The notes beneath the pieces were generated by a model. That model saw nothing but the letters and a program-made list of their open reading frames with translations. It was not told the DNA's origin and did no database searches. Source: Pedobacter sp. R20-19 (GTDB taxonomy: Bacteria > Bacteroidota > Bacteroidia > Sphingobacteriales > Sphingobacteriaceae). From it: a DNA stretch of 64,000 nt. Below are positions 1 to 64,000 of the stretch, in pieces; within the stretch, counting starts at the first letter, position 1, and every line of letters starts with the position of its first letter. The DNA lies in the NCBI RefSeq assembly GCF_000708265.2, contig NZ_JCKI01000003.1, forward strand, positions 1 through 64,000, read 5' to 3'. The position numbers and the translations under genes are program-made.

Positions 1-389
1 CCAGCTGTACCCGGTTTCCCTGGGGTACCCGTTTTTCCGGGCTGAGCGGCAACGCCTACAACACCGGGGTCACCTTTATCACCCTTGTCGCCTTTTTTAC
101 CATTTATATTTGTCCAGGTACCAGTAGCCGGGTTATACACCCAGGTACCATCATCATTGGTTACAATGGTAACGTCTGCACCAGGTCCTCCAGCTGTACC
201 AGGTTTACCTGGGGTTCCGCTTTGTCCGGGCTGGGCAGAAACACCTACAACACCGGGGTCACCTTTATCTCCCTTATCCCCTTTTTTATCATTTAAATTT
301 TCCCAGGTACCAGTGGCTGGATTATAAATCCATGTTCCGCTGTCATTGGTCACAATGGTAACCCCTGCAGCTGGTCCGCCTGCACTACC
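1..389 (-). repeat. 189-bp tandem coding repeats
   Basis: The phrase CCAGCTGTACC and its surroundings recur at positions 1, 190 and (diverged) 379, giving an exact period of 189 bp, i.e. 63 codons. The copies differ mainly at third positions, so the protein unit is better conserved than the DNA. The array continues beyond the left edge of the window. Confidence 0.85.
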
Positions 390-755
390 TGGTTTTGCTG
401 GTGTACCAGTTTTGCCGGGCTGATTCTCAATTATCGTTGAATTGCTACTGCTCCTAACGTAAACCCATTTAGTACCATCGTTATAATAAATACCAGGCAG
501 TACATCATTAACGGTAGATAGATTGTAAACCATCATACCGGTTACGTGCGCCTTAAGCGGAGCAGGATTATCTGTGCTAATTAAATTAACACGGGCATGG
601 AGCAAGCCTTTGTTATTGCTTTCCAATTCCAAAATGGCATCCTGATTTGAAATGTTGGTACTCGACACGGTACCATCCTTTACCTTTTGCTGGGCAAAAG
701 AAACCGAAATACTCAAAAGGACTCCGGTTAAACTGAGCAGTAAATGTTTATTCAT
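1..755 (-). CDS. Collagen-like repeat surface protein, N-terminal part (runs off window)
   Basis: The reading frame is open from ATG at 755 to the window edge, giving about 251 residues of a longer protein. It starts with a signal peptide (MNKHLLLSLTGVLLSISVSFAQ), then a roughly 100-residue region containing phrases such as QDAILELES and GMMVYNL that is common at the N-terminus of secreted Bacteroidota repeat proteins. From about residue 115 it has Gly-X-Y runs (PGKTGTPAKPGSAGGPA, KKGDKGDPGVVGV) alternating with a short non-collagenous segment containing a WxYNPATGTW motif. The unit is 63 residues (189 bp) and recurs at least twice. The collagen-like stretches could form trimeric stalks, and the protein is probably exported or surface-exposed. 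Its partner and function are unknown. The C-terminus, where a sorting signal or head domain might be, is outside the window. Confidence 0.85.
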   Translation of the reverse strand, partial: MNKHLLLSLTGVLLSISVSFAQQKVKDGTVSSTNISNQDAILELESNNKGLLHARVNLISTDNPAPLKAHVTGMMVYNLSTVNDVLPGIYYNDGTKWVYVRSSSNSTIIENQPGKTGTPAKPGSAGGPAAGVTIVTNDSGTWIYNPATGTWENLNDKKGDKGDKGDPGVVGVSAQPGQSGTPGKPGTAGGPGADVTIVTNDDGTWVYNPATGTWTNINGKKGDKGDKGDPGVVGVAAQPGKTGTPGKPGTA

Positions 756-1505
756 CTAATTTGTTTTTAATACATGATGTTTATTCTCACGAAGAGTATA
801 TAGGCAGGCAAGAGATTGAGCATTTAAAGTAGATGATCAAAAAATAGTTATATACTGATTGTAAGCGTAATACGACTAATCCAAAAGATGAACCAAAAAC
901 ATAGATGGGTATTAAATGAAGTTAAGGGCTATTAGCACAAGGTTATGAGTAAAATTATACCCGTATTTTCGGGTAATTTATTTCCCATATTGACTATAAT
1001 TCTTTTTTTAAATTAGTGCCAATTAAATTGCTTAAACTATATATATTGACATTTATCAAAATATAAAATAAAGACCACACTATAAGAGCTTATAGTTGTG
1101 TTAAAACGGGGTATTTTGGGGAAGGCCAATATTAATTTGTGATAAATTAATTATCTGCAGAGCGCCTTTAGAGCATAGCGGGTTATAAAAAGGCTGACGA
1201 AGTTTTGCTGTATGGTAAGATGGAAAAACTTCATCAGTCTTCTAGTGGTACCCAAACAACTAACCAACCAAACTGTTGAATTTTTGCCACACTTTTAGCC
1301 TTTAAAACTCACTAAGTAACAAAACAGTTACCGGATGACGAGCAGGGGGAAATTGGTAAACCAATAAGAATTTGGCTTTAAGGTTTTTAAAGGGGTAATT
1401 ATAAGCTATTCAGTTAAAACTGGCTAAGTTCTGCCACGCTTTTGCCCTTTGAAACTTCGCAAGTTGAATTCTTAAATTGGCGGGTGGTTAAGACAAATAA
1501 ATAGT
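756..1505. other. Long intergenic region with eroded repeats
   Basis: I see no convincing gene here. It must hold the promoter of the collagen-like gene (minus strand), but no clear TAnnTTTG box stands out. There is a hairpin at about 1192-1238 (CTGACGAAGTTTT paired with AAAACTTCATCAG) and a diverged 37-nt direct repeat (1281-1317 and 1428-1464, 27 of 37 positions identical) resembling the TTTGCGAAACTT phrases scattered through Bacteroidota genomes. Confidence 0.5.
1281..1464 (+). repeat. Pair of diverged 37-nt direct repeats
   Basis: The copies at 1281-1317 and 1428-1464 align without gaps, sharing TGCCAC, CTTTT, CCTTT, AAAC and AAGT blocks. They are probably remnants of a dispersed intergenic repeat rather than functional sites. 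Confidence 0.5.
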
Positions 1506-1511
1506 AAAAAA

Positions 1512-1541
1512 AAATGCCCATCTAGTTATAAATGGACATTT
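1512..1541 (-). terminator. Rho-independent terminator of the small ORF 1561-1752
   Basis: Read on the minus strand, AAATGTCCAT and ATGGGCATTT form a 10-bp stem with one G-T pair and a nine-base loop, followed by a run of eight or more T. It lies 20 bp after the stop codon of the small minus-strand gene and supports that gene being transcribed. Confidence 0.7.
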
Positions 1542-1560
1542 CTATTTTATATCGGAAAAT

Positions 1561-1752
1561 CTACAATAATCCGTACAAGCCATGTGCATAGGTACGCAAT
1601 GAGGCTGAAACACTTTGCATCTTTTCAGGTGATGGTCCTTTAACCTTATAGGCCTCCGGATGTAATTCTAATGATTGATCATTCAATGATTCTGTGGTGT
1701 TTTTATTGCTCAACGTAGCATGCTGTTCTTCGCTTATTTTCAATGGGGCCAT
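1561..1752 (-). CDS. Small hypothetical protein, 63 aa
   Basis: A 63-residue ORF starting MAPLKISEEQ and ending YAHGLYGLL. It has no membrane segment, no signal peptide and no motif I recognise; it is polar and soluble-looking. It lies 73 bp upstream of the GH92 gene start region in the opposite sense of counting (same strand, downstream of GH92) and is followed closely by a good terminator, which argues that it is a real gene, perhaps co-transcribed with GH92. The AT-rich leader ATTATTAAC before the ATG is typical of this phylum. An overlapping plus-strand ORF (1694-1927) looks like a shadow. Confidence 0.5.
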   Translation of the reverse strand: MAPLKISEEQHATLSNKNTTESLNDQSLELHPEAYKVKGPSPEKMQSVSASLRTYAHGLYGLL

Positions 1753-1824
1753 GTTAATAATTTTTTATATCAGAATAACATGTCTACAGAAAATAAGTTT
1801 GCTTATCAGGCATATTTTTATAAA

Positions 1825-3909
1825 TTATTTTTCTATTGATGAGATCCAGTTTTCGGTATCTGAAACCTTAACCGGATCTGCAGTAGCTATGATTTTTAAT
1901 ATGCCTCCTGCATTTATTTCTGCCTGAGTGATGTAATTCTTTTTAAAAGGCTTGCCATTTAATAATGTAGCCTTGATAAACTTATTTTTCACATCAAAGT
2001 TTTCGGTTTCGATTTTAAAGGTTTTTCCTTTTGGCAAATGATAAGTTAATGAAGGGAATAGCGGAACATTTAAATAATACACCGGCCAGCCCACGCAGGC
2101 AGGTGAAAAGCCACTGGCTGTAAAAATATACCAGGCACTCATCGCGCCTGCATCATCATCCATGGTTCTTAAATAAGCCTGAGGTTCGTTTTTATAAATC
2201 TTCCCGATGTAGGAACCAATGCCGCGACTATTATCATTAAAATAATTCTGAATTACTGTATCTGCTGCCAGCTGGTGCATCCAGTATTGAGATTTATAGC
2301 CTGATTTTGTAGCATTGTACATAAGCGGCACCTGCAAATCTGGCTCATTCGCATGGTTATATAAGTCTTTTGCAAAGAACTGATCAAGATTGGCCAGATA
2401 AGATGCTTCTCCCCCATCCAGTTCGATTAAGCCTTTTACATCATAGGGTACAAACCATCGGTATTGCCAAATGGTTCCCTGGTACAAACCTCTTGCCTGC
2501 ATGCGGTCTACGTCGTTTCTGGTTAAATCCTTAAAGTCCTTATTCCAATACTTTTTATACTCCAGGGCTTTATTCCGATAAAAGGCAGATTTATCATTAT
2601 TCTTCAAAATAGAGAATACTTCTGCCAATGCCCAATGATCGTAACTTGTTTCTAAAGCCTTATCTGGCGATTTATAATCTAATCTATCTACTTCTTTAAC
2701 CAAGGAATCTGCAATTTTTGCAAAATCAACTTTGTAGCCCTTCCAGTAGGCATCCAGAAGAACTACAATAGCATGTTCTGAACGTACTGTATTTGATGGT
2801 TCATGCTGGCCTGCATAATCTTTTTTACCGGATTGATATAGTTCTGCGATCGAAGTAACCATCCCGGCATACTCACTTTGATTGATGATGGAGAGTAAGG
2901 GCAATTGTGTGCGGTAATTGTCCCAAATGGCCCAACCATTGTAATGAATTTGCTTATCTTTCTGCAACTCTCCTTTGGTATTTCTATAGGTGCCATCCTT
3001 TTCTGAAATGACATATGGCGATTGCATGGTGCGGTACAAAAGCGAATAAAATAACTTCGAACTTTCTAAATCTCCATTCACCTCAATTTTACTTAAATTG
3101 CGATTCCAATCTGCAGTACTTTGCATGGTGAACTGCTCAAATGAATCTTGATTAATTGTTGCCGCAGCGGCTTCTGCACTAACGGATGATAGGGCAACAC
3201 CAACTTGAGCAGTAACCGCATCATCTGGTAGCATCAAAATTAAACGGTGATTGCCCTTATCTTCCCAATTTGCAACACCTTTTACAGAGAGGCAATAATA
3301 AATTTTGTATTTCCCTACACCACAAGTGGTTCTGGATGTAATCCATCCTGAAATCGTATTCCCTTTAACCTGATGCTGTTCATCAACAAAGGCACCGTTA
3401 AAGGCATAACTTAAATCAAGATAGAATCCCTTTTTGCCCTTAGGAAATTGATAAAGATGTTTTCCGGCATTTTTTAAAACGCTTAATTGGGCACTTATTT
3501 TATTCTCGAAGCCAACAGCATAATAACCGGGGCCAGCATTTTCGGTTAATTTAATTAAATCTGTTTTTGAAGGATCATCACCTAAAAATGGTTTAATCAA
3601 AATATTGCCGCCTGAACCCTGACAGCCCACACCTTCAAAACGATTATGGGTAAATCCCTCAAATTTCTTGGCCAGGTACTCGTAGCCAGTATGAGTTTTA
3701 GGGTAGGTTTGCGGCCCAATACTTAACATACTGAAAGGGTAAGAAGCAGCAGGTGACATTTGTCCATGATCTCCTGAAGAACCTAAAAAAACATTTACCA
3801 AATCTACAGGTAGTTTTCCATTAACTGAAAAAGAGCGCTCATTTGATTGAGCTAAAACGTTTAACTGAATACAAATGAGAATAGAAGTCAATCGAATAAA
3901 TAATTTCAT
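1825..3909 (-). CDS. Glycoside hydrolase family 92 (alpha-mannosidase-like), 694 aa, secreted
   Basis: GH92 enzymes are calcium-dependent inverting exo-alpha-mannosidases. Recognition rests on the N-terminal block VNVFLGSSGDHGQMSPAASY with FTHNRFEGVGCQGSGG, the WAIWDNYRTQLPL block, NEPDLQVPLMYN, and the C-terminal MDDDAGAMSAWY block (Asp584-586, where the base aspartates lie). A signal peptide (residues 1-21, ending VLAQS) predicts export to the periplasm or outer membrane. The usual EGNxWQY motif, carrying the general-acid Glu, reads YQGTIWQY here, with Gln477 (codon 2479-2481, CAG) in the Glu position. At 694 residues it is a little shorter than typical members (about 740). No SusCD pair is nearby, so it is not in a classical polysaccharide locus. 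The Gln suggests altered chemistry, e.g. a phosphodiester substrate, or inactivity. Confidence 0.85.
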   Translation of the reverse strand: MKLFIRLTSILICIQLNVLAQSNERSFSVNGKLPVDLVNVFLGSSGDHGQMSPAASYPFSMLSIGPQTYPKTHTGYEYLAKKFEGFTHNRFEGVGCQGSGGNILIKPFLGDDPSKTDLIKLTENAGPGYYAVGFENKISAQLSVLKNAGKHLYQFPKGKKGFYLDLSYAFNGAFVDEQHQVKGNTISGWITSRTTCGVGKYKIYYCLSVKGVANWEDKGNHRLILMLPDDAVTAQVGVALSSVSAEAAAATINQDSFEQFTMQSTADWNRNLSKIEVNGDLESSKLFYSLLYRTMQSPYVISEKDGTYRNTKGELQKDKQIHYNGWAIWDNYRTQLPLLSIINQSEYAGMVTSIAELYQSGKKDYAGQHEPSNTVRSEHAIVVLLDAYWKGYKVDFAKIADSLVKEVDRLDYKSPDKALETSYDHWALAEVFSILKNNDKSAFYRNKALEYKKYWNKDFKDLTRNDVDRMQARGLYQGTIWQYRWFVPYDVKGLIELDGGEASYLANLDQFFAKDLYNHANEPDLQVPLMYNATKSGYKSQYWMHQLAADTVIQNYFNDNSRGIGSYIGKIYKNEPQAYLRTMDDDAGAMSAWYIFTASGFSPACVGWPVYYLNVPLFPSLTYHLPKGKTFKIETENFDVKNKFIKATLLNGKPFKKNYITQAEINAGGILKIIATADPVKVSDTENWISSIEK

Positions 3910-3975
3910 GATGGGATTTTAAGATATGCCCAAAATAATACTTTAGAATGAAGTTGATGTTATGTTTCCATTTAT

Positions 3976-4072
3976 TTACAACCTGAGTTCGATTAATAAT
4001 ATGTTATACAATACTATTTGAATAGGTTATTTATACCTTAACTACCCCGCCCTTTGGCACCCCTCCAAAGGA
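3976..4072 (-). repeat. Dispersed GC-rich hairpin repeat, family E, copy 1
   Basis: It contains ACCCCGCCCTTTGGCACC and CCCTCCAAAGGA, preceded by an AT-rich arm with AACCTGAGTTCGATTAAT and GGTTATTTATACC. It matches 15537-15645 in reverse-complement orientation and, for the GC-rich part, 7126-7163. Confidence 0.65.
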
Positions 4073-4131
4073 CTATCATGTGGACACCATAAACTTTTAA
4101 GGATTTTACCCGCTCTTTGCCGCGGAGGCAT

Positions 4132-4155
4132 GGTACTTTGGAGCGCCAAAGTACC
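4132..4155. repeat. Perfect 10-bp inverted repeat
   Basis: GGTACTTTGG, four bases, CCAAAGTACC. It is an intergenic stem-loop with no poly-T, so not a standard terminator. Confidence 0.6.
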
Positions 4156-4218
4156 CAAAGCGCTTTGTCAATCCAACAAGGGGCCTTTTACACTACCCCA
4201 CACACATCAAAAAAACAA

Positions 4219-4287
4219 GTGGCACTTCGTTTTGTGTTCAGCATTCTTTTAAACTTCGAACCCACATTTATGAACACAAAACCACTG
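4219..4287. repeat. Long-stem intergenic inverted repeat
   Basis: The arms GTTTTGTGTTCA (4229-4240) and TGAACACAAAAC (4271-4282) are perfectly complementary and are flanked by AGTGG/CCACT. It could fold as a transcribed hairpin; role unknown. Confidence 0.55.
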
Positions 4288-4549
4288 AGTGTAAGGTTTG
4301 TTAGTGCTATATATACTATTGTACAACTGTTTTTTTGATTTCTCCGGCCCTTGGGATTGACGGCGTTCTTAGGTAAAGCCTATATTTTATTAAAGGTAGT
4401 AGCAAAACGCATAAAAAACCACGATCAAAAGATGTGTCCACACGATAGTACAAAGGAAGGGAAATGGCAATGGTAATCCCCCCTTTCAGATGGGCGGTCG
4501 CAGACAATTAATAATTAGCCAGTTCAGGTTTATAAAACAGCTATACATC

Positions 4550-4584
4550 AAAAAGGCCATTTCAGATGAGTGAAATGGCCTTTA
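4550..4584. terminator. Strong terminator downstream of DUF2911 gene
   Basis: AAAAGGCCATTTCA and TGAAATGGCCTTT form a 13-bp perfect stem with a six-base loop and A/T runs on both sides, so it can act on either strand. It lies 30 bp after the minus-strand DUF2911 stop codon. Confidence 0.8.
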
Positions 4585-4614
4585 AAAATAATGTTGGGTG
4601 TCTATTTTCTCAAC

Positions 4615-5133
4615 TTATTTAATCGCTACTGGAACAGAAATTTTATCCCAATCTAAAGAAAAACCTGTTTTGGTAATTTTATAAACCAAACGCTCTTGAG
4701 TGGCTTTTAAAGCTTTCGTTTTTACTTCAACGCGTAAAGCATCTTTACTTTCTTCATATTTGTAAGCTCCCCATTGTTTTGGTTCTTTGTTAAAAATTGC
4801 CGTCCATGTTCCACTTTCTTTTGGGATTAAGAAAAAGCTATATTTTCCTGCTGCCAATGGTTTACCTTCTACCATAATATCCTTATCTGTTTCGAAAGTA
4901 GTGGCTTCATTTGCACCAGCACGCCATACTTTATCATAAGCTTCTAAACTTCCCCAAATTTTACGTCCCTTTACTGCAGGGCTACTGTAGTTAATGGTAA
5001 TGGTTGCACCTTTCACTTTTCCGGTAACAGTTGCTGCAGGACTTGGTTTTGGCTGCGCATCTTGTGCCATTGCACTTGCAGAAATGGTGATTGCTGTTAC
5101 CAGCATGGTGATGGATTTAATCATCTTTTTCAT
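4615..5133 (-). CDS. DUF2911 family exported protein, 172 aa
   Basis: The protein has a cleavable signal peptide (about residues 1-23, ending ASAMAQD) followed by one DUF2911 domain. Family hallmarks are [46 protein letters not shown] and [17 protein letters not shown]. Family members are small secreted beta-rich proteins of Bacteroidota with no established function. It is a single gene with its own terminator; the 130-bp upstream gap to the symporter gene probably holds its promoter. Confidence 0.85.
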
Positions 5134-5262
5134 ATGGTATATTTGTTTTGTTGTTTTTAATCTACGAATTTATGGCTTTAGCACGATAAAAACTATAATG
5201 TTAATGTCTAAAAGCGGAACCATCCTTTCAATATTGCATAATTAGGGTTTTAATTTGCAAAG

Positions 5263-6957
5263 TTAACGTTCGCCTATGTTTTTTGGTTTGTAAAATAACA
5301 ATCCCAAAATCGAAAAAATAATTACCGCAGCAGCACCAATTACATTTAACCAGAGAAAAGATACCACATCAAACTCGTAAACGCCAATTACGGTTATTTC
5401 TGATAAGATAGCAGAGATAAATACTAAAGGGCCATCAATCTTCCTGAAATAAAATGCTACTAGAAAAATCCCCAGAATTGGGCCGTAAAAAAGTGACCCT
5501 AAAACATTTACAGCCTCAATCAGCGAACCCATCTGCGTAGCAAACATCGCCACCGCGATAGAAAATATGCCCCATGCCAGTGTATGTAACCGACTATACT
5601 TCAGTTCGGTTGAATCATTCATTTCTTTTTTACTGAAGATTAAATGTATGTCTTTTAGAGAACAGGCGGCCAATGAATTTAATGCCGCAGAAATAGACCC
5701 CCAACTGGCCAGGAATATCACAGCAAATAGTAATCCTATCATTCCAACGGGTAGCGTATTTTTAACAAAATATAAAAAGATATAGTTAGTATCCGTTTTC
5801 TCAGCATTAAAATTGGATTGATTAATGGCTTCCTCCACTTTGCCATGCAAATCTTTAACGTCCTTTTGGGTAGCCTTAAATTTTGCGATTGATTCATTTA
5901 ATCCGGGAGAATGATTTTCCTTCTGGATAAGGATATTTTTGGATTCGCTGTTAAATTTTTCAGTTAAATTGCGATGTGCTTTTTCAAATACTGCAGCCTG
6001 TTTAGGTTGAGTTTCTTTTAAATATTGATATGACCTTTCATTGAAATAGATTGGGGCTGGTTTTAGTGAAAAGAAGGCAAATAATAATGCTCCGATCAAG
6101 AGGATGGCAAACTGCATTGGAATTTTAACCAATCCATTCAATAACAACCCCATCTTGGCATTGGTGTTATCCTTTGCGGTAATGTAACGTCCCACCTGAC
6201 TTTGATCAGTACCAAAATAAGATAGTGCTAAGAAAAACCCACCAATTAACCCACTCCAAATGTTATACTTGTCTTTCCAGTCAAAATTAGTAGTGATCAC
6301 ATTCAGCTTACCTGATTTCCCGGCGAGATATAGGGCATCACTAAAACCAATCCCATTTGGCATATTTTGCACCAGCAAATAACCAGCGAAAGCCATTGTA
6401 CCTAAAATGATCAGAAACTGTAATTTCTGAGTATGAGCGATGGCTTTTGCACCACCTACGTAAGTGTAAATTAAAAGGATTCCACCGGTTAAAACATTGG
6501 TTAAATAGATGTTCCAGTTTAATACACTTGATAAAATAATACTCGGCGCATATATACTGATCCCGGTTGATAAGCCACGGGAAAACAGGAAAAGCAGAGA
6601 GGTTAAAACCCTGGTTTTTTTATCGAAACGATTTTCCAGATATTCATAAGCGGTATAAACGTTCAGCCTTTGAAATATGGGAATGAAAGTAATGCAAATC
6701 ACAATCATCGCCAATGGCAAACCAAAATAATACTGCACAAAACGCATCCCATCGGTATAGGCTTGCCCGGGAGCCGATAAAAAGGTAATGGCACTCGCCT
6801 GTGTAGCCATGATACCCAACAGCACAATATACCAGGGCATTTTACTATCAGCCTTTAAATAGGATTCATTACTTTTTTGTCCACGACCAATAAAGACACC
6901 ATAAACCACAACAGCCAATAATGTAAAAATGAGTACGCACCAATCGATATTGCTCAT
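5263..6957 (-). CDS. Sodium/solute symporter (SSS family), 564 aa
   Basis: A polytopic membrane protein of the SSS/SGLT fold, with about 13-14 hydrophobic segments. Family features include the N-terminal region with ASAITFLSAPGQAYTDGM and YEYLENRF, and GTDQSQVGRYITAKD in the middle. It imports a small solute with Na+; the substrate is not predictable, though sugars or sialic-acid-like compounds are typical for this branch. A charged soluble insert of about 90 residues (around 315-400, with a coiled-coil look) separates two membrane helices. I choose ATG at 6957 rather than TTG two codons earlier, because this ATG overlaps the stop of the small upstream gene (ATGA), implying translational coupling. 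The PIG-L gene 350 bp upstream on the same strand may be functionally linked. Confidence 0.88.
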   Translation of the reverse strand: MSNIDWCVLIFTLLAVVVYGVFIGRGQKSNESYLKADSKMPWYIVLLGIMATQASAITFLSAPGQAYTDGMRFVQYYFGLPLAMIVICITFIPIFQRLNVYTAYEYLENRFDKKTRVLTSLLFLFSRGLSTGISIYAPSIILSSVLNWNIYLTNVLTGGILLIYTYVGGAKAIAHTQKLQFLIILGTMAFAGYLLVQNMPNGIGFSDALYLAGKSGKLNVITTNFDWKDKYNIWSGLIGGFFLALSYFGTDQSQVGRYITAKDNTNAKMGLLLNGLVKIPMQFAILLIGALLFAFFSLKPAPIYFNERSYQYLKETQPKQAAVFEKAHRNLTEKFNSESKNILIQKENHSPGLNESIAKFKATQKDVKDLHGKVEEAINQSNFNAEKTDTNYIFLYFVKNTLPVGMIGLLFAVIFLASWGSISAALNSLAACSLKDIHLIFSKKEMNDSTELKYSRLHTLAWGIFSIAVAMFATQMGSLIEAVNVLGSLFYGPILGIFLVAFYFRKIDGPLVFISAILSEITVIGVYEFDVVSFLWLNVIGAAAVIIFSILGLLFYKPKNIGER

Positions 6958-7058
6958 GACCAAAATTTAGTGAAGAGATAATAAAACACCACCTGAAATA
7001 CCAATGCAAGTGCCAGTAATATGTACCAGGTGTTCCAGTTTTTGAGCTGATTTTTCAT
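6954..7058 (-). CDS. 34-aa single-span membrane peptide coupled to the symporter
   Basis: An ORF of 35 codons starting MKNQLKNWNTWY and ending LFTKFWS, with a single hydrophobic segment (about residues 11-29, ILLALALVFQVVFYYLF). Its TGA stop overlaps the symporter ATG as ATGA, so the two should be translated together. This reading explains the short stretch upstream of the symporter that otherwise has no gene. The aromatic ends (Trp8, Trp11, Trp33) fit a transmembrane helix anchored at both membrane faces. It may be a small accessory subunit of the symporter; I recognise no named family. Confidence 0.65.
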   Translation of the reverse strand: MKNQLKNWNTWYILLALALVFQVVFYYLFTKFWS

Positions 7059-7125
7059 TTGGTTAAAATGTAATATTCATGATTGACGAGAATGAAAATT
7101 ATATTGTTTCTTTTGCTCTTAATTA

Positions 7126-7163
7126 ACCATCCCGCCTTTCAGGCACCCCTCCAGAGGAGGGGA
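7126..7163 (-). repeat. Dispersed GC-rich hairpin repeat, family E, copy 2 (short)
   Basis: ACCATCCCGCCT and GGCACCCCTCC followed by AGGAGGGGAA. CCCCTCC and GGAGGGG form the stem. Same orientation as 4041-4072, opposite to 15537-15574. Confidence 0.65.
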
Positions 7164-7189
7164 ATGGCGACCAATAACATTTCTCTACC

Positions 7190-7270
7190 CCGCCTCAACA
7201 AATCCTTATTACAAACCCTTTCCCTTCAAGGGGAAAGGTGCCGATAGGCGGATAGCGGGTGTTTCCCTAT
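7190..7270. repeat. GC-rich intergenic inverted repeat
   Basis: CCCTTTCCCTTCAAGGGGAAAGG (stem CCTTTCCCCTT with AAGGGGAAAGG) is embedded between CCCGCC and GGCGGATAGCGGG. It resembles family E in composition. It lies just after the PIG-L stop codon on the minus strand and could end its transcript. Confidence 0.5.
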
Positions 7271-7305
7271 CGGTTGGTGTCCCACCGACCGAAATCTAAA
7301 TTCAT

Positions 7306-9774
7306 CTATTTCCCCGCCGATATAAAATTAAAAAATAACCTTGCCGCACCAACATTACCTGCCGGCAACTGACGGAAAAAAGCCAGTGGTGTATAAATAA
7401 AATTACCTTTTCCGTATTTAGCATAAAGCGTTGAGCCTTTTAAAGGTTCTTCGCCAGTATCGTTCATTTCAAATAATGGCTCATATCTATTGTCCCATTG
7501 ATCTGGAAAATAAGCACCTCGTTCTTGTACCCAACCACTAAAATCCTGTGTGGTAATCTTATTCGGATAGTTTAAAAGCTTATGATTCGGATTTAAAAAT
7601 TTAACCGATGCGTTCTCTTCTGTAACCCGCTTACCGCTAATAGTGAAAGGATAAACACCAAAATCTTGCAGGGCCATATCCTGGGTAGTATTGTATTGCA
7701 TCACCATTGTTCCTCCGTTTTCTACATATGCCTTTAAGGCAGGTTGCCAGTTTTTAATTCTTTTTTCTGTATTAATCACCCGAACACCCGTTACAATGGC
7801 ATCATAGGTGGCTAACTTAGCCGGATTCAAAATATCAGCTTCAGTTAATACATCTACCTGTAATCCTGCCTGACTTAAAAATTCAGGAATTAAATCTCCT
7901 GCACCTTGAATGTAACCTACTTTTTTCGCTAACACCTTAATATCACCCTTTAACAACCAGGTTGTTGCGGGTACAAAATACTGCAGGGAAGGCAAATGCG
8001 GATATTGAATTAAGACCTGACCTTTTGTAAAGGTATTTTGCTCTGCAGAAAAAACAGCTTCAAGTTTATTCTGACTGGTTTTAATTTTCGATAAATCTTC
8101 AGCAGGAATTAAAAAATCTTTAATCGTTACGGTGTTTTCCGGTAAATTGATTCCGGTAAATGTTTTGACAATTACATTTCCGATCTTAAAATCTACTTTA
8201 CCATAATTGATGGATTTAGTCGCTTTTAATCTTAAGGTTACGGCTAATCCTTCTTTCTCTCTAGCGAAATACACAGGCTCAGCAAAACTTAAACCAAGTG
8301 CCGGAACAATGCGCAGTTGTTCTACCACGTCGCCTTTAACCGGGTCTAGTTTTTTGAAAGATAAGGGAAGCTTTACTTTAAATTGTTCTGTGCCAATTTT
8401 GAGTGATAAGACTACATTCAATGCAGATTCATTTTCAGAAAGGCCAATCAAAGTATCATTAGTGACGCTGAAGGTGGCTGCATTTTTTGCAGGCTTTTCT
8501 AACCAGTAAGGTTCTGTTAGCGCTGCTCCTGCAGGAATCTGAATTTTACGTTCAATCGTTAGTAAGGAATCTCCAGAAACCCTGCGATTTAGGTTATCTG
8601 TTTGATTGATCCAGTTTACCTGTTCTAATAATACAGGAACTGAAGATCTCGCAATTACGTTTAAACGAAAGTTATAGCTATCACCCGCAACAGCTTCTGC
8701 CTGGTTAGTTACCATTTCACCCATAAAGCCTGTACAGCTTAAAATGATATGGTCGATGGCAGCTAACTTATCTTTTCGAAGATTTACATCCTGCAGCTCA
8801 GCTATCTTTTTGCGCAGCATCAACAAACCGTGTAAACTCTTATCCGGATGGTTATAATCAAAAGATAGAAGAGTAATATCAATCAGTTCATCTATGTCAT
8901 TAATCCCCCTATCAGACCAGTTCATTGGAATCCTTTCAAACAGAGTTGCTTTAGCCTGATCGCCCAAAACAGGTGAAAAATATTCAGTTCGCACTCCGGC
9001 TACCGATTGTGTACCTGCGCCCTGGCTTTTGTGCAAACTTCGGCTTAACCCTGCCAGTTCACCATAACCCATTCCCAACTGAGCATCATACTGGCCTACA
9101 GTTGCCTTTAGTTGATTTTCGGCAGTGGTATTGGTTGATCCAAACCTAAAAGTATTCCAAAGTATCCGTTCAGGTTGAAAAACACTTACATATTTCAATT
9201 GATTGGGAAATGCGGTCTGATCTCCCGCCAGTTTAAAAGCCTTTTCTGCCACCACTGCAGAAGCCGCATGCTGACCATGCCCGGCCGCCGCTGTTGGTGG
9301 AAAACGGCAAATAATTACATCAGGTCTGAATTTGCGGATCACCCAAACAACATCGGCAGTAATGCTGTCGGCATCCCATTGTTTAAACGTATCATCTGTA
9401 TTTTTTGAAAAGCCAAAATCAATGGCACGTGTAAAAAATTGCTGCGCACCATCCAGTTTACGTGCTTCTAATAATTCATGTGTTCTGATTAACCCTAAAG
9501 CTGCTCCCTGCTCTGTGCCTAAAAGGTTCTGACCACCATCTCCACGGGTTAGTGACAGATAGCCGGTTTCTACATTTTGATCGTTAATTAACCAGGAGAG
9601 TAAACCGGTGTTTTCATCATCGGGGTGTGCGGCAAGGTAAAGAACCTTTGGCAAATGCTTCAGTGTTTTCAGCTCCCGATAAATTTCTGAAGACTTTGCA
9701 GGCCGCACCTGTTGAGCTGAGCAGAAAACTGTAAAAAAACCGAGGATGAATACAATGGCTAATCTTTTAAACAT
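7306..9774 (-). CDS. Large secreted PIG-L family deacetylase, 822 aa
   Basis: Signal peptide (residues 1-21, FCSAQQ), then a PIG-L/LmbE zinc-dependent N-deacetylase domain: AHPDDE at 49-54 with His50/Asp53 as metal ligands and catalytic base region, and GHGQHAAS with His166/His169. The long middle part (about 270-590) looks beta-rich, and the last 230 residues resemble a GATase1/ThuA-like fold (DAIVTGVRVINTEKRI, AYVENGGTMVMQYN). This long architecture is common in Bacteroidota secreted PIG-L proteins; the substrate is probably an N-acetylated sugar derivative but is not known. It lies on the same strand upstream of the small membrane peptide and symporter, separated by 247 bp containing repeats, so a functional link (deacetylate, then import) is possible but unproven. 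Confidence 0.85.
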   Translation of the reverse strand: MFKRLAIVFILGFFTVFCSAQQVRPAKSSEIYRELKTLKHLPKVLYLAAHPDDENTGLLSWLINDQNVETGYLSLTRGDGGQNLLGTEQGAALGLIRTHELLEARKLDGAQQFFTRAIDFGFSKNTDDTFKQWDADSITADVVWVIRKFRPDVIICRFPPTAAAGHGQHAASAVVAEKAFKLAGDQTAFPNQLKYVSVFQPERILWNTFRFGSTNTTAENQLKATVGQYDAQLGMGYGELAGLSRSLHKSQGAGTQSVAGVRTEYFSPVLGDQAKATLFERIPMNWSDRGINDIDELIDITLLSFDYNHPDKSLHGLLMLRKKIAELQDVNLRKDKLAAIDHIILSCTGFMGEMVTNQAEAVAGDSYNFRLNVIARSSVPVLLEQVNWINQTDNLNRRVSGDSLLTIERKIQIPAGAALTEPYWLEKPAKNAATFSVTNDTLIGLSENESALNVVLSLKIGTEQFKVKLPLSFKKLDPVKGDVVEQLRIVPALGLSFAEPVYFAREKEGLAVTLRLKATKSINYGKVDFKIGNVIVKTFTGINLPENTVTIKDFLIPAEDLSKIKTSQNKLEAVFSAEQNTFTKGQVLIQYPHLPSLQYFVPATTWLLKGDIKVLAKKVGYIQGAGDLIPEFLSQAGLQVDVLTEADILNPAKLATYDAIVTGVRVINTEKRIKNWQPALKAYVENGGTMVMQYNTTQDMALQDFGVYPFTISGKRVTEENASVKFLNPNHKLLNYPNKITTQDFSGWVQERGAYFPDQWDNRYEPLFEMNDTGEEPLKGSTLYAKYGKGNFIYTPLAFFRQLPAGNVGAARLFFNFISAGK

Positions 9775-9851
9775 AGAATTTGGTTTACGGAGCCAAATAT
9801 GCTTAAAAAGGATTTATTTAAGGCTACCGTAAACGAAAAAGTACAAAAAGC

Positions 9852-10958
9852 TTACGCTCCATATTTAAAAACAGATTCCAGCAAACGTATATACATCGTT
9901 ATACCCTCTTCAATTTCATCAATATATACAAATTCATCTGCCGTGTGTGATCTTGCAGATTCTCCCGGACCCATTTTTACTGATGGCATATCCAGCCAAC
10001 CCTGATCAGAGCTTGTTGGCGATAAATATGTTTTTCTGCCTAACCCTAAACCTGCTACCACTACCGGATGAAACAAATCAATATTCGACGGATGCAAAAT
10101 ATTCGGACGAACATTAAAACTGGAAACAGTATGATTAATAATCGTATTTAGAATTTCTCTGCAAGTATAATTATGATCAAATCTAATATCGACTGTAAAA
10201 TGGCAACATCCGGGCACAATATTATGCTGCATACCAGCATCTATTTGCGTTACTGTCATTTTTACGGGTTGCGGTGCGCTATCTTCAATTGGAAACTGGT
10301 AGCTGGAGAACCAGGTGATATCTCTAATGGCTTTGTAAATCGCATTATCACCCTCTTCTCTGGCTGCATGACCTGAGCGACCTTTTGCTGTGCAATCAAT
10401 CACCATTGAACCCTTCTCTGCGATGGCCATTTGCATATTTGTAGGTTCACCAACAATGGCAAAAGAAATTGGCTTTAGCTCTTCTAGAATACATTTGATG
10501 CCATTTCCACCTGAAATTTCTTCTTCAGCCGTTGCGGCCAAACAAATATTAAAAGGCAAATCTTTAACCGCATAAAAATAAATGAAAGTAGAGATTAAAG
10601 ATACGAGAGATGCGCCGGCATCATTACTTCCCAAACCATATAACTTATCATCATATACCACCGCAGTGAACGGATCTCTGGTATATTGTTCGTTTGGTTT
10701 TACAGTATCATGATGCGAATTGAGTAAAATAGTTGGCTTTTGCTGATCGAAATACTTATTGTAACACCATACATTATTATGTTTCCTTTTGGTATTTATC
10801 TGATGCTTCGCCAAATGTGATTCAATTTCATCAGCGGTTCTGTCTTCAGCACCACTAAAGGATGGAATGGTGATCAAGGTAGCCAGAAGGTTAATAGACT
10901 CGTTGTAAAGTATATTTAAATCGGGATGTGATTCAATCGTTTTATCTAAAATATTCAT
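9852..10958 (-). CDS. argE: M20 family deacylase, ArgE-like, 368 aa
   Basis: An M20 metallopeptidase-family amidohydrolase. Metal-site motifs are SHHDTVKP (His and Asp near residue 82), GLGSNDAGAS, ATAEEEISGGNG (catalytic Glu followed by ligand Glu) and VGEPT; the C-terminal ligand lies near HTADEFVYIDEI. Length and the GRSGHAAREEGDNAIYKA dimerisation-domain motif match the deacylases of Bacteroidota arginine clusters, which remove the N-acyl group from an ornithine or citrulline intermediate. It lies 21 bp after a GNAT gene of the same cluster type, forming a two-gene operon. The symbol is a functional guess: N-acetyl or N-succinyl substrates cannot be told apart from sequence alone. Confidence 0.75.
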   Translation of the reverse strand: MNILDKTIESHPDLNILYNESINLLATLITIPSFSGAEDRTADEIESHLAKHQINTKRKHNNVWCYNKYFDQQKPTILLNSHHDTVKPNEQYTRDPFTAVVYDDKLYGLGSNDAGASLVSLISTFIYFYAVKDLPFNICLAATAEEEISGGNGIKCILEELKPISFAIVGEPTNMQMAIAEKGSMVIDCTAKGRSGHAAREEGDNAIYKAIRDITWFSSYQFPIEDSAPQPVKMTVTQIDAGMQHNIVPGCCHFTVDIRFDHNYTCREILNTIINHTVSSFNVRPNILHPSNIDLFHPVVVAGLGLGRKTYLSPTSSDQGWLDMPSVKMGPGESARSHTADEFVYIDEIEEGITMYIRLLESVFKYGA

Positions 10959-10979
10959 GGTAAGTTGATTAATGGATTT

Positions 10980-11573
10980 CTAGTGAATGTTTTTTTCCTC
11001 TGCTAAGGAAGCATGAGTAATAATTTGATCAATGTGCTCGGGGCTAAACAACATGGCTGTACATAAGCAGTTACACCGATTTTTTCTTTCCAGAATATCG
11101 AAATTAATACAGCTTGCACAACCCGCCCAAAAAGCTTTGTCTTTAGTGATCTGGTCAAAGGTTACGGGTTCAAAACCAAGTTGACTGTTCAGCTTCATAA
11201 TTGCTGCGCCTGATGTAATGCTGAATATTTTTGCCTGAGGAAAATTACGCCTGGACAGGTTAAAAATTCTGTTTTTGATGCATTTGGCTACGCCAGAATT
11301 TCTGAACTTTGGTTTTACAATCAGTCCGGAATTGGATATAAAATCCCCATGCTCCCATGTTTCAAAATAAGAAAAACCTACCCATTCGCCACCACTGGTT
11401 AAAGCAATTATCGCTTTGCCAGTTTTCATCTTTTCGATTATGGAATCCGGAGTTCTTTTTGAGATCCCTGATCCCCTAAGGATAGCAGAATTTAATGTCT
11501 CATTCACGATTTCGTCTGCATATATGGCATCTTCTTTCGTGGCAACGCGTACAAATATTATTGGATTATTCAT
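10980..11573 (-). CDS. GNAT N-acyltransferase of the arginine-cluster type, 197 aa
   Basis: A GNAT-fold acetyltransferase; the acyl-CoA-binding region is LIVKPKFRNSGVAKCIKNRIF. The C-terminal cysteine-rich tail (FWAGCASCINFDILERKNRCNCLC) is a hallmark I associate with the GNAT protein heading arginine-biosynthesis operons in Flavobacteria and Sphingobacteria, where it is thought to acylate glutamate (ArgA-like role). Four to five Cys in this tail could bind a metal. Unlike the usual cluster, argG, argC, argD, argF, argB and argH are not between it and the ArgE-like gene here. Activity on glutamate is inferred from context only. Confidence 0.72.
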   Translation of the reverse strand: MNNPIIFVRVATKEDAIYADEIVNETLNSAILRGSGISKRTPDSIIEKMKTGKAIIALTSGGEWVGFSYFETWEHGDFISNSGLIVKPKFRNSGVAKCIKNRIFNLSRRNFPQAKIFSITSGAAIMKLNSQLGFEPVTFDQITKDKAFWAGCASCINFDILERKNRCNCLCTAMLFSPEHIDQIITHASLAEEKNIH

Positions 11574-11777
11574 TTTTATTTAAAATTTCATAAACCACTT
11601 ATACAAACAGGATGCCTTGCGAACAACGATCACGTATCTTACTGATTATCTGTATATAAAAATAAAATAGCAGTGATTAAAATACTTAGCATGATCATTT
11701 AACTCACCAAAATGAAAGGCTTTTTTTCATTATGAAAAGATTAAGTGCTCAGGATTTCAAAACGATCCGAATCACAC

Positions 11778-11809
11778 AAACCAATGAACGATCAATTATC
11801 CATTGGTTT
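11778..11809. promoter_or_regulatory. Inverted repeat in divergent promoter region
   Basis: AAACCAATG and CATTGGTTT form a perfect 9-bp dyad with a 14-bp spacer, about 50 bp before the response regulator start and between it and the divergent GNAT gene. It is a candidate operator; no factor can be named. Confidence 0.35.
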
Positions 11810-11858
11810 TAGATGATTCGTCATTTTTATCCTTAATATTGTAGCTTATTTCAAACCT

Positions 11859-13196
11859 ATGAACGGGATCATCCTCATCATTGATGATGAAAAAAAAATC
11901 AGCAGTTTACTTTCCAGAATTATTGAATTGGAGGGTTTTAAAACCTTACAAGCTGCTACGGGAAAAGAAGGCTTAAAGCTTTTAAAAAACAACGATGTAA
12001 GTATTGTGATCAGCGATGTCAAATTGCCTGATGTGAATGGCGTAGCCATGGTTAAAGACATTAAATTACTGAAACCTTATGTAGAAGTGATCAATCTAAC
12101 AGCTTACGGAACAATCTCCGATGGTGTTTTAGCCATCAAAAACGGGGCGTTTGATTACCTGGTGAAAGGTGATGATAATGATAAAATTATTCCCTTACTC
12201 TACAAAGCGATCGATAAAGCCAATCTGCAACAACGTGTTTCTGAATTATCGCAGAAAATTGCTGGCAAACATCATTTCAATACGATTATTGGTCAATCGA
12301 AAAAATTAAATGAAGCCATTGATTTAGCCAAGAGGGTAAGTCAAACAGATACCACTGTTTTACTTTTGGGAGAAACGGGAACTGGAAAGGAGGTTTTTGC
12401 GCAATCTATTCATTATGAAAGTCCTCGAACGGCGAAGCCATTTGTGGCGCTAAACTGTAGTGGCTTCAGTCCTGATTTGTTGGAAAGTGAACTCTTTGGA
12501 TATAAGGCGGGTGCATTTACCGGGGCAAACAAAGATAAAAAAGGTTTACTGGAAGAAGCTAACGGAGGTACATTATTTCTGGATGAAATAGGCGAAATGA
12601 ACCTCGATTTACAAGCCAAACTGTTACGGGTGCTGGAAAATCAAAGTTTTATTAAAGTTGGAGATACGCATACGCAACAAGTGAATGTGCGTATACTGGC
12701 GGCCACTAACAAGGATTTAAAAGCTGATGCTGAATCTGGAAAATTTCGTTCTGATTTGTATTATCGCCTTTCCGTTTTCACCATTATGCTCCCACCCCTG
12801 CGCGAAAGAAGAGCAGATATTCCACTACTGGCAAAGTATTACTTGAATGAGTTTGCAATTAAATCTAACCGACTTCAATTGCATCTAGACGATAAAATTC
12901 TCGAGATTTTTGAAAAATATCAATGGCGGGGAAACATCCGGGAGCTAAAAAATGTGATGGAGCGTTTGGTCATTTTATCTGATGGGGAGGAACTCAACCT
13001 ATCCGCCTTACCGCCTGAGTTTTTTGAGTTTGCACCGCTTCAAAATAATTTCAATCTTCAGCAAGTGGAAAAACAACACATTCAAAAAGTACTCCTACAT
13101 ACCAAAGGCAACAAAACAGAAACCTCCAGATTGCTGGGAATTGGGCTTACTACGCTGTATAGAAAAATTGAAGAATATGGCATCATGGAGTTATAA
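11859..13196 (+). CDS. Sigma-54-dependent response regulator (NtrC family), 445 aa
   Basis: The receiver domain (1-120) has the acidic pair Asp9-Asp10, phospho-acceptor Asp53 (VISDVKLPD), the switch Thr in INLTAYG and Lys in DYLVKG. The AAA+ domain (about 140-375) has Walker A GETGTGKE, the sigma-54 contact loop GAFTGA, Walker [12 protein letters not shown] and arginine-finger region FRSDLYYRL. The C-terminal Fis-type helix-turn-helix (about 400-445) ends with [19 protein letters not shown]. It should activate sigma-54 promoters when phosphorylated. No kinase is adjacent; the nearest orphan kinase is at 23078-24817, at the end of the kdp operon, and no KdpE is present, so this protein is a plausible functional KdpE substitute. 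That pairing is an inference. Confidence 0.92.
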
Positions 13197-13247
13197 TACA
13201 CATCTAATGAGCTGCTTTATTAGAAATATATTTGTTAAATTTGTGAT

Positions 13248-13472
13248 ATGAGCATTCAATATTTATCAAATGAACAAGGTCAGATTACTGCGGTTCAACT
13301 TCCTATTGAAGATTGGGAGAAGATTAAAAATCTATACCCGAATGTAGAGTCTATCGATTTTTCATTACCAGAATGGCATAAAGAAATCTTAGATGCCAGA
13401 GTGCAAGCAATAGTTAAAGATTCAAGTAGAATAGCACCGATATCAGAATTACTAAATGAACTCGACAAATAA
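13248..13472 (+). CDS. Antitoxin-like protein of a RelE/ParE module, 74 aa
   Basis: A small soluble protein starting MSIQYLSNEQGQITAVQLPIEDW. The IPIEDWEKI-like start and acidic, helical C-terminus (SRIAPISELLNELDK) match small antitoxin/addiction-module proteins that precede RelE/ParE toxins in Bacteroidota. The next ORF begins 2 bp after its stop, the usual tight antitoxin-toxin arrangement. The downstream toxin gene is frameshifted, so this may be an orphan antitoxin. Confidence 0.65.
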   Translation: MSIQYLSNEQGQITAVQLPIEDWEKIKNLYPNVESIDFSLPEWHKEILDARVQAIVKDSSRIAPISELLNELDK

Positions 13473-13474
13473 GA

Positions 13475-13781
13475 ATGGATTATAGTGTGCATTTTTTTGA
13501 CGAGGTAAGATTAGATATCAGGGAAGCTAAAGAATGGTATAGAAAACAACAATCTGGATTGGAAAAACACTTCTCCCAGGAAGTAAAAAAAGTCTATCAT
13601 TAGACTCCAAAAAAATCCAGAGATTTATGAAATCAGGTATAAAAATATCCGCACAATTTTTACCGCCATTTTTCCATATTCCATCCATTTTTTTATTGAC
13701 GAAAAACTTAAAAAAGTTGTTATCATTGCTATTTTACATCAAGCACGCAATCCTGTATCACATCATAATAGAAATCAATAA
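13475..13781 (+). pseudogene. RelE/ParE-type toxin, frameshifted
   Basis: The first frame reads MDYSVHFFDEVRLDIREAKEWYRKQQSGLEKHFSQEVKK and then hits TAG. In the +1 frame the protein continues directly as SIIRLQKNPEIYEIRY and ends ILHQARNP before TAA at 13779-13781. Together about 101 residues match a ParE/RelE toxin (N-terminal EAKEWYRKQ helix, L..NP.IY..RY, C-terminal ILH.RRNP-like end). The junction is a run of seven A (GTAAAAAAAGTC); one A fewer would restore a single frame. It could be a true inactivating mutation, a sequencing error in the homopolymer, or frameshift translation. Confidence 0.75.
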
Positions 13782-13889
13782 CATCTTAAAATGTTTAAAA
13801 TTAGTCAAGGATGCTTATCTAATTATCTAATCAATTCATTCTATTAAATTCATTTACCCACACCAATATATACCGTTAAACAAAACAGC

Positions 13890-15470
13890 ATGAATAAATA
13901 CATTTTAACCATTTTATTATCAGCACTCTCCTTTTCCCTCTTTGCTCAGGATGCATATTTCCAACAACATTTAAACTATACCATTGATGTTACTTTAAAT
14001 GATAAAGAGAAATCTTTAAAAGGATTTGAAACCATTGTTTATAAAAACAATTCACCATCAACGCTGAATTTCATCTGGTTTCACATCTGGCCAAATGCAT
14101 ATAAAAATGAATCAACGGCACTTTTCCAACAGATCAGGAATGATACTTCGCGCACGGAAAAACTTAAAAATGTAACCTATGGTAGTATTGATGGTTTAGC
14201 TTTCAAAGTGAATGGAAAAGAAGCAAAAACAGAAGCCCACCCAAATCCACAGTATATTGATATTATAAAAGTGATGCTGCCTTCTCCATTAAAATCCGGC
14301 GATTCTGTAACACTGACCACTGGTTTTAATGTTAAGTTACCCAATTATTTTTCTCGTTCTGGTTATGCTGACACAGAATTTATGATTGCACAATGGTATC
14401 CAAAACCTGCTGTTTTTGACCGCGATGGATGGCATGAATTTCCTTACTTGGATATGGGAGAGTTTTACAGTGAGTATGCAGATTATAAAGTGAATATCAC
14501 GCTACCTTCAAATTATATAGTTGGCGCTACTGGTGTGATGCAAAATACAGATGAACTTGCTGCTTATAAAAGTATTGGTGCCAAAAATGCATCAATCAGA
14601 AACAATAAACCTGAATTATACCAACCAAAAAGTAAATCAGCTACCAAAACTTTAACCTATAAAATCAGTAATGTTCCAGACTTTGCCTGGTTTGCTGATC
14701 GTGATTTAGTTATCCAGTACGATACCATTAAGCTTGCTTCAGGAAAGCTAGTGGATGCTTTTAGTTACTATCACAATAAAGAAAATACGCTTTGGGTAAA
14801 CAGTATAGATTACATTAAAGATGCCACTAAAAAATATAGCCAATGGATTGGTGAATACGAATATCCGGTGGTGCAGGCCATTGAAGGGCCAAAAAATAAT
14901 GCCAGTGGTGGAATGGAATACCCAACCATTACTTTAATTACCAGTCCTGATGCAAAGAAAGAAACCCTTGATGGCGTCATTACGCATGAAGTAGGCCATA
15001 ACTGGTTCATGAGTATGCTAGGCAGCAATGAAAGAATACATACCTGGCAGGATGAAGGCTTCAATACCTTTTATCAGTTTCGTTATGAAGCAGAAAAATA
15101 CAAATCAAATTCTATTTTTGGAGATGCCATTCCCGCAAAAATTAAGGAATTACCTACTGATCAATTCCTGTCCAGTGTTTATGGTGCACTATCAAATGTA
15201 CCCATGCAATCGGCTATTGAAACACCCGCAGCAGATTTTAAGACCTCCGAAGAATATAGCTTAGTTTCATATGCAAAGACAGCATTGTGGCTTTACCTTT
15301 TGGAATCACAAATTGGAAAAGATAAATTTGATAAAGCCTTTCAAGATTATTTTAGCGAATGGAAAAATAAACATCCAAGACCAATTGATTTTAAAGTATC
15401 AATGGAAAAATCATTAGGTGTAAACCTTGATAAATATTTTAGCTTATTAAATCAGAAAGGGAAGCTTTAG
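13890..15470 (+). CDS. M1 family zinc metallopeptidase, 526 aa, secreted
   Basis: It has a signal peptide (residues 1-19, LSFSLFAQD). The gluzincin motif is HEVGHNWFMSMLGSNERIHTWQDEGF: HExxH with the third ligand Glu 19 residues after the second His. The exopeptidase motif appears as SGGMEYPT, a variant of GAMEN with Tyr instead of Asn. The N-terminal beta domain begins YTIDVTLNDKEKSLKGFETIVYKN. At 526 residues it lacks the large C-terminal ERAP-like domain of long M1 enzymes, as is common for Bacteroidota members. It probably cleaves N-terminal residues from peptides in the periplasm. It stands alone between the toxin remnant and the kdp operon. Confidence 0.88.
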   Translation: MNKYILTILLSALSFSLFAQDAYFQQHLNYTIDVTLNDKEKSLKGFETIVYKNNSPSTLNFIWFHIWPNAYKNESTALFQQIRNDTSRTEKLKNVTYGSIDGLAFKVNGKEAKTEAHPNPQYIDIIKVMLPSPLKSGDSVTLTTGFNVKLPNYFSRSGYADTEFMIAQWYPKPAVFDRDGWHEFPYLDMGEFYSEYADYKVNITLPSNYIVGATGVMQNTDELAAYKSIGAKNASIRNNKPELYQPKSKSATKTLTYKISNVPDFAWFADRDLVIQYDTIKLASGKLVDAFSYYHNKENTLWVNSIDYIKDATKKYSQWIGEYEYPVVQAIEGPKNNASGGMEYPTITLITSPDAKKETLDGVITHEVGHNWFMSMLGSNERIHTWQDEGFNTFYQFRYEAEKYKSNSIFGDAIPAKIKELPTDQFLSSVYGALSNVPMQSAIETPAADFKTSEEYSLVSYAKTALWLYLLESQIGKDKFDKAFQDYFSEWKNKHPRPIDFKVSMEKSLGVNLDKYFSLLNQKGKL

Positions 15471-15536
15471 TTTGGAGTCCATAGTCTTAAGTCTGGGTCC
15501 ACAAATTACATCGATAATCATTTACTACTTTGCTAT

Positions 15537-15645
15537 TCCCCTCCTTTCGAGGGGTGCCCGTAGGGCGGGGTGGTCAAAATATATAAATAACCTGATTAAA
15601 TAATAGAACGCTAACACTGATGATTAATCAAATTCAGGTTATAAA
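15537..15645 (+). repeat. Dispersed GC-rich hairpin repeat, family E, copy 3 (long)
   Basis: TTCCCCTCC..GAGGGGTGCC and GGGCGGGGTGGT form the GC-rich part, followed by an AT-rich part bounded by ATAACCTGA (15587-15595) and TCAGGTTAT (15634-15642), a perfect 9-bp inverted repeat. The whole about 109-bp unit matches 3976-4072 in reverse-complement orientation. Confidence 0.65.
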
Positions 15646-15699
15646 ATTATACTAAAATCTATTCTAAAGAAATTAAAACACCCCCTTCCGAAATGACAA

Positions 15700-15728
15700 A
15701 AACCCTTCCAAAATGGAAGGGTTTTTTT
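15700..15728 (+). terminator. Rho-independent terminator
   Basis: AAACCCTTCCA, three bases, TGGAAGGGTTT followed by T's. An 11-bp perfect stem; it presumably ends the M1 peptidase transcript and isolates the kdp operon. Confidence 0.8.
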
Positions 15729-15806
15729 ATGCCTAAAATTCCGATCCCATTCAAAACAAAACATAAACAACTATAAAACAATAACTTAACAAAAAATATC
15801 TTTCTG

Positions 15807-15822
15807 CGGCATAAGAGTTGGC
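15807..15822 (+). promoter_or_regulatory. Possible sigma-54 promoter of the kdp operon
   Basis: CGGCAT, five bases, TTGGCA resembles the -24/-12 consensus TGGCAC-N5-TTGCA, with a one-base excess at the -12 element. A start site would fall near 15832, about 19 bases before the first ATG of the operon. The sigma-54 activator gene at 11859-13196 makes such a promoter plausible, but the match is imperfect. Confidence 0.3.
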
Positions 15823-15850
15823 AATAGGCATTTCATAAATCAATAAAGTT

Positions 15851-15931
15851 ATGACTATAGCCCTATTTTTAATTATCCTCTTGCTCTGCTGGGCAACTTA
15901 CAAATCAATCGATTGGTTCGAAAAAATCTAA
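15851..15931 (+). CDS. 26-aa hydrophobic peptide heading the kdp operon
   Basis: The ORF begins MTIALFLIILLLCWATYK and ends WFEKI. One predicted transmembrane helix (about residues 2-17) is followed by a short polar tail. It ends 4 bp before the kdpF start, so it should be co-transcribed and translated with kdpF. It resembles KdpF in size and topology but not clearly in sequence. I do not know a named family; it may be a second small subunit stabilising the KdpABC complex. Confidence 0.55.
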   Translation: MTIALFLIILLLCWATYKSIDWFEKI

Positions 15932-15935
15932 AGCC

Positions 15936-16013
15936 ATGTTAGCACTATTCATCATCGCCATCGCCGTATTTATCTATATGATTTACGTGCTGATTAAACC
16001 AGAAAAATTCTAA
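15936..16013 (+). CDS. kdpF: KdpF small subunit of potassium-transporting ATPase, 25 aa
   Basis: A 25-residue single-span peptide beginning MLALFIIAIAVFIYMIY and ending LIKPEKF. The hydrophobic helix followed by a Pro-Glu-(Lys/Arg)-Phe end is the KdpF pattern (E. coli KdpF is 29 residues). Its position immediately upstream of kdpA, with a gap of 103 bp occupied by a repeat, matches the canonical kdpFABC order. KdpF is known to bind and stabilise the KdpABC complex. Confidence 0.75.
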   Translation: MLALFIIAIAVFIYMIYVLIKPEKF

Positions 16014-16022
16014 AACCAGGAA

Positions 16023-16106
16023 ATGGGAAACAGTTAATAGGGAAATAGATTGATTTAATTATCTGCAATATGTCTTTTCTTTATTTCCTACTCCCTATTC
16101 CCTTTA
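16023..16106. repeat. Intergenic inverted repeat, family C, copy 1 (kdpF-kdpA spacer)
   Basis: TAATAGGGAAATAGATTGA and, after a loop, TTATTTCCTACTCCCTATTCCC. It shares the AATAGGGAATAGAT phrase with 19951-20040. It fills nearly the whole spacer between kdpF and kdpA. Confidence 0.6.
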
Positions 16107-16116
16107 AAAAACAAAA

Positions 16117-17835
16117 ATGAACACTGAATTAATTGGCATCATTGCCACATTCTTACTTACCCTGGTTATCGCCATCCCATTGGGAAAATATCTGGCGAAG
16201 GTTTTTGCAGGAGAAAAGGTCTGGACAGACTTTTTAAAACCACTAGAAACTGGTATCTATAAACTTTCGGGTATAAATATTAAAGAGCAAATGGACTGGA
16301 AACAGCAGTTGAAAGCTTTACTCACCATTAATGTATTGTGGTTGGTGTACGGCTTTTTCGTGTTGATCTTTCAGCATAAGCTTCCATTAAACCCAGATGG
16401 AAACCCTGGCATGACACCAGATCTTGCCTTCAATACCATTATTAGTTTTGTTGCTAACTGTAATCTTCAGCATTATTCTGGCGAAAGCGGTGTAAGCTAT
16501 TTAACGCAACAATTTGTATTGATGTTTCTTCAGTTTGTGAGCGCCGCAACCGGTATTGCTGCCGCAGTAGTATTGTTTAAAGCTTTCAGAGATAAAACCA
16601 CCACACAGCTGGGCAATTTCTGGGAGTTTTTCATTAAAGCCATTACCAGATTGTTGTTACCTCTTTCTGTTATAGTTGCTTTAATTTTAACTTTTAATGG
16701 CACACCAGCCAGCTACGATGCGAAAGATCAGTTTATTTCTGTTCAGGGAGATACGGTTAATGTTTCCCGTGGACCAGCCGCTCAATTTATCGCCATCAAA
16801 CACTTGGGAACGAATGGAGGTGGGTATTTCGGTGCAAATTCTGCCCACCCATTCGAAAACCCAAGCTATTTAACCAATATGGTAGAAGTGATGTCGCAAA
16901 CGATTATTCCGCTTGCTATGGTCATTGCTTTCGGCTACTTTATCCGCAGACGTAAACTGGCCTGGACCATCTTTGGTGTCATGACTATCGGTTTATTTAT
17001 GTTGATGATTCCAACTGTTACCTCAGAGTTAGGTGGAAACCCAGCATTAGCCAAAATGGGAATTTCACAAACAACAGGTGCTATGGAAGGGAAAGAAGTT
17101 CGCTTTGGACCAGCCGCTACAGCCTACTGGAGTACCTTAACCACCGTGATTTCTACAGGCTCTGTAAATGGAATGCATGACAGTACCATGCCACTCACTG
17201 GGTTATGGCAATTATTGGCCATGATGATTAACGGCTTTTATGGAGGTTGTGGCGTAGGTTTGCTGAATTATTTCATCTATCTGATTATTGCTGTATTTAT
17301 TTCAGGTTTGATGGTAGGTAGAACACCAGAGTTTTTAGGTCATAAAGTTGAGGCAAGAGAAATCAAAATTGCAGCATTAATTACTTTGTTAAGTCCTTTT
17401 TTAATTCTTGCAGGTACAGCCATTGCGAGTTATGTTTTTACTAATCATGGTAACGCAGCCTGGGCCGTTCAGCCTAAAGCATGGTTAAACAACCCCGGCT
17501 TTCATGGTTTTTCAGAAATGCTGTATGAAGTAACCTCATCAAATGCGAACAATGGTTCAGGCTTTGAGGGTTTAGGTGATAACAATATCTTTTGGAATGT
17601 ATTAACAGGTGTAATCATCTTTCTAGGTCGTTTCTTACCTATTATCGGTCCGGTAGCAATTGCAGGTTTATTAGGTGCTAAAAAATTCATTCCAGAATCG
17701 GCAGGAACCTTAAAAACAGATACTAAAACATTCGCCTTGATGACCTTTGCTGTGATTTTGGTACTCAATGCCCTTTCTTACTTCCCGGCACTGGCTTTAG
17801 GTCCGCTTGCGGAATATTTTACCATGCTTAAATAA
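16117..17835 (+). CDS. kdpA: Potassium-transporting ATPase subunit KdpA, 572 aa
   Basis: KdpA is the K+-selective channel-like subunit of the high-affinity KdpFABC pump in the inner membrane. It shows about ten hydrophobic helices and the degenerate selectivity-filter loops of the family: TIISFVANCNLQHYSGE, HLGTNGGGYFGANSAHPFENP, STGSVNGMHDSTMPL and EVTSSNANNGSGFEGL. Length is as expected (E. coli 557). It lies second to third in the operon, followed 77 bp later by kdpB. Confidence 0.97.
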   Translation: MNTELIGIIATFLLTLVIAIPLGKYLAKVFAGEKVWTDFLKPLETGIYKLSGINIKEQMDWKQQLKALLTINVLWLVYGFFVLIFQHKLPLNPDGNPGMTPDLAFNTIISFVANCNLQHYSGESGVSYLTQQFVLMFLQFVSAATGIAAAVVLFKAFRDKTTTQLGNFWEFFIKAITRLLLPLSVIVALILTFNGTPASYDAKDQFISVQGDTVNVSRGPAAQFIAIKHLGTNGGGYFGANSAHPFENPSYLTNMVEVMSQTIIPLAMVIAFGYFIRRRKLAWTIFGVMTIGLFMLMIPTVTSELGGNPALAKMGISQTTGAMEGKEVRFGPAATAYWSTLTTVISTGSVNGMHDSTMPLTGLWQLLAMMINGFYGGCGVGLLNYFIYLIIAVFISGLMVGRTPEFLGHKVEAREIKIAALITLLSPFLILAGTAIASYVFTNHGNAAWAVQPKAWLNNPGFHGFSEMLYEVTSSNANNGSGFEGLGDNNIFWNVLTGVIIFLGRFLPIIGPVAIAGLLGAKKFIPESAGTLKTDTKTFALMTFAVILVLNALSYFPALALGPLAEYFTMLK

Positions 17836-17864
17836 ATCAAGACTACGATTAATATAATCCACTA

Positions 17865-17898
17865 AAAATCTGTGAGATCATTAACATCTGTGAATCAC
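17865..17898 (+). repeat. Intergenic repeat phrase, family G, copy 1
   Basis: AAAATCTGTGAGATCATTAA then CATCTGTGAATCAC: two imperfect copies of ATCTGTGAnATCA. Related phrases occur at 20756-20776 and 49214-49247. It sits in the kdpA-kdpB spacer. Confidence 0.5.
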
Positions 17899-17912
17899 TT
17901 AAAAATAAAATA

Positions 17913-19940
17913 ATGAAACCCAATAATAAATTGTTCGAACCTGCGCTGGTGCAAACTGCATTGAAACAATCTTTCATCAAATTAGATCCACGGGTAATGG
18001 TGCGTAACCCGGTAATGTTTACGGTTGAAGTAGGTACATTAGTAATGGCTTATGTTACCGTTTACTCTATTAGCCACAGCGGACAAGGCTCGCCATTGTA
18101 TAACTTTTTCATCTTTTTGGTACTTCTGCTTACCGTAGTATTTGCAAATTTTGCAGAAGCCATTGCAGAAGCAAGAGGAAAAGCTCAGGCAGACAGTTTG
18201 CGTAAAACCCGTGAAGAAACACCAGCAAAAGTGCTTTTAGACAATGGAACAATTGAAATTCGTTCTTCAAACCAATTAAAAAAAGGTGACGTGTTTGTTT
18301 GTGAAACCGGTGATACCATTCCAACCGATGGAGAAATCATTGAGGGTATTGCAACCATTGATGAATCGGCCATTACAGGAGAATCTGCTCCGGTAATTCG
18401 TGAATCTGGCGGTGATAAATCATCTGTTACAGGTGGAACTAAAGTGCTTTCTGATGAAATAAAAGTCCGTGTAAGTACCGCCCCAGGCGAAAGTTTTCTC
18501 GATAAAATGATCGCTTTGGTTGAAGGTGCATCACGCCAGAAAACACCAAATGAAATTGCTTTAACCATCCTGTTGGCAAGTTTCACACTGGTATTCATCA
18601 TTGTTTGTGTTACGTTGAAACCCTTCGCAGATTATGCCAACACTCCGATTACTATTGCTGCCTTAATTTCGCTTTTTGTATGCTTAATTCCAACCACTAT
18701 TGGCGGTTTACTATCGGCCATTGGTATTGCCGGAATGGATCGTGCCCTAAGGGCAAACGTGATTACCAAATCAGGTAAAGCAGTAGAAACTGCAGGTGAT
18801 ATAGACGTGCTGTTGTTGGATAAAACCGGAACCATCACCATTGGTAACCGTAAGGCAACCAACTTCTACCCTACTGCTGGGGTAGTAATTAAAGATTTTA
18901 CTGATGCCTGCGTATTAAGTTCTCTGGCAGATGAAACACCAGAGGGAAAATCAATTATTGAACTGGCGAGTGAGCAGGGCTTTAAAAATTCTGGAACACC
19001 GCAAGGTTCTACATTTATCAAATTCACAGCCGAAACCCGCTCAAGCGGATTAGATACTGCCGATGGAAGACGGATTAGAAAGGGTGCTTTTGATTCCATC
19101 CGAAATATTGTAGAAAAAGCAGGAAACATCTTCCCTTCAGATATTGAAAACTATGTTAAAAATATCGCTACTAATGGAGGAACACCTCTAGTGGTTTCGG
19201 AAAACGAAAAAGCGCTGGGTGTGATCGAACTGCAGGACATTATTAAACCAGGCATCAGCGAGCGTTTTGAGCGCTTGCGTAAAATGGGTGTTAAAACCGT
19301 AATGGTGACTGGTGATAATCCTTTAACTGCAAAATACATTGCAGAAAAAGCGGGTGTTGATGATTTTATTGCGGAGGCAAAGCCAGAAGATAAAATGAAC
19401 TACATCAAAGATGAGCAAGCTTTGGGTAAATTGGTAGCCATGATGGGTGACGGTACCAATGACGCTCCGGCACTTGCCCAGGCAGATGTTGGCGTGGCCA
19501 TGAATAGCGGAACACAGGCTGCCAAAGAAGCCGGAAACATGGTGGATTTGGACAATGATCCAACTAAGCTGATTGAAATTGTAGAAATTGGGAAACAGTT
19601 GCTGATTACCCGTGGAACGTTAACTACTTTTTCCATCGCCAATGATGTGGCAAAATATTTTGCAATTGTTCCGGCATTATTTATTGCCTCTATCCCTGCC
19701 TTGCAAAGCTTAAACATTATGGGTTTACACTCACCAGAAAGTGCAATTATGTCGGCCGTAATTTTCAATGCGATTATTATTCCGATTTTAATTCCACTGG
19801 CCTTAAAAGGTGTGGCATATAAACCCATCGGTGCAACGGCTTTACTTCGCAGAAACTTATTTATTTATGGAATTGGAGGTGTTGTCGCTCCATTTATCGG
19901 CATCAAATTAATTGATTTAGTCATAGGCTTATTGGTTTAA
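17913..19940 (+). CDS. kdpB: Potassium-transporting ATPase ATP-binding subunit KdpB, 675 aa
   Basis: A P-type ATPase (class IA) energising KdpA. Visible motifs are ITGESAPV in the actuator domain, the phosphorylation site [10 protein letters not shown], the nucleotide-binding-domain phrase [21 protein letters not shown] and the hinge [34 protein letters not shown]. Seven membrane helices are expected, with the pair before the P-domain carrying [17 protein letters not shown]. Length matches E. coli KdpB (682). Three antisense ORFs over this gene are codon-structure shadows. Confidence 0.98.
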
Positions 19941-19950
19941 AATTTAAAGT

Positions 19951-20040
19951 AAATGGAGAATAGGGAATAGATATAAAGCCGAAAATAAATAATTAACATC
20001 TAATGGGCTTCCTATTTTCTCACATCTATTCTCTATTTAC
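19951..20040. repeat. Intergenic inverted repeat, family C, copy 2 (kdpB-kdpC spacer)
   Basis: TGGAGAATAGGGAATAGAT pairs imperfectly with CATCTATTCTCTATTTAC, and AAAGCC with GGGCTT inside. Same phrase as 16023-16106. It occupies the kdpB-kdpC gap. Confidence 0.6.
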
Positions 20041-20083
20041 GCTTATCTATTTCCTTTCCTCACATTATTAAAGACAAAATATC

Positions 20084-20644
20084 ATGAAAAAATACATCAT
20101 ACAATCGATACGTTTAACATTAGTTTTAATCGTATTGCTATGCATCATCTATCCCATCAGCATTGCATTAGCCGGCAAACTTTCCAAAGGCAACGGTGCT
20201 GGTGAAAAAATCACTAAAAATGGAAAAACAATCGGTTATGCCTTATTAGGCCAATCATTTACTAAACCAGAATATTTCTGGGGAAGGCCATCAGCAGTAA
20301 GCTATAATGCCGCCGGATCAGCAGGTTCAAATAAAGGACCATCAAATCCAGATTATTTGAAAGAAGTACAATCAAGAATTGACACCTTGTTAAAATATAA
20401 TCCCGGATTAAAAAAATCAGAAATCCCTGCAGATATGGTTACAGCATCTGGTAGTGGTTTAGATCCCAATATCTCTGAACAAGGCGCTGCCATTCAAATT
20501 GCCAGAGTTGCTAAAACCAGAAAAATCAGCGAACAGAAAGTTAAAGAATTGGTGGCCCTTAATACTATTAAACCTCTGATGGGTTTATTTGGCCCATCAT
20601 CAGTAAATGTGTTGAAGTTGAATTTGGCACTGGATAATTTATAA
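20084..20644 (+). CDS. kdpC: Potassium-transporting ATPase subunit KdpC, 186 aa
   Basis: A single N-terminal transmembrane helix (about residues 10-30) is followed by a periplasmic domain. Family motifs are GQSFTKPEYFWGRPSAVSYNAAGSAGSN, LGPSNP-like KGPSNPDYL, PADMVTASGSGLDPNISEQGAAIQIARVAKTR and the C-terminal LFGPSSVNVLKLNLAL. KdpC assists K+ binding and complex assembly. Length fits the family (about 190). Confidence 0.96.
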   Translation: MKKYIIQSIRLTLVLIVLLCIIYPISIALAGKLSKGNGAGEKITKNGKTIGYALLGQSFTKPEYFWGRPSAVSYNAAGSAGSNKGPSNPDYLKEVQSRIDTLLKYNPGLKKSEIPADMVTASGSGLDPNISEQGAAIQIARVAKTRKISEQKVKELVALNTIKPLMGLFGPSSVNVLKLNLALDNL

Positions 20645-20666
20645 TAAAACGAATCTCTTATGCAAT

Positions 20667-20725
20667 CGTCATTCTGAATTCATTTCAGCATCTAAAACAG
20701 ACCTTGAAATAAATTCAGTGTGACG
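20667..20725. repeat. Dispersed inverted repeat, family A, copy 1 (kdpC-porin spacer)
   Basis: CGTCATTCTGAATTCATTTCAG on the left arm and TTGAAATAAATTCAGTGTGACG on the right. It is related to the GTCATTGCGAGG family at 43775, 47739, 50722 and 53231, with the body diverged. It can form a long RNA hairpin. Confidence 0.6.
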
Positions 20726-20755
20726 ACCGCTTTAGATAAAAACTTCTTAAATACC

Positions 20756-20776
20756 ACTAAAATCGGTGTAATCACC
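20756..20776 (+). repeat. Intergenic repeat phrase, family G, copy 2
   Basis: ACTAAAATCGGTGTAATCACC, matching 17865-17898 and 49214-49247. It lies just upstream of the porin start codon. Confidence 0.45.
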
Positions 20777-20784
20777 TTATCAAT

Positions 20785-21855
20785 ATGAAAAAACTCATCG
20801 CCCTTATTACAACTTTAACAGCATCCATTACTGCCTTTGCACAAGAAGAACCTAAAGTAAAATTTTCTGGTTATTTAGAAACTTACTATGGCTACGATTT
20901 TAATAAACCTGCCGATCATAACCGCCCTGGATTCATTTATTCACACAATAGAACCAATGAGGTTAACCTGAATTTGGGTTTTATTAAAGCGGCTTATGAT
21001 AGCGGCAACATCAGAGCAAACCTTGCTGTAATGGCAGGAACGTATTCCAACGCTAATCTATCTGCCGAGCCTGGCGTACTCAAAAATATTTACGAAGCCA
21101 ATGCGGGAGTTAAACTTTCTAAATCAGAAAACCTGTGGATTGATGCCGGCATCTTTTCATCTCATATTGGTTTTGAAAGTGCTGTTTCTAAAGATTGCTG
21201 GGTTTTAACCAGAAATATTTCTTCTGAAAACACACCTTACTATGAATCTGGCGCAAAATTAACTTACGGCACCAAAGATGGAAAACTCACTGCCGCCCTA
21301 CTCTATCTAAATGGATGGCAAAGAATCACCCGGCAAAATGGAAATGATAAGCCTGCAGGTGGATTGCAATTGAGCTGGAAGCCAACGCCTAAAATCACTG
21401 TTAATTACAGCAATTACCTTGGAACCGAAGGTGTAGATTCTGTTCGTGTAAATCGTTTTTACCATAACCTGTACGGTATTTTCCAGGTAACAGATCAATT
21501 CGGATTAACGCTAGGTTTAGACTATGGCACCCAACAAAAAACCAAAGGTAGCAGCAGTGTAAATGAAGTAATTTCACCAGTAGCCATTGTGCAATATAAA
21601 TTTGCAGATAAATGGGCTATGGCAGGAAGATTTGAATATTACGAAGACAAAAATGGTATTTTTATATCAACAGCAACGCCAAACGGATTTAAAACAAAAG
21701 GTTACTCCTTAAATATAGACTATTCACCAATCCCGAATGCAGTTGTTCGCTTAGAAGGAAAAACCTATGATAGCAAGGATAAAATTTTTAATCGTGGAAC
21801 CAGTTCAGTAAATGCAAATACCACATTAACAGCAAGTATAGCTGTTGCTTTTTAA
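20785..21855 (+). CDS. Outer-membrane beta-barrel porin (BBP2/OmpL-like), 356 aa
   Basis: A signal peptide (residues 1-19, ITAFAQEE) leads a beta-barrel with alternating hydrophobic strands and a C-terminal Phe (ASIAVAF). The opening KFSGYLETYYGYDFNKP and NLGFIKAAYDSGNIRANLAVMAGTY with WIDAGIFSSHIGFES are characteristic of the putative beta-barrel porin-2 family. It sits between kdpC and kdpD in the same orientation, 18 bp before kdpD, so it is part of the Kdp operon. The likely role is letting K+ through the outer membrane when K+ is scarce; this is inferred from position. Confidence 0.88.
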   Translation: MKKLIALITTLTASITAFAQEEPKVKFSGYLETYYGYDFNKPADHNRPGFIYSHNRTNEVNLNLGFIKAAYDSGNIRANLAVMAGTYSNANLSAEPGVLKNIYEANAGVKLSKSENLWIDAGIFSSHIGFESAVSKDCWVLTRNISSENTPYYESGAKLTYGTKDGKLTAALLYLNGWQRITRQNGNDKPAGGLQLSWKPTPKITVNYSNYLGTEGVDSVRVNRFYHNLYGIFQVTDQFGLTLGLDYGTQQKTKGSSSVNEVISPVAIVQYKFADKWAMAGRFEYYEDKNGIFISTATPNGFKTKGYSLNIDYSPIPNAVVRLEGKTYDSKDKIFNRGTSSVNANTTLTASIAVAF

Positions 21856-21873
21856 TAGCCAATAAAAACATCA

Positions 21874-22998
21874 ATGCAAGAAAAAGAAGATTCTGTACAA
21901 CATTTCCTCGAATTAATTCAGAAATCACGTCGGGGGAAGCTCAAAATTTATATTGGGATGAGCGCCGGTGTGGGCAAAACCTACCGGATGTTACAGGAAT
22001 CTCATGCACTTTTACGTAACGGCATTGATGTTTGCATTGGTTATGTGGAAACACACCGCAGAGCTGAAACCGAGGCATTGGTGGCAGGCTTACCAATCAT
22101 CCCAAGGAAAAATATTTTTTACAGGGGCAAAGAAATTGCTGAGATGGATTTGCAGGGTATTTTAAACCGCCATCCTGAAATTGTGATTGTAGATGAGCTG
22201 GCCCATACAAATGCTGATGGTAGTAAAAATGGCAAACGCTGGCAGGATGTTTTTGATTTACTTGAAGCCGGGATTAGTGTTATTTCAGCAGTAAATATCC
22301 AGCATCTGGAAAGCATCAATGAAGAGATTGAACAGCTTACGGGCATTACTGTAACCGAACGAATTCCAGATAAAATACTGGAACTGGCAGATGAAATTGT
22401 TAATATTGATTTAACTGCTGATGAACTGATTACGCGTTTAAAGGAAGGAAAGATTTACGATCAATCAAAAATTGATCGGGCTTTATCCAATTTCTTCCAG
22501 GCAGATAAAATTTTACAGCTCCGGGAATTAGCACTAAAAGAAGTGGTGCACCAGGTGGAAAGGAAAATTCAGACTGAAATTCCGAAATCAATTAAACTCC
22601 GCAAAGAACGGTTTCTGGCTTGCATTTCATCCAATGCAGAAACCGCAGGCGTAGTGATCCGTAAAACTGCCAGATTGGCTTCCTATTATCACTCCACATG
22701 GATGGTACTTTATGTGCAAAGCGATGCAGAGAGCCTGGATAAAATTAAGTTGGATAAGCAGCGGCACTTAATTAACCATTTTAAGCTGGCAACTGAATTG
22801 GGCGCTGAAGTAATTAAAGTTAAAAGCAATCAGATCACACAAAGTATTATTAACATGGCAACGGAAAAAGAGATCACCACCATTTGCATGGGCAAGCCTC
22901 ATTTAAACATTTTTCAGGTAATGTTGCGAACGGCAATTTTTAATCAGCTGTTGCGTAATTTAGCTGCGAAAGAAATTGATTTGGTGATACTTTCTTAA
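21874..22998 (+). CDS. kdpD: KdpD-like sensor protein without kinase domain, 374 aa
   Basis: It contains the N-terminal KdpD domain (Walker A GMSAGVGKT near residues 28-36, VDELAHTNADGSKNGKRWQDV, AVNIQHLESINEEIEQLTG) and a USP-like nucleotide-binding domain (about 245-374, ISSNAETAGVVIRKTARLA, GKPHLNIF). The four membrane helices, GAF-like and histidine kinase parts of full-length KdpD (about 890 residues) are absent. Kinase function is presumably provided by the separate histidine kinase 79 bp downstream. In E. coli these N-terminal domains modulate the kinase and phosphatase balance, and the USP part binds c-di-AMP in some species; either is possible here. Confidence 0.93.
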   Translation: MQEKEDSVQHFLELIQKSRRGKLKIYIGMSAGVGKTYRMLQESHALLRNGIDVCIGYVETHRRAETEALVAGLPIIPRKNIFYRGKEIAEMDLQGILNRHPEIVIVDELAHTNADGSKNGKRWQDVFDLLEAGISVISAVNIQHLESINEEIEQLTGITVTERIPDKILELADEIVNIDLTADELITRLKEGKIYDQSKIDRALSNFFQADKILQLRELALKEVVHQVERKIQTEIPKSIKLRKERFLACISSNAETAGVVIRKTARLASYYHSTWMVLYVQSDAESLDKIKLDKQRHLINHFKLATELGAEVIKVKSNQITQSIINMATEKEITTICMGKPHLNIFQVMLRTAIFNQLLRNLAAKEIDLVILS

Positions 22999-23009
22999 AT
23001 CTAACTTAA

Positions 23010-23063
23010 ATTACCACCCAAGATATCTAAGCTTATGTTTGCTTAGGATTCTCAGGTGGTAAT
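23010..23063 (+). repeat. Stem-loop between kdpD and histidine kinase
   Basis: ATTACCACC pairs with GGTGGTAAT, with an inner CTAAGC/GCTTAG stem. There is no T-run, so it is more likely an mRNA processing or stability element than a terminator. Confidence 0.5.
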
Positions 23064-23077
23064 CAAATAATATTATC

Positions 23078-24817
23078 ATGAAAATAAAAACCAAGCTCCG
23101 CCTCGGATTCGGGTTTCTCTTTATACTCGTTTTATCGTTTGGATTAATTGCCTTATTCTTTCTGAATGAGCTATCCGATAAATCAAAAGTAATCCTGAAA
23201 GACAACTATAAATCGCTAAAATATGTGAGTGCCATGCGGCATATAGTGGATGAAAGCAGCTTTCCGTTATCAACAGAAAATGCAAAGCTATTTGAAGAAA
23301 ATTTAAACCATGAGGGACAAAACATTACTGAACACGGGGAAAAAATTGCCTTCGAAAAATTAGCATCTGCTTACCATTCTCTACAGCTTTCTTCAAATGT
23401 AAATAGCTTAAAAAACCTTCGTTCTGCATTACATAATATTGAGGACGTGAACATGAAGGCCATTTACCAAAAGAATGAGCAGGCAAATGCAGCATCTTCC
23501 AGAGCCAATTTATATATTTCAATTGCTGCAGTTCTGAGCTTTCTAATTCTCTTTACATTCATTGTTAACTTCCCGGGCTTTGTAGCAAATCCGCTGGCTG
23601 AATTCAGCGCTGCCATTAAACAAATCAGCAGAAAAAATTACAAACAACGCCTTCATTTTAACAACCATGATGAGTTTACTGAACTTGCAGATGCTTTTAA
23701 TGGGATGGTACTTAAATTAAATGAATGGGAGAACAGTAATCTTTCTAAAATCAAATCTGAAAAATTGCGTATTGAAGCCATTATTGCACAAATGCAGGAT
23801 GCAATTATCGGCTTAAATGAAAAAGGGGAAATTCTGTTTCTAAATCATTTAGCTGCGAAATTAATGAATCTGGATGAAGACAAAATCATCGGTCAGAATG
23901 CTACAGAACTCATGAAAAAAAATGAGTTATTAAAGCGAATTATAAAACCAGCAACTGAAGATAAAACTTTAAAAATCTACGCTGATGATAAGGAATCTTA
24001 TTTCCTTTTAGAGCATCGGGAAATCGTGATTCCAAATTATGATGATCAGGATGAAAAGACCTTAATTGCATCTTCAAAATCAGCCGGGAGTGTGTATGTT
24101 TTAAAAAACATCACTCAATTTAAAGAGCTTGACGAGGCCAAAACCAATTTTATTGCAACAGTGTCCCATGAACTGAAAACACCACTTTCATCCATAAAAA
24201 TGAGTTTAAAGCTGCTTAGTGATGAGCGTGTTGGTATGATGAATGAAGAACAAAATCAATTGTTAACCCACATTAAAGAAGATAGCGACAGGTTATTAAA
24301 AATTACCAGTGAGCTTTTGGATCTGTCTCAAGTGGAAACCGGCAATTTAAAACTTACTTTTGCCATCACCAAGCCTCTAGATATTGTAAATTATGCCGTG
24401 GATGCGGTTAAATTTCAGGCGGAGCAGAAATCAATACAGTTGGAATTGAACTGCGATAAAAACCTGGGGTTTGTTAATGCTGATATCCAGAAGACAGCCT
24501 GGGTTTTAGTTAATTTTCTGTCGAATGCTTTACGTTATAGTTCAGAAAAATCAAAAGTAACCATTGATGTATTCCAAAAAGATCAATTTATTCAGTTTTC
24601 GGTTCAGGATTTTGGAAAGGGCATTGACGAAAAATACCAAAAGCGTCTTTTTGAACGCTATTTTCAGGTACCAACCGATGGACAAAATAAATCCGGATCG
24701 GGTTTAGGACTTGCCATTTCCAAAGATTTCATTGAAGCAGAAGATGGAAAAATATGGGTGGAAAGTGCTATTGGAGAAGGCAGTAAATTTAGTTTTTCTC
24801 TACCTGTCGTATCCTAA
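23078..24817 (+). CDS. Membrane sensor histidine kinase (HAMP-PAS-HisKA-HATPase), 579 aa
   Basis: Two transmembrane helices (about 10-32 and 150-170) flank a roughly 115-residue periplasmic sensor. Then comes HAMP (PLAEFSAAIKQISRKNYKQRL), PAS (about 235-345, IIAQMQDAIIGLNEKGEIL) and a HisKA H-box (FIATVSHELKTPLSSIKMSLK), followed by HATPase boxes (NFLSNALRYSS N-box, DFGKGIDEKYQKRLFERYF G1/F-box, GSGLGLAIS G2-box). It is the only kinase in the Kdp operon and lacks the KdpD-type N-terminus, which is a separate gene upstream. Likely partner: the orphan sigma-54 regulator at 11859-13196. Its last 4 bases overlap the convergent thioesterase gene. Confidence 0.93.
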   Translation: MKIKTKLRLGFGFLFILVLSFGLIALFFLNELSDKSKVILKDNYKSLKYVSAMRHIVDESSFPLSTENAKLFEENLNHEGQNITEHGEKIAFEKLASAYHSLQLSSNVNSLKNLRSALHNIEDVNMKAIYQKNEQANAASSRANLYISIAAVLSFLILFTFIVNFPGFVANPLAEFSAAIKQISRKNYKQRLHFNNHDEFTELADAFNGMVLKLNEWENSNLSKIKSEKLRIEAIIAQMQDAIIGLNEKGEILFLNHLAAKLMNLDEDKIIGQNATELMKKNELLKRIIKPATEDKTLKIYADDKESYFLLEHREIVIPNYDDQDEKTLIASSKSAGSVYVLKNITQFKELDEAKTNFIATVSHELKTPLSSIKMSLKLLSDERVGMMNEEQNQLLTHIKEDSDRLLKITSELLDLSQVETGNLKLTFAITKPLDIVNYAVDAVKFQAEQKSIQLELNCDKNLGFVNADIQKTAWVLVNFLSNALRYSSEKSKVTIDVFQKDQFIQFSVQDFGKGIDEKYQKRLFERYFQVPTDGQNKSGSGLGLAISKDFIEAEDGKIWVESAIGEGSKFSFSLPVVS

Positions 24818-25293
24818 ACAATATAAGGTTCCATTTCCTTATCAATACTTTTGCGAAGTTCCATCAGTTTAATTGCATAACCATGCATGGCAATTTCTTT
24901 TTCAGTTTTTGGTTTAAAGGCAGGAATTGGTTTAGGTTGTCCTTCATCATCTACAGCAACAAAGACGATGATGCAGTGCGTATTTTTAACAAAGTCGGCC
25001 TGACCAACGGGTTTAGAAAAAGCATCTACAGCAATATGCATACTGGTTTTACCGGTATAAATAATCCGTGCTTCCATTTTAACCAAATGACCTATATGAA
25101 CCGGATGAAAAAACCGGATTCCACCCACATAAACAGTCACACAATAAGTCTGGCTCCATTGTAAAGCACAGGCAAAAGCAGCCTGATCAATCCACTTCAT
25201 CATCATTCCACCATGCACTTTACCGCCATAATTTACGTCAGAAGGTTCGCTTAAAAATTGAAGTTCGATGTGGTTATTAATTTTTGCCATCAT
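24814..25293 (-). CDS. Acyl-CoA thioesterase, hotdog fold, 159 aa
   Basis: A YciA/BACH-like hotdog thioesterase, hydrolysing acyl-CoA to free acid and CoA in the cytosol. The helix-lead motif NYGGKVHGGMMMKWIDQAAFACA carries the conserved Asn/Gly and Asp-Gln residues; strand motifs CVTVYVGGIRFFHPVHIGHLVKMEARI follow. ATG at 25293 (or a second ATG one codon later) is the start. It converges on, and overlaps by 4 bp, the histidine kinase gene. Confidence 0.88.
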   Translation of the reverse strand: MMAKINNHIELQFLSEPSDVNYGGKVHGGMMMKWIDQAAFACALQWSQTYCVTVYVGGIRFFHPVHIGHLVKMEARIIYTGKTSMHIAVDAFSKPVGQADFVKNTHCIIVFVAVDDEGQPKPIPAFKPKTEKEIAMHGYAIKLMELRKSIDKEMEPYIV

Positions 25294-25312
25294 TTAAATT
25301 ATTGAGACTTAA

Positions 25313-25428
25313 AACCGCAAAGAAAGCTAAGTTTTTCGCAAAGTACGAAAAGGTTAAAAGGAATAAAGAAAAAACACGAGGTTTTGCTACCCCTATTTTT
25401 ATTCTGATTACTCGCTTTCTTTACGGTT
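25313..25428. repeat. Intergenic element with 15-bp inverted ends
   Basis: AACCGCAAAGAAAGC at the left and GCTTTCTTTACGGTT at the right form a near-perfect terminal inverted repeat (one mismatch), enclosing about 86 bp. It contains the CGCAAAG phrases typical of Bacteroidota spacers. No transposase; it could be a MITE-like element or a long hairpin. Confidence 0.5.
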
Positions 25429-25440
25429 AAACTTGTTATT

Positions 25441-27585
<2,145 letters not shown>

Positions 27586-27739
27586 TTATTATTCAATTTA
27601 GAATGTGGCAAGCCGCAATTATTTTTTTGTCTATATAAGCTTAAATGCACTTATATTCCTTATATGGTTAATTTTATTAAACCAACTACTATTTTATCAA
27701 ATATGGCATAACACAGTTACATTAATTATATGTTAAAAC

Positions 27740-28993
27740 TTAATCCAGTAACAAAGTTTCATCATCGTCATCAGTTAAGCTTAACTGAATACTGTCATTC
27801 CCTGCAATCCCTTCGATAGAGCCACGGATATGTGTTGCATTTAATAATACCTTTTCCAGTTGTTTTTCACGGGCTTTCCACAAACGTTCCATGGCATCAC
27901 GTTCACGTTGAATAGAAAGTTTCATGCTCATAAAACCTTCACGAATGGCTTTCCATTGCTCAGAAAATTCAGCTCCGGTGAGGTAATCATAAAGCATATG
28001 CATTTTATCTCCACGGTTTTCCTGTGATTTTATAGCTGTTGATAAGCGCAAGATACCATCACGAAGCACATAAGCTACCGCATTGACTTCCTCAAAAGAA
28101 CAAATCCATACACCATCACGCTGGCCGAAACTGCTCATGCCTTTTGGGTAACACTGACTGACAATAACCGCCACATCAACCCCCATACTCCGCATGTCTT
28201 TTTTCAGTTTTTCAATCCAGTCTCCGCCAAAATCCTTGGTTCGCTTACTTTCATAAATAATTTTGCCACATTCCTGGCCAAACTGGTTACGCACCACCTG
28301 AACGCAATCTGCTCCCCGAACGCCTTTACCAACCTCTTCAATTAAATCAAATGGGAAATTGCTACGCAAAAGTTCTTCCAGAATCAATTCCTGAACCTCG
28401 CCCTGCAACTGCATACTGCCCTGCTCGGCCTTACGCTTCATTTCTTCTGCCAGCTTTTTCTGATCATCAAGTTGTTTTTCTAATTCCCTTAAACGTAACT
28501 GGTGTTCGGTATCCTTAATGCTATTTTTTTCAGCTTCCTGCTTGCGAATCTGTTCTACCAGTTCATTACGCTGCTCCTGCATTTTACGTTGAAAAGCCAA
28601 TTCCATTTCCTCTTCTTTCAGCTTCAGGCTTTGCTCTCTTCGTAAAAATTCCAGTTCTTTTTCCCTTGCCACCTTCAACTTCTCTTCATTATCCTTTGCA
28701 TTACCCTCCAGCATTTGTAATTTGGTTTCAAAGTGAGCAGCAATGCTTTTTCGCAGGTTTCCTTCCAAATCATCTTTCAATTTGGTTTTTTCTTCAGCAA
28801 GTTTTATGTCAAAGGCTTTTTGTTGGAGTTGCTTTTCGTTCTCCATTGCAGCAAGCTTACGCTGAAATTCCTCGTCCTTTTGTTTCGTAAAAGTGACCAT
28901 CTTCTCACGTAGTTCCTTTTTGTAATCTTCGGCCATTGCTTCTTCCATTGGAAAAACATGGGCACAACTTGGACATTTAATTTCAGTAGCCAT
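27740..28993 (-). CDS. DUF2130 protein with coiled coil, 417 aa
   Basis: The N-terminus CPSCAHVFP carries a single CxxC knuckle. Residues about 20-200 are a long, highly charged coiled coil (runs of E/K/Q). The C-terminal DUF2130 domain (about 200-370) includes GKGVRGADCVQVVRNQFGQECGKIIYESKRTKDFGGDWIEKLKKDMRS, whose GADC, ESKR and following WI.KL pattern resembles a restriction-endonuclease-like core. A poly-acidic tail (DDDDET) ends the protein. Function is unknown; a DNA-binding or nuclease role is a guess. Confidence 0.85.
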   Translation of the reverse strand: MATEIKCPSCAHVFPMEEAMAEDYKKELREKMVTFTKQKDEEFQRKLAAMENEKQLQQKAFDIKLAEEKTKLKDDLEGNLRKSIAAHFETKLQMLEGNAKDNEEKLKVAREKELEFLRREQSLKLKEEEMELAFQRKMQEQRNELVEQIRKQEAEKNSIKDTEHQLRLRELEKQLDDQKKLAEEMKRKAEQGSMQLQGEVQELILEELLRSNFPFDLIEEVGKGVRGADCVQVVRNQFGQECGKIIYESKRTKDFGGDWIEKLKKDMRSMGVDVAVIVSQCYPKGMSSFGQRDGVWICSFEEVNAVAYVLRDGILRLSTAIKSQENRGDKMHMLYDYLTGAEFSEQWKAIREGFMSMKLSIQRERDAMERLWKAREKQLEKVLLNATHIRGSIEGIAGNDSIQLSLTDDDDETLLLD

Positions 28994-29075
28994 AAATAAT
29001 TTTCTTCAGAAAGAGCTGAAGCTATACAAAGATATTAAAGCTTTTCAGGAATGAGCAGATGAGTTTTGCACCTTT

Positions 29076-29456
29076 TTAAAGTACCCTCGATCTTACCTCA
29101 TGACCAACGGTTAGCATCTTACTCACCGGACATTTAGAAGCGATGTCTTCCAATCGGCTTTTTTGGTCATCAGTTAACTGACCTGTACAGGTTATTTCCT
29201 CAAAAAATACGGTTTCACCATTTTCAGTATCTACATTTACCACAACCTCTATTTTATCTATAGGCCAATCCTTTCGATCAGCATACATTCTAAGCGTAAT
29301 GGCCACACAAGAGGCTAATGATGCCATTAATAATCCTTTAGGCGCAAAACCTTTATTTGTGCCACCTAAATCAAAAGGCTCATCCACCACAATATCGTGT
29401 GAACCATTTGTTACTGAACAAGCGTAATGTTCCTTGTTTATCGTTGCTTTTACCAT
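29076..29456 (-). CDS. OsmC family peroxide reductase-like protein, 126 aa
   Basis: The OsmC/Ohr fold has two conserved cysteines: here Cys in LMASLASCVAITLRMYAD and Cys in IASKCPVSKMLTVGHEV. Both catalytic positions and the ASLASC motif are present, so thiol-dependent reduction of organic peroxides is possible. The length is typical of short OsmC members. It is a single gene; no OhrR-type regulator is seen beside it. Confidence 0.88.
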   Translation of the reverse strand: MVKATINKEHYACSVTNGSHDIVVDEPFDLGGTNKGFAPKGLLMASLASCVAITLRMYADRKDWPIDKIEVVVNVDTENGETVFFEEITCTGQLTDDQKSRLEDIASKCPVSKMLTVGHEVRSRVL

Positions 29457-29666
29457 CTGTCTGCTTTTTACCTAAACTTACCAAATATTTTATTCTATCG
29501 GTATCTGATTTAGATTTATTGAAACATTCTACGGTAGCAATTGTTCCTTTCATAAACGCATAGTAATGAGAGCGAGGTAATTAAACATATTACCAGTATG
29601 ATCTCGTTGTTTTTTTATTATGTTGGCTCAATTTTACAAATAAATAGCATCTAAAAACATAAACCC

Positions 29667-30032
29667 ATGAAATACAGAAAATTAATCGGAAAATATTTAG
29701 ACCACAAATCGAACAACAGCAGTCAAATTGCTTTGGCATTAGTTGCAGGTTTAGCTGCAGGTGCAATTGTAAGTATCTTGTTTGCACCAGATAGTGGAGC
29801 AGAAACACGAGAAAAAATTGCTGGTGGAGCAAAAAATTTGCGCTATGGTTTCCAGGATAAATACAATTTGTTAAAAGAAAAAGTATTTGGCGTAGAAGCA
29901 ATTGAGGAAGATATTGTTGAACATGAAGTTCCTCATTTTAAGCAAACCATACAAAAAAAGCCAAAATCTGACATTAAAGAATTGCTGGAAAATGCCCATG
30001 AAAATATTCAGGTTCAAGAGGGTCAAGGCTAA
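29667..30032 (+). CDS. YtxH domain protein, 121 aa
   Basis: A short membrane-associated protein with one hydrophobic segment (about 20-42, ALALVAGLAAGAIVSILFAP) followed by the YtxH motif FAPDSGAETREKIAGGAKNL and an amphipathic charged tail. YtxH proteins are stress-induced, small, membrane-anchored proteins of unclear biochemical role. It lies 55 bp upstream of the YdcF-like gene on the same strand, with an inverted repeat between them that reaches into that gene's start. Confidence 0.82.
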   Translation: MKYRKLIGKYLDHKSNNSSQIALALVAGLAAGAIVSILFAPDSGAETREKIAGGAKNLRYGFQDKYNLLKEKVFGVEAIEEDIVEHEVPHFKQTIQKKPKSDIKELLENAHENIQVQEGQG

Positions 30033-30046
30033 ATTTTATATTTGAT

Positions 30047-30101
30047 AAAATAAAAATCATAGTTTTAGGCGATAATAAACCTTATCTATGATTTTTATTT
30101 T
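30047..30101 (+). terminator. Terminator-like hairpin overlapping the start of the next gene
   Basis: AAAATAAAAATCATAG (30047-30062) and CTATGATTTTTATTTT (30086-30101) are perfectly complementary (16 bp) and are followed by a T-rich stretch. The ATG of the next gene (30088-30090) lies inside the right arm, so folding would sequester that start codon. The structure may terminate the ytxH transcript, limit translation of the next gene, or both. Confidence 0.65.
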
Positions 30102-30828
30102 TTCTAAAATTTTTATATTTTTCTTAAGACCCTTGGTTTGGGTATTTGTAATCTTAATCTTCGTACTCTTCGCAAAAAAAAGAAAAAGACAATTACTGAT
30201 TACAGGTATTGTGCTATTCCTCTTCTTTTCCAATAATTTTATTGTAGGTAAGGTATCAAATACCTACGAAGCTGCTTATCCAAAAAATCAAAAGTATAAT
30301 GTAGGTATTGTTTTAGGAGGTTATTCATTTTACAATAAGCGCACCAATCAGATTGCACTTGGAGCTAGCGGCGACAGGCTTTTTCAGGCATTAAAATTAT
30401 TTAAAGGCGGGAACATTCAGAAAATTTTAATCAGTAGCGGAAGTGCAAATCTTTTAGATACCACAGTAAAAGAAGCAGATTTGACCCTTGGATTTTTAAA
30501 ACAAATGAATATTCCAGATTCTGCTATCTTGATTGAAGATCGGAGTAGAAATACAGTTGAAAATGCTAAATACAGCCTCGCTTTAATTAAAAAACATGTG
30601 CCAAATGCGAAAATACTGGTAATTACTAGCGCCTGGCACATCCCTAGAACCAAGCTAATTTTTAATAAACTTTCAACTAATAAAATAGATTATTATCCTA
30701 CCAATTTTATAGGTAAAACTGATTACGACCTGCCTGATTTTATTATCCCTGATGCAGCAGCATTTTCAAACTGGGATTTACTTTTAAAGGAATGGGTAGG
30801 TTGCGCAGTAGATTATGCCAGAAGTTAA
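30088..30828 (+). CDS. YdcF/ElyC-like DUF218 membrane protein, 246 aa
   Basis: Two N-terminal membrane helices (about 3-25 and 33-50) are followed by a DUF218 domain: IVLGGYSFYN, ASGDRLFQALKLFKGG, ILISSGSAN, LIEDRSRNTVENAKYSL, ITSAWHIPRTKLIF. E. coli members (SanA, ElyC, YdcF) act in envelope integrity or cell-wall metabolism. The start ATG sits inside a 16-bp inverted repeat. Its stop codon abuts that of the convergent obg gene with no spacer. Confidence 0.85.
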   Translation: MIFIFSKIFIFFLRPLVWVFVILIFVLFAKKRKRQLLITGIVLFLFFSNNFIVGKVSNTYEAAYPKNQKYNVGIVLGGYSFYNKRTNQIALGASGDRLFQALKLFKGGNIQKILISSGSANLLDTTVKEADLTLGFLKQMNIPDSAILIEDRSRNTVENAKYSLALIKKHVPNAKILVITSAWHIPRTKLIFNKLSTNKIDYYPTNFIGKTDYDLPDFIIPDAAAFSNWDLLLKEWVGCAVDYARS

Positions 30829-31824
30829 CTAAGCATCTATAGCTTTCCACAACAAATCTTTCAGTTCTAATATATTTTTTTCAGCAACTGATGAAATAAA
30901 AATTGATGGGATGTTGGGTAAATCCTGCTTTATTTCATTCATTAATTCCTCATCTAACATATCAGATTTAGTGATGGCCAGGATATGTGGTTTCTGCATC
31001 AATTCAGGATTGTATGAGTCTAGTTCACGTTTCAAAATCTCATATTCCTCTTTAATAGATCTACTGGTATCAGCTGGAACCATGAACAACAATACAGAAT
31101 TGCGTTCGATATGACGTAAGAAACGGTATCCTAAGCCTTTTCCTTTCGATGCGCCCTCAATTATCCCAGGAATATCAGCCATAACGAAAGACTTACCGCC
31201 ACGGTAACTTACAATTCCAAGGTTCGGTACAATAGTCGTAAAAGGATAATCGGCAATTTCAGGCTTGGCTGCAGAAACTACAGATAATAAGGTAGACTTA
31301 CCTGCATTTGGGAAACCAACTAAACCCACATCGGCCAAAACCTTAAGCTCAAGAATATTCCAAACTTCTTTACCTTGCTCGCCCGGTTGTGCAAAACGAG
31401 GTGTTTGCTGAACAGAGTTTTTAAAGTGCGCATTACCCAGACCACCTCTACCACCTGCAGTTAAAATTTTGGTTTCACCATGCTTCGTAATTTCAAAAAG
31501 TACTTCTCCGGTTTCAGCATCTTTTGCAATCGTTCCAAGTGGAACTTCCAGAATTTCATCTTTACCCTGGCGACCAAACTTATGAGAACTTCCTCCAGCT
31601 AAGCCATCTTCTGCAATAATATGCTTGCGGTATTTTAAATGTAATAATGTCCAGATATTGCTATTCCCTACCACGGTAATATGTCCACCACGACCACCAT
31701 CGCCGCCATCCGGACCGCCCATTGATGTTAAAATATCACGATGTAAATGTGCTGAACCTGCACCGCCCTTACCAGAACGGCAACAAATTTTTACATAATC
31801 TACGAAATTTGAACCCTGAGACAT
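30829..31824 (-). CDS. obg: GTPase Obg (CgtA), 331 aa
   Basis: An Obg fold (1-158; glycine-rich [14 protein letters not shown] and [11 protein letters not shown]) precedes a GTPase domain (G1 [10 protein letters not shown] near residue 166, G2 TT, G3 [12 protein letters not shown]4 ITKSDMLD, G5 SSVAEK). Obg associates with the 50S ribosome and couples ribosome maturation to stress signalling. There is no C-terminal OCT domain. It follows adk (167 bp gap containing a terminator). Confidence 0.97.
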
Positions 31825-31930
31825 AATGATTTACGATTTAAAATGGCGATTTAAAATTTAAAAACCGCCGATGAACTGTTACTCTATTTTTATACTTGCG
31901 ACTTTTAATTACAAAAATCGCTAAAAAACA

Positions 31931-31971
31931 AACATCCGCAAAAAACAACTAATGCTTTTTTTGCGGATGTT
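31931..31971 (-). terminator. Rho-independent terminator of adk
   Basis: AACATCCGCAAAAAA and TTTTTTGCGGATGTT form a 15-bp stem with an 11-base loop (minus-strand T-run within and beyond). It separates adk from obg. Confidence 0.8.
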
Positions 31972-31991
31972 ATATTTTAAAATTTAATTAT

Positions 31992-32561
31992 TTAGAACTG
32001 ATCAATTACTGCGCAAAGATCACTATAAACTTTTTCTATATCGCCAATTCCATTTACTTTTTTTAACTTTCCTTGCTCCTCATAATAAGGCAAAACATGA
32101 ATCGTTTTTTCAAAGTATTCTGAAATACGTTTTTTTAATTTTTCCGCATCATCATCAGGTCTGCCACTTACTTTATGGCGTTCCGCAATACGTTTGGTTA
32201 ACTCTACCTGATCAACATCTAAAGCAATTACACCAGCAATATTGCTGCCTTTACGCTCCAAAAATAAATCAAGTTCTTTTGCTTGTGGAACTGTACGTGG
32301 AAATCCATCAAATACAAATCCTTTCGCATCAGGATTTTTATCCACTTCTTCTTCAAGCATGGCTATTGTAATCGCATCAGGAACCAATTCGCCATCAGCT
32401 AACAATTGACTAACTTTTTTTCCTAATTCTGTTTCTCCTTTTACGTGTGCTCTAAAAAGATCGCCTGTTGAAACATGTACTAACTGATATTTTGCAATCA
32501 GTTTTTCAGATTGGGTGCCTTTACCCGCCCCTGGAGGGCCAAAGAGAACTAAATTAAGCAT
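31992..32561 (-). CDS. adk: Adenylate kinase, short-LID form, 189 aa
   Basis: Catalyses ATP + AMP = 2 ADP. P-loop GPPGAGKGTQ at residues 7-16, NMP-binding region STGDLFRAHVKGET, DGFPRTVPQAKEL, and a short LID (ERHKVSGRPDDDAEKLKKRI) instead of the 30-residue zinc or hydrophobic LID of long enzymes. Length 189 matches Bacteroidota adk. Confidence 0.97.
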   Translation of the reverse strand: MLNLVLFGPPGAGKGTQSEKLIAKYQLVHVSTGDLFRAHVKGETELGKKVSQLLADGELVPDAITIAMLEEEVDKNPDAKGFVFDGFPRTVPQAKELDLFLERKGSNIAGVIALDVDQVELTKRIAERHKVSGRPDDDAEKLKKRISEYFEKTIHVLPYYEEQGKLKKVNGIGDIEKVYSDLCAVIDQF

Positions 32562-32949
32562 TAACGTGGTTTAGGTTATCTTTAAAAATAAAAAAGCCTT
32601 ATTCCTATGGCTATACAACATGAAAGTGAAATATAAAGTATTGCCTTTCAAGGCTGCAAATATATAATTATTAATTTAGATGGTATTTATTATTCAAAAT
32701 TTATTTAAAAACCCAATAGTTTAAATTCTATCTAAACTATTTTAATGGATTATTGAAATTTCATATCATACCTATCGGCATCAAGAGAATTTTTCATGTC
32801 TTTTTAAGCGAACTATCCCTTAAAAAAGACTAAATTATGCTTAATGTTAAATAAATATTATTGCAACATCATATCAAGATTAAAAGCCTCTTCTTTTTCT
32901 TTAAAGAATATCTCAAATGTTAATAGAGCAGAAAAATATGGATTTTAAA
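32562..32949. other. Intergenic region without a recognisable gene
   Basis: AT-rich sequence between adk and the tRNA. Nothing but short A/T-rich runs is visible; it must contain the adk promoter (minus strand). Confidence 0.4.
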
Positions 32950-32984
32950 CAAAAAAAGAGGACTTCAATTTGAAATCCTCTTTC
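32950..32984 (-). terminator. Terminator of the tRNA-Arg gene
   Basis: On the minus strand AGAGGATTTCA and TGAAGTCCTCT form an 11-bp stem with one mismatch or wobble, followed by a T-run. It starts three bases after the tRNA. Confidence 0.75.
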
Positions 32985-32986
32985 TG

Positions 32987-33060
32987 TGCACTTGTAGGGA
33001 TTCGAACCCCAAACCTTCTCATCCGTAGTGAGATGCTCTATCCAATTGAGCTACAAATGC
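32987..33060 (-). tRNA. tRNA-Arg (anticodon ACG)
   Basis: A 74-nt cloverleaf: acceptor GCATTTG with CAAGTGC, D-stem GCTC/GAGC, anticodon stem TCTCA/TGAGA around loop CTACGGA (anticodon ACG), T-arm TGGGG TTCGAAT CCCTA, discriminator A. CCA is not encoded. ACG reads CGN arginine codons after adenosine deamination to inosine. Confidence 0.95.
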
Positions 33061-33160
33061 ATTTTCCGTATCGTTAACGGACTGCAAAGGTATAATTTGA
33101 GATTTTAATTTCCAATTAATTTTCAAAAAAAATCTCAAATTATATTCAGAAGATCTATCT

Positions 33161-33625
33161 TTAGGCTTTTACAGCATCGTCAATTGCTTTAAAATCAGGC
33201 AATTTGCCAGCATCTTCCAAAACTTCTGCATAAGCGATTTTTCCTTCTTCATTAATAACAAACGCCGCTCTTTTAGATACACCTTTTAATCCAAATACAA
33301 ATTCAGGGTAAAAAGCACCGTATGCTTCTGATACTTCCTTATTAAAATCAGATAATAACGGGAACTGATAACTTTGTACTTCTTTAAACTTCGCTAAAGA
33401 AAACGGCGAGTCAACAGAAACGCCTAATACTTGTGCATTAATCCCTTCATAAAAGCTGAAGTTATCTCTCATGGTACACAGTTGCTCGGTACAAGTACCG
33501 GTGAAAGCCATTGGAAAAAAATGAATGATGACCTTTTTACCTTTAAAGGCTGCTAAAGAAACTTCTGTTAAATCAGAACTAAATAATTTAAAATCCGGGG
33601 CCTGATCGCCAATTTGTAGTGACAT
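33161..33625 (-). CDS. Peroxiredoxin (AhpC/TSA family, BCP-like), 154 aa
   Basis: A thiol peroxidase reducing H2O2 and organic peroxides. The active-site motif FPMAFTGTCTEQLC gives peroxidatic Cys45 and a second Cys50, the spacing seen in E. coli BCP-type atypical two-Cys enzymes. The Arg ligand lies in GLKGVSKRAAFVI. No partner reductase is adjacent. Confidence 0.92.
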   Translation of the reverse strand: MSLQIGDQAPDFKLFSSDLTEVSLAAFKGKKVIIHFFPMAFTGTCTEQLCTMRDNFSFYEGINAQVLGVSVDSPFSLAKFKEVQSYQFPLLSDFNKEVSEAYGAFYPEFVFGLKGVSKRAAFVINEEGKIAYAEVLEDAGKLPDFKAIDDAVKA

Positions 33626-33769
33626 ATGTTTAATTGTTTTTGTTTGCTATTCGTTTGCCGTTTATTGCTTAGTTGTTCGTATTTAGTTTATTGTCAGGCG
33701 CTTCTTGTTAATTCCTAATATTTCTAAAACAGTAAATATCACAGCACCACAGTCTTGATACTAACTACT

Positions 33770-34684
33770 TTATACTTTCATACTATTTTTCATCTGCTCG
33801 TCCAATATTTTCAATCCATCTTCAAAGCTATGCGGATGGTATTTTAAATCTTTTATAGCTTTATCCAAAATAAACCCAGTTCTACCTGGTCGTTTAGCAT
33901 TTTGATTTAAGTTTTCTGAACTAATCTCAGAAATTAATGTTTGATCAAGCAACCAGTAATCAGCAACTTTTCTCACTATCTCCAAAATACTCAGATCATC
34001 CTTACCAGAAATATGGTATACGCCCCGGGCATTGTTTTCAACTGCCAAAAGGCAGGCATCAGCTAAGTCCTCAGCTAAAGTAGGCATCCGCCACTGATCA
34101 TTTACGGCATTAATCGGCAACCCCTTTTCTAAGGCACCTTTAGCCCACAGCACAATATTACTTCGGCTCATATCCTTAGTTATGCCATATACAAGTATCG
34201 TTCGTAAAATTGCCCAGTTTGCTTTTGATTCTTTAACAGCAAGCTCAGCAAGCAGTTTTGTCTCCCCGTAATAGCTTAATGGATTTGGCGCATCTTCTTC
34301 AGCATATGGCCCTTTAATACCGTCAAAAATAAAATCGGTACTTAAATGTATAAAATGAATCTGGTATTCTTCACAAAGCGATACGAGATTTTGTGTGGCC
34401 TTCACATTTAATGCATAACACAATTCCTTATTTTCTTCACTGGTATCAACATTAGTCATTGCCGCAGTATGAACAATAGCATCAGGCAGATATGTTAAAA
34501 TAACTTGTTTTACTCGATCGTTATCAAGAATATCCATTTCGATATATTCATAACCTTCGCCAAAGGGATATCGGTTTATACCTTTAGAAGTTGCAATTAA
34601 TTTCACACGCCCTTCAGCTAAAACTTTTTCCGTGATTTTCTGTCCTAAAAGACCGTTGCTTCCTGTTACTAAAATGGTTTTCAT
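33770..34684 (-). CDS. RmlD-like dTDP-4-dehydrorhamnose reductase family protein, 304 aa
   Basis: An SDR-family NAD(P)-dependent reductase: GSNGLLGQ nucleotide motif at 8-15, AAMTNVDTSEENKELCYALN, STDFIFDG, and the catalytic YxxxK as YYGETK. These are signatures of the RmlD/RfbD subfamily, which reduces dTDP-4-keto-rhamnose to dTDP-rhamnose. There are no rfbA/B/C neighbours, so the substrate may be different. It is divergent to atpD across a 160-bp region. Confidence 0.83.
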   Translation of the reverse strand: MKTILVTGSNGLLGQKITEKVLAEGRVKLIATSKGINRYPFGEGYEYIEMDILDNDRVKQVILTYLPDAIVHTAAMTNVDTSEENKELCYALNVKATQNLVSLCEEYQIHFIHLSTDFIFDGIKGPYAEEDAPNPLSYYGETKLLAELAVKESKANWAILRTILVYGITKDMSRSNIVLWAKGALEKGLPINAVNDQWRMPTLAEDLADACLLAVENNARGVYHISGKDDLSILEIVRKVADYWLLDQTLISEISSENLNQNAKRPGRTGFILDKAIKDLKYHPHSFEDGLKILDEQMKNSMKV

Positions 34685-34723
34685 TTGATTTTTTGATGCG
34701 CTAAAATTACGATTAAAACGCTG

Positions 34724-34739
34724 TTGGAAAAATTTCCAA
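34724..34739. promoter_or_regulatory. Short dyad between divergent reductase gene and atpD
   Basis: TTGGAAA, two bases, TTTCCAA: a perfect 7-bp inverted repeat 30 bp upstream of the atpD -7 box. Possible regulator site; weak evidence. Confidence 0.3.
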
Positions 34740-34745
34740 TATATA

Positions 34746-36345
<1,600 letters not shown>

Positions 36346-36347
<2 letters not shown>

Positions 36348-36424
36348 TATCAAGATTTGAGTATTAAGTATCAAGATTTGAAACCTTATCTTGATACCTG
36401 ATACTAGATACTTGTTACTCAAAT
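36346..36424. repeat. Intergenic inverted repeat, family B (atpD-atpC spacer)
   Basis: AGTATCAAGATTTGAGTATT and AGTATCAAGATTTGAA repeat directly, then CTTGATACCTGATACT and GATACTTGTTACTC complete an inverted repeat. The first bases lie in the atpD stop codon. Related phrases occur at 48526-48558, 55157-55200 and near 33745. Confidence 0.65.
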
Positions 36425-36432
36425 CTATAAAA

Positions 36433-36678
36433 ATGAATTTAGAAATATTAACTCCGGATAAAAAAGTCTTCGAAGGTGAAGTAACAGCCGTTACGGTTCC
36501 AGGTACTTTAGGTTCTTTTCAAATTTTAAAAGATCATGCGCCGATCATCTCAACTTTGGAAGATGGAGAAGTTATTATAAAAGCAGGTAAAACTGATGAA
36601 CAACGTTTCTTTATTAAAGGTGGCGTAGTTGAAGCCATCCACAATAAAATTGTTGTTTTGGCAGAAGGTATTGCTTAA
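36433..36678 (+). CDS. atpC: ATP synthase F1 epsilon subunit, short form, 81 aa
   Basis: The N-terminal beta-sandwich of epsilon (MNLEILTPDKKVFEGEVTAVTVPGTLGSFQILKDHAPIISTLEDGEV) is complete. The C-terminal helical hairpin that inhibits ATP hydrolysis in E. coli (epsilon 139 aa) is absent, as is usual in Bacteroidota. ATG at 36433 is the start; an upstream in-frame codon reaches only into the repeat. Confidence 0.95.
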   Translation: MNLEILTPDKKVFEGEVTAVTVPGTLGSFQILKDHAPIISTLEDGEVIIKAGKTDEQRFFIKGGVVEAIHNKIVVLAEGIA

Positions 36679-36712
36679 TAAAAATACGCTGAATTTGTTT
36701 TGGCAAGTTAAT

Positions 36713-36748
36713 AAAAGCCTTTTCGATTAATTTCGGAAAGGCTTTTTT
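36713..36748 (+). terminator. Terminator of the atpDC operon
   Basis: AAAAGCCTTT and AAAGGCTTTT form a 10-bp perfect stem with a 14-base loop and a T-run, 35 bp after the atpC stop. Confidence 0.85.
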
Positions 36749-37102
36749 GTTAATCAAACAATTATGAAATAAAGTTTAAGAAAACATATAAATTAGATAA
36801 TAGTATTTATTCCCTAATTAGAATTAATACAGCTGTAAATTTTCAATTTTATACAACAAATGTCCATTTTCACGAAGAAAATCATATTATTTATAATGCT
36901 AGCATAACAAACATACTATATACCGTTTTGATATTCAGTCTACCATCACCCATATTAAATCAGTGTCTTCACCAATAAATGGAATTATATTCTGAAATTA
37001 AATAACAAAGAAGAATTATATTCTGATTTTATTTTTTTTCGATTTCTCTTGTTTATTAGTAGACCAAAAACTAAATTGGTATTTATAAAGAATCAGAAAC
37101 CA
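36749..37102 (+). other. Upstream region of the ilv-leu cluster
   Basis: About 350 bp of AT-rich DNA without a gene. It must hold the cluster promoter and contains two tandem dyads at 36982-36995 and 37013-37026. I cannot place a promoter box with confidence. Confidence 0.5.
36982..37026 (+). promoter_or_regulatory. Two tandem 14-bp dyads, candidate operator
   Basis: GAATTATATTCTGA occurs at 36982-36995 and again at 37013-37026, 31 bp apart (three helical turns), with AGAAT-TAT-ATTCT dyad symmetry perfect in the second copy. It lies 77-121 bp upstream of the leader peptide. A dimeric repressor or activator bound on one face of the helix would fit; the protein is unknown. Confidence 0.5.
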
Positions 37103-37237
37103 ATGGCAATTCAAATCAATACTTTTTTAAATAACACTGCTGCAAATTTTGCAGTAAATGTAGTATTGTTACCTGTCATTATTCTAAACCTGCTACTTCT
37201 AAATATTTTACTTACGAAGAAAACGGACAGCTTTTAA
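37103..37237 (+). CDS. ilvL: Leader peptide of the branched-chain amino acid cluster, 44 aa
   Basis: The ORF starts MAIQINTFLNN and has 19 Leu, Val or Ile among its 44 residues; 16 of the 20 residues at positions 18-37 are Leu, Val or Ile. It stops 26 bp before a strong terminator that precedes ilvE. Its last codons (GGACAGCTTT, 37225-37234) can pair with the terminator's first arm AAAGCGTCC (37264-37272) with one bulged base. This is the architecture of ribosome-mediated attenuation: scarce charged Leu/Val/Ile tRNA stalls the ribosome in the run, freeing the antiterminator; plentiful tRNA lets it reach the stop and cover the antiterminator, so the terminator forms. ATG at 37103 is preferred over an upstream in-frame codon at 37049. 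Confidence 0.85.
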   Translation: MAIQINTFLNNTAANFAVNVVLLPVIILNLLLLNILLTKKTDSF

Positions 37238-37272
37238 TTAGATTAAAAAAACTAAATATACTTAAAGCGTCC
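37225..37272 (+). promoter_or_regulatory. Antiterminator pairing of the ilv attenuator
   Basis: GGAC-A-GCTTT (37225-37234) pairs with AAAGC/GTCC (37264-37272) and excludes the terminator, because they share the first terminator arm. The 5' segment covers the last four codons of the leader ORF, where a terminating ribosome would mask it. Confidence 0.7.
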
Positions 37273-37297
37273 TGATACAAACAGGACGCTTTTTTTA
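37264..37297 (+). terminator. Attenuator terminator
   Basis: AAAGCGTCCTG and CAGGACGCTTT form a perfect 11-bp stem with a 7-base loop, followed by TTTTT. It sits 20 bp before the ilvE ATG, so premature termination would silence the whole cluster. Confidence 0.88.
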
Positions 37298-37316
37298 AAT
37301 AACAAAACATGGTATT

Positions 37317-38207
37317 ATGAAATACTACAATTCTAATACAATTATTTACCTTGATGGGCGGTTTGAGAAAGCTGTAGATAGCAGTACTGATTTATATGGA
37401 CAGTCGCTACATTATGGCTATGCTGCTTTTGAAGGTATAAGAGCCTATAAAACCCACAATGGAAACCGTATTTTTAAAGCCGCCGCTCACTTTGATCGTT
37501 TAGAGCGCTCTTGTCAGCTGGCCAATATTCCATTTCCATGGGATAAACATGATTTGATCAAAGAAACTTATAAGCTACTTACACTAAATAAACTTAAAGA
37601 TGCTTATATCCGTCCATTAGTTTTTTGTCACCCTAATATGAAGCTGAATGAACCAAGCGGAGTATCAATTTTGATTTGTGCCTGGGATTGGGATGCTTAT
37701 TCAGGTAATAAGTTATTAAAACTAACCATTTCTGATTACGAAAGACCAAACCCAAAATCGACTCCAATGGAAGCTAAATTGAGCGGCAATTATGTAAATT
37801 CCATTTTAGCCACCACTGCTGCTAACATTAAAGGCTATGATGAAGCCCTACTTTTAGATATGCATGGCTTTATCGCCGAAGCTTCAGGTGCTAATATTTT
37901 CATCGAAAAAGATGGTAAACTTTACACGCCATCTCCAGGAAACATTTTACCAGGAATAACAAGGGCAACAGTTAAAGAATTATGTACGGTGCTTGATATT
38001 GAATGCATAGAAAAAAAATTGACTATCGAAGATTTAAGGCAAGCAGATAGTGCGTTCTTGTGTGGAACAGCTACTGAAGTTGCAGGTATCGCCTCTGTAG
38101 ATGATATTGTATTCCGTAGTTTATGGAGAGAATCTATCGGGTATACCATACAACGTGCATACAAGAACCTTGTGCTTGAAAAAGTAAATTATGAAGTTAT
38201 TATATAG
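37317..38207 (+). CDS. ilvE: Branched-chain amino acid aminotransferase, 296 aa
   Basis: A fold-type IV PLP aminotransferase converting the 2-oxo acids of Val, Ile and Leu to amino acids with glutamate. Signatures: HYGYAAFEGIRAYKTHNG, PLVFCHPNM, SGNYVNSILATTAANIKGYDEALLLDMHGFIAEASGANIF (PLP lysine region), LPGITRATVKELC, SAFLCGTATEVAGIASVD. It is the first biosynthetic gene after the attenuator. Confidence 0.95.
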   Translation: MKYYNSNTIIYLDGRFEKAVDSSTDLYGQSLHYGYAAFEGIRAYKTHNGNRIFKAAAHFDRLERSCQLANIPFPWDKHDLIKETYKLLTLNKLKDAYIRPLVFCHPNMKLNEPSGVSILICAWDWDAYSGNKLLKLTISDYERPNPKSTPMEAKLSGNYVNSILATTAANIKGYDEALLLDMHGFIAEASGANIFIEKDGKLYTPSPGNILPGITRATVKELCTVLDIECIEKKLTIEDLRQADSAFLCGTATEVAGIASVDDIVFRSLWRESIGYTIQRAYKNLVLEKVNYEVII

Positions 38208-38265
38208 TCAGGGTTAAGAGTCCATAACATGAACAAATTAGTAATTGCTTAAGTAGAAAAAGTAG

Positions 38266-38844
38266 ATGACCAACGAGATTAACTATCAATTCCCTATAGC
38301 CTATCTTAACATAGATAGTGCAACCAAAGCATCTGGCTTTGATATGGCATCTGATGTGTTAACCTGCTCATTGCTCAGAACGCTTGCCGCTACTAAACCT
38401 TCAGGTAATTTTTTAGAATTAGGAACCGGAACGGGTTTATCTACATCATGGATATTAGATGGAATGGATGAAAAATCATCATTAATATCTATTGATGCAG
38501 ATGATAAGTTTTTAAACATTGCAAACAAGTATTTGGGAAATGATAACCGCTTAACTTTAGTTTTAACTGATGGTGGTGAATGGATACAAAAAAGTAAGGA
38601 TAAAAAGTTTGATTACATTTTTGCTGATACCTGGCATGGAAAGTATTTGCTTTTAGATGAAGCAATTGAAATGCTCAATACAGGAGGACTTTATATTATT
38701 GATGATATGCTTCCTCAGCCCAATTGGCCTGAAGGACATCAGGACAAGGCGATTAGGTTAATTAAAGAATTAGAATCTCACGAAGATTTGTACCTGACCA
38801 AACAAGTTTGGGCAACAGGAATTGTAATCGGAGTAAAGAAGTAA
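38266..38844 (+). CDS. O-methyltransferase-like SAM enzyme, 192 aa
   Basis: A class I SAM-dependent methyltransferase fold. The glycine-rich SAM motif FLELGTGTGLSTSWIL, ISIDADDKFLNIA and YIFADTWHGKYLLLDEAIEMLNTGGLYIIDDM match the caffeoyl-CoA/catechol O-methyltransferase-like group. Substrate unknown. It lies between ilvE and ilvD in the same operon, 58 and 56 bp away. It has no evident role in branched-chain amino acid synthesis. Confidence 0.82.
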   Translation: MTNEINYQFPIAYLNIDSATKASGFDMASDVLTCSLLRTLAATKPSGNFLELGTGTGLSTSWILDGMDEKSSLISIDADDKFLNIANKYLGNDNRLTLVLTDGGEWIQKSKDKKFDYIFADTWHGKYLLLDEAIEMLNTGGLYIIDDMLPQPNWPEGHQDKAIRLIKELESHEDLYLTKQVWATGIVIGVKK

Positions 38845-38900
38845 TAAAATATTTTACTTCAAAAGAATAACTAACAGAACCAGAATATACATTTTAAACA

Positions 38901-40583
38901 ATGAGCGAATTAAATAAGTACAGTAAAACATTTACACAAGACCCTACACAACCAGCGGCGCAAGCCATGCTTTATGGAATCGGTTTAACCGATGCGGATA
39001 TGGCAAAGGCACAGGTTGGTATTGCGAGTATGGGTTATGATGGTAACACCTGCAATATGCACCTTAACGATCTTGCAAAAGATGTTAAAGCTGGGGTTTG
39101 GAAAAATGATTTAGTGGGCTTGGTTTTTAATACGATTGGTGTAAGTGATGGAATGAGTAACGGTACCGACGGAATGCGCTACTCTTTGGTTAGTCGCGAT
39201 GTTATTGCAGACAGCATTGAAACCATTTGCGGAGGGCAATATTATGATGGTATTATTTCTATACCAGGTTGCGATAAAAATATGCCAGGCGCAATTATGG
39301 CCATGGCCCGCTTAGACCGTCCATCAATTATGGTTTATGGTGGAACAATTGCTCCAGGGCATTATAAAGGAGAAGAATTAAATATTGTTTCTGCTTTCGA
39401 AGCTTTGGGGCAAAAAATTTGCGGTAATCTTTCAGAAGAAGATTATCAGGGGATCATTAAACATACTTGTCCTGGTGCAGGGGCATGTGGCGGGATGTAC
39501 ACTGCCAATACGATGGCTTCGGCAATTGAAGCTTTAGGAATGAGTTTGCCTTACTCCTCTTCTAATCCAGCAATAAGTCCGGAGAAAAAACAAGAGTGTT
39601 TAGATGCTGGTAAATACATCAAAATTTTATTAGAAAAAGATATTAAACCATCTGATATCATGACAAGAAAGGCATTTGAAAATGCCATTCGTTCGATCAT
39701 CATCTTGGGCGGAAGTACCAATGCTGTATTACATTTCATTGCAATGGGTAAAGCAATCGGCGTGGAAATTACTCAGGATGATTTCCAGAAAATGAGTGAT
39801 GTAACACCAGTATTAGCTGACTTTAAGCCGAGTGGGAAATACCTGATGCAAGATTTACACCAATATGGTGGCATCCCTGCAGTATTGAAATACTTACTGA
39901 ATGAAGGTTTATTGCATGGCGATTGCTTAACGGTAACCGGCAAAACAATGGCTGAAAACCTGGCTGATGTAAAATCAATTATGGATTATGATCAGAAAAT
40001 CATCCAGAAGTTAAATGAACCGATCAAAGCAACTGGCCATTTACAGATCCTTTATGGAAACTTAGCAGAAAAAGGTTCGGTAGCTAAAATTTCGGGCAAA
40101 GAAGGCGAAAAATTTGAAGGTCCGGCACGTGTATTTGATGGTGAACATGATTTAATTGCTGGTATTTCCAGTGGTCGTGTTCAACCAGGAGATGTGATTG
40201 TAATTAAAAACTCCGGACCAGTTGGCGCACCAGGTATGCCGGAAATGCTAAAACCGACATCAGCAATTATTGGAGCAGGTTTAGGTAAATCGGTAGCATT
40301 GATTACTGATGGCCGTTTCTCTGGAGGCACACACGGTTTTGTGGTGGGGCATATCACGCCAGAATCTTACAGAGGAGGCTTAATTGGCCTGGTTGAAGAT
40401 GAAGATCGCATTTTGATTGATGCAGTAAACAACATCATCAGTTTGCAGGTAAGTGAAGAAGTGATCGCCGAGCGAAGAAAAAAATATGTTCAGCCAGCAT
40501 TAAAAGTAACAAAAGGTGTTTTATATAAATATGCTAAAACAGTTTCAGACGCGGCAAGTGGTTGCGTAACTGACGAGTATTAA
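38901..40583 (+). CDS. ilvD: Dihydroxy-acid dehydratase, 560 aa
   Basis: Dehydrates 2,3-dihydroxy acids in Val and Ile synthesis. Iron-sulfur cluster cysteines appear in [21 protein letters not shown] and [16 protein letters not shown]; the C-terminal [23 protein letters not shown] motif is intact. The length is standard. Confidence 0.97.
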
Positions 40584-40657
40584 CCTCCTTACCCTTGAAT
40601 GGGGAAGGTAAAAAAAACAGTCATCCCGACTAAAATTGATATTAAAATGAATACAAC

Positions 40658-41215
40658 ATGCAAATTATCAAGAGCATTGAAAGTAGAATTTATACAATCA
40701 GGGATGAAAGGGTAATGTTAGATTTTGATCTGGCATCTCTTTATGAAGTGGAAACAAAAGTATTGAATCAGGCAGTAAAACGTAATATAAATCGTTTTCC
40801 TGAAGATTTTATGTTTCAATTAACTTCGCTTGAATGGGAAAATATCCGGTCGCAAATTGTGACGACAAATAACCCCAACTTGAAGTCACAAATTGTGACT
40901 TCAAGTTGGGGTGGTACGAGAAAAATGCCTTATGCTTTTACAGAACAAGGTGTAGCGATGCTAAGTGGTGTTTTAAAAAGTGAAAAGGCGATAAACATGA
41001 ACATTGCAATCATGAGAGCCTTTGTAGATATAAGGCGGATTTTGCTTAAACAAAGTAATATCAACGAACACCTCATCGAATTTAAAGAACGGATTGGGGA
41101 ACATGATGTTCAACTGAATGAGCTTTATGATGCAATGGACAATTTACTTGATGAGAAAATAGCTCAATTGAAGTGGAAAGACAGAAATAGAATTGGGTTT
41201 AAAATTAAAGAATAA
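40658..41215 (+). CDS. ORF6N domain protein, 185 aa, inside the ilv cluster
   Basis: An ORF6N domain (residues about 8-95; IRDERVMLDFDLASLYEVETKVLNQAVKRNINRFP, then AFTEQGVAMLSGVLKSEKAINMNIAIMRAF) plus a C-terminal coiled coil. ORF6N is a DNA-binding domain from phage proteins of the KilA-N type. It sits in the operon between ilvD and ilvB. The SQIVT motif occurs twice (SQIVTTNNPNLKSQIVTSS) with a 39-bp perfect palindrome in the coding DNA over this region. It may be a phage-derived insertion or a local regulator; I cannot tell. Confidence 0.82.
   Translation: MQIIKSIESRIYTIRDERVMLDFDLASLYEVETKVLNQAVKRNINRFPEDFMFQLTSLEWENIRSQIVTTNNPNLKSQIVTSSWGGTRKMPYAFTEQGVAMLSGVLKSEKAINMNIAIMRAFVDIRRILLKQSNINEHLIEFKERIGEHDVQLNELYDAMDNLLDEKIAQLKWKDRNRIGFKIKE
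40873..40911. repeat. Perfect 39-bp palindrome inside the ORF6N gene
   Basis: CCCCAACTTGAAGTCACAA and TTGTGACTTCAAGTTGGGG (19 bp each, one central base) are perfectly complementary. It lies within the coding sequence and encodes part of the duplicated SQIVT region. An RNA hairpin of this length could affect translation or transcript stability between ilvD and ilvB. Confidence 0.85.
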
Positions 41216-41236
41216 TAGAACCGCAAAAACATAATT

Positions 41237-42988
41237 ATGGAAACTGCACAAGATACAATACAACAACCAGAGGCAAAAGCAGAAACCTCAAAAACTTTAT
41301 TCAAAGGAACAGGGTCGCAGATGCTTTTGAATGGACTGATTGAAGAAGGCGTAACGACCATTTTCGGCTATCCTGGTGGAGCAATTATGCCTATATATGA
41401 TGCACTATACGATTATGCAGAGAAATTACAGCATATTTTAGTACGCCATGAGCAAGGTGGTATTCATGCAGCCCAAGGTTTTGCCAGAACCAGCGGTAAA
41501 GTTGGGGTGTGTTTTGCCACTAGCGGACCAGGTGCAACTAATTTAGTAACAGGTTTAGCTGATGCTCAGATTGATAGCACTCCTCTTGTTTGTATCACAG
41601 GACAGGTTTTTGCACATCTATTAGGTACTGATGCTTTCCAGGAAACTGATGTAATCAATATTACTACACCAGTTACCAAGTGGAATTACCAGGTTACTGA
41701 TGCAAAAGAAATTCCTGAGGTTTTAGCCAAAGCATTTTACATTGCTAAAAGCGGTAGACCAGGCCCCGTTTTAATTGATATCACTAAAAATGCACAGTTG
41801 CAGGTGGAGGAATTTCCAGCATATGTGAAATGCAATCATATCCGTTCCTATCGCCCAAAACCAAAAGTAAGGGTAGAATATATTGAGCAAGCCGCTGCAT
41901 TAATTAACTCAGCTAAAAAACCTTTTATTTTATTTGGCCAGGGTGTTATTTTAGGGAAAGCAGAAAATGAATTTAAGACCTTTATTGAGAAAAGTGGAAT
42001 TCCTGCTGCGTGGACCATATTAGGTGACGGTGCAATTCCTACTTCACACTCATTAAACGTTGGAATGCTAGGAATGCATGGTAACTACGGACCGAACGTT
42101 TTAACCAATGAATGTGATGTTTTAATTGCGATTGGCATGCGTTTCGATGACCGGGTAACGGGTCGTTTAGATAAATATGCAAAACAGGCAAAGGTTATTC
42201 ATTTAGATATTGACCCAGCAGAAATAGACAAAAATGTTAAGGCAGATGTTGGCGTTTGGGGCGATTGCAAGGAAACCTTACCTTTATTAACCAACGTGGT
42301 TAATGAAAATAAACATGAAGACTGGTTAGCTAGATTTAGAGATTATAACCAACAGGAAATTGACCAGGTAATTACACCAGAACTTTATCCAACAAGTGAT
42401 GAAATGACTATGGGTGAAGTATTGCGTAACATCAATGAGATTTGCGGCGGCGATGCCGTAATTGTAACCGATGTTGGTCAGCACCAAATGGTGGCCTGCC
42501 GCTATGCAAAATTTAACAATACCCGCAGTAACATTACCTCTGGAGGCTTAGGCACAATGGGTTTTGGATTACCCGCAGCAATTGGTGCTAAATATGGCGC
42601 TCCTGAGAAAACGGTAATAGCGATTATTGGTGATGGTGGCTTCCAGATGACGCCACAGGAATTGGGTACCATTATGCAATTCGGGGCAGCTGTTAAAATC
42701 CTGATTTTGAACAACCGTTTCTTAGGAATGGTTCGCCAATGGCAACAATTATTTCATGATAAGCGTTATTCATTTGTGAATATTACCAGTCCTGATTTTG
42801 TGGCTTTAGCTAAAGCGTATTACATTGAGGCTGATAAAGTTGATGAACGTGCTAACTTGAGAAAAGCGTTAGAAACGATGATCAACCATGATGGTTCTTA
42901 TCTATTAGAAGTAATGGTAGGAAGAGAAAACAACGTTTTTCCTATGGTTCCTCAAGGAATGAGTGTAAGCGAAATTAGGTTGAAGTAA
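41237..42988 (+). CDS. ilvB: Acetolactate synthase large subunit, 583 aa
   Basis: A ThDP-dependent enzyme condensing pyruvate with pyruvate or 2-oxobutyrate, the first common step. Motifs: GYPGGAIMPIYDALYD, RHEQGGIHAAQGFARTSG with the catalytic Glu, ThDP-binding GDGGFQMTPQELGTIMQFGAAVKILILNN, QHQMVACRYAKFN. Typical length. Confidence 0.97.
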   Translation: METAQDTIQQPEAKAETSKTLFKGTGSQMLLNGLIEEGVTTIFGYPGGAIMPIYDALYDYAEKLQHILVRHEQGGIHAAQGFARTSGKVGVCFATSGPGATNLVTGLADAQIDSTPLVCITGQVFAHLLGTDAFQETDVINITTPVTKWNYQVTDAKEIPEVLAKAFYIAKSGRPGPVLIDITKNAQLQVEEFPAYVKCNHIRSYRPKPKVRVEYIEQAAALINSAKKPFILFGQGVILGKAENEFKTFIEKSGIPAAWTILGDGAIPTSHSLNVGMLGMHGNYGPNVLTNECDVLIAIGMRFDDRVTGRLDKYAKQAKVIHLDIDPAEIDKNVKADVGVWGDCKETLPLLTNVVNENKHEDWLARFRDYNQQEIDQVITPELYPTSDEMTMGEVLRNINEICGGDAVIVTDVGQHQMVACRYAKFNNTRSNITSGGLGTMGFGLPAAIGAKYGAPEKTVIAIIGDGGFQMTPQELGTIMQFGAAVKILILNNRFLGMVRQWQQLFHDKRYSFVNITSPDFVALAKAYYIEADKVDERANLRKALETMINHDGSYLLEVMVGRENNVFPMVPQGMSVSEIRLK

Positions 42989-43003
42989 GCTGAAAGACTA
43001 AAG
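42981..43003 (+). repeat. Purine-rich spacer repeat, family D, copy 1
   Basis: TGAAGTAAGCTGAAAGACTAAAGCC at the end of ilvB and just after it. The same AGCTGAAAGACTAAAGC phrase recurs at 47329, 49145, 53073 and 57297. Confidence 0.5.
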
Positions 43004-43021
43004 CCTTTTGGATCGCGCAAT

Positions 43022-43104
43022 CTTCATCTCGACTAGAGCGCAGCAAAACGGAGAGAACTTTGAACATACAGTTACAAAGATTTCTCCACAAGGTTGAAAT
43101 GACG
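43022..43104. repeat. Dispersed inverted repeat, family A variant (ilvB-ilvN spacer)
   Basis: CTTCATCTCGACTAGAGCG and CGGAGAGAACTTTG on the left; AAAGATTTCTCC and GGTTGAAATGACG on the right. A longer form of the CGTCAT...ATGACG intergenic repeat. Confidence 0.6.
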
Positions 43105-43123
43105 AAACTAAAAAGAAATTATC

Positions 43124-43762
43124 ATGAGTACTGAAAATACATTAGAACATACAATAACAAAAGCCGATTTCGAAGGAAAGCAGGAATATACAATCACCGT
43201 TTATGCTGAAAATCGAATTGGTTTATTAAACAGGATTGCAATTATTTTTTCCAAAAGGAAGATCAATATCGAAAGCCTGAACACTTCTCCATCTGAAATT
43301 GATGGGATTCACCGTTTCAATATCGTAATTACAGAAAGTTACGAAGTGGTGAGGAAGCTTGCCCGCCAGATTGAAAAGCAAATCGAAGTATTGAAAGTTT
43401 ATTTCAACACTAATGAGGAAATTATCTGGCAGGAATTGGCACTATACAAAGTGTCTACAGATGAAATTGCGGAAAAAGTAACGGTTGAGCGTTTATTAAG
43501 ACAATACGGCGCGAGTGCAGTAGTGATCCGTAAAGATTATACGGTTTTTGCCGTAACTGGCCATAGAGAAGAAACCGATGCTTTGGTGAAAGCACTGGAA
43601 CCTTATGAGCTGATTGAGTTTGTACGTTCCGCAAGAGTAGCCATTATTAAAGACAGTGCAGGCTTCCACGAAAAGTTGAAAGAATTTGAAGCTTTTGAAC
43701 CTGGAGAAGAATTGGTTGAGAACGAGTTTTTGGATAAAGGCGAGAAGATTTTCACCATGTAA
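43124..43762 (+). CDS. ilvN: Acetolactate synthase small subunit, 212 aa
   Basis: The regulatory subunit: N-terminal ACT domain (residues about 20-90, YTITVYAENRIGLLNRIAIIFSKRKINIESLNTSPSE) and the ALS small-subunit C-terminal domain. It binds valine for feedback inhibition. Longer than E. coli IlvN (96) and like IlvH-type subunits. Confidence 0.94.
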   Translation: MSTENTLEHTITKADFEGKQEYTITVYAENRIGLLNRIAIIFSKRKINIESLNTSPSEIDGIHRFNIVITESYEVVRKLARQIEKQIEVLKVYFNTNEEIIWQELALYKVSTDEIAEKVTVERLLRQYGASAVVIRKDYTVFAVTGHREETDALVKALEPYELIEFVRSARVAIIKDSAGFHEKLKEFEAFEPGEELVENEFLDKGEKIFTM

Positions 43763-43774
43763 TCATACCAAAAT

Positions 43775-43840
43775 CGTCATTGCGAGGAGGAACAACGAAG
43801 CAATCTTATTAGATGAATCAAAATAGATTGCTTCGGAACA
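43775..43840. repeat. Dispersed inverted repeat, family A, copy 2 (ilvN-dinB spacer)
   Basis: CGTCATTGCGAGGAGGAACA then CGAAGCAATCT (43796-43806), and AGATTGCTTCG (43825-43835) as the complementary arm. An alternative upstream start of the DinB gene would be encoded by this repeat. Confidence 0.7.
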
Positions 43841-43878
43841 CACCATTCCAGCTTGGTAATGATGAAAAAGAAACAACA

Positions 43879-44340
43879 ATGAACGAAATATTTGAATTTA
43901 TAATTAACTCACGCCAAGCATTTATTCAATTGATAGACAGCTTATCTATCGAACAATTGAATAAAATTCCAGATGGATACAATAATAATATCATTTGGAA
44001 CTTCGGTCACATTGTAGTGAGCACACAAACGCTTTGCTACGTACGTACAGGGATTTTGACAGATACCAACGCTGTAAAGTTTAATGAATTTTACAAGAAA
44101 GATACACGGCCAACCTACACCGTAACTGAACAAGAAGTAGCAGAGTTAAAAAAGTTAGCTTTAGAAAGTATAGGAAAGATAAAAGAAGATTATACCAATG
44201 GTCATTTCTCCAGCATTACTCCTTTTGTAACTTCCACTTATGGTGCAGAACTGAAAAGTATTGAGGAAGTATTGACAACCACAGTTGGCCATGATAATGT
44301 ACATTTCGGATACGCTTTGGCACTGAAAAAACTAATATAA
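43879..44340 (+). CDS. DinB superfamily protein, 153 aa
   Basis: A four-helix-bundle DinB-type protein (MNEIFEFIINSRQAFIQLIDSL, then NFGHIVVSTQTLCYVRTG, and C-terminal VGHDNVHFGYALALKKL) with histidines that may bind a metal. Bacteroidota have many such proteins, mostly of unknown substrate. ATG at 43879 is chosen; the upstream 22 codons are made of repeat DNA. Its place in the ilv cluster is unexplained. Confidence 0.78.
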   Translation: MNEIFEFIINSRQAFIQLIDSLSIEQLNKIPDGYNNNIIWNFGHIVVSTQTLCYVRTGILTDTNAVKFNEFYKKDTRPTYTVTEQEVAELKKLALESIGKIKEDYTNGHFSSITPFVTSTYGAELKSIEEVLTTTVGHDNVHFGYALALKKLI

Positions 44341-44383
44341 TAGAACATAAACCGATAATAAATAGAAATTAACCAATAAAACG

Positions 44384-45865
44384 ATGTCAAATTATTTTAA
44401 CACATTACCTCTTAGAGAAAAATTAAACCAACTTGGTGTTTGCGATTTCATGGATAGCAACGAATTTTTAGATGGCGTTAGCGCTTTAAAAGGCAAAAAA
44501 CTGGTAATTGTTGGTTGCGGCGCACAAGGCTTAAACCAGGGTTTAAATTTAAGAGATAGTGGTTTAGATGTAAGCTACACGTTGCGCAAAGAGGCGATTG
44601 AAGGCAAAAGAGATTCATGGAAAAATGCAACGGAAAACAATTTTACTGTAGGCACTTACGAAGAATTAATCCCAACTGCTGATGTAGTTATTAACCTTAC
44701 ACCTGATAAACAACATACCGCGGTAGTAAATGCCATTATGCCATTAATGAAAGATGGTGCTACATTATTATATTCACATGGCTTCAACATCGTGGAAGAA
44801 GGCATGCAAATCCGTAAAGATTTAACCGTAATCATGGTGGCTCCTAAATGCCCGGGCAGTGAGGTAAGAGCAGAATATGTGCGTGGTTTTGGTGTGCCAA
44901 CTTTAATTGCTGTACACCCTGAAAACGATCCTCAAGGTAAAGGCTTGGCACAAGCTAAAGCTTATTGCGTAGGTACAGGTGGTCATAGAGCAGGTGTATT
45001 AAAATCATCTTTCGTTGCTGAGGTTAAATCTGATTTAATGGGCGAGCAAACCATCCTTTGTGGATTGTTGCAAACAGGTTCTATCCTATCATTCGATAAA
45101 ATGGTCGAAAAAGGAATCGATGCTGGTTATGCTTCTAAACTCGTTCAATATGGCGTTGAGGTAATTACTGAAGCATTAAAGCAAGGTGGAATTACTGCGA
45201 TGATGGACCGTTTGAGCAATGTTGCTAAAATCAAAGCTTTTGAAATTTCGGAAGAACTGAAAGACATCATGCGTCCGTTGTTTCAAAAACACCAGGATGA
45301 TATTATGAGTGGCGAATTTAGCCGCACGATGATGGAAGATTGGGCTGCTGGTGATAAAAACTTATTGAAATGGAGAGCTGAAACCGGCGAAACGGCTTTT
45401 GAAAAAACACCTGCTGGTGATGTTAAAATTGGTGAGCAGGAATATTTCGACAACTATTTATTGATGGTTGCCTTTGTTCGTGCCGGTGTGGAATTGGCTT
45501 TCGAAACCATGGTACAGGCAGGGATCAAACCAGAATCGGCCTACTATGAGTCACTACACGAAACACCACTTATTGCCAACACCATTGCCCGTAAGAAATT
45601 ATTCGAAATGAACCGCGTAATTTCTGATACTGCAGAATATGGCTGTTATTTATTCGATCAGGCTTGTAAACCGTTATTGGCTGATTTCATGAAAAAGGTA
45701 GATACTGATTTAGTTGGTAAAAACTTTAACGAAGGTAAAGATGGCGCTGTAGATAATAGAAAACTGATTGATGTGAATGAGGCCATCCGCACACACGAAG
45801 TAGAACAAATTGGCGCTACTTTGCGTAAAGCGATGACTGCGATGAAGGCCATTAAGACTGCATAA
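44384..45865 (+). CDS. ilvC: Ketol-acid reductoisomerase, class II (long form), 493 aa
   Basis: Converts acetolactate to 2,3-dihydroxyisovalerate with NADPH and Mg2+. The Rossmann motif [29 protein letters not shown] and [21 protein letters not shown] match KARI. Two C-terminal domains give 493 residues, the long class II form as in E. coli (491). Confidence 0.96.
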
Positions 45866-45873
45866 TAAAACTC

Positions 45874-45907
45874 AAACCTTCTAGGTTTTAAAAAACCTAG
45901 AAGGTTT
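45874..45907. repeat. Perfect intergenic palindrome, family F (ilvC-leuC spacer)
   Basis: AAACCTTCTAGGTTTT, two bases, AAAACCTAGAAGGTTT: 16-bp perfect arms. The same AAACCT...AGGTTT architecture occurs at 60568-60599. Confidence 0.75.
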
Positions 45908-45922
45908 ACAAAATATAACAAG

Positions 45923-47329
45923 ATGTCAAAAACTTTAGTAGAAAAAATTTGGGATGCTCACGTTGTAAAAAGTGACGAAGGATTTCCTGATATTTTATAC
46001 ATTGATACACACTTAATACACGAGGTAACCTCTCCGCAGGCTTTTGATGGTTTGCGTAAAAGAGGGCTACCTGTTTTACGCCCGAAACAAACGGTTGCTA
46101 CGGCTGATCATAATGTACCAACCTTAAACCAGTTATTGCCAATTAAAGAAGAGCTTTCCCGCTACCAGGTGGATATGCTCACTAAAAATTGTGCAGAATT
46201 TGGGATTGAATTATATGGCTTAGGTCATCCGTTTCAAGGTATTGTTCACGTCATCGGACCTGAATTAGGCATTACTTTACCCGGAAAAACAATGGTTTGT
46301 GGCGATAGTCACACTTCTACACATGGTGCTTTCGGGGCAATTGCTTTCGGTATAGGCACCTCACAGGTAGAGCAGGTTTTTGCAACACAATGTTTATTGC
46401 AATCGAAACCTAAAACCATGAAAATTGAAGTAAACGGAGAACTTGGAAAAGGTGTTGGCGCAAAAGATATCATCCTATACATTATTGCACAAATTTCTGC
46501 AGCTGGTGGAACAGGTTATTTCATAGAATACGCAGGTTCGGCAATCGAAGCTTTAAGTATGGAAGCCCGTATGACCATTTGCAACATGAGTATTGAAATG
46601 GGTGCCAGAGGCGGATTGATTGCACCAGACCAAACCACCTTCGATTACATTAAAGGAAGAGAATTTGCGCCAGCAGGTGAAGAGTGGGACAAATCATTGG
46701 CCTACTGGAAAACTTTATACAGCGATGCTGATGCAAAATTCGATAGCGTACTCACTTTTGATGCCGCAGATATTGCCCCAATGATTACTTATGGAACCAA
46801 CCCCGGAATGGGCATGGGCATCCAGGAACATATTCCGGCAACTAACACACAACCAGAAAAAGAAAAACTTTCTTATCAAAAGGCGTTGGATTACATGGGC
46901 TTTGACGATGATGCCGCTTTAATTGGGAAACCAGTTGATTATGTTTTCATTGGAAGTTGTACCAATTCTCGCATTGAAGATTTACGCGAAGTAGCAGATT
47001 TCGTTAAAGATAAACGCAAGGCAGATAACGTAACGGTTTGGATTGTTCCAGGTTCAAAACAAGTGGAACAACAGGCTAAAAATGAAGGTTTAGATCGGAT
47101 TTTTGAAGCAGCAGGTTTCCAGTTACGCGAACCAGGTTGCAGTGCCTGTTTAGGTATGAACGAAGACAAAATCCCGGCAGGTAAGTACTGTGTGTCTACG
47201 TCGAACAGAAACTTTGAAGGTAGACAAGGACAAAATGCCCGCACACTATTGGCCAGTCCGCTAACGGCTGCTGCAGCTGCTGTAACAGGTGTGATTACGG
47301 ATGTAAGGGAAATGCTGGAGAAAGTTTAA
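45923..47329 (+). CDS. leuC: 3-isopropylmalate dehydratase large subunit, 468 aa
   Basis: An aconitase-family enzyme isomerising 2-isopropylmalate. Cluster cysteines occur in [18 protein letters not shown] and [39 protein letters not shown] is a substrate-site block. Standard length; acts with leuD downstream. Confidence 0.97.
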
Positions 47330-47360
47330 AGCTGAAAGACTAAAGGTGAAAGGTGAAAGC
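47329..47360 (+). repeat. Purine-rich spacer repeat, family D, copy 2
   Basis: AAAGCTGAAAGACTAAAGGTG then AAAGGTGAAAGC, just after leuC. Confidence 0.5.
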
Positions 47361-47401
47361 ATTTGCAAAGTGCCTAACCTATTCGTCATAAACCTAAGTG
47401 T

Positions 47402-47692
47402 ATGATTTTAGAAGTTGCGATATTAAATGTAAAAGCTGGTTTATCTGCTGATTTTGAAAAAGCCTTTAGTGAAGCCCAAAAAATCATTTCTACAAGGGAA
47501 GGTTATATTTCCCATCAATTAAAGAAATGTATTGAAGAGGCTGACAAATATATTTTGCTTGTAAACTGGAAAACATTGGAAGCGCATACCGAAGGTTTTA
47601 GAGGTTCGGCAGCATACCAGGATTGGAAAAAGTTACTACATCATTTTTATGAGCCTTTTCCAACGGTTGAACATTATACTGAGGTGGGGTAG
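47402..47692 (+). CDS. Antibiotic-biosynthesis-monooxygenase fold protein, 96 aa
   Basis: A single dimeric alpha+beta barrel (ABM) domain (MILEVAILNVKAGLSADFEKAF, REGYISHQLKKCIEEADKYILLVNWKTLEAHTEGFRGS). Members act in aromatic oxidation or haem degradation, but many are uncharacterised. No substrate can be inferred; it sits in the operon between leuC and a methyltransferase. Confidence 0.82.
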   Translation: MILEVAILNVKAGLSADFEKAFSEAQKIISTREGYISHQLKKCIEEADKYILLVNWKTLEAHTEGFRGSAAYQDWKKLLHHFYEPFPTVEHYTEVG

Positions 47693-47719
47693 CTTAAAGG
47701 TAAAAGGTGTAAGGTAAGC
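47692..47719 (+). repeat. Purine-rich spacer repeat, family D, copy 3
   Basis: GCTTAAAGGTAAAAGGTGTAAGG directly after the ABM gene stop; diverged copy of the AAAGGTGAAAG phrase. Confidence 0.4.
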
Positions 47720-47738
47720 AAAAACCCATAACCAAATT

Positions 47739-47800
47739 GTCATTGCGAGGCACGAAGCAATCTATTATATAAGAGAGATTGCTTCGTACCTCGCAATGAC
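47739..47800. repeat. Dispersed inverted repeat, family A, copy 3
   Basis: GTCATTGCGAGGCACGAAGC..AATCT with AGATTGCTTCGTACCTCGC..AATGAC. Nearly perfect 25-bp arms around a short AT loop; would form a long hairpin in the transcript. Confidence 0.85.
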
Positions 47801-47815
47801 GACAAAAAAACAAAA

Positions 47816-48502
47816 ATGGAAACATTACAAGAAATACAAAATCAGTTCAATGCTGTTTCTGAAAAGTACGACAGGCAAAGGCAATTCCTTATACCTTGTT
47901 TCAATGATTTTTATGGAACCGCTTTAACCCTATCGGAGGAAGTTTCGAGTGTAAAAAATATTTTAGATGTTGGTGCCGGAACCGGTTTGATGAGTGCATT
48001 TTTCAATGAAAAGTACCCAGATGCAAAAATCACATTGGTTGATATTTCTTCAGCTATGCTAAAAAAAGCAGAAGAACGTTTCGATGGAAATGAAAACATC
48101 AGTTTTTTAAATGCTGATTTTGCTACAGTAGATTTACCTGAAAATGCTTACGATTTGGTGGTTTCGGGCTTAGCGATACACCATTTGCCAAATGAATTAA
48201 AACAACAGCTTTTTAATAAGATTGCTAAAACACTGAAACCAGGTGGTTGGTTTATCAATGCCGACCAGGTTTTGGGTGAAACAGATCTGGCAGAAAGGAT
48301 TTACACAGAAAACTGGAAAAATCATGTGGCACAGCATCCGGATTTAACGGAAGAAGAAAAACAAAGCGCTTTCGAACGGATTAAAATTGACATCATGGCG
48401 CCTTTGAAACCGCAGTTAGAATGGCTTGAAAATGCAGGACTACAAAATGCAAACTGTTATTATCAATATTACAATTTTGTAGTTTTTGCCGCAAATAAAT
48501 AA
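47816..48502 (+). CDS. Class I SAM-dependent methyltransferase, 228 aa
   Basis: SAM motif ILDVGAGTGLMSAFF, acidic ITLVDIS at strand 2, LNADFATVDLPENAYDLVVSGLAIHHL, KPGGWFINADQVLGET. Resembles UbiE/Methyltransf_25-type enzymes; no specific substrate. Placed between the ABM protein and leuD. Confidence 0.83.
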   Translation: METLQEIQNQFNAVSEKYDRQRQFLIPCFNDFYGTALTLSEEVSSVKNILDVGAGTGLMSAFFNEKYPDAKITLVDISSAMLKKAEERFDGNENISFLNADFATVDLPENAYDLVVSGLAIHHLPNELKQQLFNKIAKTLKPGGWFINADQVLGETDLAERIYTENWKNHVAQHPDLTEEEKQSAFERIKIDIMAPLKPQLEWLENAGLQNANCYYQYYNFVVFAANK

Positions 48503-48525
48503 ACATTACGATAAGGCGGTATGCA

Positions 48526-48558
48526 GGTCTTTATACTTGATACTAGCTACTTGATACC
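48526..48558 (+). repeat. Intergenic repeat phrase, family B
   Basis: TTTATACTTGATACTAGC then TACTTGATACC, upstream of leuD; matches part of 36346-36424. Confidence 0.5.
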
Positions 48559-48564
48559 AACGAA

Positions 48565-49146
48565 ATGAAAAAATTCACAAAATTAACATCGGCAGTAGTG
48601 CCTTTAAACATCGAGAACATTGATACCGACCAGATTATTCCTGCAAGGTTTTTAAAAGCGACCACTCGTGAGGGTTTTGGCGAAAACTTGTTCCGCGACT
48701 GGCGTTATGAAAACGATAACCAACCAAAAGCTGATTTCGTTTTAAACGATCCGACTTATAGCGGAAAAATTTTGGTTGCCGGTAAAAACTTTGGTTGTGG
48801 AAGTAGTCGTGAGCATGCCGCATGGGCCATCCAGGATGCAGGTTTCGATGCAGTGATCAGCAGTTTCTTTGCTGATATTTTTAAAGGAAATGCGCTAAAC
48901 AATGGACTGTTGCCTATTCAGGTAAGTGAAGAGTTTTTAGCCCAGATCTTTAAAGCAGTTGATCACAATGCTACATCCCCATTAGAGGTTGATTTGGAAA
49001 ACCAAACAGTAACCATTATCGAAAATGGCATACAGGAATCTTTCGAGATTAACCCTTACAAAAAATCATGCTTAATTAATGGTTATGATGATATAGACTT
49101 CATCCTGAATCAGAAAAGCCTGATTGAGGAATTTGAAACAAAATAA
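48565..49146 (+). CDS. leuD: 3-isopropylmalate dehydratase small subunit, 193 aa
   Basis: The aconitase swivel-domain subunit: [68 protein letters not shown]. Works with leuC; length typical. Confidence 0.97.
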
Positions 49147-49200
49147 AAGCTGAAAGGCTAAAGCAGAAAGATTAAAGCTAAAAGCAGAAAGATTAAAGCG
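49145..49200 (+). repeat. Purine-rich spacer repeat, family D, copy 4
   Basis: AAAAGCTGAAAGGCTAAAGC, AGAAAGATTAAAGCTAAAAGC and AGAAAGATTAAAGCG in tandem. The most extended copy of this family, in the leuD to ABC gene spacer. Confidence 0.6.
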
Positions 49201-49213
49201 AGCACAATCGTAC

Positions 49214-49247
49214 AAAATCAGTGTAATCACCTCATTGTGTAATCAAA
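49214..49247 (+). repeat. Intergenic repeat phrase, family G, copy 3
   Basis: AAAATCAGTGTAATCACCTC followed by ATTGTGTAATCAAA; compare 17865-17898 and 20756-20776. Confidence 0.5.
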
Positions 49248-49260
49248 CCGCAGGAAAAAT

Positions 49261-50754
49261 ATGAAAGAGTGTTTCGTCAGTATTCAGAATTTAAACCTAA
49301 AATACCAACAAAAATCGGTGTTAAGGGATTTGAACTGGAAGATCAATACGGGCGATAATTATGTTTTATTTGGTGAAAGTGGCAGTGGTAAAACTTCTCT
49401 GGCTAAAATAATAGCTGGTCAATTAAGTGGAATTGGAGAGGTGAAAATCAATTTTGATACTAATAGTCCTTTACCTGCCACAGTTTTATTTGTAGAAAGC
49501 TGGTACCAATTTAAAAACCTGGAGGGCGTTGCAAACTTTTATTACCAGCAGCGTTATACCAGCCAGCAGGCAAAAGACACCCTAACGGTTCATGCAGAAT
49601 TAGTGAGTTATGGCAAAGAAAAAGGACTTCATTTCGATCAGGTAGAACCTATTTTAGAATCCTTAAATTTTTCTTCGTTCGCCAGTTCACAATTAATAGA
49701 ATTATCGAGCGGCGAACATAAAAAACTGCAATTGGTTAAAGCCCTTTGGTTAAAACCCCAATTGCTAATCATCGATCAACCCTATACAGGATTAGATGCC
49801 GCATCACGTAAAAATCTGAATATTTTACTTGATAACGTTTCTGCTGAAGGCGTTAAATTAATTTTAATCAGTAATGATTCAGAATTACCTGCTTCCATCA
49901 ATCGCTTTGCTGAAATCAAAAATGGCCATTTAATTGAAGTTGATTCAAATGAAATAACTCCATCAACTGCTGAAAAACATTTTAGAGAAATCCCTGATTT
50001 TTTAAAAGAATCTCCAGTTTATTCCTCTCAGCATATTGTTAAAATGGTGGATGTAAGCATCAGCTATGGCGAGAAGCAAGTTTTGAAAAACATCAACTGG
50101 GAAGTGAAGGCCGGAGAAAAATGGTTATTGCAAGGCCACAATGGTTCAGGAAAATCAACATTATTAAGCCTTGTAAATGGTGATCACCCCCAATCGTATG
50201 CCAACGAACTTTATCTATTTGGTAACAGACGCGGCAGTGGTGAGAGCATTTGGGAGATTAAACAACATATTGGCTTAATTTCACCTGAGTTTCACTGGTA
50301 TTTTGATCCTAGTGCAACTGTTTGGCAAAGCATTGCCTCAGGTTTTTATGATACCGTTGGTTTATTTCAGCAACTGCCCTATTCAAAAAGTGAACAGGTG
50401 AATGAGCTGGTTAAATATTTTGGTTTAACGGAAAGCAAAGATGAGTTATTAAGCACCCTTCCACTGGGAAAACAACGACTGGTTTTATTGGCGAGGACCA
50501 TCATCAAAAATCCGGAATTATTAATTCTGGATGAACCCTGCCAGGGTTTAGACTTACAGCAAACACAACATTTTAACCAACTGGTTGATGCACTTTGCAG
50601 TAATGGAATGACCTTAATTTACGTTGGTCATTTTGAATCGCAGCTGCCAACCTGCATAGAAAAAAGAATATTATTAGAAAAAGGCGAGGTAAAAGTCGTC
50701 GAAAGTTTAAATACTAAAACTCGTCATTACGAGGTACAAAGCAATTCCATCTAG
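49261..50754 (+). CDS. Double ABC ATPase (ModF-like), 497 aa
   Basis: Two fused ABC ATPase domains: first Walker A GESGSGKT (38-45), signature LSSGEHKK, Walker B LLIIDQPYTGLD (Gln in place of the usual Glu); second Walker A GHNGSGKST, degenerate signature LSTLPLGKQR, Walker B LLILDEPCQGLD. There are no membrane domains. It is like E. coli ModF in layout; transport partner unknown. The last 11 residues (TRHYEVQSNSI) are encoded by a copy of intergenic repeat family A. It sits between leuD and leuB. Confidence 0.86.
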   Translation: MKECFVSIQNLNLKYQQKSVLRDLNWKINTGDNYVLFGESGSGKTSLAKIIAGQLSGIGEVKINFDTNSPLPATVLFVESWYQFKNLEGVANFYYQQRYTSQQAKDTLTVHAELVSYGKEKGLHFDQVEPILESLNFSSFASSQLIELSSGEHKKLQLVKALWLKPQLLIIDQPYTGLDAASRKNLNILLDNVSAEGVKLILISNDSELPASINRFAEIKNGHLIEVDSNEITPSTAEKHFREIPDFLKESPVYSSQHIVKMVDVSISYGEKQVLKNINWEVKAGEKWLLQGHNGSGKSTLLSLVNGDHPQSYANELYLFGNRRGSGESIWEIKQHIGLISPEFHWYFDPSATVWQSIASGFYDTVGLFQQLPYSKSEQVNELVKYFGLTESKDELLSTLPLGKQRLVLLARTIIKNPELLILDEPCQGLDLQQTQHFNQLVDALCSNGMTLIYVGHFESQLPTCIEKRILLEKGEVKVVESLNTKTRHYEVQSNSI

Positions 50755-50794
50755 AAAATACAGTGCAAAGATTGCTTCGTACCTGGCAAAGACG
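50722..50794. repeat. Dispersed inverted repeat, family A, copy 4 (overlaps ABC gene end)
   Basis: CGTCATTACGAGGTACAAAG and CAATTCC, with TTGCTTCGTACCTGGCAAAG and ACG as the other arm. The left arm lies inside the 3' end of the ABC gene and provides its stop codon. Confidence 0.75.
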
Positions 50795-50809
50795 ATAATA
50801 TATCATACA

Positions 50810-51901
50810 ATGAAGAAGAACATTTTAGTAATACCAGGAGATGGTATTGGCCCTGAAGTCACTACATGGGGAAAAGCAGCATTAGAGAAAATTGCAGAAA
50901 TTTTCGGACATGAGTTTGTTTTTGATGAAGCTTTAATGGGACATGCAGCAATTGAAGTTACGGGCGAGCCGCTGCCAGACGAAACTTTAGAAAAAGCCAG
51001 AAAAAGCGACGCCATCCTCTTTGGTGCCATCGGCCATGCCAAATATGATAATGATCCAAGCTTAAAAGTACGCCCGGAACAAGGCTTGCTTAAAATCCGT
51101 AAAGAACTTGGTTTATTTGCAAATCTCCGCCCAATATTATTGTTTGATGAACTTCTTCAGGCTTCGAGCATTAAACCTGAAATTTTAAGAGGAACTGATA
51201 TTTTATTTTTCCGTGAATTAACGGGTGATGTTTATTTCGGCGAAAAAACCCGTTCAGAAGATAGAAACACCGCTTCCGATTTAATGATCTATCACCGATA
51301 TGAAGTGGAACGTATTGCACATAAAGCTTATCAGGCGGCTCAACAACGCAGCAAAAGATTATGCTCAGTAGATAAAGCGAATGTTTTAGAAAGTTCTCGT
51401 TTGTGGCGTGAAACCGTTCAGGAGATTGCAAAACAATACCCTGATGTAGAAACGGAGCACATGTTTATTGATAATGCAGCGATGCAGCTGATCAAAAACC
51501 CGAAGAAATTTGATGTGGTGTTAACCGCAAATCTATTTGGCGATATCTTAACGGATGAAGCTTCTCAAATTGCAGGTTCTATGGGAATGTTAGCCTCTGC
51601 ATCTGTTGGCGAAAGCACAGGTTTCTTCGAGCCTATTCATGGTTCTGCGCACGACATTACAGGTAAAGATTTAGCTAATCCGCTGGCCTCTATCCTATCT
51701 GCAGCGCTCATGCTCGAAATTGGCTTCGGACTTAAAGAAGAAGCTAAATTATTGGTTGATACTATAGATGAGGTTTTGAAAGAGGGTTTCAGAACGCATG
51801 ATATTGCCGACCAAAGTACTAACCGATTTAAAGTTTTAGGCACTGCCGAAATGGGCAAATTGGTATTAAAATTCTTATCTCAAAAAATTAATCAATCCTA
51901 A
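50810..51901 (+). CDS. leuB: 3-isopropylmalate dehydrogenase, 363 aa
   Basis: NAD-dependent oxidative decarboxylation of 3-isopropylmalate. Motifs: IPGDGIGPEVT, LRPILLFDEL, FFRELTGDVYFG, DNAAMQLIKNPKKFDVVLTANLFGDILTDEASQIAGSMGMLASA, EPIHGSAHDITGKDLANPLA. Complete and typical in length. Confidence 0.96.
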   Translation: MKKNILVIPGDGIGPEVTTWGKAALEKIAEIFGHEFVFDEALMGHAAIEVTGEPLPDETLEKARKSDAILFGAIGHAKYDNDPSLKVRPEQGLLKIRKELGLFANLRPILLFDELLQASSIKPEILRGTDILFFRELTGDVYFGEKTRSEDRNTASDLMIYHRYEVERIAHKAYQAAQQRSKRLCSVDKANVLESSRLWRETVQEIAKQYPDVETEHMFIDNAAMQLIKNPKKFDVVLTANLFGDILTDEASQIAGSMGMLASASVGESTGFFEPIHGSAHDITGKDLANPLASILSAALMLEIGFGLKEEAKLLVDTIDEVLKEGFRTHDIADQSTNRFKVLGTAEMGKLVLKFLSQKINQS

Positions 51902-51911
51902 ACTCTAGATT

Positions 51912-53072
51912 ATGATTCACGACCCAAACAAAGTTTATATTTTCGACACCACCTTACGTGATGGTGAGCAGGTACCAGGCTGTCAATTAGATACAAACCA
52001 AAAAGTAGAAATCGCAAAATCTCTTGAGCTATTAGGCGTAGATGTAATTGAAGCAGGATTCCCCGTATCTAGTCCAGGAGATTTTAATAGCGTAATCGAA
52101 TTATCAAAAGCAGTAACCAACCCTATAATTTGTGCGTTAACCCGTGCAAACAAAAACGATATCGATGTAGCTGCTGATGCTTTGCGTTATGCCAAAAGAC
52201 CTCGTATCCATACCGGAATTGGTTCATCTGATTTCCACATTAAACATAAATTTAACAGTACCCGCGATGAGATTTTAGAACGTGCTGTAGAAGCCGTAAA
52301 ATATTCAAAAAAATTCGTAGAAGATGTAGAATTTTACGCGGAAGATGCTGGCCGTGCTGATATAGAATTTTTAGCTAAAATGGTTGAGGCTGTTATTGCA
52401 GCTGGAGCAACCGTAGTTAATATTCCAGATACCAATGGTTATTGCTTGCCAGACCAATATGGTTCGAAAATTCTTTATTTAAAAGAAAATGTAAAGAATA
52501 TTGATCAGGCCATTATCTCTGTTCACTGCCATAATGACTTAGGCTTGGCTACTGCAAATTCAATAGCAGGTTTGCAAAATGGTGCCCGCCAGGTAGAATG
52601 TACCATTAACGGAATAGGTGAGCGTGCTGGGAATACTTCGATGGAAGAAGTGGTAATGATTCTAAAAACGCATAAAGTTTTGGGATTAAACACGCAAATT
52701 GATGCCACTCGTTTTTATGAAATGAGCCACATGATTAGAAACCAAATGAATATGCCAGTGCAACCAAACAAGGCAATTGTTGGCGGAAATGCATTTTCAC
52801 ACAGTTCTGGAATTCATCAGGATGGCTTCTTAAAAAACCGTGAAAACTACGAAATCATTAAACCTGAAGATGTAGGTTTCCCTGATGCGACAATTGTATT
52901 AACTGCCAGAAGCGGTCGCCATGCATTAAAACACCATTTGGATCGTTTAGGCCATAGATTAGAAAAAGACAATTTGGATATTGTTTACAAACAGTTTTTA
53001 GTTTTAGCAGATGGCAAACAAGGCATTAATGACCACGATTTAAACCAATTGGTTGCTTTGCATTTGGCTTAG
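51912..53072 (+). CDS. leuA: 2-isopropylmalate synthase, short form, 386 aa
   Basis: The first committed step of leucine synthesis, condensing acetyl-CoA and 2-oxoisovalerate. Catalytic motifs [29 protein letters not shown] (metal-binding His pair) and [14 protein letters not shown] are intact. It ends at residue 386, right after the catalytic and subdomain region: the C-terminal allosteric leucine-binding domain (about 130 residues in standard 510-520 residue enzymes) is missing. Feedback inhibition by leucine is thus not expected, which leaves attenuation as an important control. Short LeuA enzymes are common in Bacteroidota. It starts 10 bp after leuB. Confidence 0.92.
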
Positions 53073-53098
53073 GAGTGGAAAGGTTAAAGCTGAAAGCT
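53073..53098 (+). repeat. Purine-rich spacer repeat, family D, copy 5
   Basis: GAGTGGAAAGGTTAAAGC followed by TGAAAGC, immediately after leuA. Confidence 0.5.
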
Positions 53099-53447
53099 TG
53101 TAAAATCCATAAGATACCTTTTGGATTAAGAAACTTTGAGGGTGTTATCTGAATTTTGAGCAGACAACTTAGTTTCCTAAACTAGATAGTAGTGAAATAC
53201 TTTTTGCTTGGCAGCAACCTTGGTATATGCTGTCATGCTGAGGCACGAGGCATCTGCAACCGATGAAACAGATGCTCCGTACCTCAGCATGACAGAAATT
53301 TTAAAAAAAGATTGAAAGGAATAGCAGGACTGCCATAACCGAAAAGCACTGAACTAGCTTTTCAAAACAATATAAAGCGAAATAAATATATTCGCAAATT
53401 ACTTACCTGATATTAAATAGCCCCCTTTAAGGGTTTAGGTTTAAAAT
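53099..53447. other. leuA-ilvA spacer with family A repeat
   Basis: No gene is apparent. It contains the perfect inverted repeat at 53231-53294; the remainder is AT-rich. A CCCCCTTTAAGGG stretch lies just before the ilvA start. Being long, it may hold an internal promoter or simply separate ilvA from the main transcript. Confidence 0.4.
53231..53294. repeat. Dispersed inverted repeat, family A, copy 5
   Basis: TGTCATGCTGAGGCACGAGG and CATCTG on the left, CAGATGCTCCGTACCTCAGC and ATGACA on the right. 26-bp arms with few mismatches; upstream of ilvA. Confidence 0.85.
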
Positions 53448-54698
53448 ATGAACATAACAACGCCAAATACTTTAGATTTCAATTCTGCCACACAGCGACT
53501 TAAAGGTGTGGTAAAGCGTACACCTTTGGAATTTAACGCCGGACTTTCTGCTCATTACAATGCAAATATTTATTTGAAAAGAGAAGATTTGCAAATTGTG
53601 CGTTCTTACAAGTTACGTGGTGCGTATAACAAAATTAGTTCTTTGCCACAGGAGGCCTTAACAAATGGCGTGGTTTGTGCCAGTGCTGGTAATCATGCGC
53701 AGGGCGTAGCCTATTCATGTAAGAAGTTAGGGATTAAAGGCGTCATATTTATGCCGGAGATTACACCAAAACAGAAGATCAAACAGGTTAATATGTTTGG
53801 CGGCGATAATATTGAAATTATTTTGGTTGGTGATACCTTTGATGATTGTTTAAAAGAAGCCCTGGTTTATGCTGAAGAAAAAGCCTCAACATTTATCCCT
53901 CCGTTTGATGATGATAAAGTAATCGAAGGACAGGCTACGGTTGCGATGGAAATTTTTGAGGATTTACCAGAATTAGATGCCATAATTGTTCCTGTTGGAG
54001 GTGGTGGTTTAGCTTCCGGAGTGATTGCTTATCTGCAAACGGTAAAGCCCGCTGTAAAAATTTTTGGTGTTGAACCAATGGGCGCACCATCATTAAGCGA
54101 AGCCCTAAAAAATGGTGGACCAATAACCGTTGAAAACATCGAACGTTTTGTTGATGGTGCAGCAGTAAAGAGAATGGGTTGGATCACTTATCAATACTGT
54201 AAGGAACTGCTTAGCTCTACTTATTTAATTCCTGAAGGACAAATTTGTACCACCATTTTAAAGCTTTATAATGAGGATGCTATTGTTGTAGAACCTGCTG
54301 GTGCATTGTCTGTTGCGGCATTAGAGCAAGTAAAAGATCAAATTGTAGGGAAAAATGTGGTATGTGTGATTAGCGGCGGCAATAACGACATTGAGCGGAT
54401 GCAGGAAATTAAAGAGAAATCTTTGCTTTTTGAAGGCTTAAAACATTACTTCATTGTACGTTTTCCGCAAAGACCAGGTGCGTTAAAGTTATTTGTGAAT
54501 GAAGTTTTAGGTCCGCAGGATGATATTACGCGTTTTGAATTCATTAAAAAAACCAATAAAGAGAATGGGCCTGCCCTGGTTGGAATTGAGCTTACCAATA
54601 AAGATGATTATGCCAGTTTAGTACAGCGCATGAAGGATTTTAAATTCGAGATTATTGAGTTGAACCAAGACCAGACATTGTTTGAGTATCTGGTTTAA
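53448..54698 (+). CDS. ilvA: Threonine ammonia-lyase (deaminase), 416 aa
   Basis: PLP-dependent conversion of threonine to 2-oxobutyrate, the entry to isoleucine. PLP lysine in VRSYKLRGAYNK, CASAGNHAQGVA, glycine-rich VPVGGGGLASGV. The C-terminal ACT-like regulatory domain (about 330-416, HYFIVRFPQRPGALKLFVNEVLG) is present once, as in the shorter IlvA type. Isoleucine feedback is expected. Confidence 0.95.
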   Translation: MNITTPNTLDFNSATQRLKGVVKRTPLEFNAGLSAHYNANIYLKREDLQIVRSYKLRGAYNKISSLPQEALTNGVVCASAGNHAQGVAYSCKKLGIKGVIFMPEITPKQKIKQVNMFGGDNIEIILVGDTFDDCLKEALVYAEEKASTFIPPFDDDKVIEGQATVAMEIFEDLPELDAIIVPVGGGGLASGVIAYLQTVKPAVKIFGVEPMGAPSLSEALKNGGPITVENIERFVDGAAVKRMGWITYQYCKELLSSTYLIPEGQICTTILKLYNEDAIVVEPAGALSVAALEQVKDQIVGKNVVCVISGGNNDIERMQEIKEKSLLFEGLKHYFIVRFPQRPGALKLFVNEVLGPQDDITRFEFIKKTNKENGPALVGIELTNKDDYASLVQRMKDFKFEIIELNQDQTLFEYLV

Positions 54699-54734
54699 TA
54701 TAGCCAGCCAGTTGCAATAAAAATTAATCATGTA

Positions 54735-54786
54735 AGGAATTTAAGAAAATTAAGTATCAAAACTAAATGAGCTTAAGTTCCTTATA
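54735..54786 (+). repeat. Inverted repeat before the cupin gene
   Basis: ATGTAAGGAATTTAAG and CTTAAGTTCCTTATAT are complementary with two mismatches; its right arm contains an alternative upstream ATG of the cupin gene. Confidence 0.5.
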
Positions 54787-54806
54787 TGGTTCAAACCAAT
54801 AACAAA

Positions 54807-55154
54807 ATGAACTTCAAAGATTTAGCCAACAAAACATTAATAGAAGATAACAACATCGATTGGAATGATTTAGGTGCTGGTGTTAAGCGTAAAGTGATGC
54901 CCTTTGATGATAACCTGATGTTGGTGAAAGTCAGCTTTCAGAAAGGCGCAATTGGAACCATTCATAACCATCCACATTTACAATTAAGTTACGTTGCCAA
55001 AGGTAGTTTCGAAGTAACTATGGGCGATGATCAAAAAATCCTGAATGAAGGAGATGTTTTCTTTGCACCATCCAACATATTTCATGGTGTGGTTTGTCTG
55101 GAAGCAGGTCTGCTTATTGATATCTTTAATCCCCACCGGGAAGATTTTTTATAA
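54807..55154 (+). CDS. Cupin domain protein, 115 aa
   Basis: A single small cupin: metal-binding HNHPHLQLSYVAKGSFEVTMGD and GDVFFAPSNIFHGVV carry the two cupin boxes. Metal-dependent enzyme or small-molecule binding; substrate unknown. ATG at 54807 is preferred; an upstream ATG at 54786 lies in a repeat. It is downstream of ilvA in the same direction. Confidence 0.82.
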   Translation: MNFKDLANKTLIEDNNIDWNDLGAGVKRKVMPFDDNLMLVKVSFQKGAIGTIHNHPHLQLSYVAKGSFEVTMGDDQKILNEGDVFFAPSNIFHGVVCLEAGLLIDIFNPHREDFL

Positions 55155-55202
55155 TATTTCTTGAATCTTGATACCTGATAATCATATCCTGATACTAAAA
55201 AT

Positions 55203-55763
55203 TTAATTAAAAGTTAACCTGACATTTTTATAACCCAAGCCTTCAATTATGGGTTTCAATACACTGGCTGCATTAGATTTAGTCTGTGCTAAAATATCTG
55301 ATTTTTTCACTTCAGAAGTTATCTTTTGTTCAGCAGCTTTATAGGCCTCATCTACCAGTTTGGCCTCTCTGAAATAGGCCATTTTAGTATCATAAACCCT
55401 TGAGTTTTTATGGTCAATTTTTACATAACAAATCTCGGGCTGTGGCAAATTTACTACAGCTGTATCCGCTTCAACACTAATATCTTCGCGTGTAATTTTT
55501 CTGAGATCAATACAGCCTACGGCTTCTGCTTTTACAATGAGTAAAACACTGGCTTCTGGCAAAAAGTCTGTTTTATTTTTGTGCTCCAGTACATCGCTAA
55601 TTTGATAGCGAACCAGCTCCAGCTTGCCAATAGCCTCTATTTTCTCTACCAGAAGCTGATGTTTACTTTCCACAGAAGTGCTAATGCTGAACTTTTTGGA
55701 GATAAAAAAATAGCCGGCTACCAGCAAAATTAACCACGGTAAAACCCTAAAAAATATTCTCAT
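55203..55763 (-). CDS. DUF4230 family membrane-anchored protein, 186 aa
   Basis: One N-terminal membrane helix (about residues 7-23), then a DUF4230 domain with KLELVRYQISDVLEHK and AEAVGCIDLRKITREDISVEADTAVVNLPQPEI. Predicted to face the periplasm. Function unknown. Confidence 0.85.
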   Translation of the reverse strand: MRIFFRVLPWLILLVAGYFFISKKFSISTSVESKHQLLVEKIEAIGKLELVRYQISDVLEHKNKTDFLPEASVLLIVKAEAVGCIDLRKITREDISVEADTAVVNLPQPEICYVKIDHKNSRVYDTKMAYFREAKLVDEAYKAAEQKITSEVKKSDILAQTKSNAASVLKPIIEGLGYKNVRLTFN

Positions 55764-55899
55764 TGTGAAGGAATTAATTCAAATTTTATTATTGTGTGAT
55801 AGCGATTAAACAATTATTAATCCACATTGTGTGATTCAGAATTTTTGGCAGTTGTTTTGTATTAAGACAATAAACACACACAAATAAACACTAATCAAC

Positions 55900-56292
55900 A
55901 TGAAAAAACTTACTATCCTAATGCTTTGCATTGCCACACTAGGTTTGGCATCGTGCAAGAAAGACACTATTGTTCAAAGTACTCCAAACAGAACAATAAT
56001 ATTCGATAAACCTGGTAATGCGTGGAGGCTTTTAGGCGGAACCACTAATACATACTTTGTAGATTTAGTTGCTAGTGAAATTGATAATATCAATGTCCAG
56101 GATGAAGGTGTTTTAGTTTATATCGCAACTGATGGGACTACATCAACTGGCTATTTTCAGATCCCAAATCAAGCTCAAAGTTATGATTACGATATATATA
56201 CTGGTTCAATTCGTATATATTCATATGGTCCACCTCCAACAAGTACAATTCGTATAAAAGTTGTTTTAGTTGCAGCACAGAATGTGACCTAA
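55900..56292 (+). CDS. Small lipoprotein, 130 aa
   Basis: A type II signal peptide with lipobox LASC (Cys19) followed by KKD. The rest is beta-rich with no domain I recognise (WRLLGGTTNTYFVDLVASEID, GVLVYIATDGTTSTGYFQIPNQAQSYDYDIYTGSIRIYSYG). Presumably lipid-anchored in the cell envelope. A terminator follows inside the convergent ABC gene. Confidence 0.72.
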   Translation: MKKLTILMLCIATLGLASCKKDTIVQSTPNRTIIFDKPGNAWRLLGGTTNTYFVDLVASEIDNINVQDEGVLVYIATDGTTSTGYFQIPNQAQSYDYDIYTGSIRIYSYGPPPTSTIRIKVVLVAAQNVT

Positions 56293-56300
56293 ATATTTTT

Positions 56301-57293
56301 TTAAAACTCTAAAAAACGACTAATGTTCAATTGAACGTGGTCGTTTTTTTTATGCTCACCCCTATTCAATTGTAGAGCCCTTACAGCAACACCATTTCTT
56401 TCCAACAATAGTTCATCGTAGAAACCCTTGTAATAAACGTCTTTCACTTCAAAACGTCTGCTACTCCAATTGCCAGAAATTTCTGCCCATTCCGGATAAA
56501 AAACCACTGAAGCGGCAAATGTTTTCAGTCCGATTTTTTCTGCATCTCCACGAGACAGCACCACTGCATTGCCTAAAATCTGTGCTGTATAAATGTGTTT
56601 AGGTTGTTGATAAATTTCTGACGGCTTACCTGTTTGCAAAAGTTCTCCATCGCGTACAATCAACAATTGATCGGCGAGAAATAAACCATCAGCCGGATCA
56701 TGAGAAACGAGGATGACGGTAACACCGGTTTCAGCAGCAACACGTTTGATATCGGCTCGCAGCTGATTCTTCAATAAAGCATCAACCTGACTAAAAGGTT
56801 CATCCAATAGTAGCACTTTTGTGTCCGCGACCATAGCTTTAGCAATGGCTACACGTTGTTGTTCACCCCCACTCAGCTCGATAATTTTCTTGTTTTGCAA
56901 GGGAAGAATCCGAAGGTGCTCCATAATGGATAGCGTTTTTTCGGACTTGGTTTTTAGATCAGTGTTCGATAACTGGGAGGCAATATTATCATAAACCTTT
57001 GCGTAAATATTCAAAGAAAAATCCTGGGTAACCATTTTCATTTGCTTATGCCCGGGAATGAGTTGCTCATCTGGCCCTTTAACAAGTTCATTATTAAAAA
57101 GGATTTCGCCCTCATCGGTTTTTAATAAGCCATAAATTGATTTTAACAAAGTTGACTTGCCGCTTCCGCTTTCGCCAATAATGGCTACGACATCGCCCCT
57201 ATCGATATCGAAACTGATGTTTTTAATTCCACCAGCCTGGCTGGCCTGGTATTGTTTGGTTAAATTTCTTACGCTGATGATGGTATTGCTCAC
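56301..57293 (-). CDS. ABC transporter ATP-binding protein with TOBE domain, 330 aa
   Basis: One ABC domain: Walker A GESGSGKST, Q-loop VTQDFSL, signature LSGGEQQRVAIAKAM, Walker B VLLLDEPFSQVD, H-loop VSHDPADG, plus a C-terminal TOBE-like region (about 250-330). The layout resembles PotA/MalK-type ATPases. No permease or binding protein is nearby, so the substrate is unknown. Its last codons overlap a strong terminator belonging to the convergent lipoprotein gene. Confidence 0.88.
   Translation of the reverse strand: MSNTIISVRNLTKQYQASQAGGIKNISFDIDRGDVVAIIGESGSGKSTLLKSIYGLLKTDEGEILFNNELVKGPDEQLIPGHKQMKMVTQDFSLNIYAKVYDNIASQLSNTDLKTKSEKTLSIMEHLRILPLQNKKIIELSGGEQQRVAIAKAMVADTKVLLLDEPFSQVDALLKNQLRADIKRVAAETGVTVILVSHDPADGLFLADQLLIVRDGELLQTGKPSEIYQQPKHIYTAQILGNAVVLSRGDAEKIGLKTFAASVVFYPEWAEISGNWSSRRFEVKDVYYKGFYDELLLERNGVAVRALQLNRGEHKKNDHVQLNISRFLEF
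56311..56350 (+). terminator. Terminator of the lipoprotein gene, embedded in the convergent ABC gene
   Basis: AAAAAACGAC and GTCGTTTTTT form a 10-bp stem around an inner GTTCAATTGAAC palindrome, with T-runs on the plus strand. It lies within codons of the ABC ATPase C-terminus (minus strand). Confidence 0.7.
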
Positions 57294-57296
57294 AGA

Positions 57297-57345
57297 GGTA
57301 AAGATAAAGCTTAAAGCAGAAAGACTAAAGCTTAAAGCAAAAGAA
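57297..57345 (+). repeat. Purine-rich spacer repeat, family D, copy 6
   Basis: GGTAAAGATAAAGCTTAAAG, CAGAAAGACTAAAGC and TTAAAGC in tandem, upstream (in reverse) of the ABC gene start. Confidence 0.5.
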
Positions 57346-57395
57346 TATTACATAACTAAGTAAGCTAACAGAATAAAGTTTATAGCTAAAATATA

Positions 57396-57448
57396 ACACG
57401 TGTGCTTTTATTAAAATTTGCACGTGCAAATATATCAATGTATCTTTA
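57396..57448 (+). promoter_or_regulatory. Promoter and palindromic operator of the VapBC-type module
   Basis: ATTTGCACGTGCAAAT (57416-57431) is a perfect 16-bp palindrome; a second ACACGTGT core (57396-57403) is centred 24 bp upstream. The TTTG within the palindrome plus a 20-bp spacer and TATCTTTA (57441-57448) fit a Bacteroidota promoter, so a bound antitoxin would block it. This is the usual pattern of autoregulation by toxin-antitoxin complexes. Confidence 0.6.
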
Positions 57449-57466
57449 CATCAATAACTAAAGATT

Positions 57467-57745
57467 ATGAATACCAAGTTAACCTTAACAATAGATGAGT
57501 CTGTTATAAAACGGGCAAAAGCTTATGCAGAAGAGCAAGGTCGGAGTTTATCTGCTGTGGTAGAAAATTACCTTAAAGCTGTAACTAAAAGAGAAGAAAT
57601 CGAACCCATTCAGGATGAACTTTCTCCTATATTAAAATCATTTAAAGGTGCATTCAAAATGCCTTTAGATTTTGATTACAAAGAAGAATTGAATAAGATC
57701 AGAGACGAAAAATATCAAAGATATCTTGATAATGAAAATAAATAA
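57467..57745 (+). CDS. Antitoxin, DUF6364-like, 92 aa
   Basis: An N-terminal ribbon-helix-helix-like segment (KLTLTIDESVIKRAKAYAEEQGRSLSAVVENYL) for DNA binding, followed by an acidic toxin-binding tail. It is overlapped by the PIN gene, as in VapBC modules. It likely represses its own promoter. Confidence 0.8.
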   Translation: MNTKLTLTIDESVIKRAKAYAEEQGRSLSAVVENYLKAVTKREEIEPIQDELSPILKSFKGAFKMPLDFDYKEELNKIRDEKYQRYLDNENK

Positions 57746-58151
57746 CATACTAATTGACTCTGATATTATTCTCGATTATTTTTTAGATCGACAACCTTTC
57801 TCTGAAAATTCTTCAAAGATTTTAGCCTTGTGTGAAACAGGGAAATTAAATGGATTTGTCACTGGAATAGCCATTGCCAATATATATTATTTACTAAGAA
57901 AGGAACATAAATCTAAATCAATATTGCAGGGTATAAAAGTTCTTCTTAACTTTTTAGATGTTATTAAAGTTGATAAAGCTATAATTTTAAAAGCCATTGA
58001 TTCTGAATTTTCTGATTTTGAAGATGCACTTCAAAATTTTTCTGCAGACACTAATGGCTCAATTAATGCTATCATCACCCGGAACATTAAAGATTATAAA
58101 AAAAGTAAGCTTAGTGTGCTCACTCCAACCATGTTATTAAAAACACTATAA
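57732..58151 (+). CDS. PIN-domain toxin (VapC-like), 139 aa
   Basis: A PIN-fold ribonuclease: ILIDSDIILDYFLDR with first acidic residues, FVTGIAIANIYYLLRKE, FEDALQNFSADTNGSINAIITRNIKDYKK with further acidic residues (Asp in FEDALQ and the later Asp). Start ATG at 57732 overlaps the antitoxin end by 14 bp; the TTG two codons earlier is less likely. Confidence 0.85.
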   Translation: MKINNILIDSDIILDYFLDRQPFSENSSKILALCETGKLNGFVTGIAIANIYYLLRKEHKSKSILQGIKVLLNFLDVIKVDKAIILKAIDSEFSDFEDALQNFSADTNGSINAIITRNIKDYKKSKLSVLTPTMLLKTL

Positions 58152-58157
58152 AACAAA

Positions 58158-58189
58158 AAATCCTGTCTCGCCTAACCGAAACAGGATTT
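58158..58189. terminator. Terminator after the VapBC module
   Basis: AAATCCTGT and ACAGGATTT, with A/T runs on both sides; may serve both the toxin gene and the convergent barrel gene. Confidence 0.7.
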
Positions 58190-58214
58190 AACTTTATTTG
58201 TGTGTTGCTGTATT

Positions 58215-59027
58215 TTAATTAAGTCCAAAGGTTAAGCCGAAGCTCATATTTTTTAAACCTGCTTGCGCTGTTGTATTAAACATATCGTTAAAATAGTATT
58301 TGGTAAATAAGCCAAAGCCACCATAACCTAATCTAAATGTTCCACCGTAACGTACCGACTGAAAGTGGTAATTATCATATTGTTTTTCTTTTCCACGTTC
58401 ATCGCTAATCTGTTTTATTTTCCCATTCAACAAGAAACTTACCTCAGGACCTAAAATGAAATAGAACCTTTTGCCCTTATCATTTTCTTTGGTACGCAAC
58501 TCAAAGTTTAAAGGAATGTGTACGTAGCTACTCGAAAAACGATTTTTTGAAAAAGCAATATTTTCGTTTACATAGGCTAAAGTAGGTTGATTTTTCTGAA
58601 TGGTAATGTTATCTCTTAAGCGAATTAAAGTCCAGTCGAACCCACCCGCTACATAAACTTTAAAGTTCGAATTGAAACGATAACCAAATTGTAAAACATC
58701 GAAAGAGAATGTACTCGTTTTACCACCTTTATAATCTAAAAATTCGTTTGTAGGTGATAAATTGAAGCTACCATTATCAATTAATCTCGAAAAACCCAAA
58801 TCAACCCTGGTAAAGGTAATGCCACCAACAAAACGACCTTTTTTAACTTTATCCAGAGAATCTGTATTTTTTGTAATGAGACTTCCTCCACCAATATTTA
58901 AGGTATATTTTGCCTTTTTCTTCATTACCGTATCTTTCACCACAGTATCTTGCTGTGCAAATGCACCTGGAGCCATAACACTGGCAAGCCCGCTTACCAA
59001 AAGTGTTGTAAAAATTATATTTTTCAT
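58215..59027 (-). CDS. Outer-membrane beta-barrel protein (PorT-like), 270 aa
   Basis: Signal peptide (about 1-24, GAFAQQDT) and a beta-barrel pattern throughout, ending FGLTFGLN. It is the last gene of a three-gene minus-strand operon after an ECF sigma factor and an anti-sigma-like protein, an arrangement I have seen repeatedly in Bacteroidota. Probably an envelope protein controlled by or regulating the sigma factor; the biochemical role is unknown. Confidence 0.78.
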   Translation of the reverse strand: MKNIIFTTLLVSGLASVMAPGAFAQQDTVVKDTVMKKKAKYTLNIGGGSLITKNTDSLDKVKKGRFVGGITFTRVDLGFSRLIDNGSFNLSPTNEFLDYKGGKTSTFSFDVLQFGYRFNSNFKVYVAGGFDWTLIRLRDNITIQKNQPTLAYVNENIAFSKNRFSSSYVHIPLNFELRTKENDKGKRFYFILGPEVSFLLNGKIKQISDERGKEKQYDNYHFQSVRYGGTFRLGYGGFGLFTKYYFNDMFNTTAQAGLKNMSFGLTFGLN

Positions 59028-59122
59028 ATTTTGTGTGTGTTATTTTATCAATGTTGAATAAGTGAATTATCAAATGAGAGAATGTTTTAAGCATTCGAAT
59101 CTTATGGTCCTTTAATCCAGTC

Positions 59123-59878
59123 CTATTTTCTACTTTTTTTTCCTATTCTGAATGGTCCGATATTTATAGATGAAATAGAAGAATCATCATCATCAGTACG
59201 AAACTGAATTAACTTATCTTTTCTTTTATCCATTTTATTTACAATAAGATTTACCACGTCTCCAACGTTACGGATACCCTTGTTTTCGGCATGATCTGGC
59301 TCACCTACTACTTCATCAATTGAAATTGTATTGGCATTAGATGCTAAAACAGTTTCATCTTTGGATTGTAAAATCGCCTCATCAATTTTAGCTTTAATGT
59401 CTTTTTTAGGCTCTTCAACTTTAGCAATCATAATTTCCTGCTTTTGCATTTCTGGTGCAGTAACTTGTTTTTGACTTCCCAACGAACGAACCTTTTCTTT
59501 TACTGCCGTTTTTGCTATTGCCTCAACATGTTGTGTTGTAGAAGGTAAAACTTGATCTACCTTTCTAACTGGTGTTGTTATCGTTTTTGAAGAGTCACTT
59601 ACTGGTGATGTTTCTATAATTGGCTTTGCTTTTTGAAGTTCAACATGATTTGCAAACTGCTTTGGCTTAACTTCTTGTTGTTGATAAACCAAAAGTCCAA
59701 CTGCTGCGATTAATAAAACTGCGGCTGCAGATAACCAGTAAAGCGGAACTATTCTCTTTTTCTTCGGTACAATTTCACTTTCAATGCTACTCCATAAATT
59801 ACGGGATGGGGTAATTTCGGCATCTTCGAAAGCATTTTTAAATAACTGATCAAAATCCTTATCCTGTATAGGTTGCAT
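59123..59878 (-). CDS. Anti-sigma-like single-span membrane protein, 251 aa
   Basis: A cytoplasmic N-terminus (residues 1-48, MQPIQDKDFDQLFKNAFEDAEITPSRNLW), one transmembrane helix (about 50-70, LYWLSAAAVLLIAAVGLLVY), then a long low-complexity charged periplasmic tail. The N-terminal pattern before the helix resembles anti-sigma factors. ATG at 59878 is supported by a strong Shine-Dalgarno GGAGGG eight bases upstream (rare here) and overlaps the sigma gene end by 20 bp. It probably binds the ECF sigma factor encoded just upstream. Confidence 0.75.
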   Translation of the reverse strand: MQPIQDKDFDQLFKNAFEDAEITPSRNLWSSIESEIVPKKKRIVPLYWLSAAAVLLIAAVGLLVYQQQEVKPKQFANHVELQKAKPIIETSPVSDSSKTITTPVRKVDQVLPSTTQHVEAIAKTAVKEKVRSLGSQKQVTAPEMQKQEIMIAKVEEPKKDIKAKIDEAILQSKDETVLASNANTISIDEVVGEPDHAENKGIRNVGDVVNLIVNKMDKRKDKLIQFRTDDDDSSISSINIGPFRIGKKSRK

Positions 59879-60428
59879 AACCAAATCCCTCCATTTTTAT
59901 AATTTCTTCTTTTAATATTGCTCTGGCTCTTGACAACTGAGATTTACTGGCTCCCTCTGAGATGCCAAGCGTTTCGCCAATTTCTTTATGTGAATACCCT
60001 TCAATCACGTACATATTGAAAACCATTCGGTAGCCATCTGCTAATTTTTGTATTACTTTCATTAAATCCTGCATGCCGAGCGTACCAAAATCAAATCCGG
60101 TTGAGGGTTGCTCATATGCCTCATCAATCTCTACCACGTTAAGGCTGCGTAAATTTTTACGATAACTTTCAATCGCGGTATTTACCATTACCCTTCTAAT
60201 CCAGCCTTCAAAAGAACCATCGCCCCGGTACGCTTCAATTTTTTGGAAAATTTTAATGTATCCCATCTGCAATATATCCTCAGCTTCCATTCTATCTTTG
60301 GCGTAGCGCATACAAACGGCTAACATTTTCGATGCTGTTTGCTTATAAAGCAGCTCCTGCATCTTCCGGTCGCCAGCTTTGCAGCCTTCCATCAAATCGT
60401 TTATCGTATAGCTTCGCGTCAATTTCAT
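59859..60428 (-). CDS. ECF-type RNA polymerase sigma factor, 189 aa
   Basis: Sigma-70 family, ECF group: region 2 (about 25-95, LYKQTASKMLAVCMRYAKDRMEAEDILQMGYIKIFQKIEAYRGDGSFEGWIRRVMVNTAI) and region 4 (about 130-180, GYRMVFNMYVIEGYSHKEIGETLGISEGASKSQLSRARAIL). ATG at 60428 (MKLTRSY) is preferred over an upstream in-frame start. It is translationally overlapped with the anti-sigma-like gene. Confidence 0.93.
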   Translation of the reverse strand: MKLTRSYTINDLMEGCKAGDRKMQELLYKQTASKMLAVCMRYAKDRMEAEDILQMGYIKIFQKIEAYRGDGSFEGWIRRVMVNTAIESYRKNLRSLNVVEIDEAYEQPSTGFDFGTLGMQDLMKVIQKLADGYRMVFNMYVIEGYSHKEIGETLGISEGASKSQLSRARAILKEEIIKMEGFGYATYTG

Positions 60429-60567
60429 TGTGTGTTTGTATAGAGTAGATGATAGATGACACACATTGGTTGCATGGTGAGATAAAAAAAGTTAAATAAA
60501 GTTAAAATTAAAACAATAGCAGCTGATTATCAGAAAGATATACTTTATTTTTTTTATAATAAACAAT

Positions 60568-60599
60568 AAACCTCATAGATTTTAAAATCTATGAGGTTT
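60568..60599. repeat. Perfect 32-bp palindrome, family F
   Basis: AAACCTCATAGATTTT followed directly by AAAATCTATGAGGTTT. Compare 45874-45907. It lies just after the stop of the minus-strand 382-residue gene and may act as its terminator. Confidence 0.75.
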
Positions 60600-60620
60600 G
60601 AAAGCAGGTTATTTTTAAGC

Positions 60621-61769
60621 TTATTTCTTCACCTTAAACAATTTAAAATCCTGTTTGTAGGTTAAGAAGAATGAATGATTAAATTGCAACTGTTTATCAG
60701 TATGATCCAAATCGATGTGTGGCTCAAAACGAACATCCAGATATAAATGTGGAATTAATTCCTTTTGATAGGCATAACGTAACGAAACGATATTTCTTCC
60801 GCTTTGCTTTAAACCGTTGGTATATAAGTTACTGGAAACGGATTCATATAAAGGCATACCCTTAATTGAAATAAAGTTATTTCCTTTCCAATAAGATGCT
60901 ACTAAGCTACCCCATTTACTTTCTACACCAGCATTTAGCCACAATCCGAAACCGCCTTCATAAGCTCTTCTTTTAGTGGGAGAGAAATCCTTATATACTG
61001 CAATATAGTTATCCGTATAAACTTGCTTGATATTCGTATTGATATCTTTATGCAGCTTTAAACCTGTTGCACCGTTAAATACGGTACTAATAGGAATTTC
61101 TTTTAACACATCTATTTGTCCACCTTGATGAAAAGCTAAGAACTGGGCTGGAATACTCAGTTTCCAATCATCGGTTTTCAGTAAAAAAGTTTCGGTAGAT
61201 AAACCACCAATAATTTCTTCCTTTGCAGCTTCTCCAGTGTAAATCATTTTCTGCCAGGCAATCCAGGCATCTAAACTAAATTTCTTTCTCTCTACCAGTA
61301 ACTGCGTTCCGTATTCAATTGGTGTAGTAATTGTCCTTTCGAAATCGTAAAGTGGCTCTATATATTTATGCTGAATCCCTCCTTCTAAACTTCCAAAAAC
61401 CAAGGTTAAATTTCTTTTATGATATTTTAAGCTAAATAAAGGCTTTGCATCTGTTACACCATTGCGCCCAAAATCTTTTCTAATAAATGCCCCTGCCGTG
61501 ATAGCCAGATTAGGATGTGCGTAATAAACAATCTGCGGTTGCAACTGGGTGCCGTAAAGGGTATAACCATCATGAAAATCGTTGGTGTATTCGTAGTTCC
61601 GAACGTAGTTTAAATTATAAAAGTTAAAATGAACCTCATTAGTTAAACTGCTATCAGGACGGATTTTGTTTTCAAAAGCCGATTGATTGAACTGTGCGGA
61701 TGCGAAATAGGATATAAATGAAAAAGTTAAGAAGAGTAAGGCCTTTTTCAAACCTGTGTTTGTAAACAT
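60621..61769 (-). CDS. Hypothetical outer-membrane barrel-like protein, 382 aa
   Basis: Signal peptide (about 1-24, SYFASAQ) and a repetitive beta-strand pattern rich in aromatics (HFNFYNLNYVRNYEY, YGTQLQPQIVYYAHPN, FEPHIDLDHTDKQLQFNHSFFLTYKQ). No family is recognised with confidence. Could be a porin or a secreted beta protein. Single gene with its own upstream spacer. Confidence 0.6.
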   Translation of the reverse strand: MFTNTGLKKALLFLTFSFISYFASAQFNQSAFENKIRPDSSLTNEVHFNFYNLNYVRNYEYTNDFHDGYTLYGTQLQPQIVYYAHPNLAITAGAFIRKDFGRNGVTDAKPLFSLKYHKRNLTLVFGSLEGGIQHKYIEPLYDFERTITTPIEYGTQLLVERKKFSLDAWIAWQKMIYTGEAAKEEIIGGLSTETFLLKTDDWKLSIPAQFLAFHQGGQIDVLKEIPISTVFNGATGLKLHKDINTNIKQVYTDNYIAVYKDFSPTKRRAYEGGFGLWLNAGVESKWGSLVASYWKGNNFISIKGMPLYESVSSNLYTNGLKQSGRNIVSLRYAYQKELIPHLYLDVRFEPHIDLDHTDKQLQFNHSFFLTYKQDFKLFKVKK

Positions 61770-61905
61770 GTGCTTGGATTTTATCGCTCAAATTTAGGAT
61801 AGTTTTTGTAATGCAGAAGTAGTTAAAGTATTAATATAATTTATTTTACTTTAGACAGATTAGATTATTGATAATAAATATTTTTTTCTATTATTGATAG
61901 AAAAT

Positions 61906-62247
61906 ATGACGAAGTTAGAATTTGTTGATTGCCATCGGCTACCGGAGAGATCATTTTTTTTTAAGGGAAAACAGTTTCCACTATGTGCCAGATGTACTGG
62001 GATATATGTTGGCTATGCTATTTTTATACCTATTATATTTTTTATAAAAATAAATATATTTTTTGCCCTACTTGCTATTATGCCCACTACAATAGATGGA
62101 CTAACTCAGGCTTACTGTAATCGGGAAAGCAATAACATACTTAGATTTATAACAGGAATATTTGCAGGCTTAGGCTTGGCTGGGATAAGTGATTTTATAG
62201 CCTATTATATTGTTGTATCTTTTAAATTTTTATATCATTTATTATAA
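61906..62247 (+). CDS. DUF2085 family membrane protein, 113 aa
   Basis: Three hydrophobic segments and the DUF2085 hallmark [29 protein letters not shown], with [14 protein letters not shown] at 61906 is the start (a TTG four codons earlier is possible). Function unknown. Confidence 0.8.
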
Positions 62248-62274
62248 TAATCCCTATCTAAAATTAAAAACATC

Positions 62275-62523
62275 ATGTCAGAAAACGATCCATTTAACAC
62301 TCAAAAAGACCCACAGTTTAATCCTTTTAATAACCAGTCTAATGAAGATCTAAGTACAGGAATGAAAATCCTTTCATTCTGTATCCCTTTAGCAGGTGCT
62401 ATTATTTACTTCGTCAAAAAAGATACCGAACCTGTAGCTGCGAAATCAGCCTGTAACCTGGCGTTAATAGGTTTTGGAATTGGAATAGTACTTAATATAA
62501 TTAGCTATATTGTAAGAGGCTAA
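62275..62523 (+). CDS. DUF4870-like small membrane protein, 82 aa
   Basis: A polar N-terminus (FNTQKDPQFNPFNNQ) then hydrophobic segments (MKILSFCIPLAGAIIYFVKK; ALIGFGIGIVLNIISYI). Resembles DUF4870/TM2-type proteins by the SACNLALIGFGIG pattern. Function unknown. Confidence 0.65.
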   Translation: MSENDPFNTQKDPQFNPFNNQSNEDLSTGMKILSFCIPLAGAIIYFVKKDTEPVAAKSACNLALIGFGIGIVLNIISYIVRG

Positions 62524-62535
62524 TATATTTAAATG

Positions 62536-62567
62536 AACTTTCTTCAAGCTTAGGTCTTAAGAAAGTT
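62536..62567. terminator. Bidirectional terminator between convergent genes
   Basis: AACTTTCTT and AAGAAAGTT with a 14-base loop, between the DUF4870-like gene and hemJ; T-runs flank it on both strands. Confidence 0.65.
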
Positions 62568-63124
62568 TATTTACTTTTTAATCTATAATTTTTATAGAGC
62601 TTAACCGCAATCATAATTGCCATTGCCACGCCCATAATGCCAATTAAACCATAAATCCAGTTGATTGCGCTTTTAAGGATAACCACAAATACAATTGCAA
62701 TCATAAAAATGGTTGCCAATTCCCGCCACAAGCGCAACTGAAAACTGGTCATTTTAAATTGATTATTTTTAAGCTGCTTAACAATATTCTGGCAGATGAA
62801 GTGGTATATCAGTAAACCAATTACAAAGCCGAGTTTAACATGCATCCATGACATTTGTAATAGCATTGGATGTAATGTTAGCATTGAGATACCTGCCACA
62901 ACAGAAATAATCATTGCCGGAGCGCAAATGATCTTCCACAGCGTAGCCTCCATTTTGGTAAACTGCTGGAGGAGAATACTCTTTTCAGGTTCTGGCTTTT
63001 CATTTGCCTCGGTATGGTAAATAAAAAGACTTAAAATATAGAACAAACCGGCCATCCAGCTGATTACAAACACAATGTGTACAGCAACGAAATAGTAATA
63101 ATAGGGTTGTAGGGTTTCTATCAT
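62567..63124 (-). CDS. hemJ: Protoporphyrinogen oxidase HemJ, 185 aa
   Basis: CopD/HemJ family: VAVHIVFVISWMAGLFYILSLFIYHTEA near the N-terminus with conserved His and the LFIYHTEA motif, MEATLWKIICAPAM, and four to five membrane helices. HemJ converts protoporphyrinogen IX to protoporphyrin IX in haem synthesis of bacteria lacking HemY or HemG. It starts 4 bp into the zeta-like gene's end. Confidence 0.85.
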   Translation of the reverse strand: MIETLQPYYYYFVAVHIVFVISWMAGLFYILSLFIYHTEANEKPEPEKSILLQQFTKMEATLWKIICAPAMIISVVAGISMLTLHPMLLQMSWMHVKLGFVIGLLIYHFICQNIVKQLKNNQFKMTSFQLRLWRELATIFMIAIVFVVILKSAINWIYGLIGIMGVAMAIMIAVKLYKNYRLKSK

Positions 63125-63864
63125 TCAATTTTACTTAAAATATAAGTATCTACCCAATTTGGAACATTGAGAACTTCAAGGTTTAAAACTCCTTCTTTAA
63201 TATGCCCAACAAAGTCGTGTTTTAACCCTGAATTATCCCAAAGGTAAGTTTCATCTACTTTTTTCAACATATCAATTAATAAATCCATTGTCAAAAAGTA
63301 ACGCGTCTCAATTTTTTCTGCTCCAACCAAATGACCTCCTTTCAAAACTCTATCCTTTACTCGTTCTAAGTTCATCCTTGGCGTCTCTGTGCCTATAAAA
63401 TAAAGGTAAACCTTATAATTATTACGATGAGCAAAATCTATAAGGTCTAATTTTGAAGGATGTGAAAATACAGTTTCGAAGCTGAATGATTTTTTATTTC
63501 TGATTAATGTATATCGAATAAAATCTGCAATGATGGCAAAATGATAGGAGTTATAAATTGTTGAATGTGCAATATTTTTAACAACAACATTTTCTCTGAC
63601 GGCTAAATTCCAACTTTCTGTGTTGAATCCAGCTTTTATGAAAAGTCCACTCTGAAAACAAAACGATGCAAAATCTTCATTGGTTGTATCAATTTCAAAA
63701 TCAGATAAGTTGAGGAAATTTTTCTTCTGAAATTCTTCCTCCAATAAGTCTGCATTAACAAAAATCTGGGTAGAAAAATAGTTTGATTTTATAGAATCAA
63801 ACAAAGTAGTTTTACCAGAACCATTTGGTCCGGCAAAAATCCTTAATTTAGGCTGTTTAGGCAT
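63121..63864 (-). CDS. Zeta-toxin-like P-loop ATPase, 247 aa
   Basis: P-loop GPNGSGKTT at 12-20, FETVFSHPSKLDLIDFAH, GTETPRMNLERVKDRVLKGGHLVGAEKIETRYF: a combination typical of the COG4185/zeta-toxin family (predicted kinase-like ATPase). Its TAATG junction with the preceding gene (one-base overlap) suggests a toxin-antitoxin-like pair. Toxicity is inferred from family. Confidence 0.75.
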   Translation of the reverse strand: MPKQPKLRIFAGPNGSGKTTLFDSIKSNYFSTQIFVNADLLEEEFQKKNFLNLSDFEIDTTNEDFASFCFQSGLFIKAGFNTESWNLAVRENVVVKNIAHSTIYNSYHFAIIADFIRYTLIRNKKSFSFETVFSHPSKLDLIDFAHRNNYKVYLYFIGTETPRMNLERVKDRVLKGGHLVGAEKIETRYFLTMDLLIDMLKKVDETYLWDNSGLKHDFVGHIKEGVLNLEVLNVPNWVDTYILSKIE

Positions 63865-64000
63865 TAAAAAATCTTAATTCTCTTTTCAGTAATTCTTCTT
63901 CTTTTAAAATTACCTTCTGCTACCTTAACTGAATCTCCGTTATTAAATGTTCTGTAAACTCCATCTACTTTAACTTCAGTTCTGCCTAGATTTAATGCAT
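63864..64000 (-). CDS. C-terminal end of a small gene upstream of the zeta-like ATPase
   Basis: 44 codons and a stop, running off the right edge (GVYRTFNNGDSVKVAEGNFKRRR, ending ITEKRIKIF). Its TAA overlaps the next ATG by one base. Probably the antitoxin partner; too little is visible to assign a family. Confidence 0.5.
   Translation of the reverse strand, partial: ALNLGRTEVKVDGVYRTFNNGDSVKVAEGNFKRRRITEKRIKIF

Follow-up and report, generated by a model that had tools for sequence, protein, structure and literature searches.

The ilv-leu cluster of Pedobacter sp. R20-19 is preceded by a short ORF that is crowded with codons for leucine, isoleucine and valine, followed by a terminator-like hairpin. 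This raises the question of whether these elements form a switch that adjusts the expression of the branched-chain amino acid (BCAA) genes to the supply of their products. An earlier note, made from the letters of the window (the whole stretch of 64,000 nt analysed here), had read them as a ribosome-mediated attenuator. Our results support that reading by conservation of the element, covariation of its helices, the codon pattern of the regulatory block and, in most loci, its geometry. We put the probability of classical ribosome-mediated attenuation of the ilv-leu operon at roughly nine in ten. Judged from sequence, leader and terminator very probably let the bacterium express its BCAA genes only when those amino acids are scarce. 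The features are listed in Table 1.

Table 1. Positions of the ilv-leu leader elements in the window, and of related leaders elsewhere in the same genome.
Feature	Position	Strand	Details
Likely Bacteroidota-type promoter	37049..37079	+	TTG 37049-37051, 20 nt, TAAATTGG 37072-37079
Inverted repeat, possible operator or extended promoter element	37063..37080	.	ACCAAAAACTAAATTGGT, ACCAA-N8-TTGGT over the -7 box
Leader peptide ORF	37103..37237	+	44 codons, MAIQINTFLNNTAANFAVNVVLLPVIILNLLLLNILLTKKTDSF; such an ORF in 73/74 loci
Candidate pause hairpin within the leader, reaching from just upstream into the regulatory codons	37134..37161	+	codons 11-20
Regulatory codon block, residues 18-37	37154..37213	+	16/20 Leu/Ile/Val
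Antiterminator strand (segment 2), last leader codons	37225..37234	+	GGACAGCTTT; pairs with 37264-37272; partner-swap test
Shared strand (segment 3), terminator 5' arm and antiterminator partner	37264..37274	+	
Intrinsic terminator (predicted)	37264..37296	+	11-bp stem, 7-nt loop, T-run; -16.9 kcal/mol, z -7.98
ilvE, class IV aminotransferase, first cluster gene	37317..38207	+	Pfam PF01063
Thr/Ile leader before thrA (1507)	L191:1295-1430, contig C8		MNFTSSIITTIIITTGINQRG (…NFTSSIITTIIITTGINQRG); terminator AAAGCGTCCCGA...TCGGGACGCTTTTT
His leader before hisG	L189, ~126 to 45 nt before hisG	minus	MELTLNHHLHLHHRR; then an AT-rich hairpin
Trp leader before trpE	L190, ~207 to 68 nt before trpE	minus	…NIHTWLWQSNSKTDCAGCV; GC-rich terminator

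Anatomy of the ilv-leu leader

Ribosome-mediated attenuators are recognised by a short ORF rich in codons for the amino acids that the operon makes, a terminator between this ORF and the first structural gene, and an antiterminator that overlaps the end of the ORF and excludes the terminator. The region ahead of ilvE has all of these. Read on the sequence, the leader ORF starts with ATG at 37103 and stops with TAA at 37237, and the whole peptide contains 10 Leu, 5 Ile and 4 Val. Within it, the block VNVVLLPVIILNLLLLNILL (residues 18-37) consists of Leu, Ile or Val at 16 of its 20 positions. The figures given for this ORF and its block in the earlier note all match the sequence.

The terminator stem pairs 37264-37274 with 37282-37292, and its T-run spans 37290-37296. 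The stem ends (37292) 24 nt and the T-run 20 nt upstream of the ATG of ilvE at 37317, which confirms the 11-bp stem and the T-run 20 bp ahead of ilvE described before. The description of the stem as following 'directly' on the ORF did not hold, because the stem begins 26 nt past the stop codon and is thus close only. Might the terminator belong to the gene upstream of the leader, which we take to be atp-like? We rejected this possibility, as a different terminator-like hairpin lies behind that gene, with its end 575 nt upstream of ilvE. Dinucleotide shuffles of the 350 nt upstream of ilvE in the window yielded the combination of ORF and terminator in 0 of 2000 cases. The rule applied called for 8 or more Leu/Ile/Val among 12 residues of an ORF plus a terminator in range, and was satisfied by 68 of 73 real loci (five loci fell below this strict rule) vs 0 of 1460 shuffles.

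The last codons of the leader can pair with the first arm of the terminator, as had been proposed: GGACAGCTTT (37225-37234) and AAAGCGTCC (37264-37272) form 9 bp with one bulged A. The duplex of segments 2 and 3 has a predicted energy of -11.1 kcal/mol. This antiterminator is the minimum-energy local fold (-8.5 kcal/mol) until the 3' arm of the terminator is present. Once that arm is present, the terminator is the stabler fold at equilibrium, even with segment 2 free. Hence, the decision must fall during transcription, by co-transcriptional folding, as in the classical model.

Alternatively, another RNA sensor (a T-box, a riboswitch or an RNA-binding protein) might work the terminator, with the ORF being incidental. 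Such an arrangement has a precedent in the ilv-leu operon of B. subtilis, which is under control of a T-box (excerpt of PMC5794164). Yet, no Rfam family matched the leader at threshold, the only threshold match in the window being a tRNA (32987-33060), and the Leu/Ile/Val codons of the leader stay in frame. We rejected a T-box or riboswitch on these grounds, and consider another sensor of any of these kinds very unlikely. A permissive Rfam search of the leader returned seven sub-threshold matches, including RF01859 Phe_leader (23.2 bits vs a cut-off of 55) and RF00512 Leu_leader (17.5 bits vs a cut-off of 50). Both are leader-peptide families.

Conservation and covariation among relatives

For comparison, we used 73 loci encoding an IlvE relative, plus the window. 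These loci are mostly from Pedobacter, and include one Nubsella, two Sphingobacteriaceae MAGs, one contig labelled Flavobacteriaceae and three Chitinophagaceae MAGs. The IlvE of the window is at most 98% identical to that of named Pedobacter genomes. The element of leader and terminator is present in 73 of the 74 loci (the window plus 72 of the 73 relatives), so that the ORF is conserved in relatives, as the earlier note had proposed to check. The script found 70 of the 74; L055, L059 and L070 were added by means of a hand-written terminator pattern, having been missed by the script's tail rule because the stem of their terminator continues into the T-run. In P. montanisoli (L054), the leader ORF is gone, and the promoter and a terminator-like hairpin (L054:2690-2790) are kept. 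It offers a natural knock-out for comparison. In L007, L020, L022, L024, L027, L030 and others, there are ~98 nt extra between the terminator and ilvE, which contain an imperfect hairpin (in L007, CATGATTAAA...TTTAATCATG) and resemble a small inserted element.

The compensatory changes that had been suggested as a check were found in both competing helices, as terminator and antiterminator co-vary. Among the 46 close loci, 98% of the cells of the terminator are paired, with one position of the stem being C-G in 26 of these loci and U-A in 18. In more distant loci, the terminator arm reads GCGTCTCC, GCGCCTTT, GCGCCTC, GCGCCCC or GCCCCGC, and the last leader codons change too. When antiterminator partners were permuted among species, own partners paired better (-12.15 kcal/mol) than permuted ones (-11.04 kcal/mol, sd 0.24), and 0 of 20000 permutations of the 53 unique pairs were as good. 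For the 16 distinct terminator arms, the corresponding values are -13.33 vs -10.89 kcal/mol (sd 0.56), again with 0 of 20000 as good; both permutations ignore the relatedness of the species. The matrix of swaps between classes is mixed, with the own class as best partner in 4 of 10 rows and one tie, and for CCTG-class leaders the mean pairing energy is better with CCC-class arms (-12.7) than with arms of the CCTG class itself (-11.4). Compared with shuffled versions, the own segment 2 has a mean z of -1.67, with values below -1 in 60 of 73 loci and below -2 in 18 of 73.

In the codon block, across 14 codons and 42 unique rows, we counted 19, 8 and 26 extra nucleotide states at the first, second and third codon position. 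The second position thus varies least, as expected if the amino-acid class is what counts, and this bears out the expectation that the Leu/Val/Ile codons are conserved. The Leu codons CTA and CTC and the Val codon GTC are over-used in the leaders, at 0.25, 0.12 and 0.30. The corresponding values for twelve genes of the window, where these codons are rare, are 0.06, 0.02 and 0.02. Since the species share ancestry, the leader counts are not independent of one another.

The stretch of ~20 residues rich in Leu, Ile and Val is also hydrophobic, like a transmembrane helix. Hence, the ORF might instead encode a functional small membrane protein with a terminator of its own and partial read-through into ilvE. 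However, the peptide is poorly conserved. The 73 related leader peptides are 28-52 aa long and consist of 26-54% Leu, Ile or Val, and their N-termini differ between clades. In the 46-member clade, the leader ends as a ...KTDSF-type in 22 and as a ...RTQxK-type in 24 members, while the nucleotides are alike. The leader end is thus read in two frames among close relatives, which implies that it is the RNA rather than the peptide that is conserved there. Furthermore, the last part of the ORF can pair with the terminator arm, and the two co-vary. In the leaders of thrA, hisG and trpE, the place of the BCAA codons is taken by those for Thr/Ile, His and Trp. We therefore rejected the small membrane protein, which we regard as highly improbable, and retain the attenuator.

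The element is not present throughout the family. A family sample of 30 loci, taken from 51 genomes with a match among 101 genomes searched, has the ilv leader in 13 loci, and none was found in 17, including all 15 (L169-L183) of genera g2, g67 and g69; these counts are not phylum frequencies. The absence from 17 of the 30 family loci implies that the leader is dispensable. Script matches in L169-L183 were traced by eye to the last part of the gene upstream and to the terminator of that gene, and were discarded. The last 60 nt before ilvE in L174 (genus g67) hold a degenerate terminator-like hairpin, with no leader, which is possibly a relic of an attenuator.

Ribosome position and proposed mechanism

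Counted from the first base of the codon in the P site, the front edge of a ribosome is 15 nt away. Segment 2 starts at a median of 13 nt upstream of the stop codon, and a ribosome at the leader stop codon would cover it. With a stall at the last codon of the block, the median gap to segment 2 would be 2 nt. The gap is negative in 16 of 73 loci, where such a stall would overlap segment 2; this counts against the model. Nonetheless, at least four block codons at which a stall would free segment 2 are present in 70 of 73 loci, and in the window this holds for 14 of 14.

Bacteroidota mRNAs mostly lack Shine-Dalgarno sequences, and among our 73 loci a Shine-Dalgarno-like tetramer occurs ahead of the leader in 7 and ahead of ilvE in 1.

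Our reading of the element is as follows. A ribosome would translate the 44-codon ORF behind the RNA polymerase that makes the leader, and the polymerase may be held up at the hairpin of codons 11-20 until this ribosome catches up. If leucyl-, isoleucyl- or valyl-tRNA is scarce, the ribosome would stall in the Leu/Ile/Val block and leave segment 2 free. Free segment 2 would then capture segment 3 before the partner of the terminator is made, such that no terminator forms and the operon is read. If the amino acids are ample, the ribosome would reach the stop codon and cover segment 2, and the terminator would form before ilvE. Translation of the leader, stalling, termination and the response to leucine, including its direction, are what we infer from the anatomy of the element.

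The hairpin within the leader is possibly to probably a conserved element. In the window, it has a predicted energy of -9.3 kcal/mol (z -1.48), with 12 of 200 shuffles as good. Across loci, it is weak by energy, with a mean z of -1.33 (47 of 73 below -1). Two stretches of ilvE that served as controls in 36 loci gave -0.93 and -0.13, so that the excess over one of them is small. The hairpin has counterparts in other clades. Changes on both sides were seen for 8 of 12 pairs in nine loci of one clade, where 0 of 500 shuffles scored as high on four measures and 1 of 500 on a fifth, and slid versions are 27-45% paired; since the alignment tested had also served to derive this structure, the test is biased in its favour. 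In the clade of the window (46 loci), a 4-bp hairpin is 84% paired, and a slide of +3 gives 78%. The consensus fold predicted for 11 other loci (alignment A4) lacks the hairpin. We therefore treat it as a candidate that may pause the polymerase.

The predicted promoter and its inverted repeat

The Bacteroidota -7 consensus is TAnnTTTG. The predicted -7 box of the leader, TAAATTGG, is close to this consensus. A TAnnTT[T/G]G motif is found at most 100 nt upstream of the leader in 69 of 73 loci.

The -7 box is overlapped by an inverted repeat, ACCAA-N8-TTGG[A/T], in 60 of 73 loci, and the repeat is retained in L054, which lacks the leader. This could mean that the promoter is the main site of control, with a regulator binding ACCAA-N8-TTGGT and an attenuator that only fine-tunes. 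A search of the own genome gave no second exact copy of ACCAA-N8-TTGGT, and hence no regulon. Copies with at most two mismatches were no commoner there than those of a control pattern (12 vs 22), and a copy with one mismatch had, by eye, no promoter context. We therefore rejected a regulon for this repeat. Moreover, one half of the repeat is needed by the promoter anyway. Main control at the promoter thus appears unlikely, though clearly less so than the other sensor or the membrane protein, and it would be compatible with attenuation.

Leucine control in the cluster

The cluster runs from ilvE to leuA (ending at 53072) and ilvA (ending at 54698). Its order is ilvE, a methyltransferase gene, ilvD, an ORF6N gene, ilvB, ilvN, a DinB-like gene, ilvC and leuC, followed by a methyltransferase gene, leuD, a gene for an ABC protein, leuB, leuA and ilvA. 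Our Pfam scan covered eight cluster genes and a cupin gene downstream of the cluster. The identities of ilvD, ilvB, ilvC, leuC, leuD and leuB are presumed from similarity, as are those of the other genes outside the scan. The cluster from ilvE to ilvA is presumably transcribed as a single unit.

LeuA (51912-53072, 386 aa) has the HMGL-like and HCS_D2 domains of Pfam and no LeuA_dimer domain. This domain (PF08502) was not found in the 99.95%-complete genome, and the same search was positive in 14 of 14 control genomes. The earlier note had suggested that attenuation may be the chief leucine control here. The LeuA without its feedback domain speaks for this suggestion. However, IlvN retains its ACT domain and IlvA its regulatory domain (Pfam), which speaks against the word 'chief'. 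It is plausible that attenuation carries leucine control in this cluster.

Leaders before other operons and across the phylum

In the same genome, leaders precede thrA, hisG and trpE as well (Table 1), and each carries the cognate codons, which suggests a general use of attenuators. The hairpin ahead of hisG (L189) is a terminator-like, AT-rich 6-bp structure, GTTTTG-TACTT-CAAAAC-T7, and the trpE leaders have two Trp codons (TWLWQ, TWQWR and similar). By eye, no leader was seen in this genome before the second homoserine dehydrogenase gene or the second chorismate-binding gene.

Thirty sampled Pedobacter genomes, our own included, agree well with this picture. Leader and terminator precede thrA in 30 of 30; for hisG, the leader is present in 30 and the terminator in 28, and for trpE in 29 and 28, respectively. 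These are counts without a shuffle or reverse-strand control, and since the 30 genomes are related they represent conservation rather than independent events.

Beyond Pedobacter, a BCAA leader with terminator was detected upstream of ilvD in 16 of 40 regions on the coding strand vs 0 of 40 on the reverse strand. These regions represent 40 genomes of other genera of the phylum, hand-picked, mostly one or a few per genus, from 87 genomes with an IlvD match. A looser detector gave 24 forward candidates vs 5 on the reverse strand, and the stricter one was adopted. A His leader with terminator was found before hisG in 16 of 30 loci, two of them from Pedobacter, vs 0 of 30 on the reverse strand (best 30 of 62 genomes). 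For thrA, the count was 4 of 30, all from the family of the window, vs 0 of 30 (best 30 of 114 genomes). Like those of the family sample, the counts for ilvD, hisG and thrA are not frequencies in the phylum. Genes of other genomes are named after the query that found them, and thrA, trpE and the ilvE of the tandem regions were named by inference.

Short Thr/Ile-rich ORFs also precede thrA-like genes in L318, L319, L320, L321, L330, L332, L337, L339 and L340, with no terminator by our rule. Several end in TTTTTTP or TTITTP, and one is unconvincing. Perhaps they represent another way to use a leader.

Three of these 16 ilvD regions with a leader, from three genera (L120, L129 and L137), have the series leader, terminator, leader, terminator before an ilvE-like gene that precedes ilvD. 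Both leaders are Ile/Val-rich, and by eye the end of each is complementary to its own terminator arm. We lean towards the view that ribosome-mediated attenuation is general for amino-acid operons in Bacteroidota, and that some genera stack two attenuators with the same sensing in series. If so, serial attenuators before one ilv operon would multiply the range or steepness of the switch, and tandem leaders would be a new circuit layout. In that case, tight coupling of transcription and translation in Bacteroidota would also set in with the first codons. Because attenuation needs a ribosome close behind the polymerase, the conserved attenuators make this coupling testable by a simple reporter. 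Two things make these leaders stand out: their breadth, as they head more than one operon, occur in more than one family of the phylum and may be in tandem, and the coupling that they imply. For annotation, short ORFs rich in Leu/Ile/Val, Thr/Ile, His or Trp before such operons are probably regulators rather than hypothetical proteins.

Comparison with known systems

The type of switch is classical, and is well conserved here in a phylum with hardly any descriptions of it. Vitreschak et al. reportedly named candidate amino-acid attenuators in Bacteroidetes/Chlorobi in 2004, and we therefore do not claim a first description for the phylum. Among the papers listed from the literature that we searched, with most subscription journals outside it, there was no report of a BCAA attenuator in Bacteroidota, nor of leader peptides combined with attenuation in Bacteroidota or Pedobacter. 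Naville and Gautheret (2010) state that they knew leader-peptide systems, ermC aside, only from Proteobacteria and Actinobacteria, and added Firmicutes (PMC2965389). A transcriptome of B. thetaiotaomicron contains sORFs in long 5' UTRs that recall leader peptides (excerpt of PMC7366714).

Close relatives of our element by design are ilvL, ahead of ilvGMEDA, and leuL of E. coli and Salmonella, which have leaders rich in cognate codons and alternative antiterminator and terminator structures, and of which leuL uses rare Leu codons. The Pedobacter leader resembles them in its codon-rich peptide, its competing helices, the nearby first gene and its rare Leu codons. In contrast to both, it heads ilv and leu genes together. 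It also differs in that few of the leaders (7/73, as above) have a Shine-Dalgarno-like tetramer, and in that Leu_leader stays below threshold.

Two leaders of Firmicutes, here compared on excerpts of their descriptions, resemble our element in the genes that they precede. Rli60 of Listeria monocytogenes is a BCAA leader peptide before ilv-leu that was tested by mutation, with alternative structures of -10.3 and -17.1 (PMC5864092). These energies resemble those of the Pedobacter antiterminator (-8.5 to -11) and terminator (-16.9). The leader of S. aureus ilvD is likewise a BCAA leader peptide ahead of an ilv-leu operon (PMC5794164). Both differ from our element in their phylum, in having a ribosome binding site and in having CodY above them (PMC5864092, PMC5794164), and the Rli60 leader is only 13 aa long, vs 44 here (PMC5864092).

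Within Bacteroidetes, the Bacteroid-trp RNA (RF01692) is an element named for trp and not for BCAA (excerpt of PMC2864571). The Pedobacter trpE loci L190, L254, L256 and L270 gave no Rfam match at threshold, whether to RF01692 or to another family.

For the tandem leaders, a comparison can be made with the tandem attenuators of Salmonella mgtCBR, where, in the excerpt consulted, two short ORFs on one transcript sense different signals (PMC3641672). L120, L129 and L137 have two short ORFs too, but both are Ile/Val-rich and each has its own terminator. Tandem ilv attenuators of this kind look like a new arrangement.
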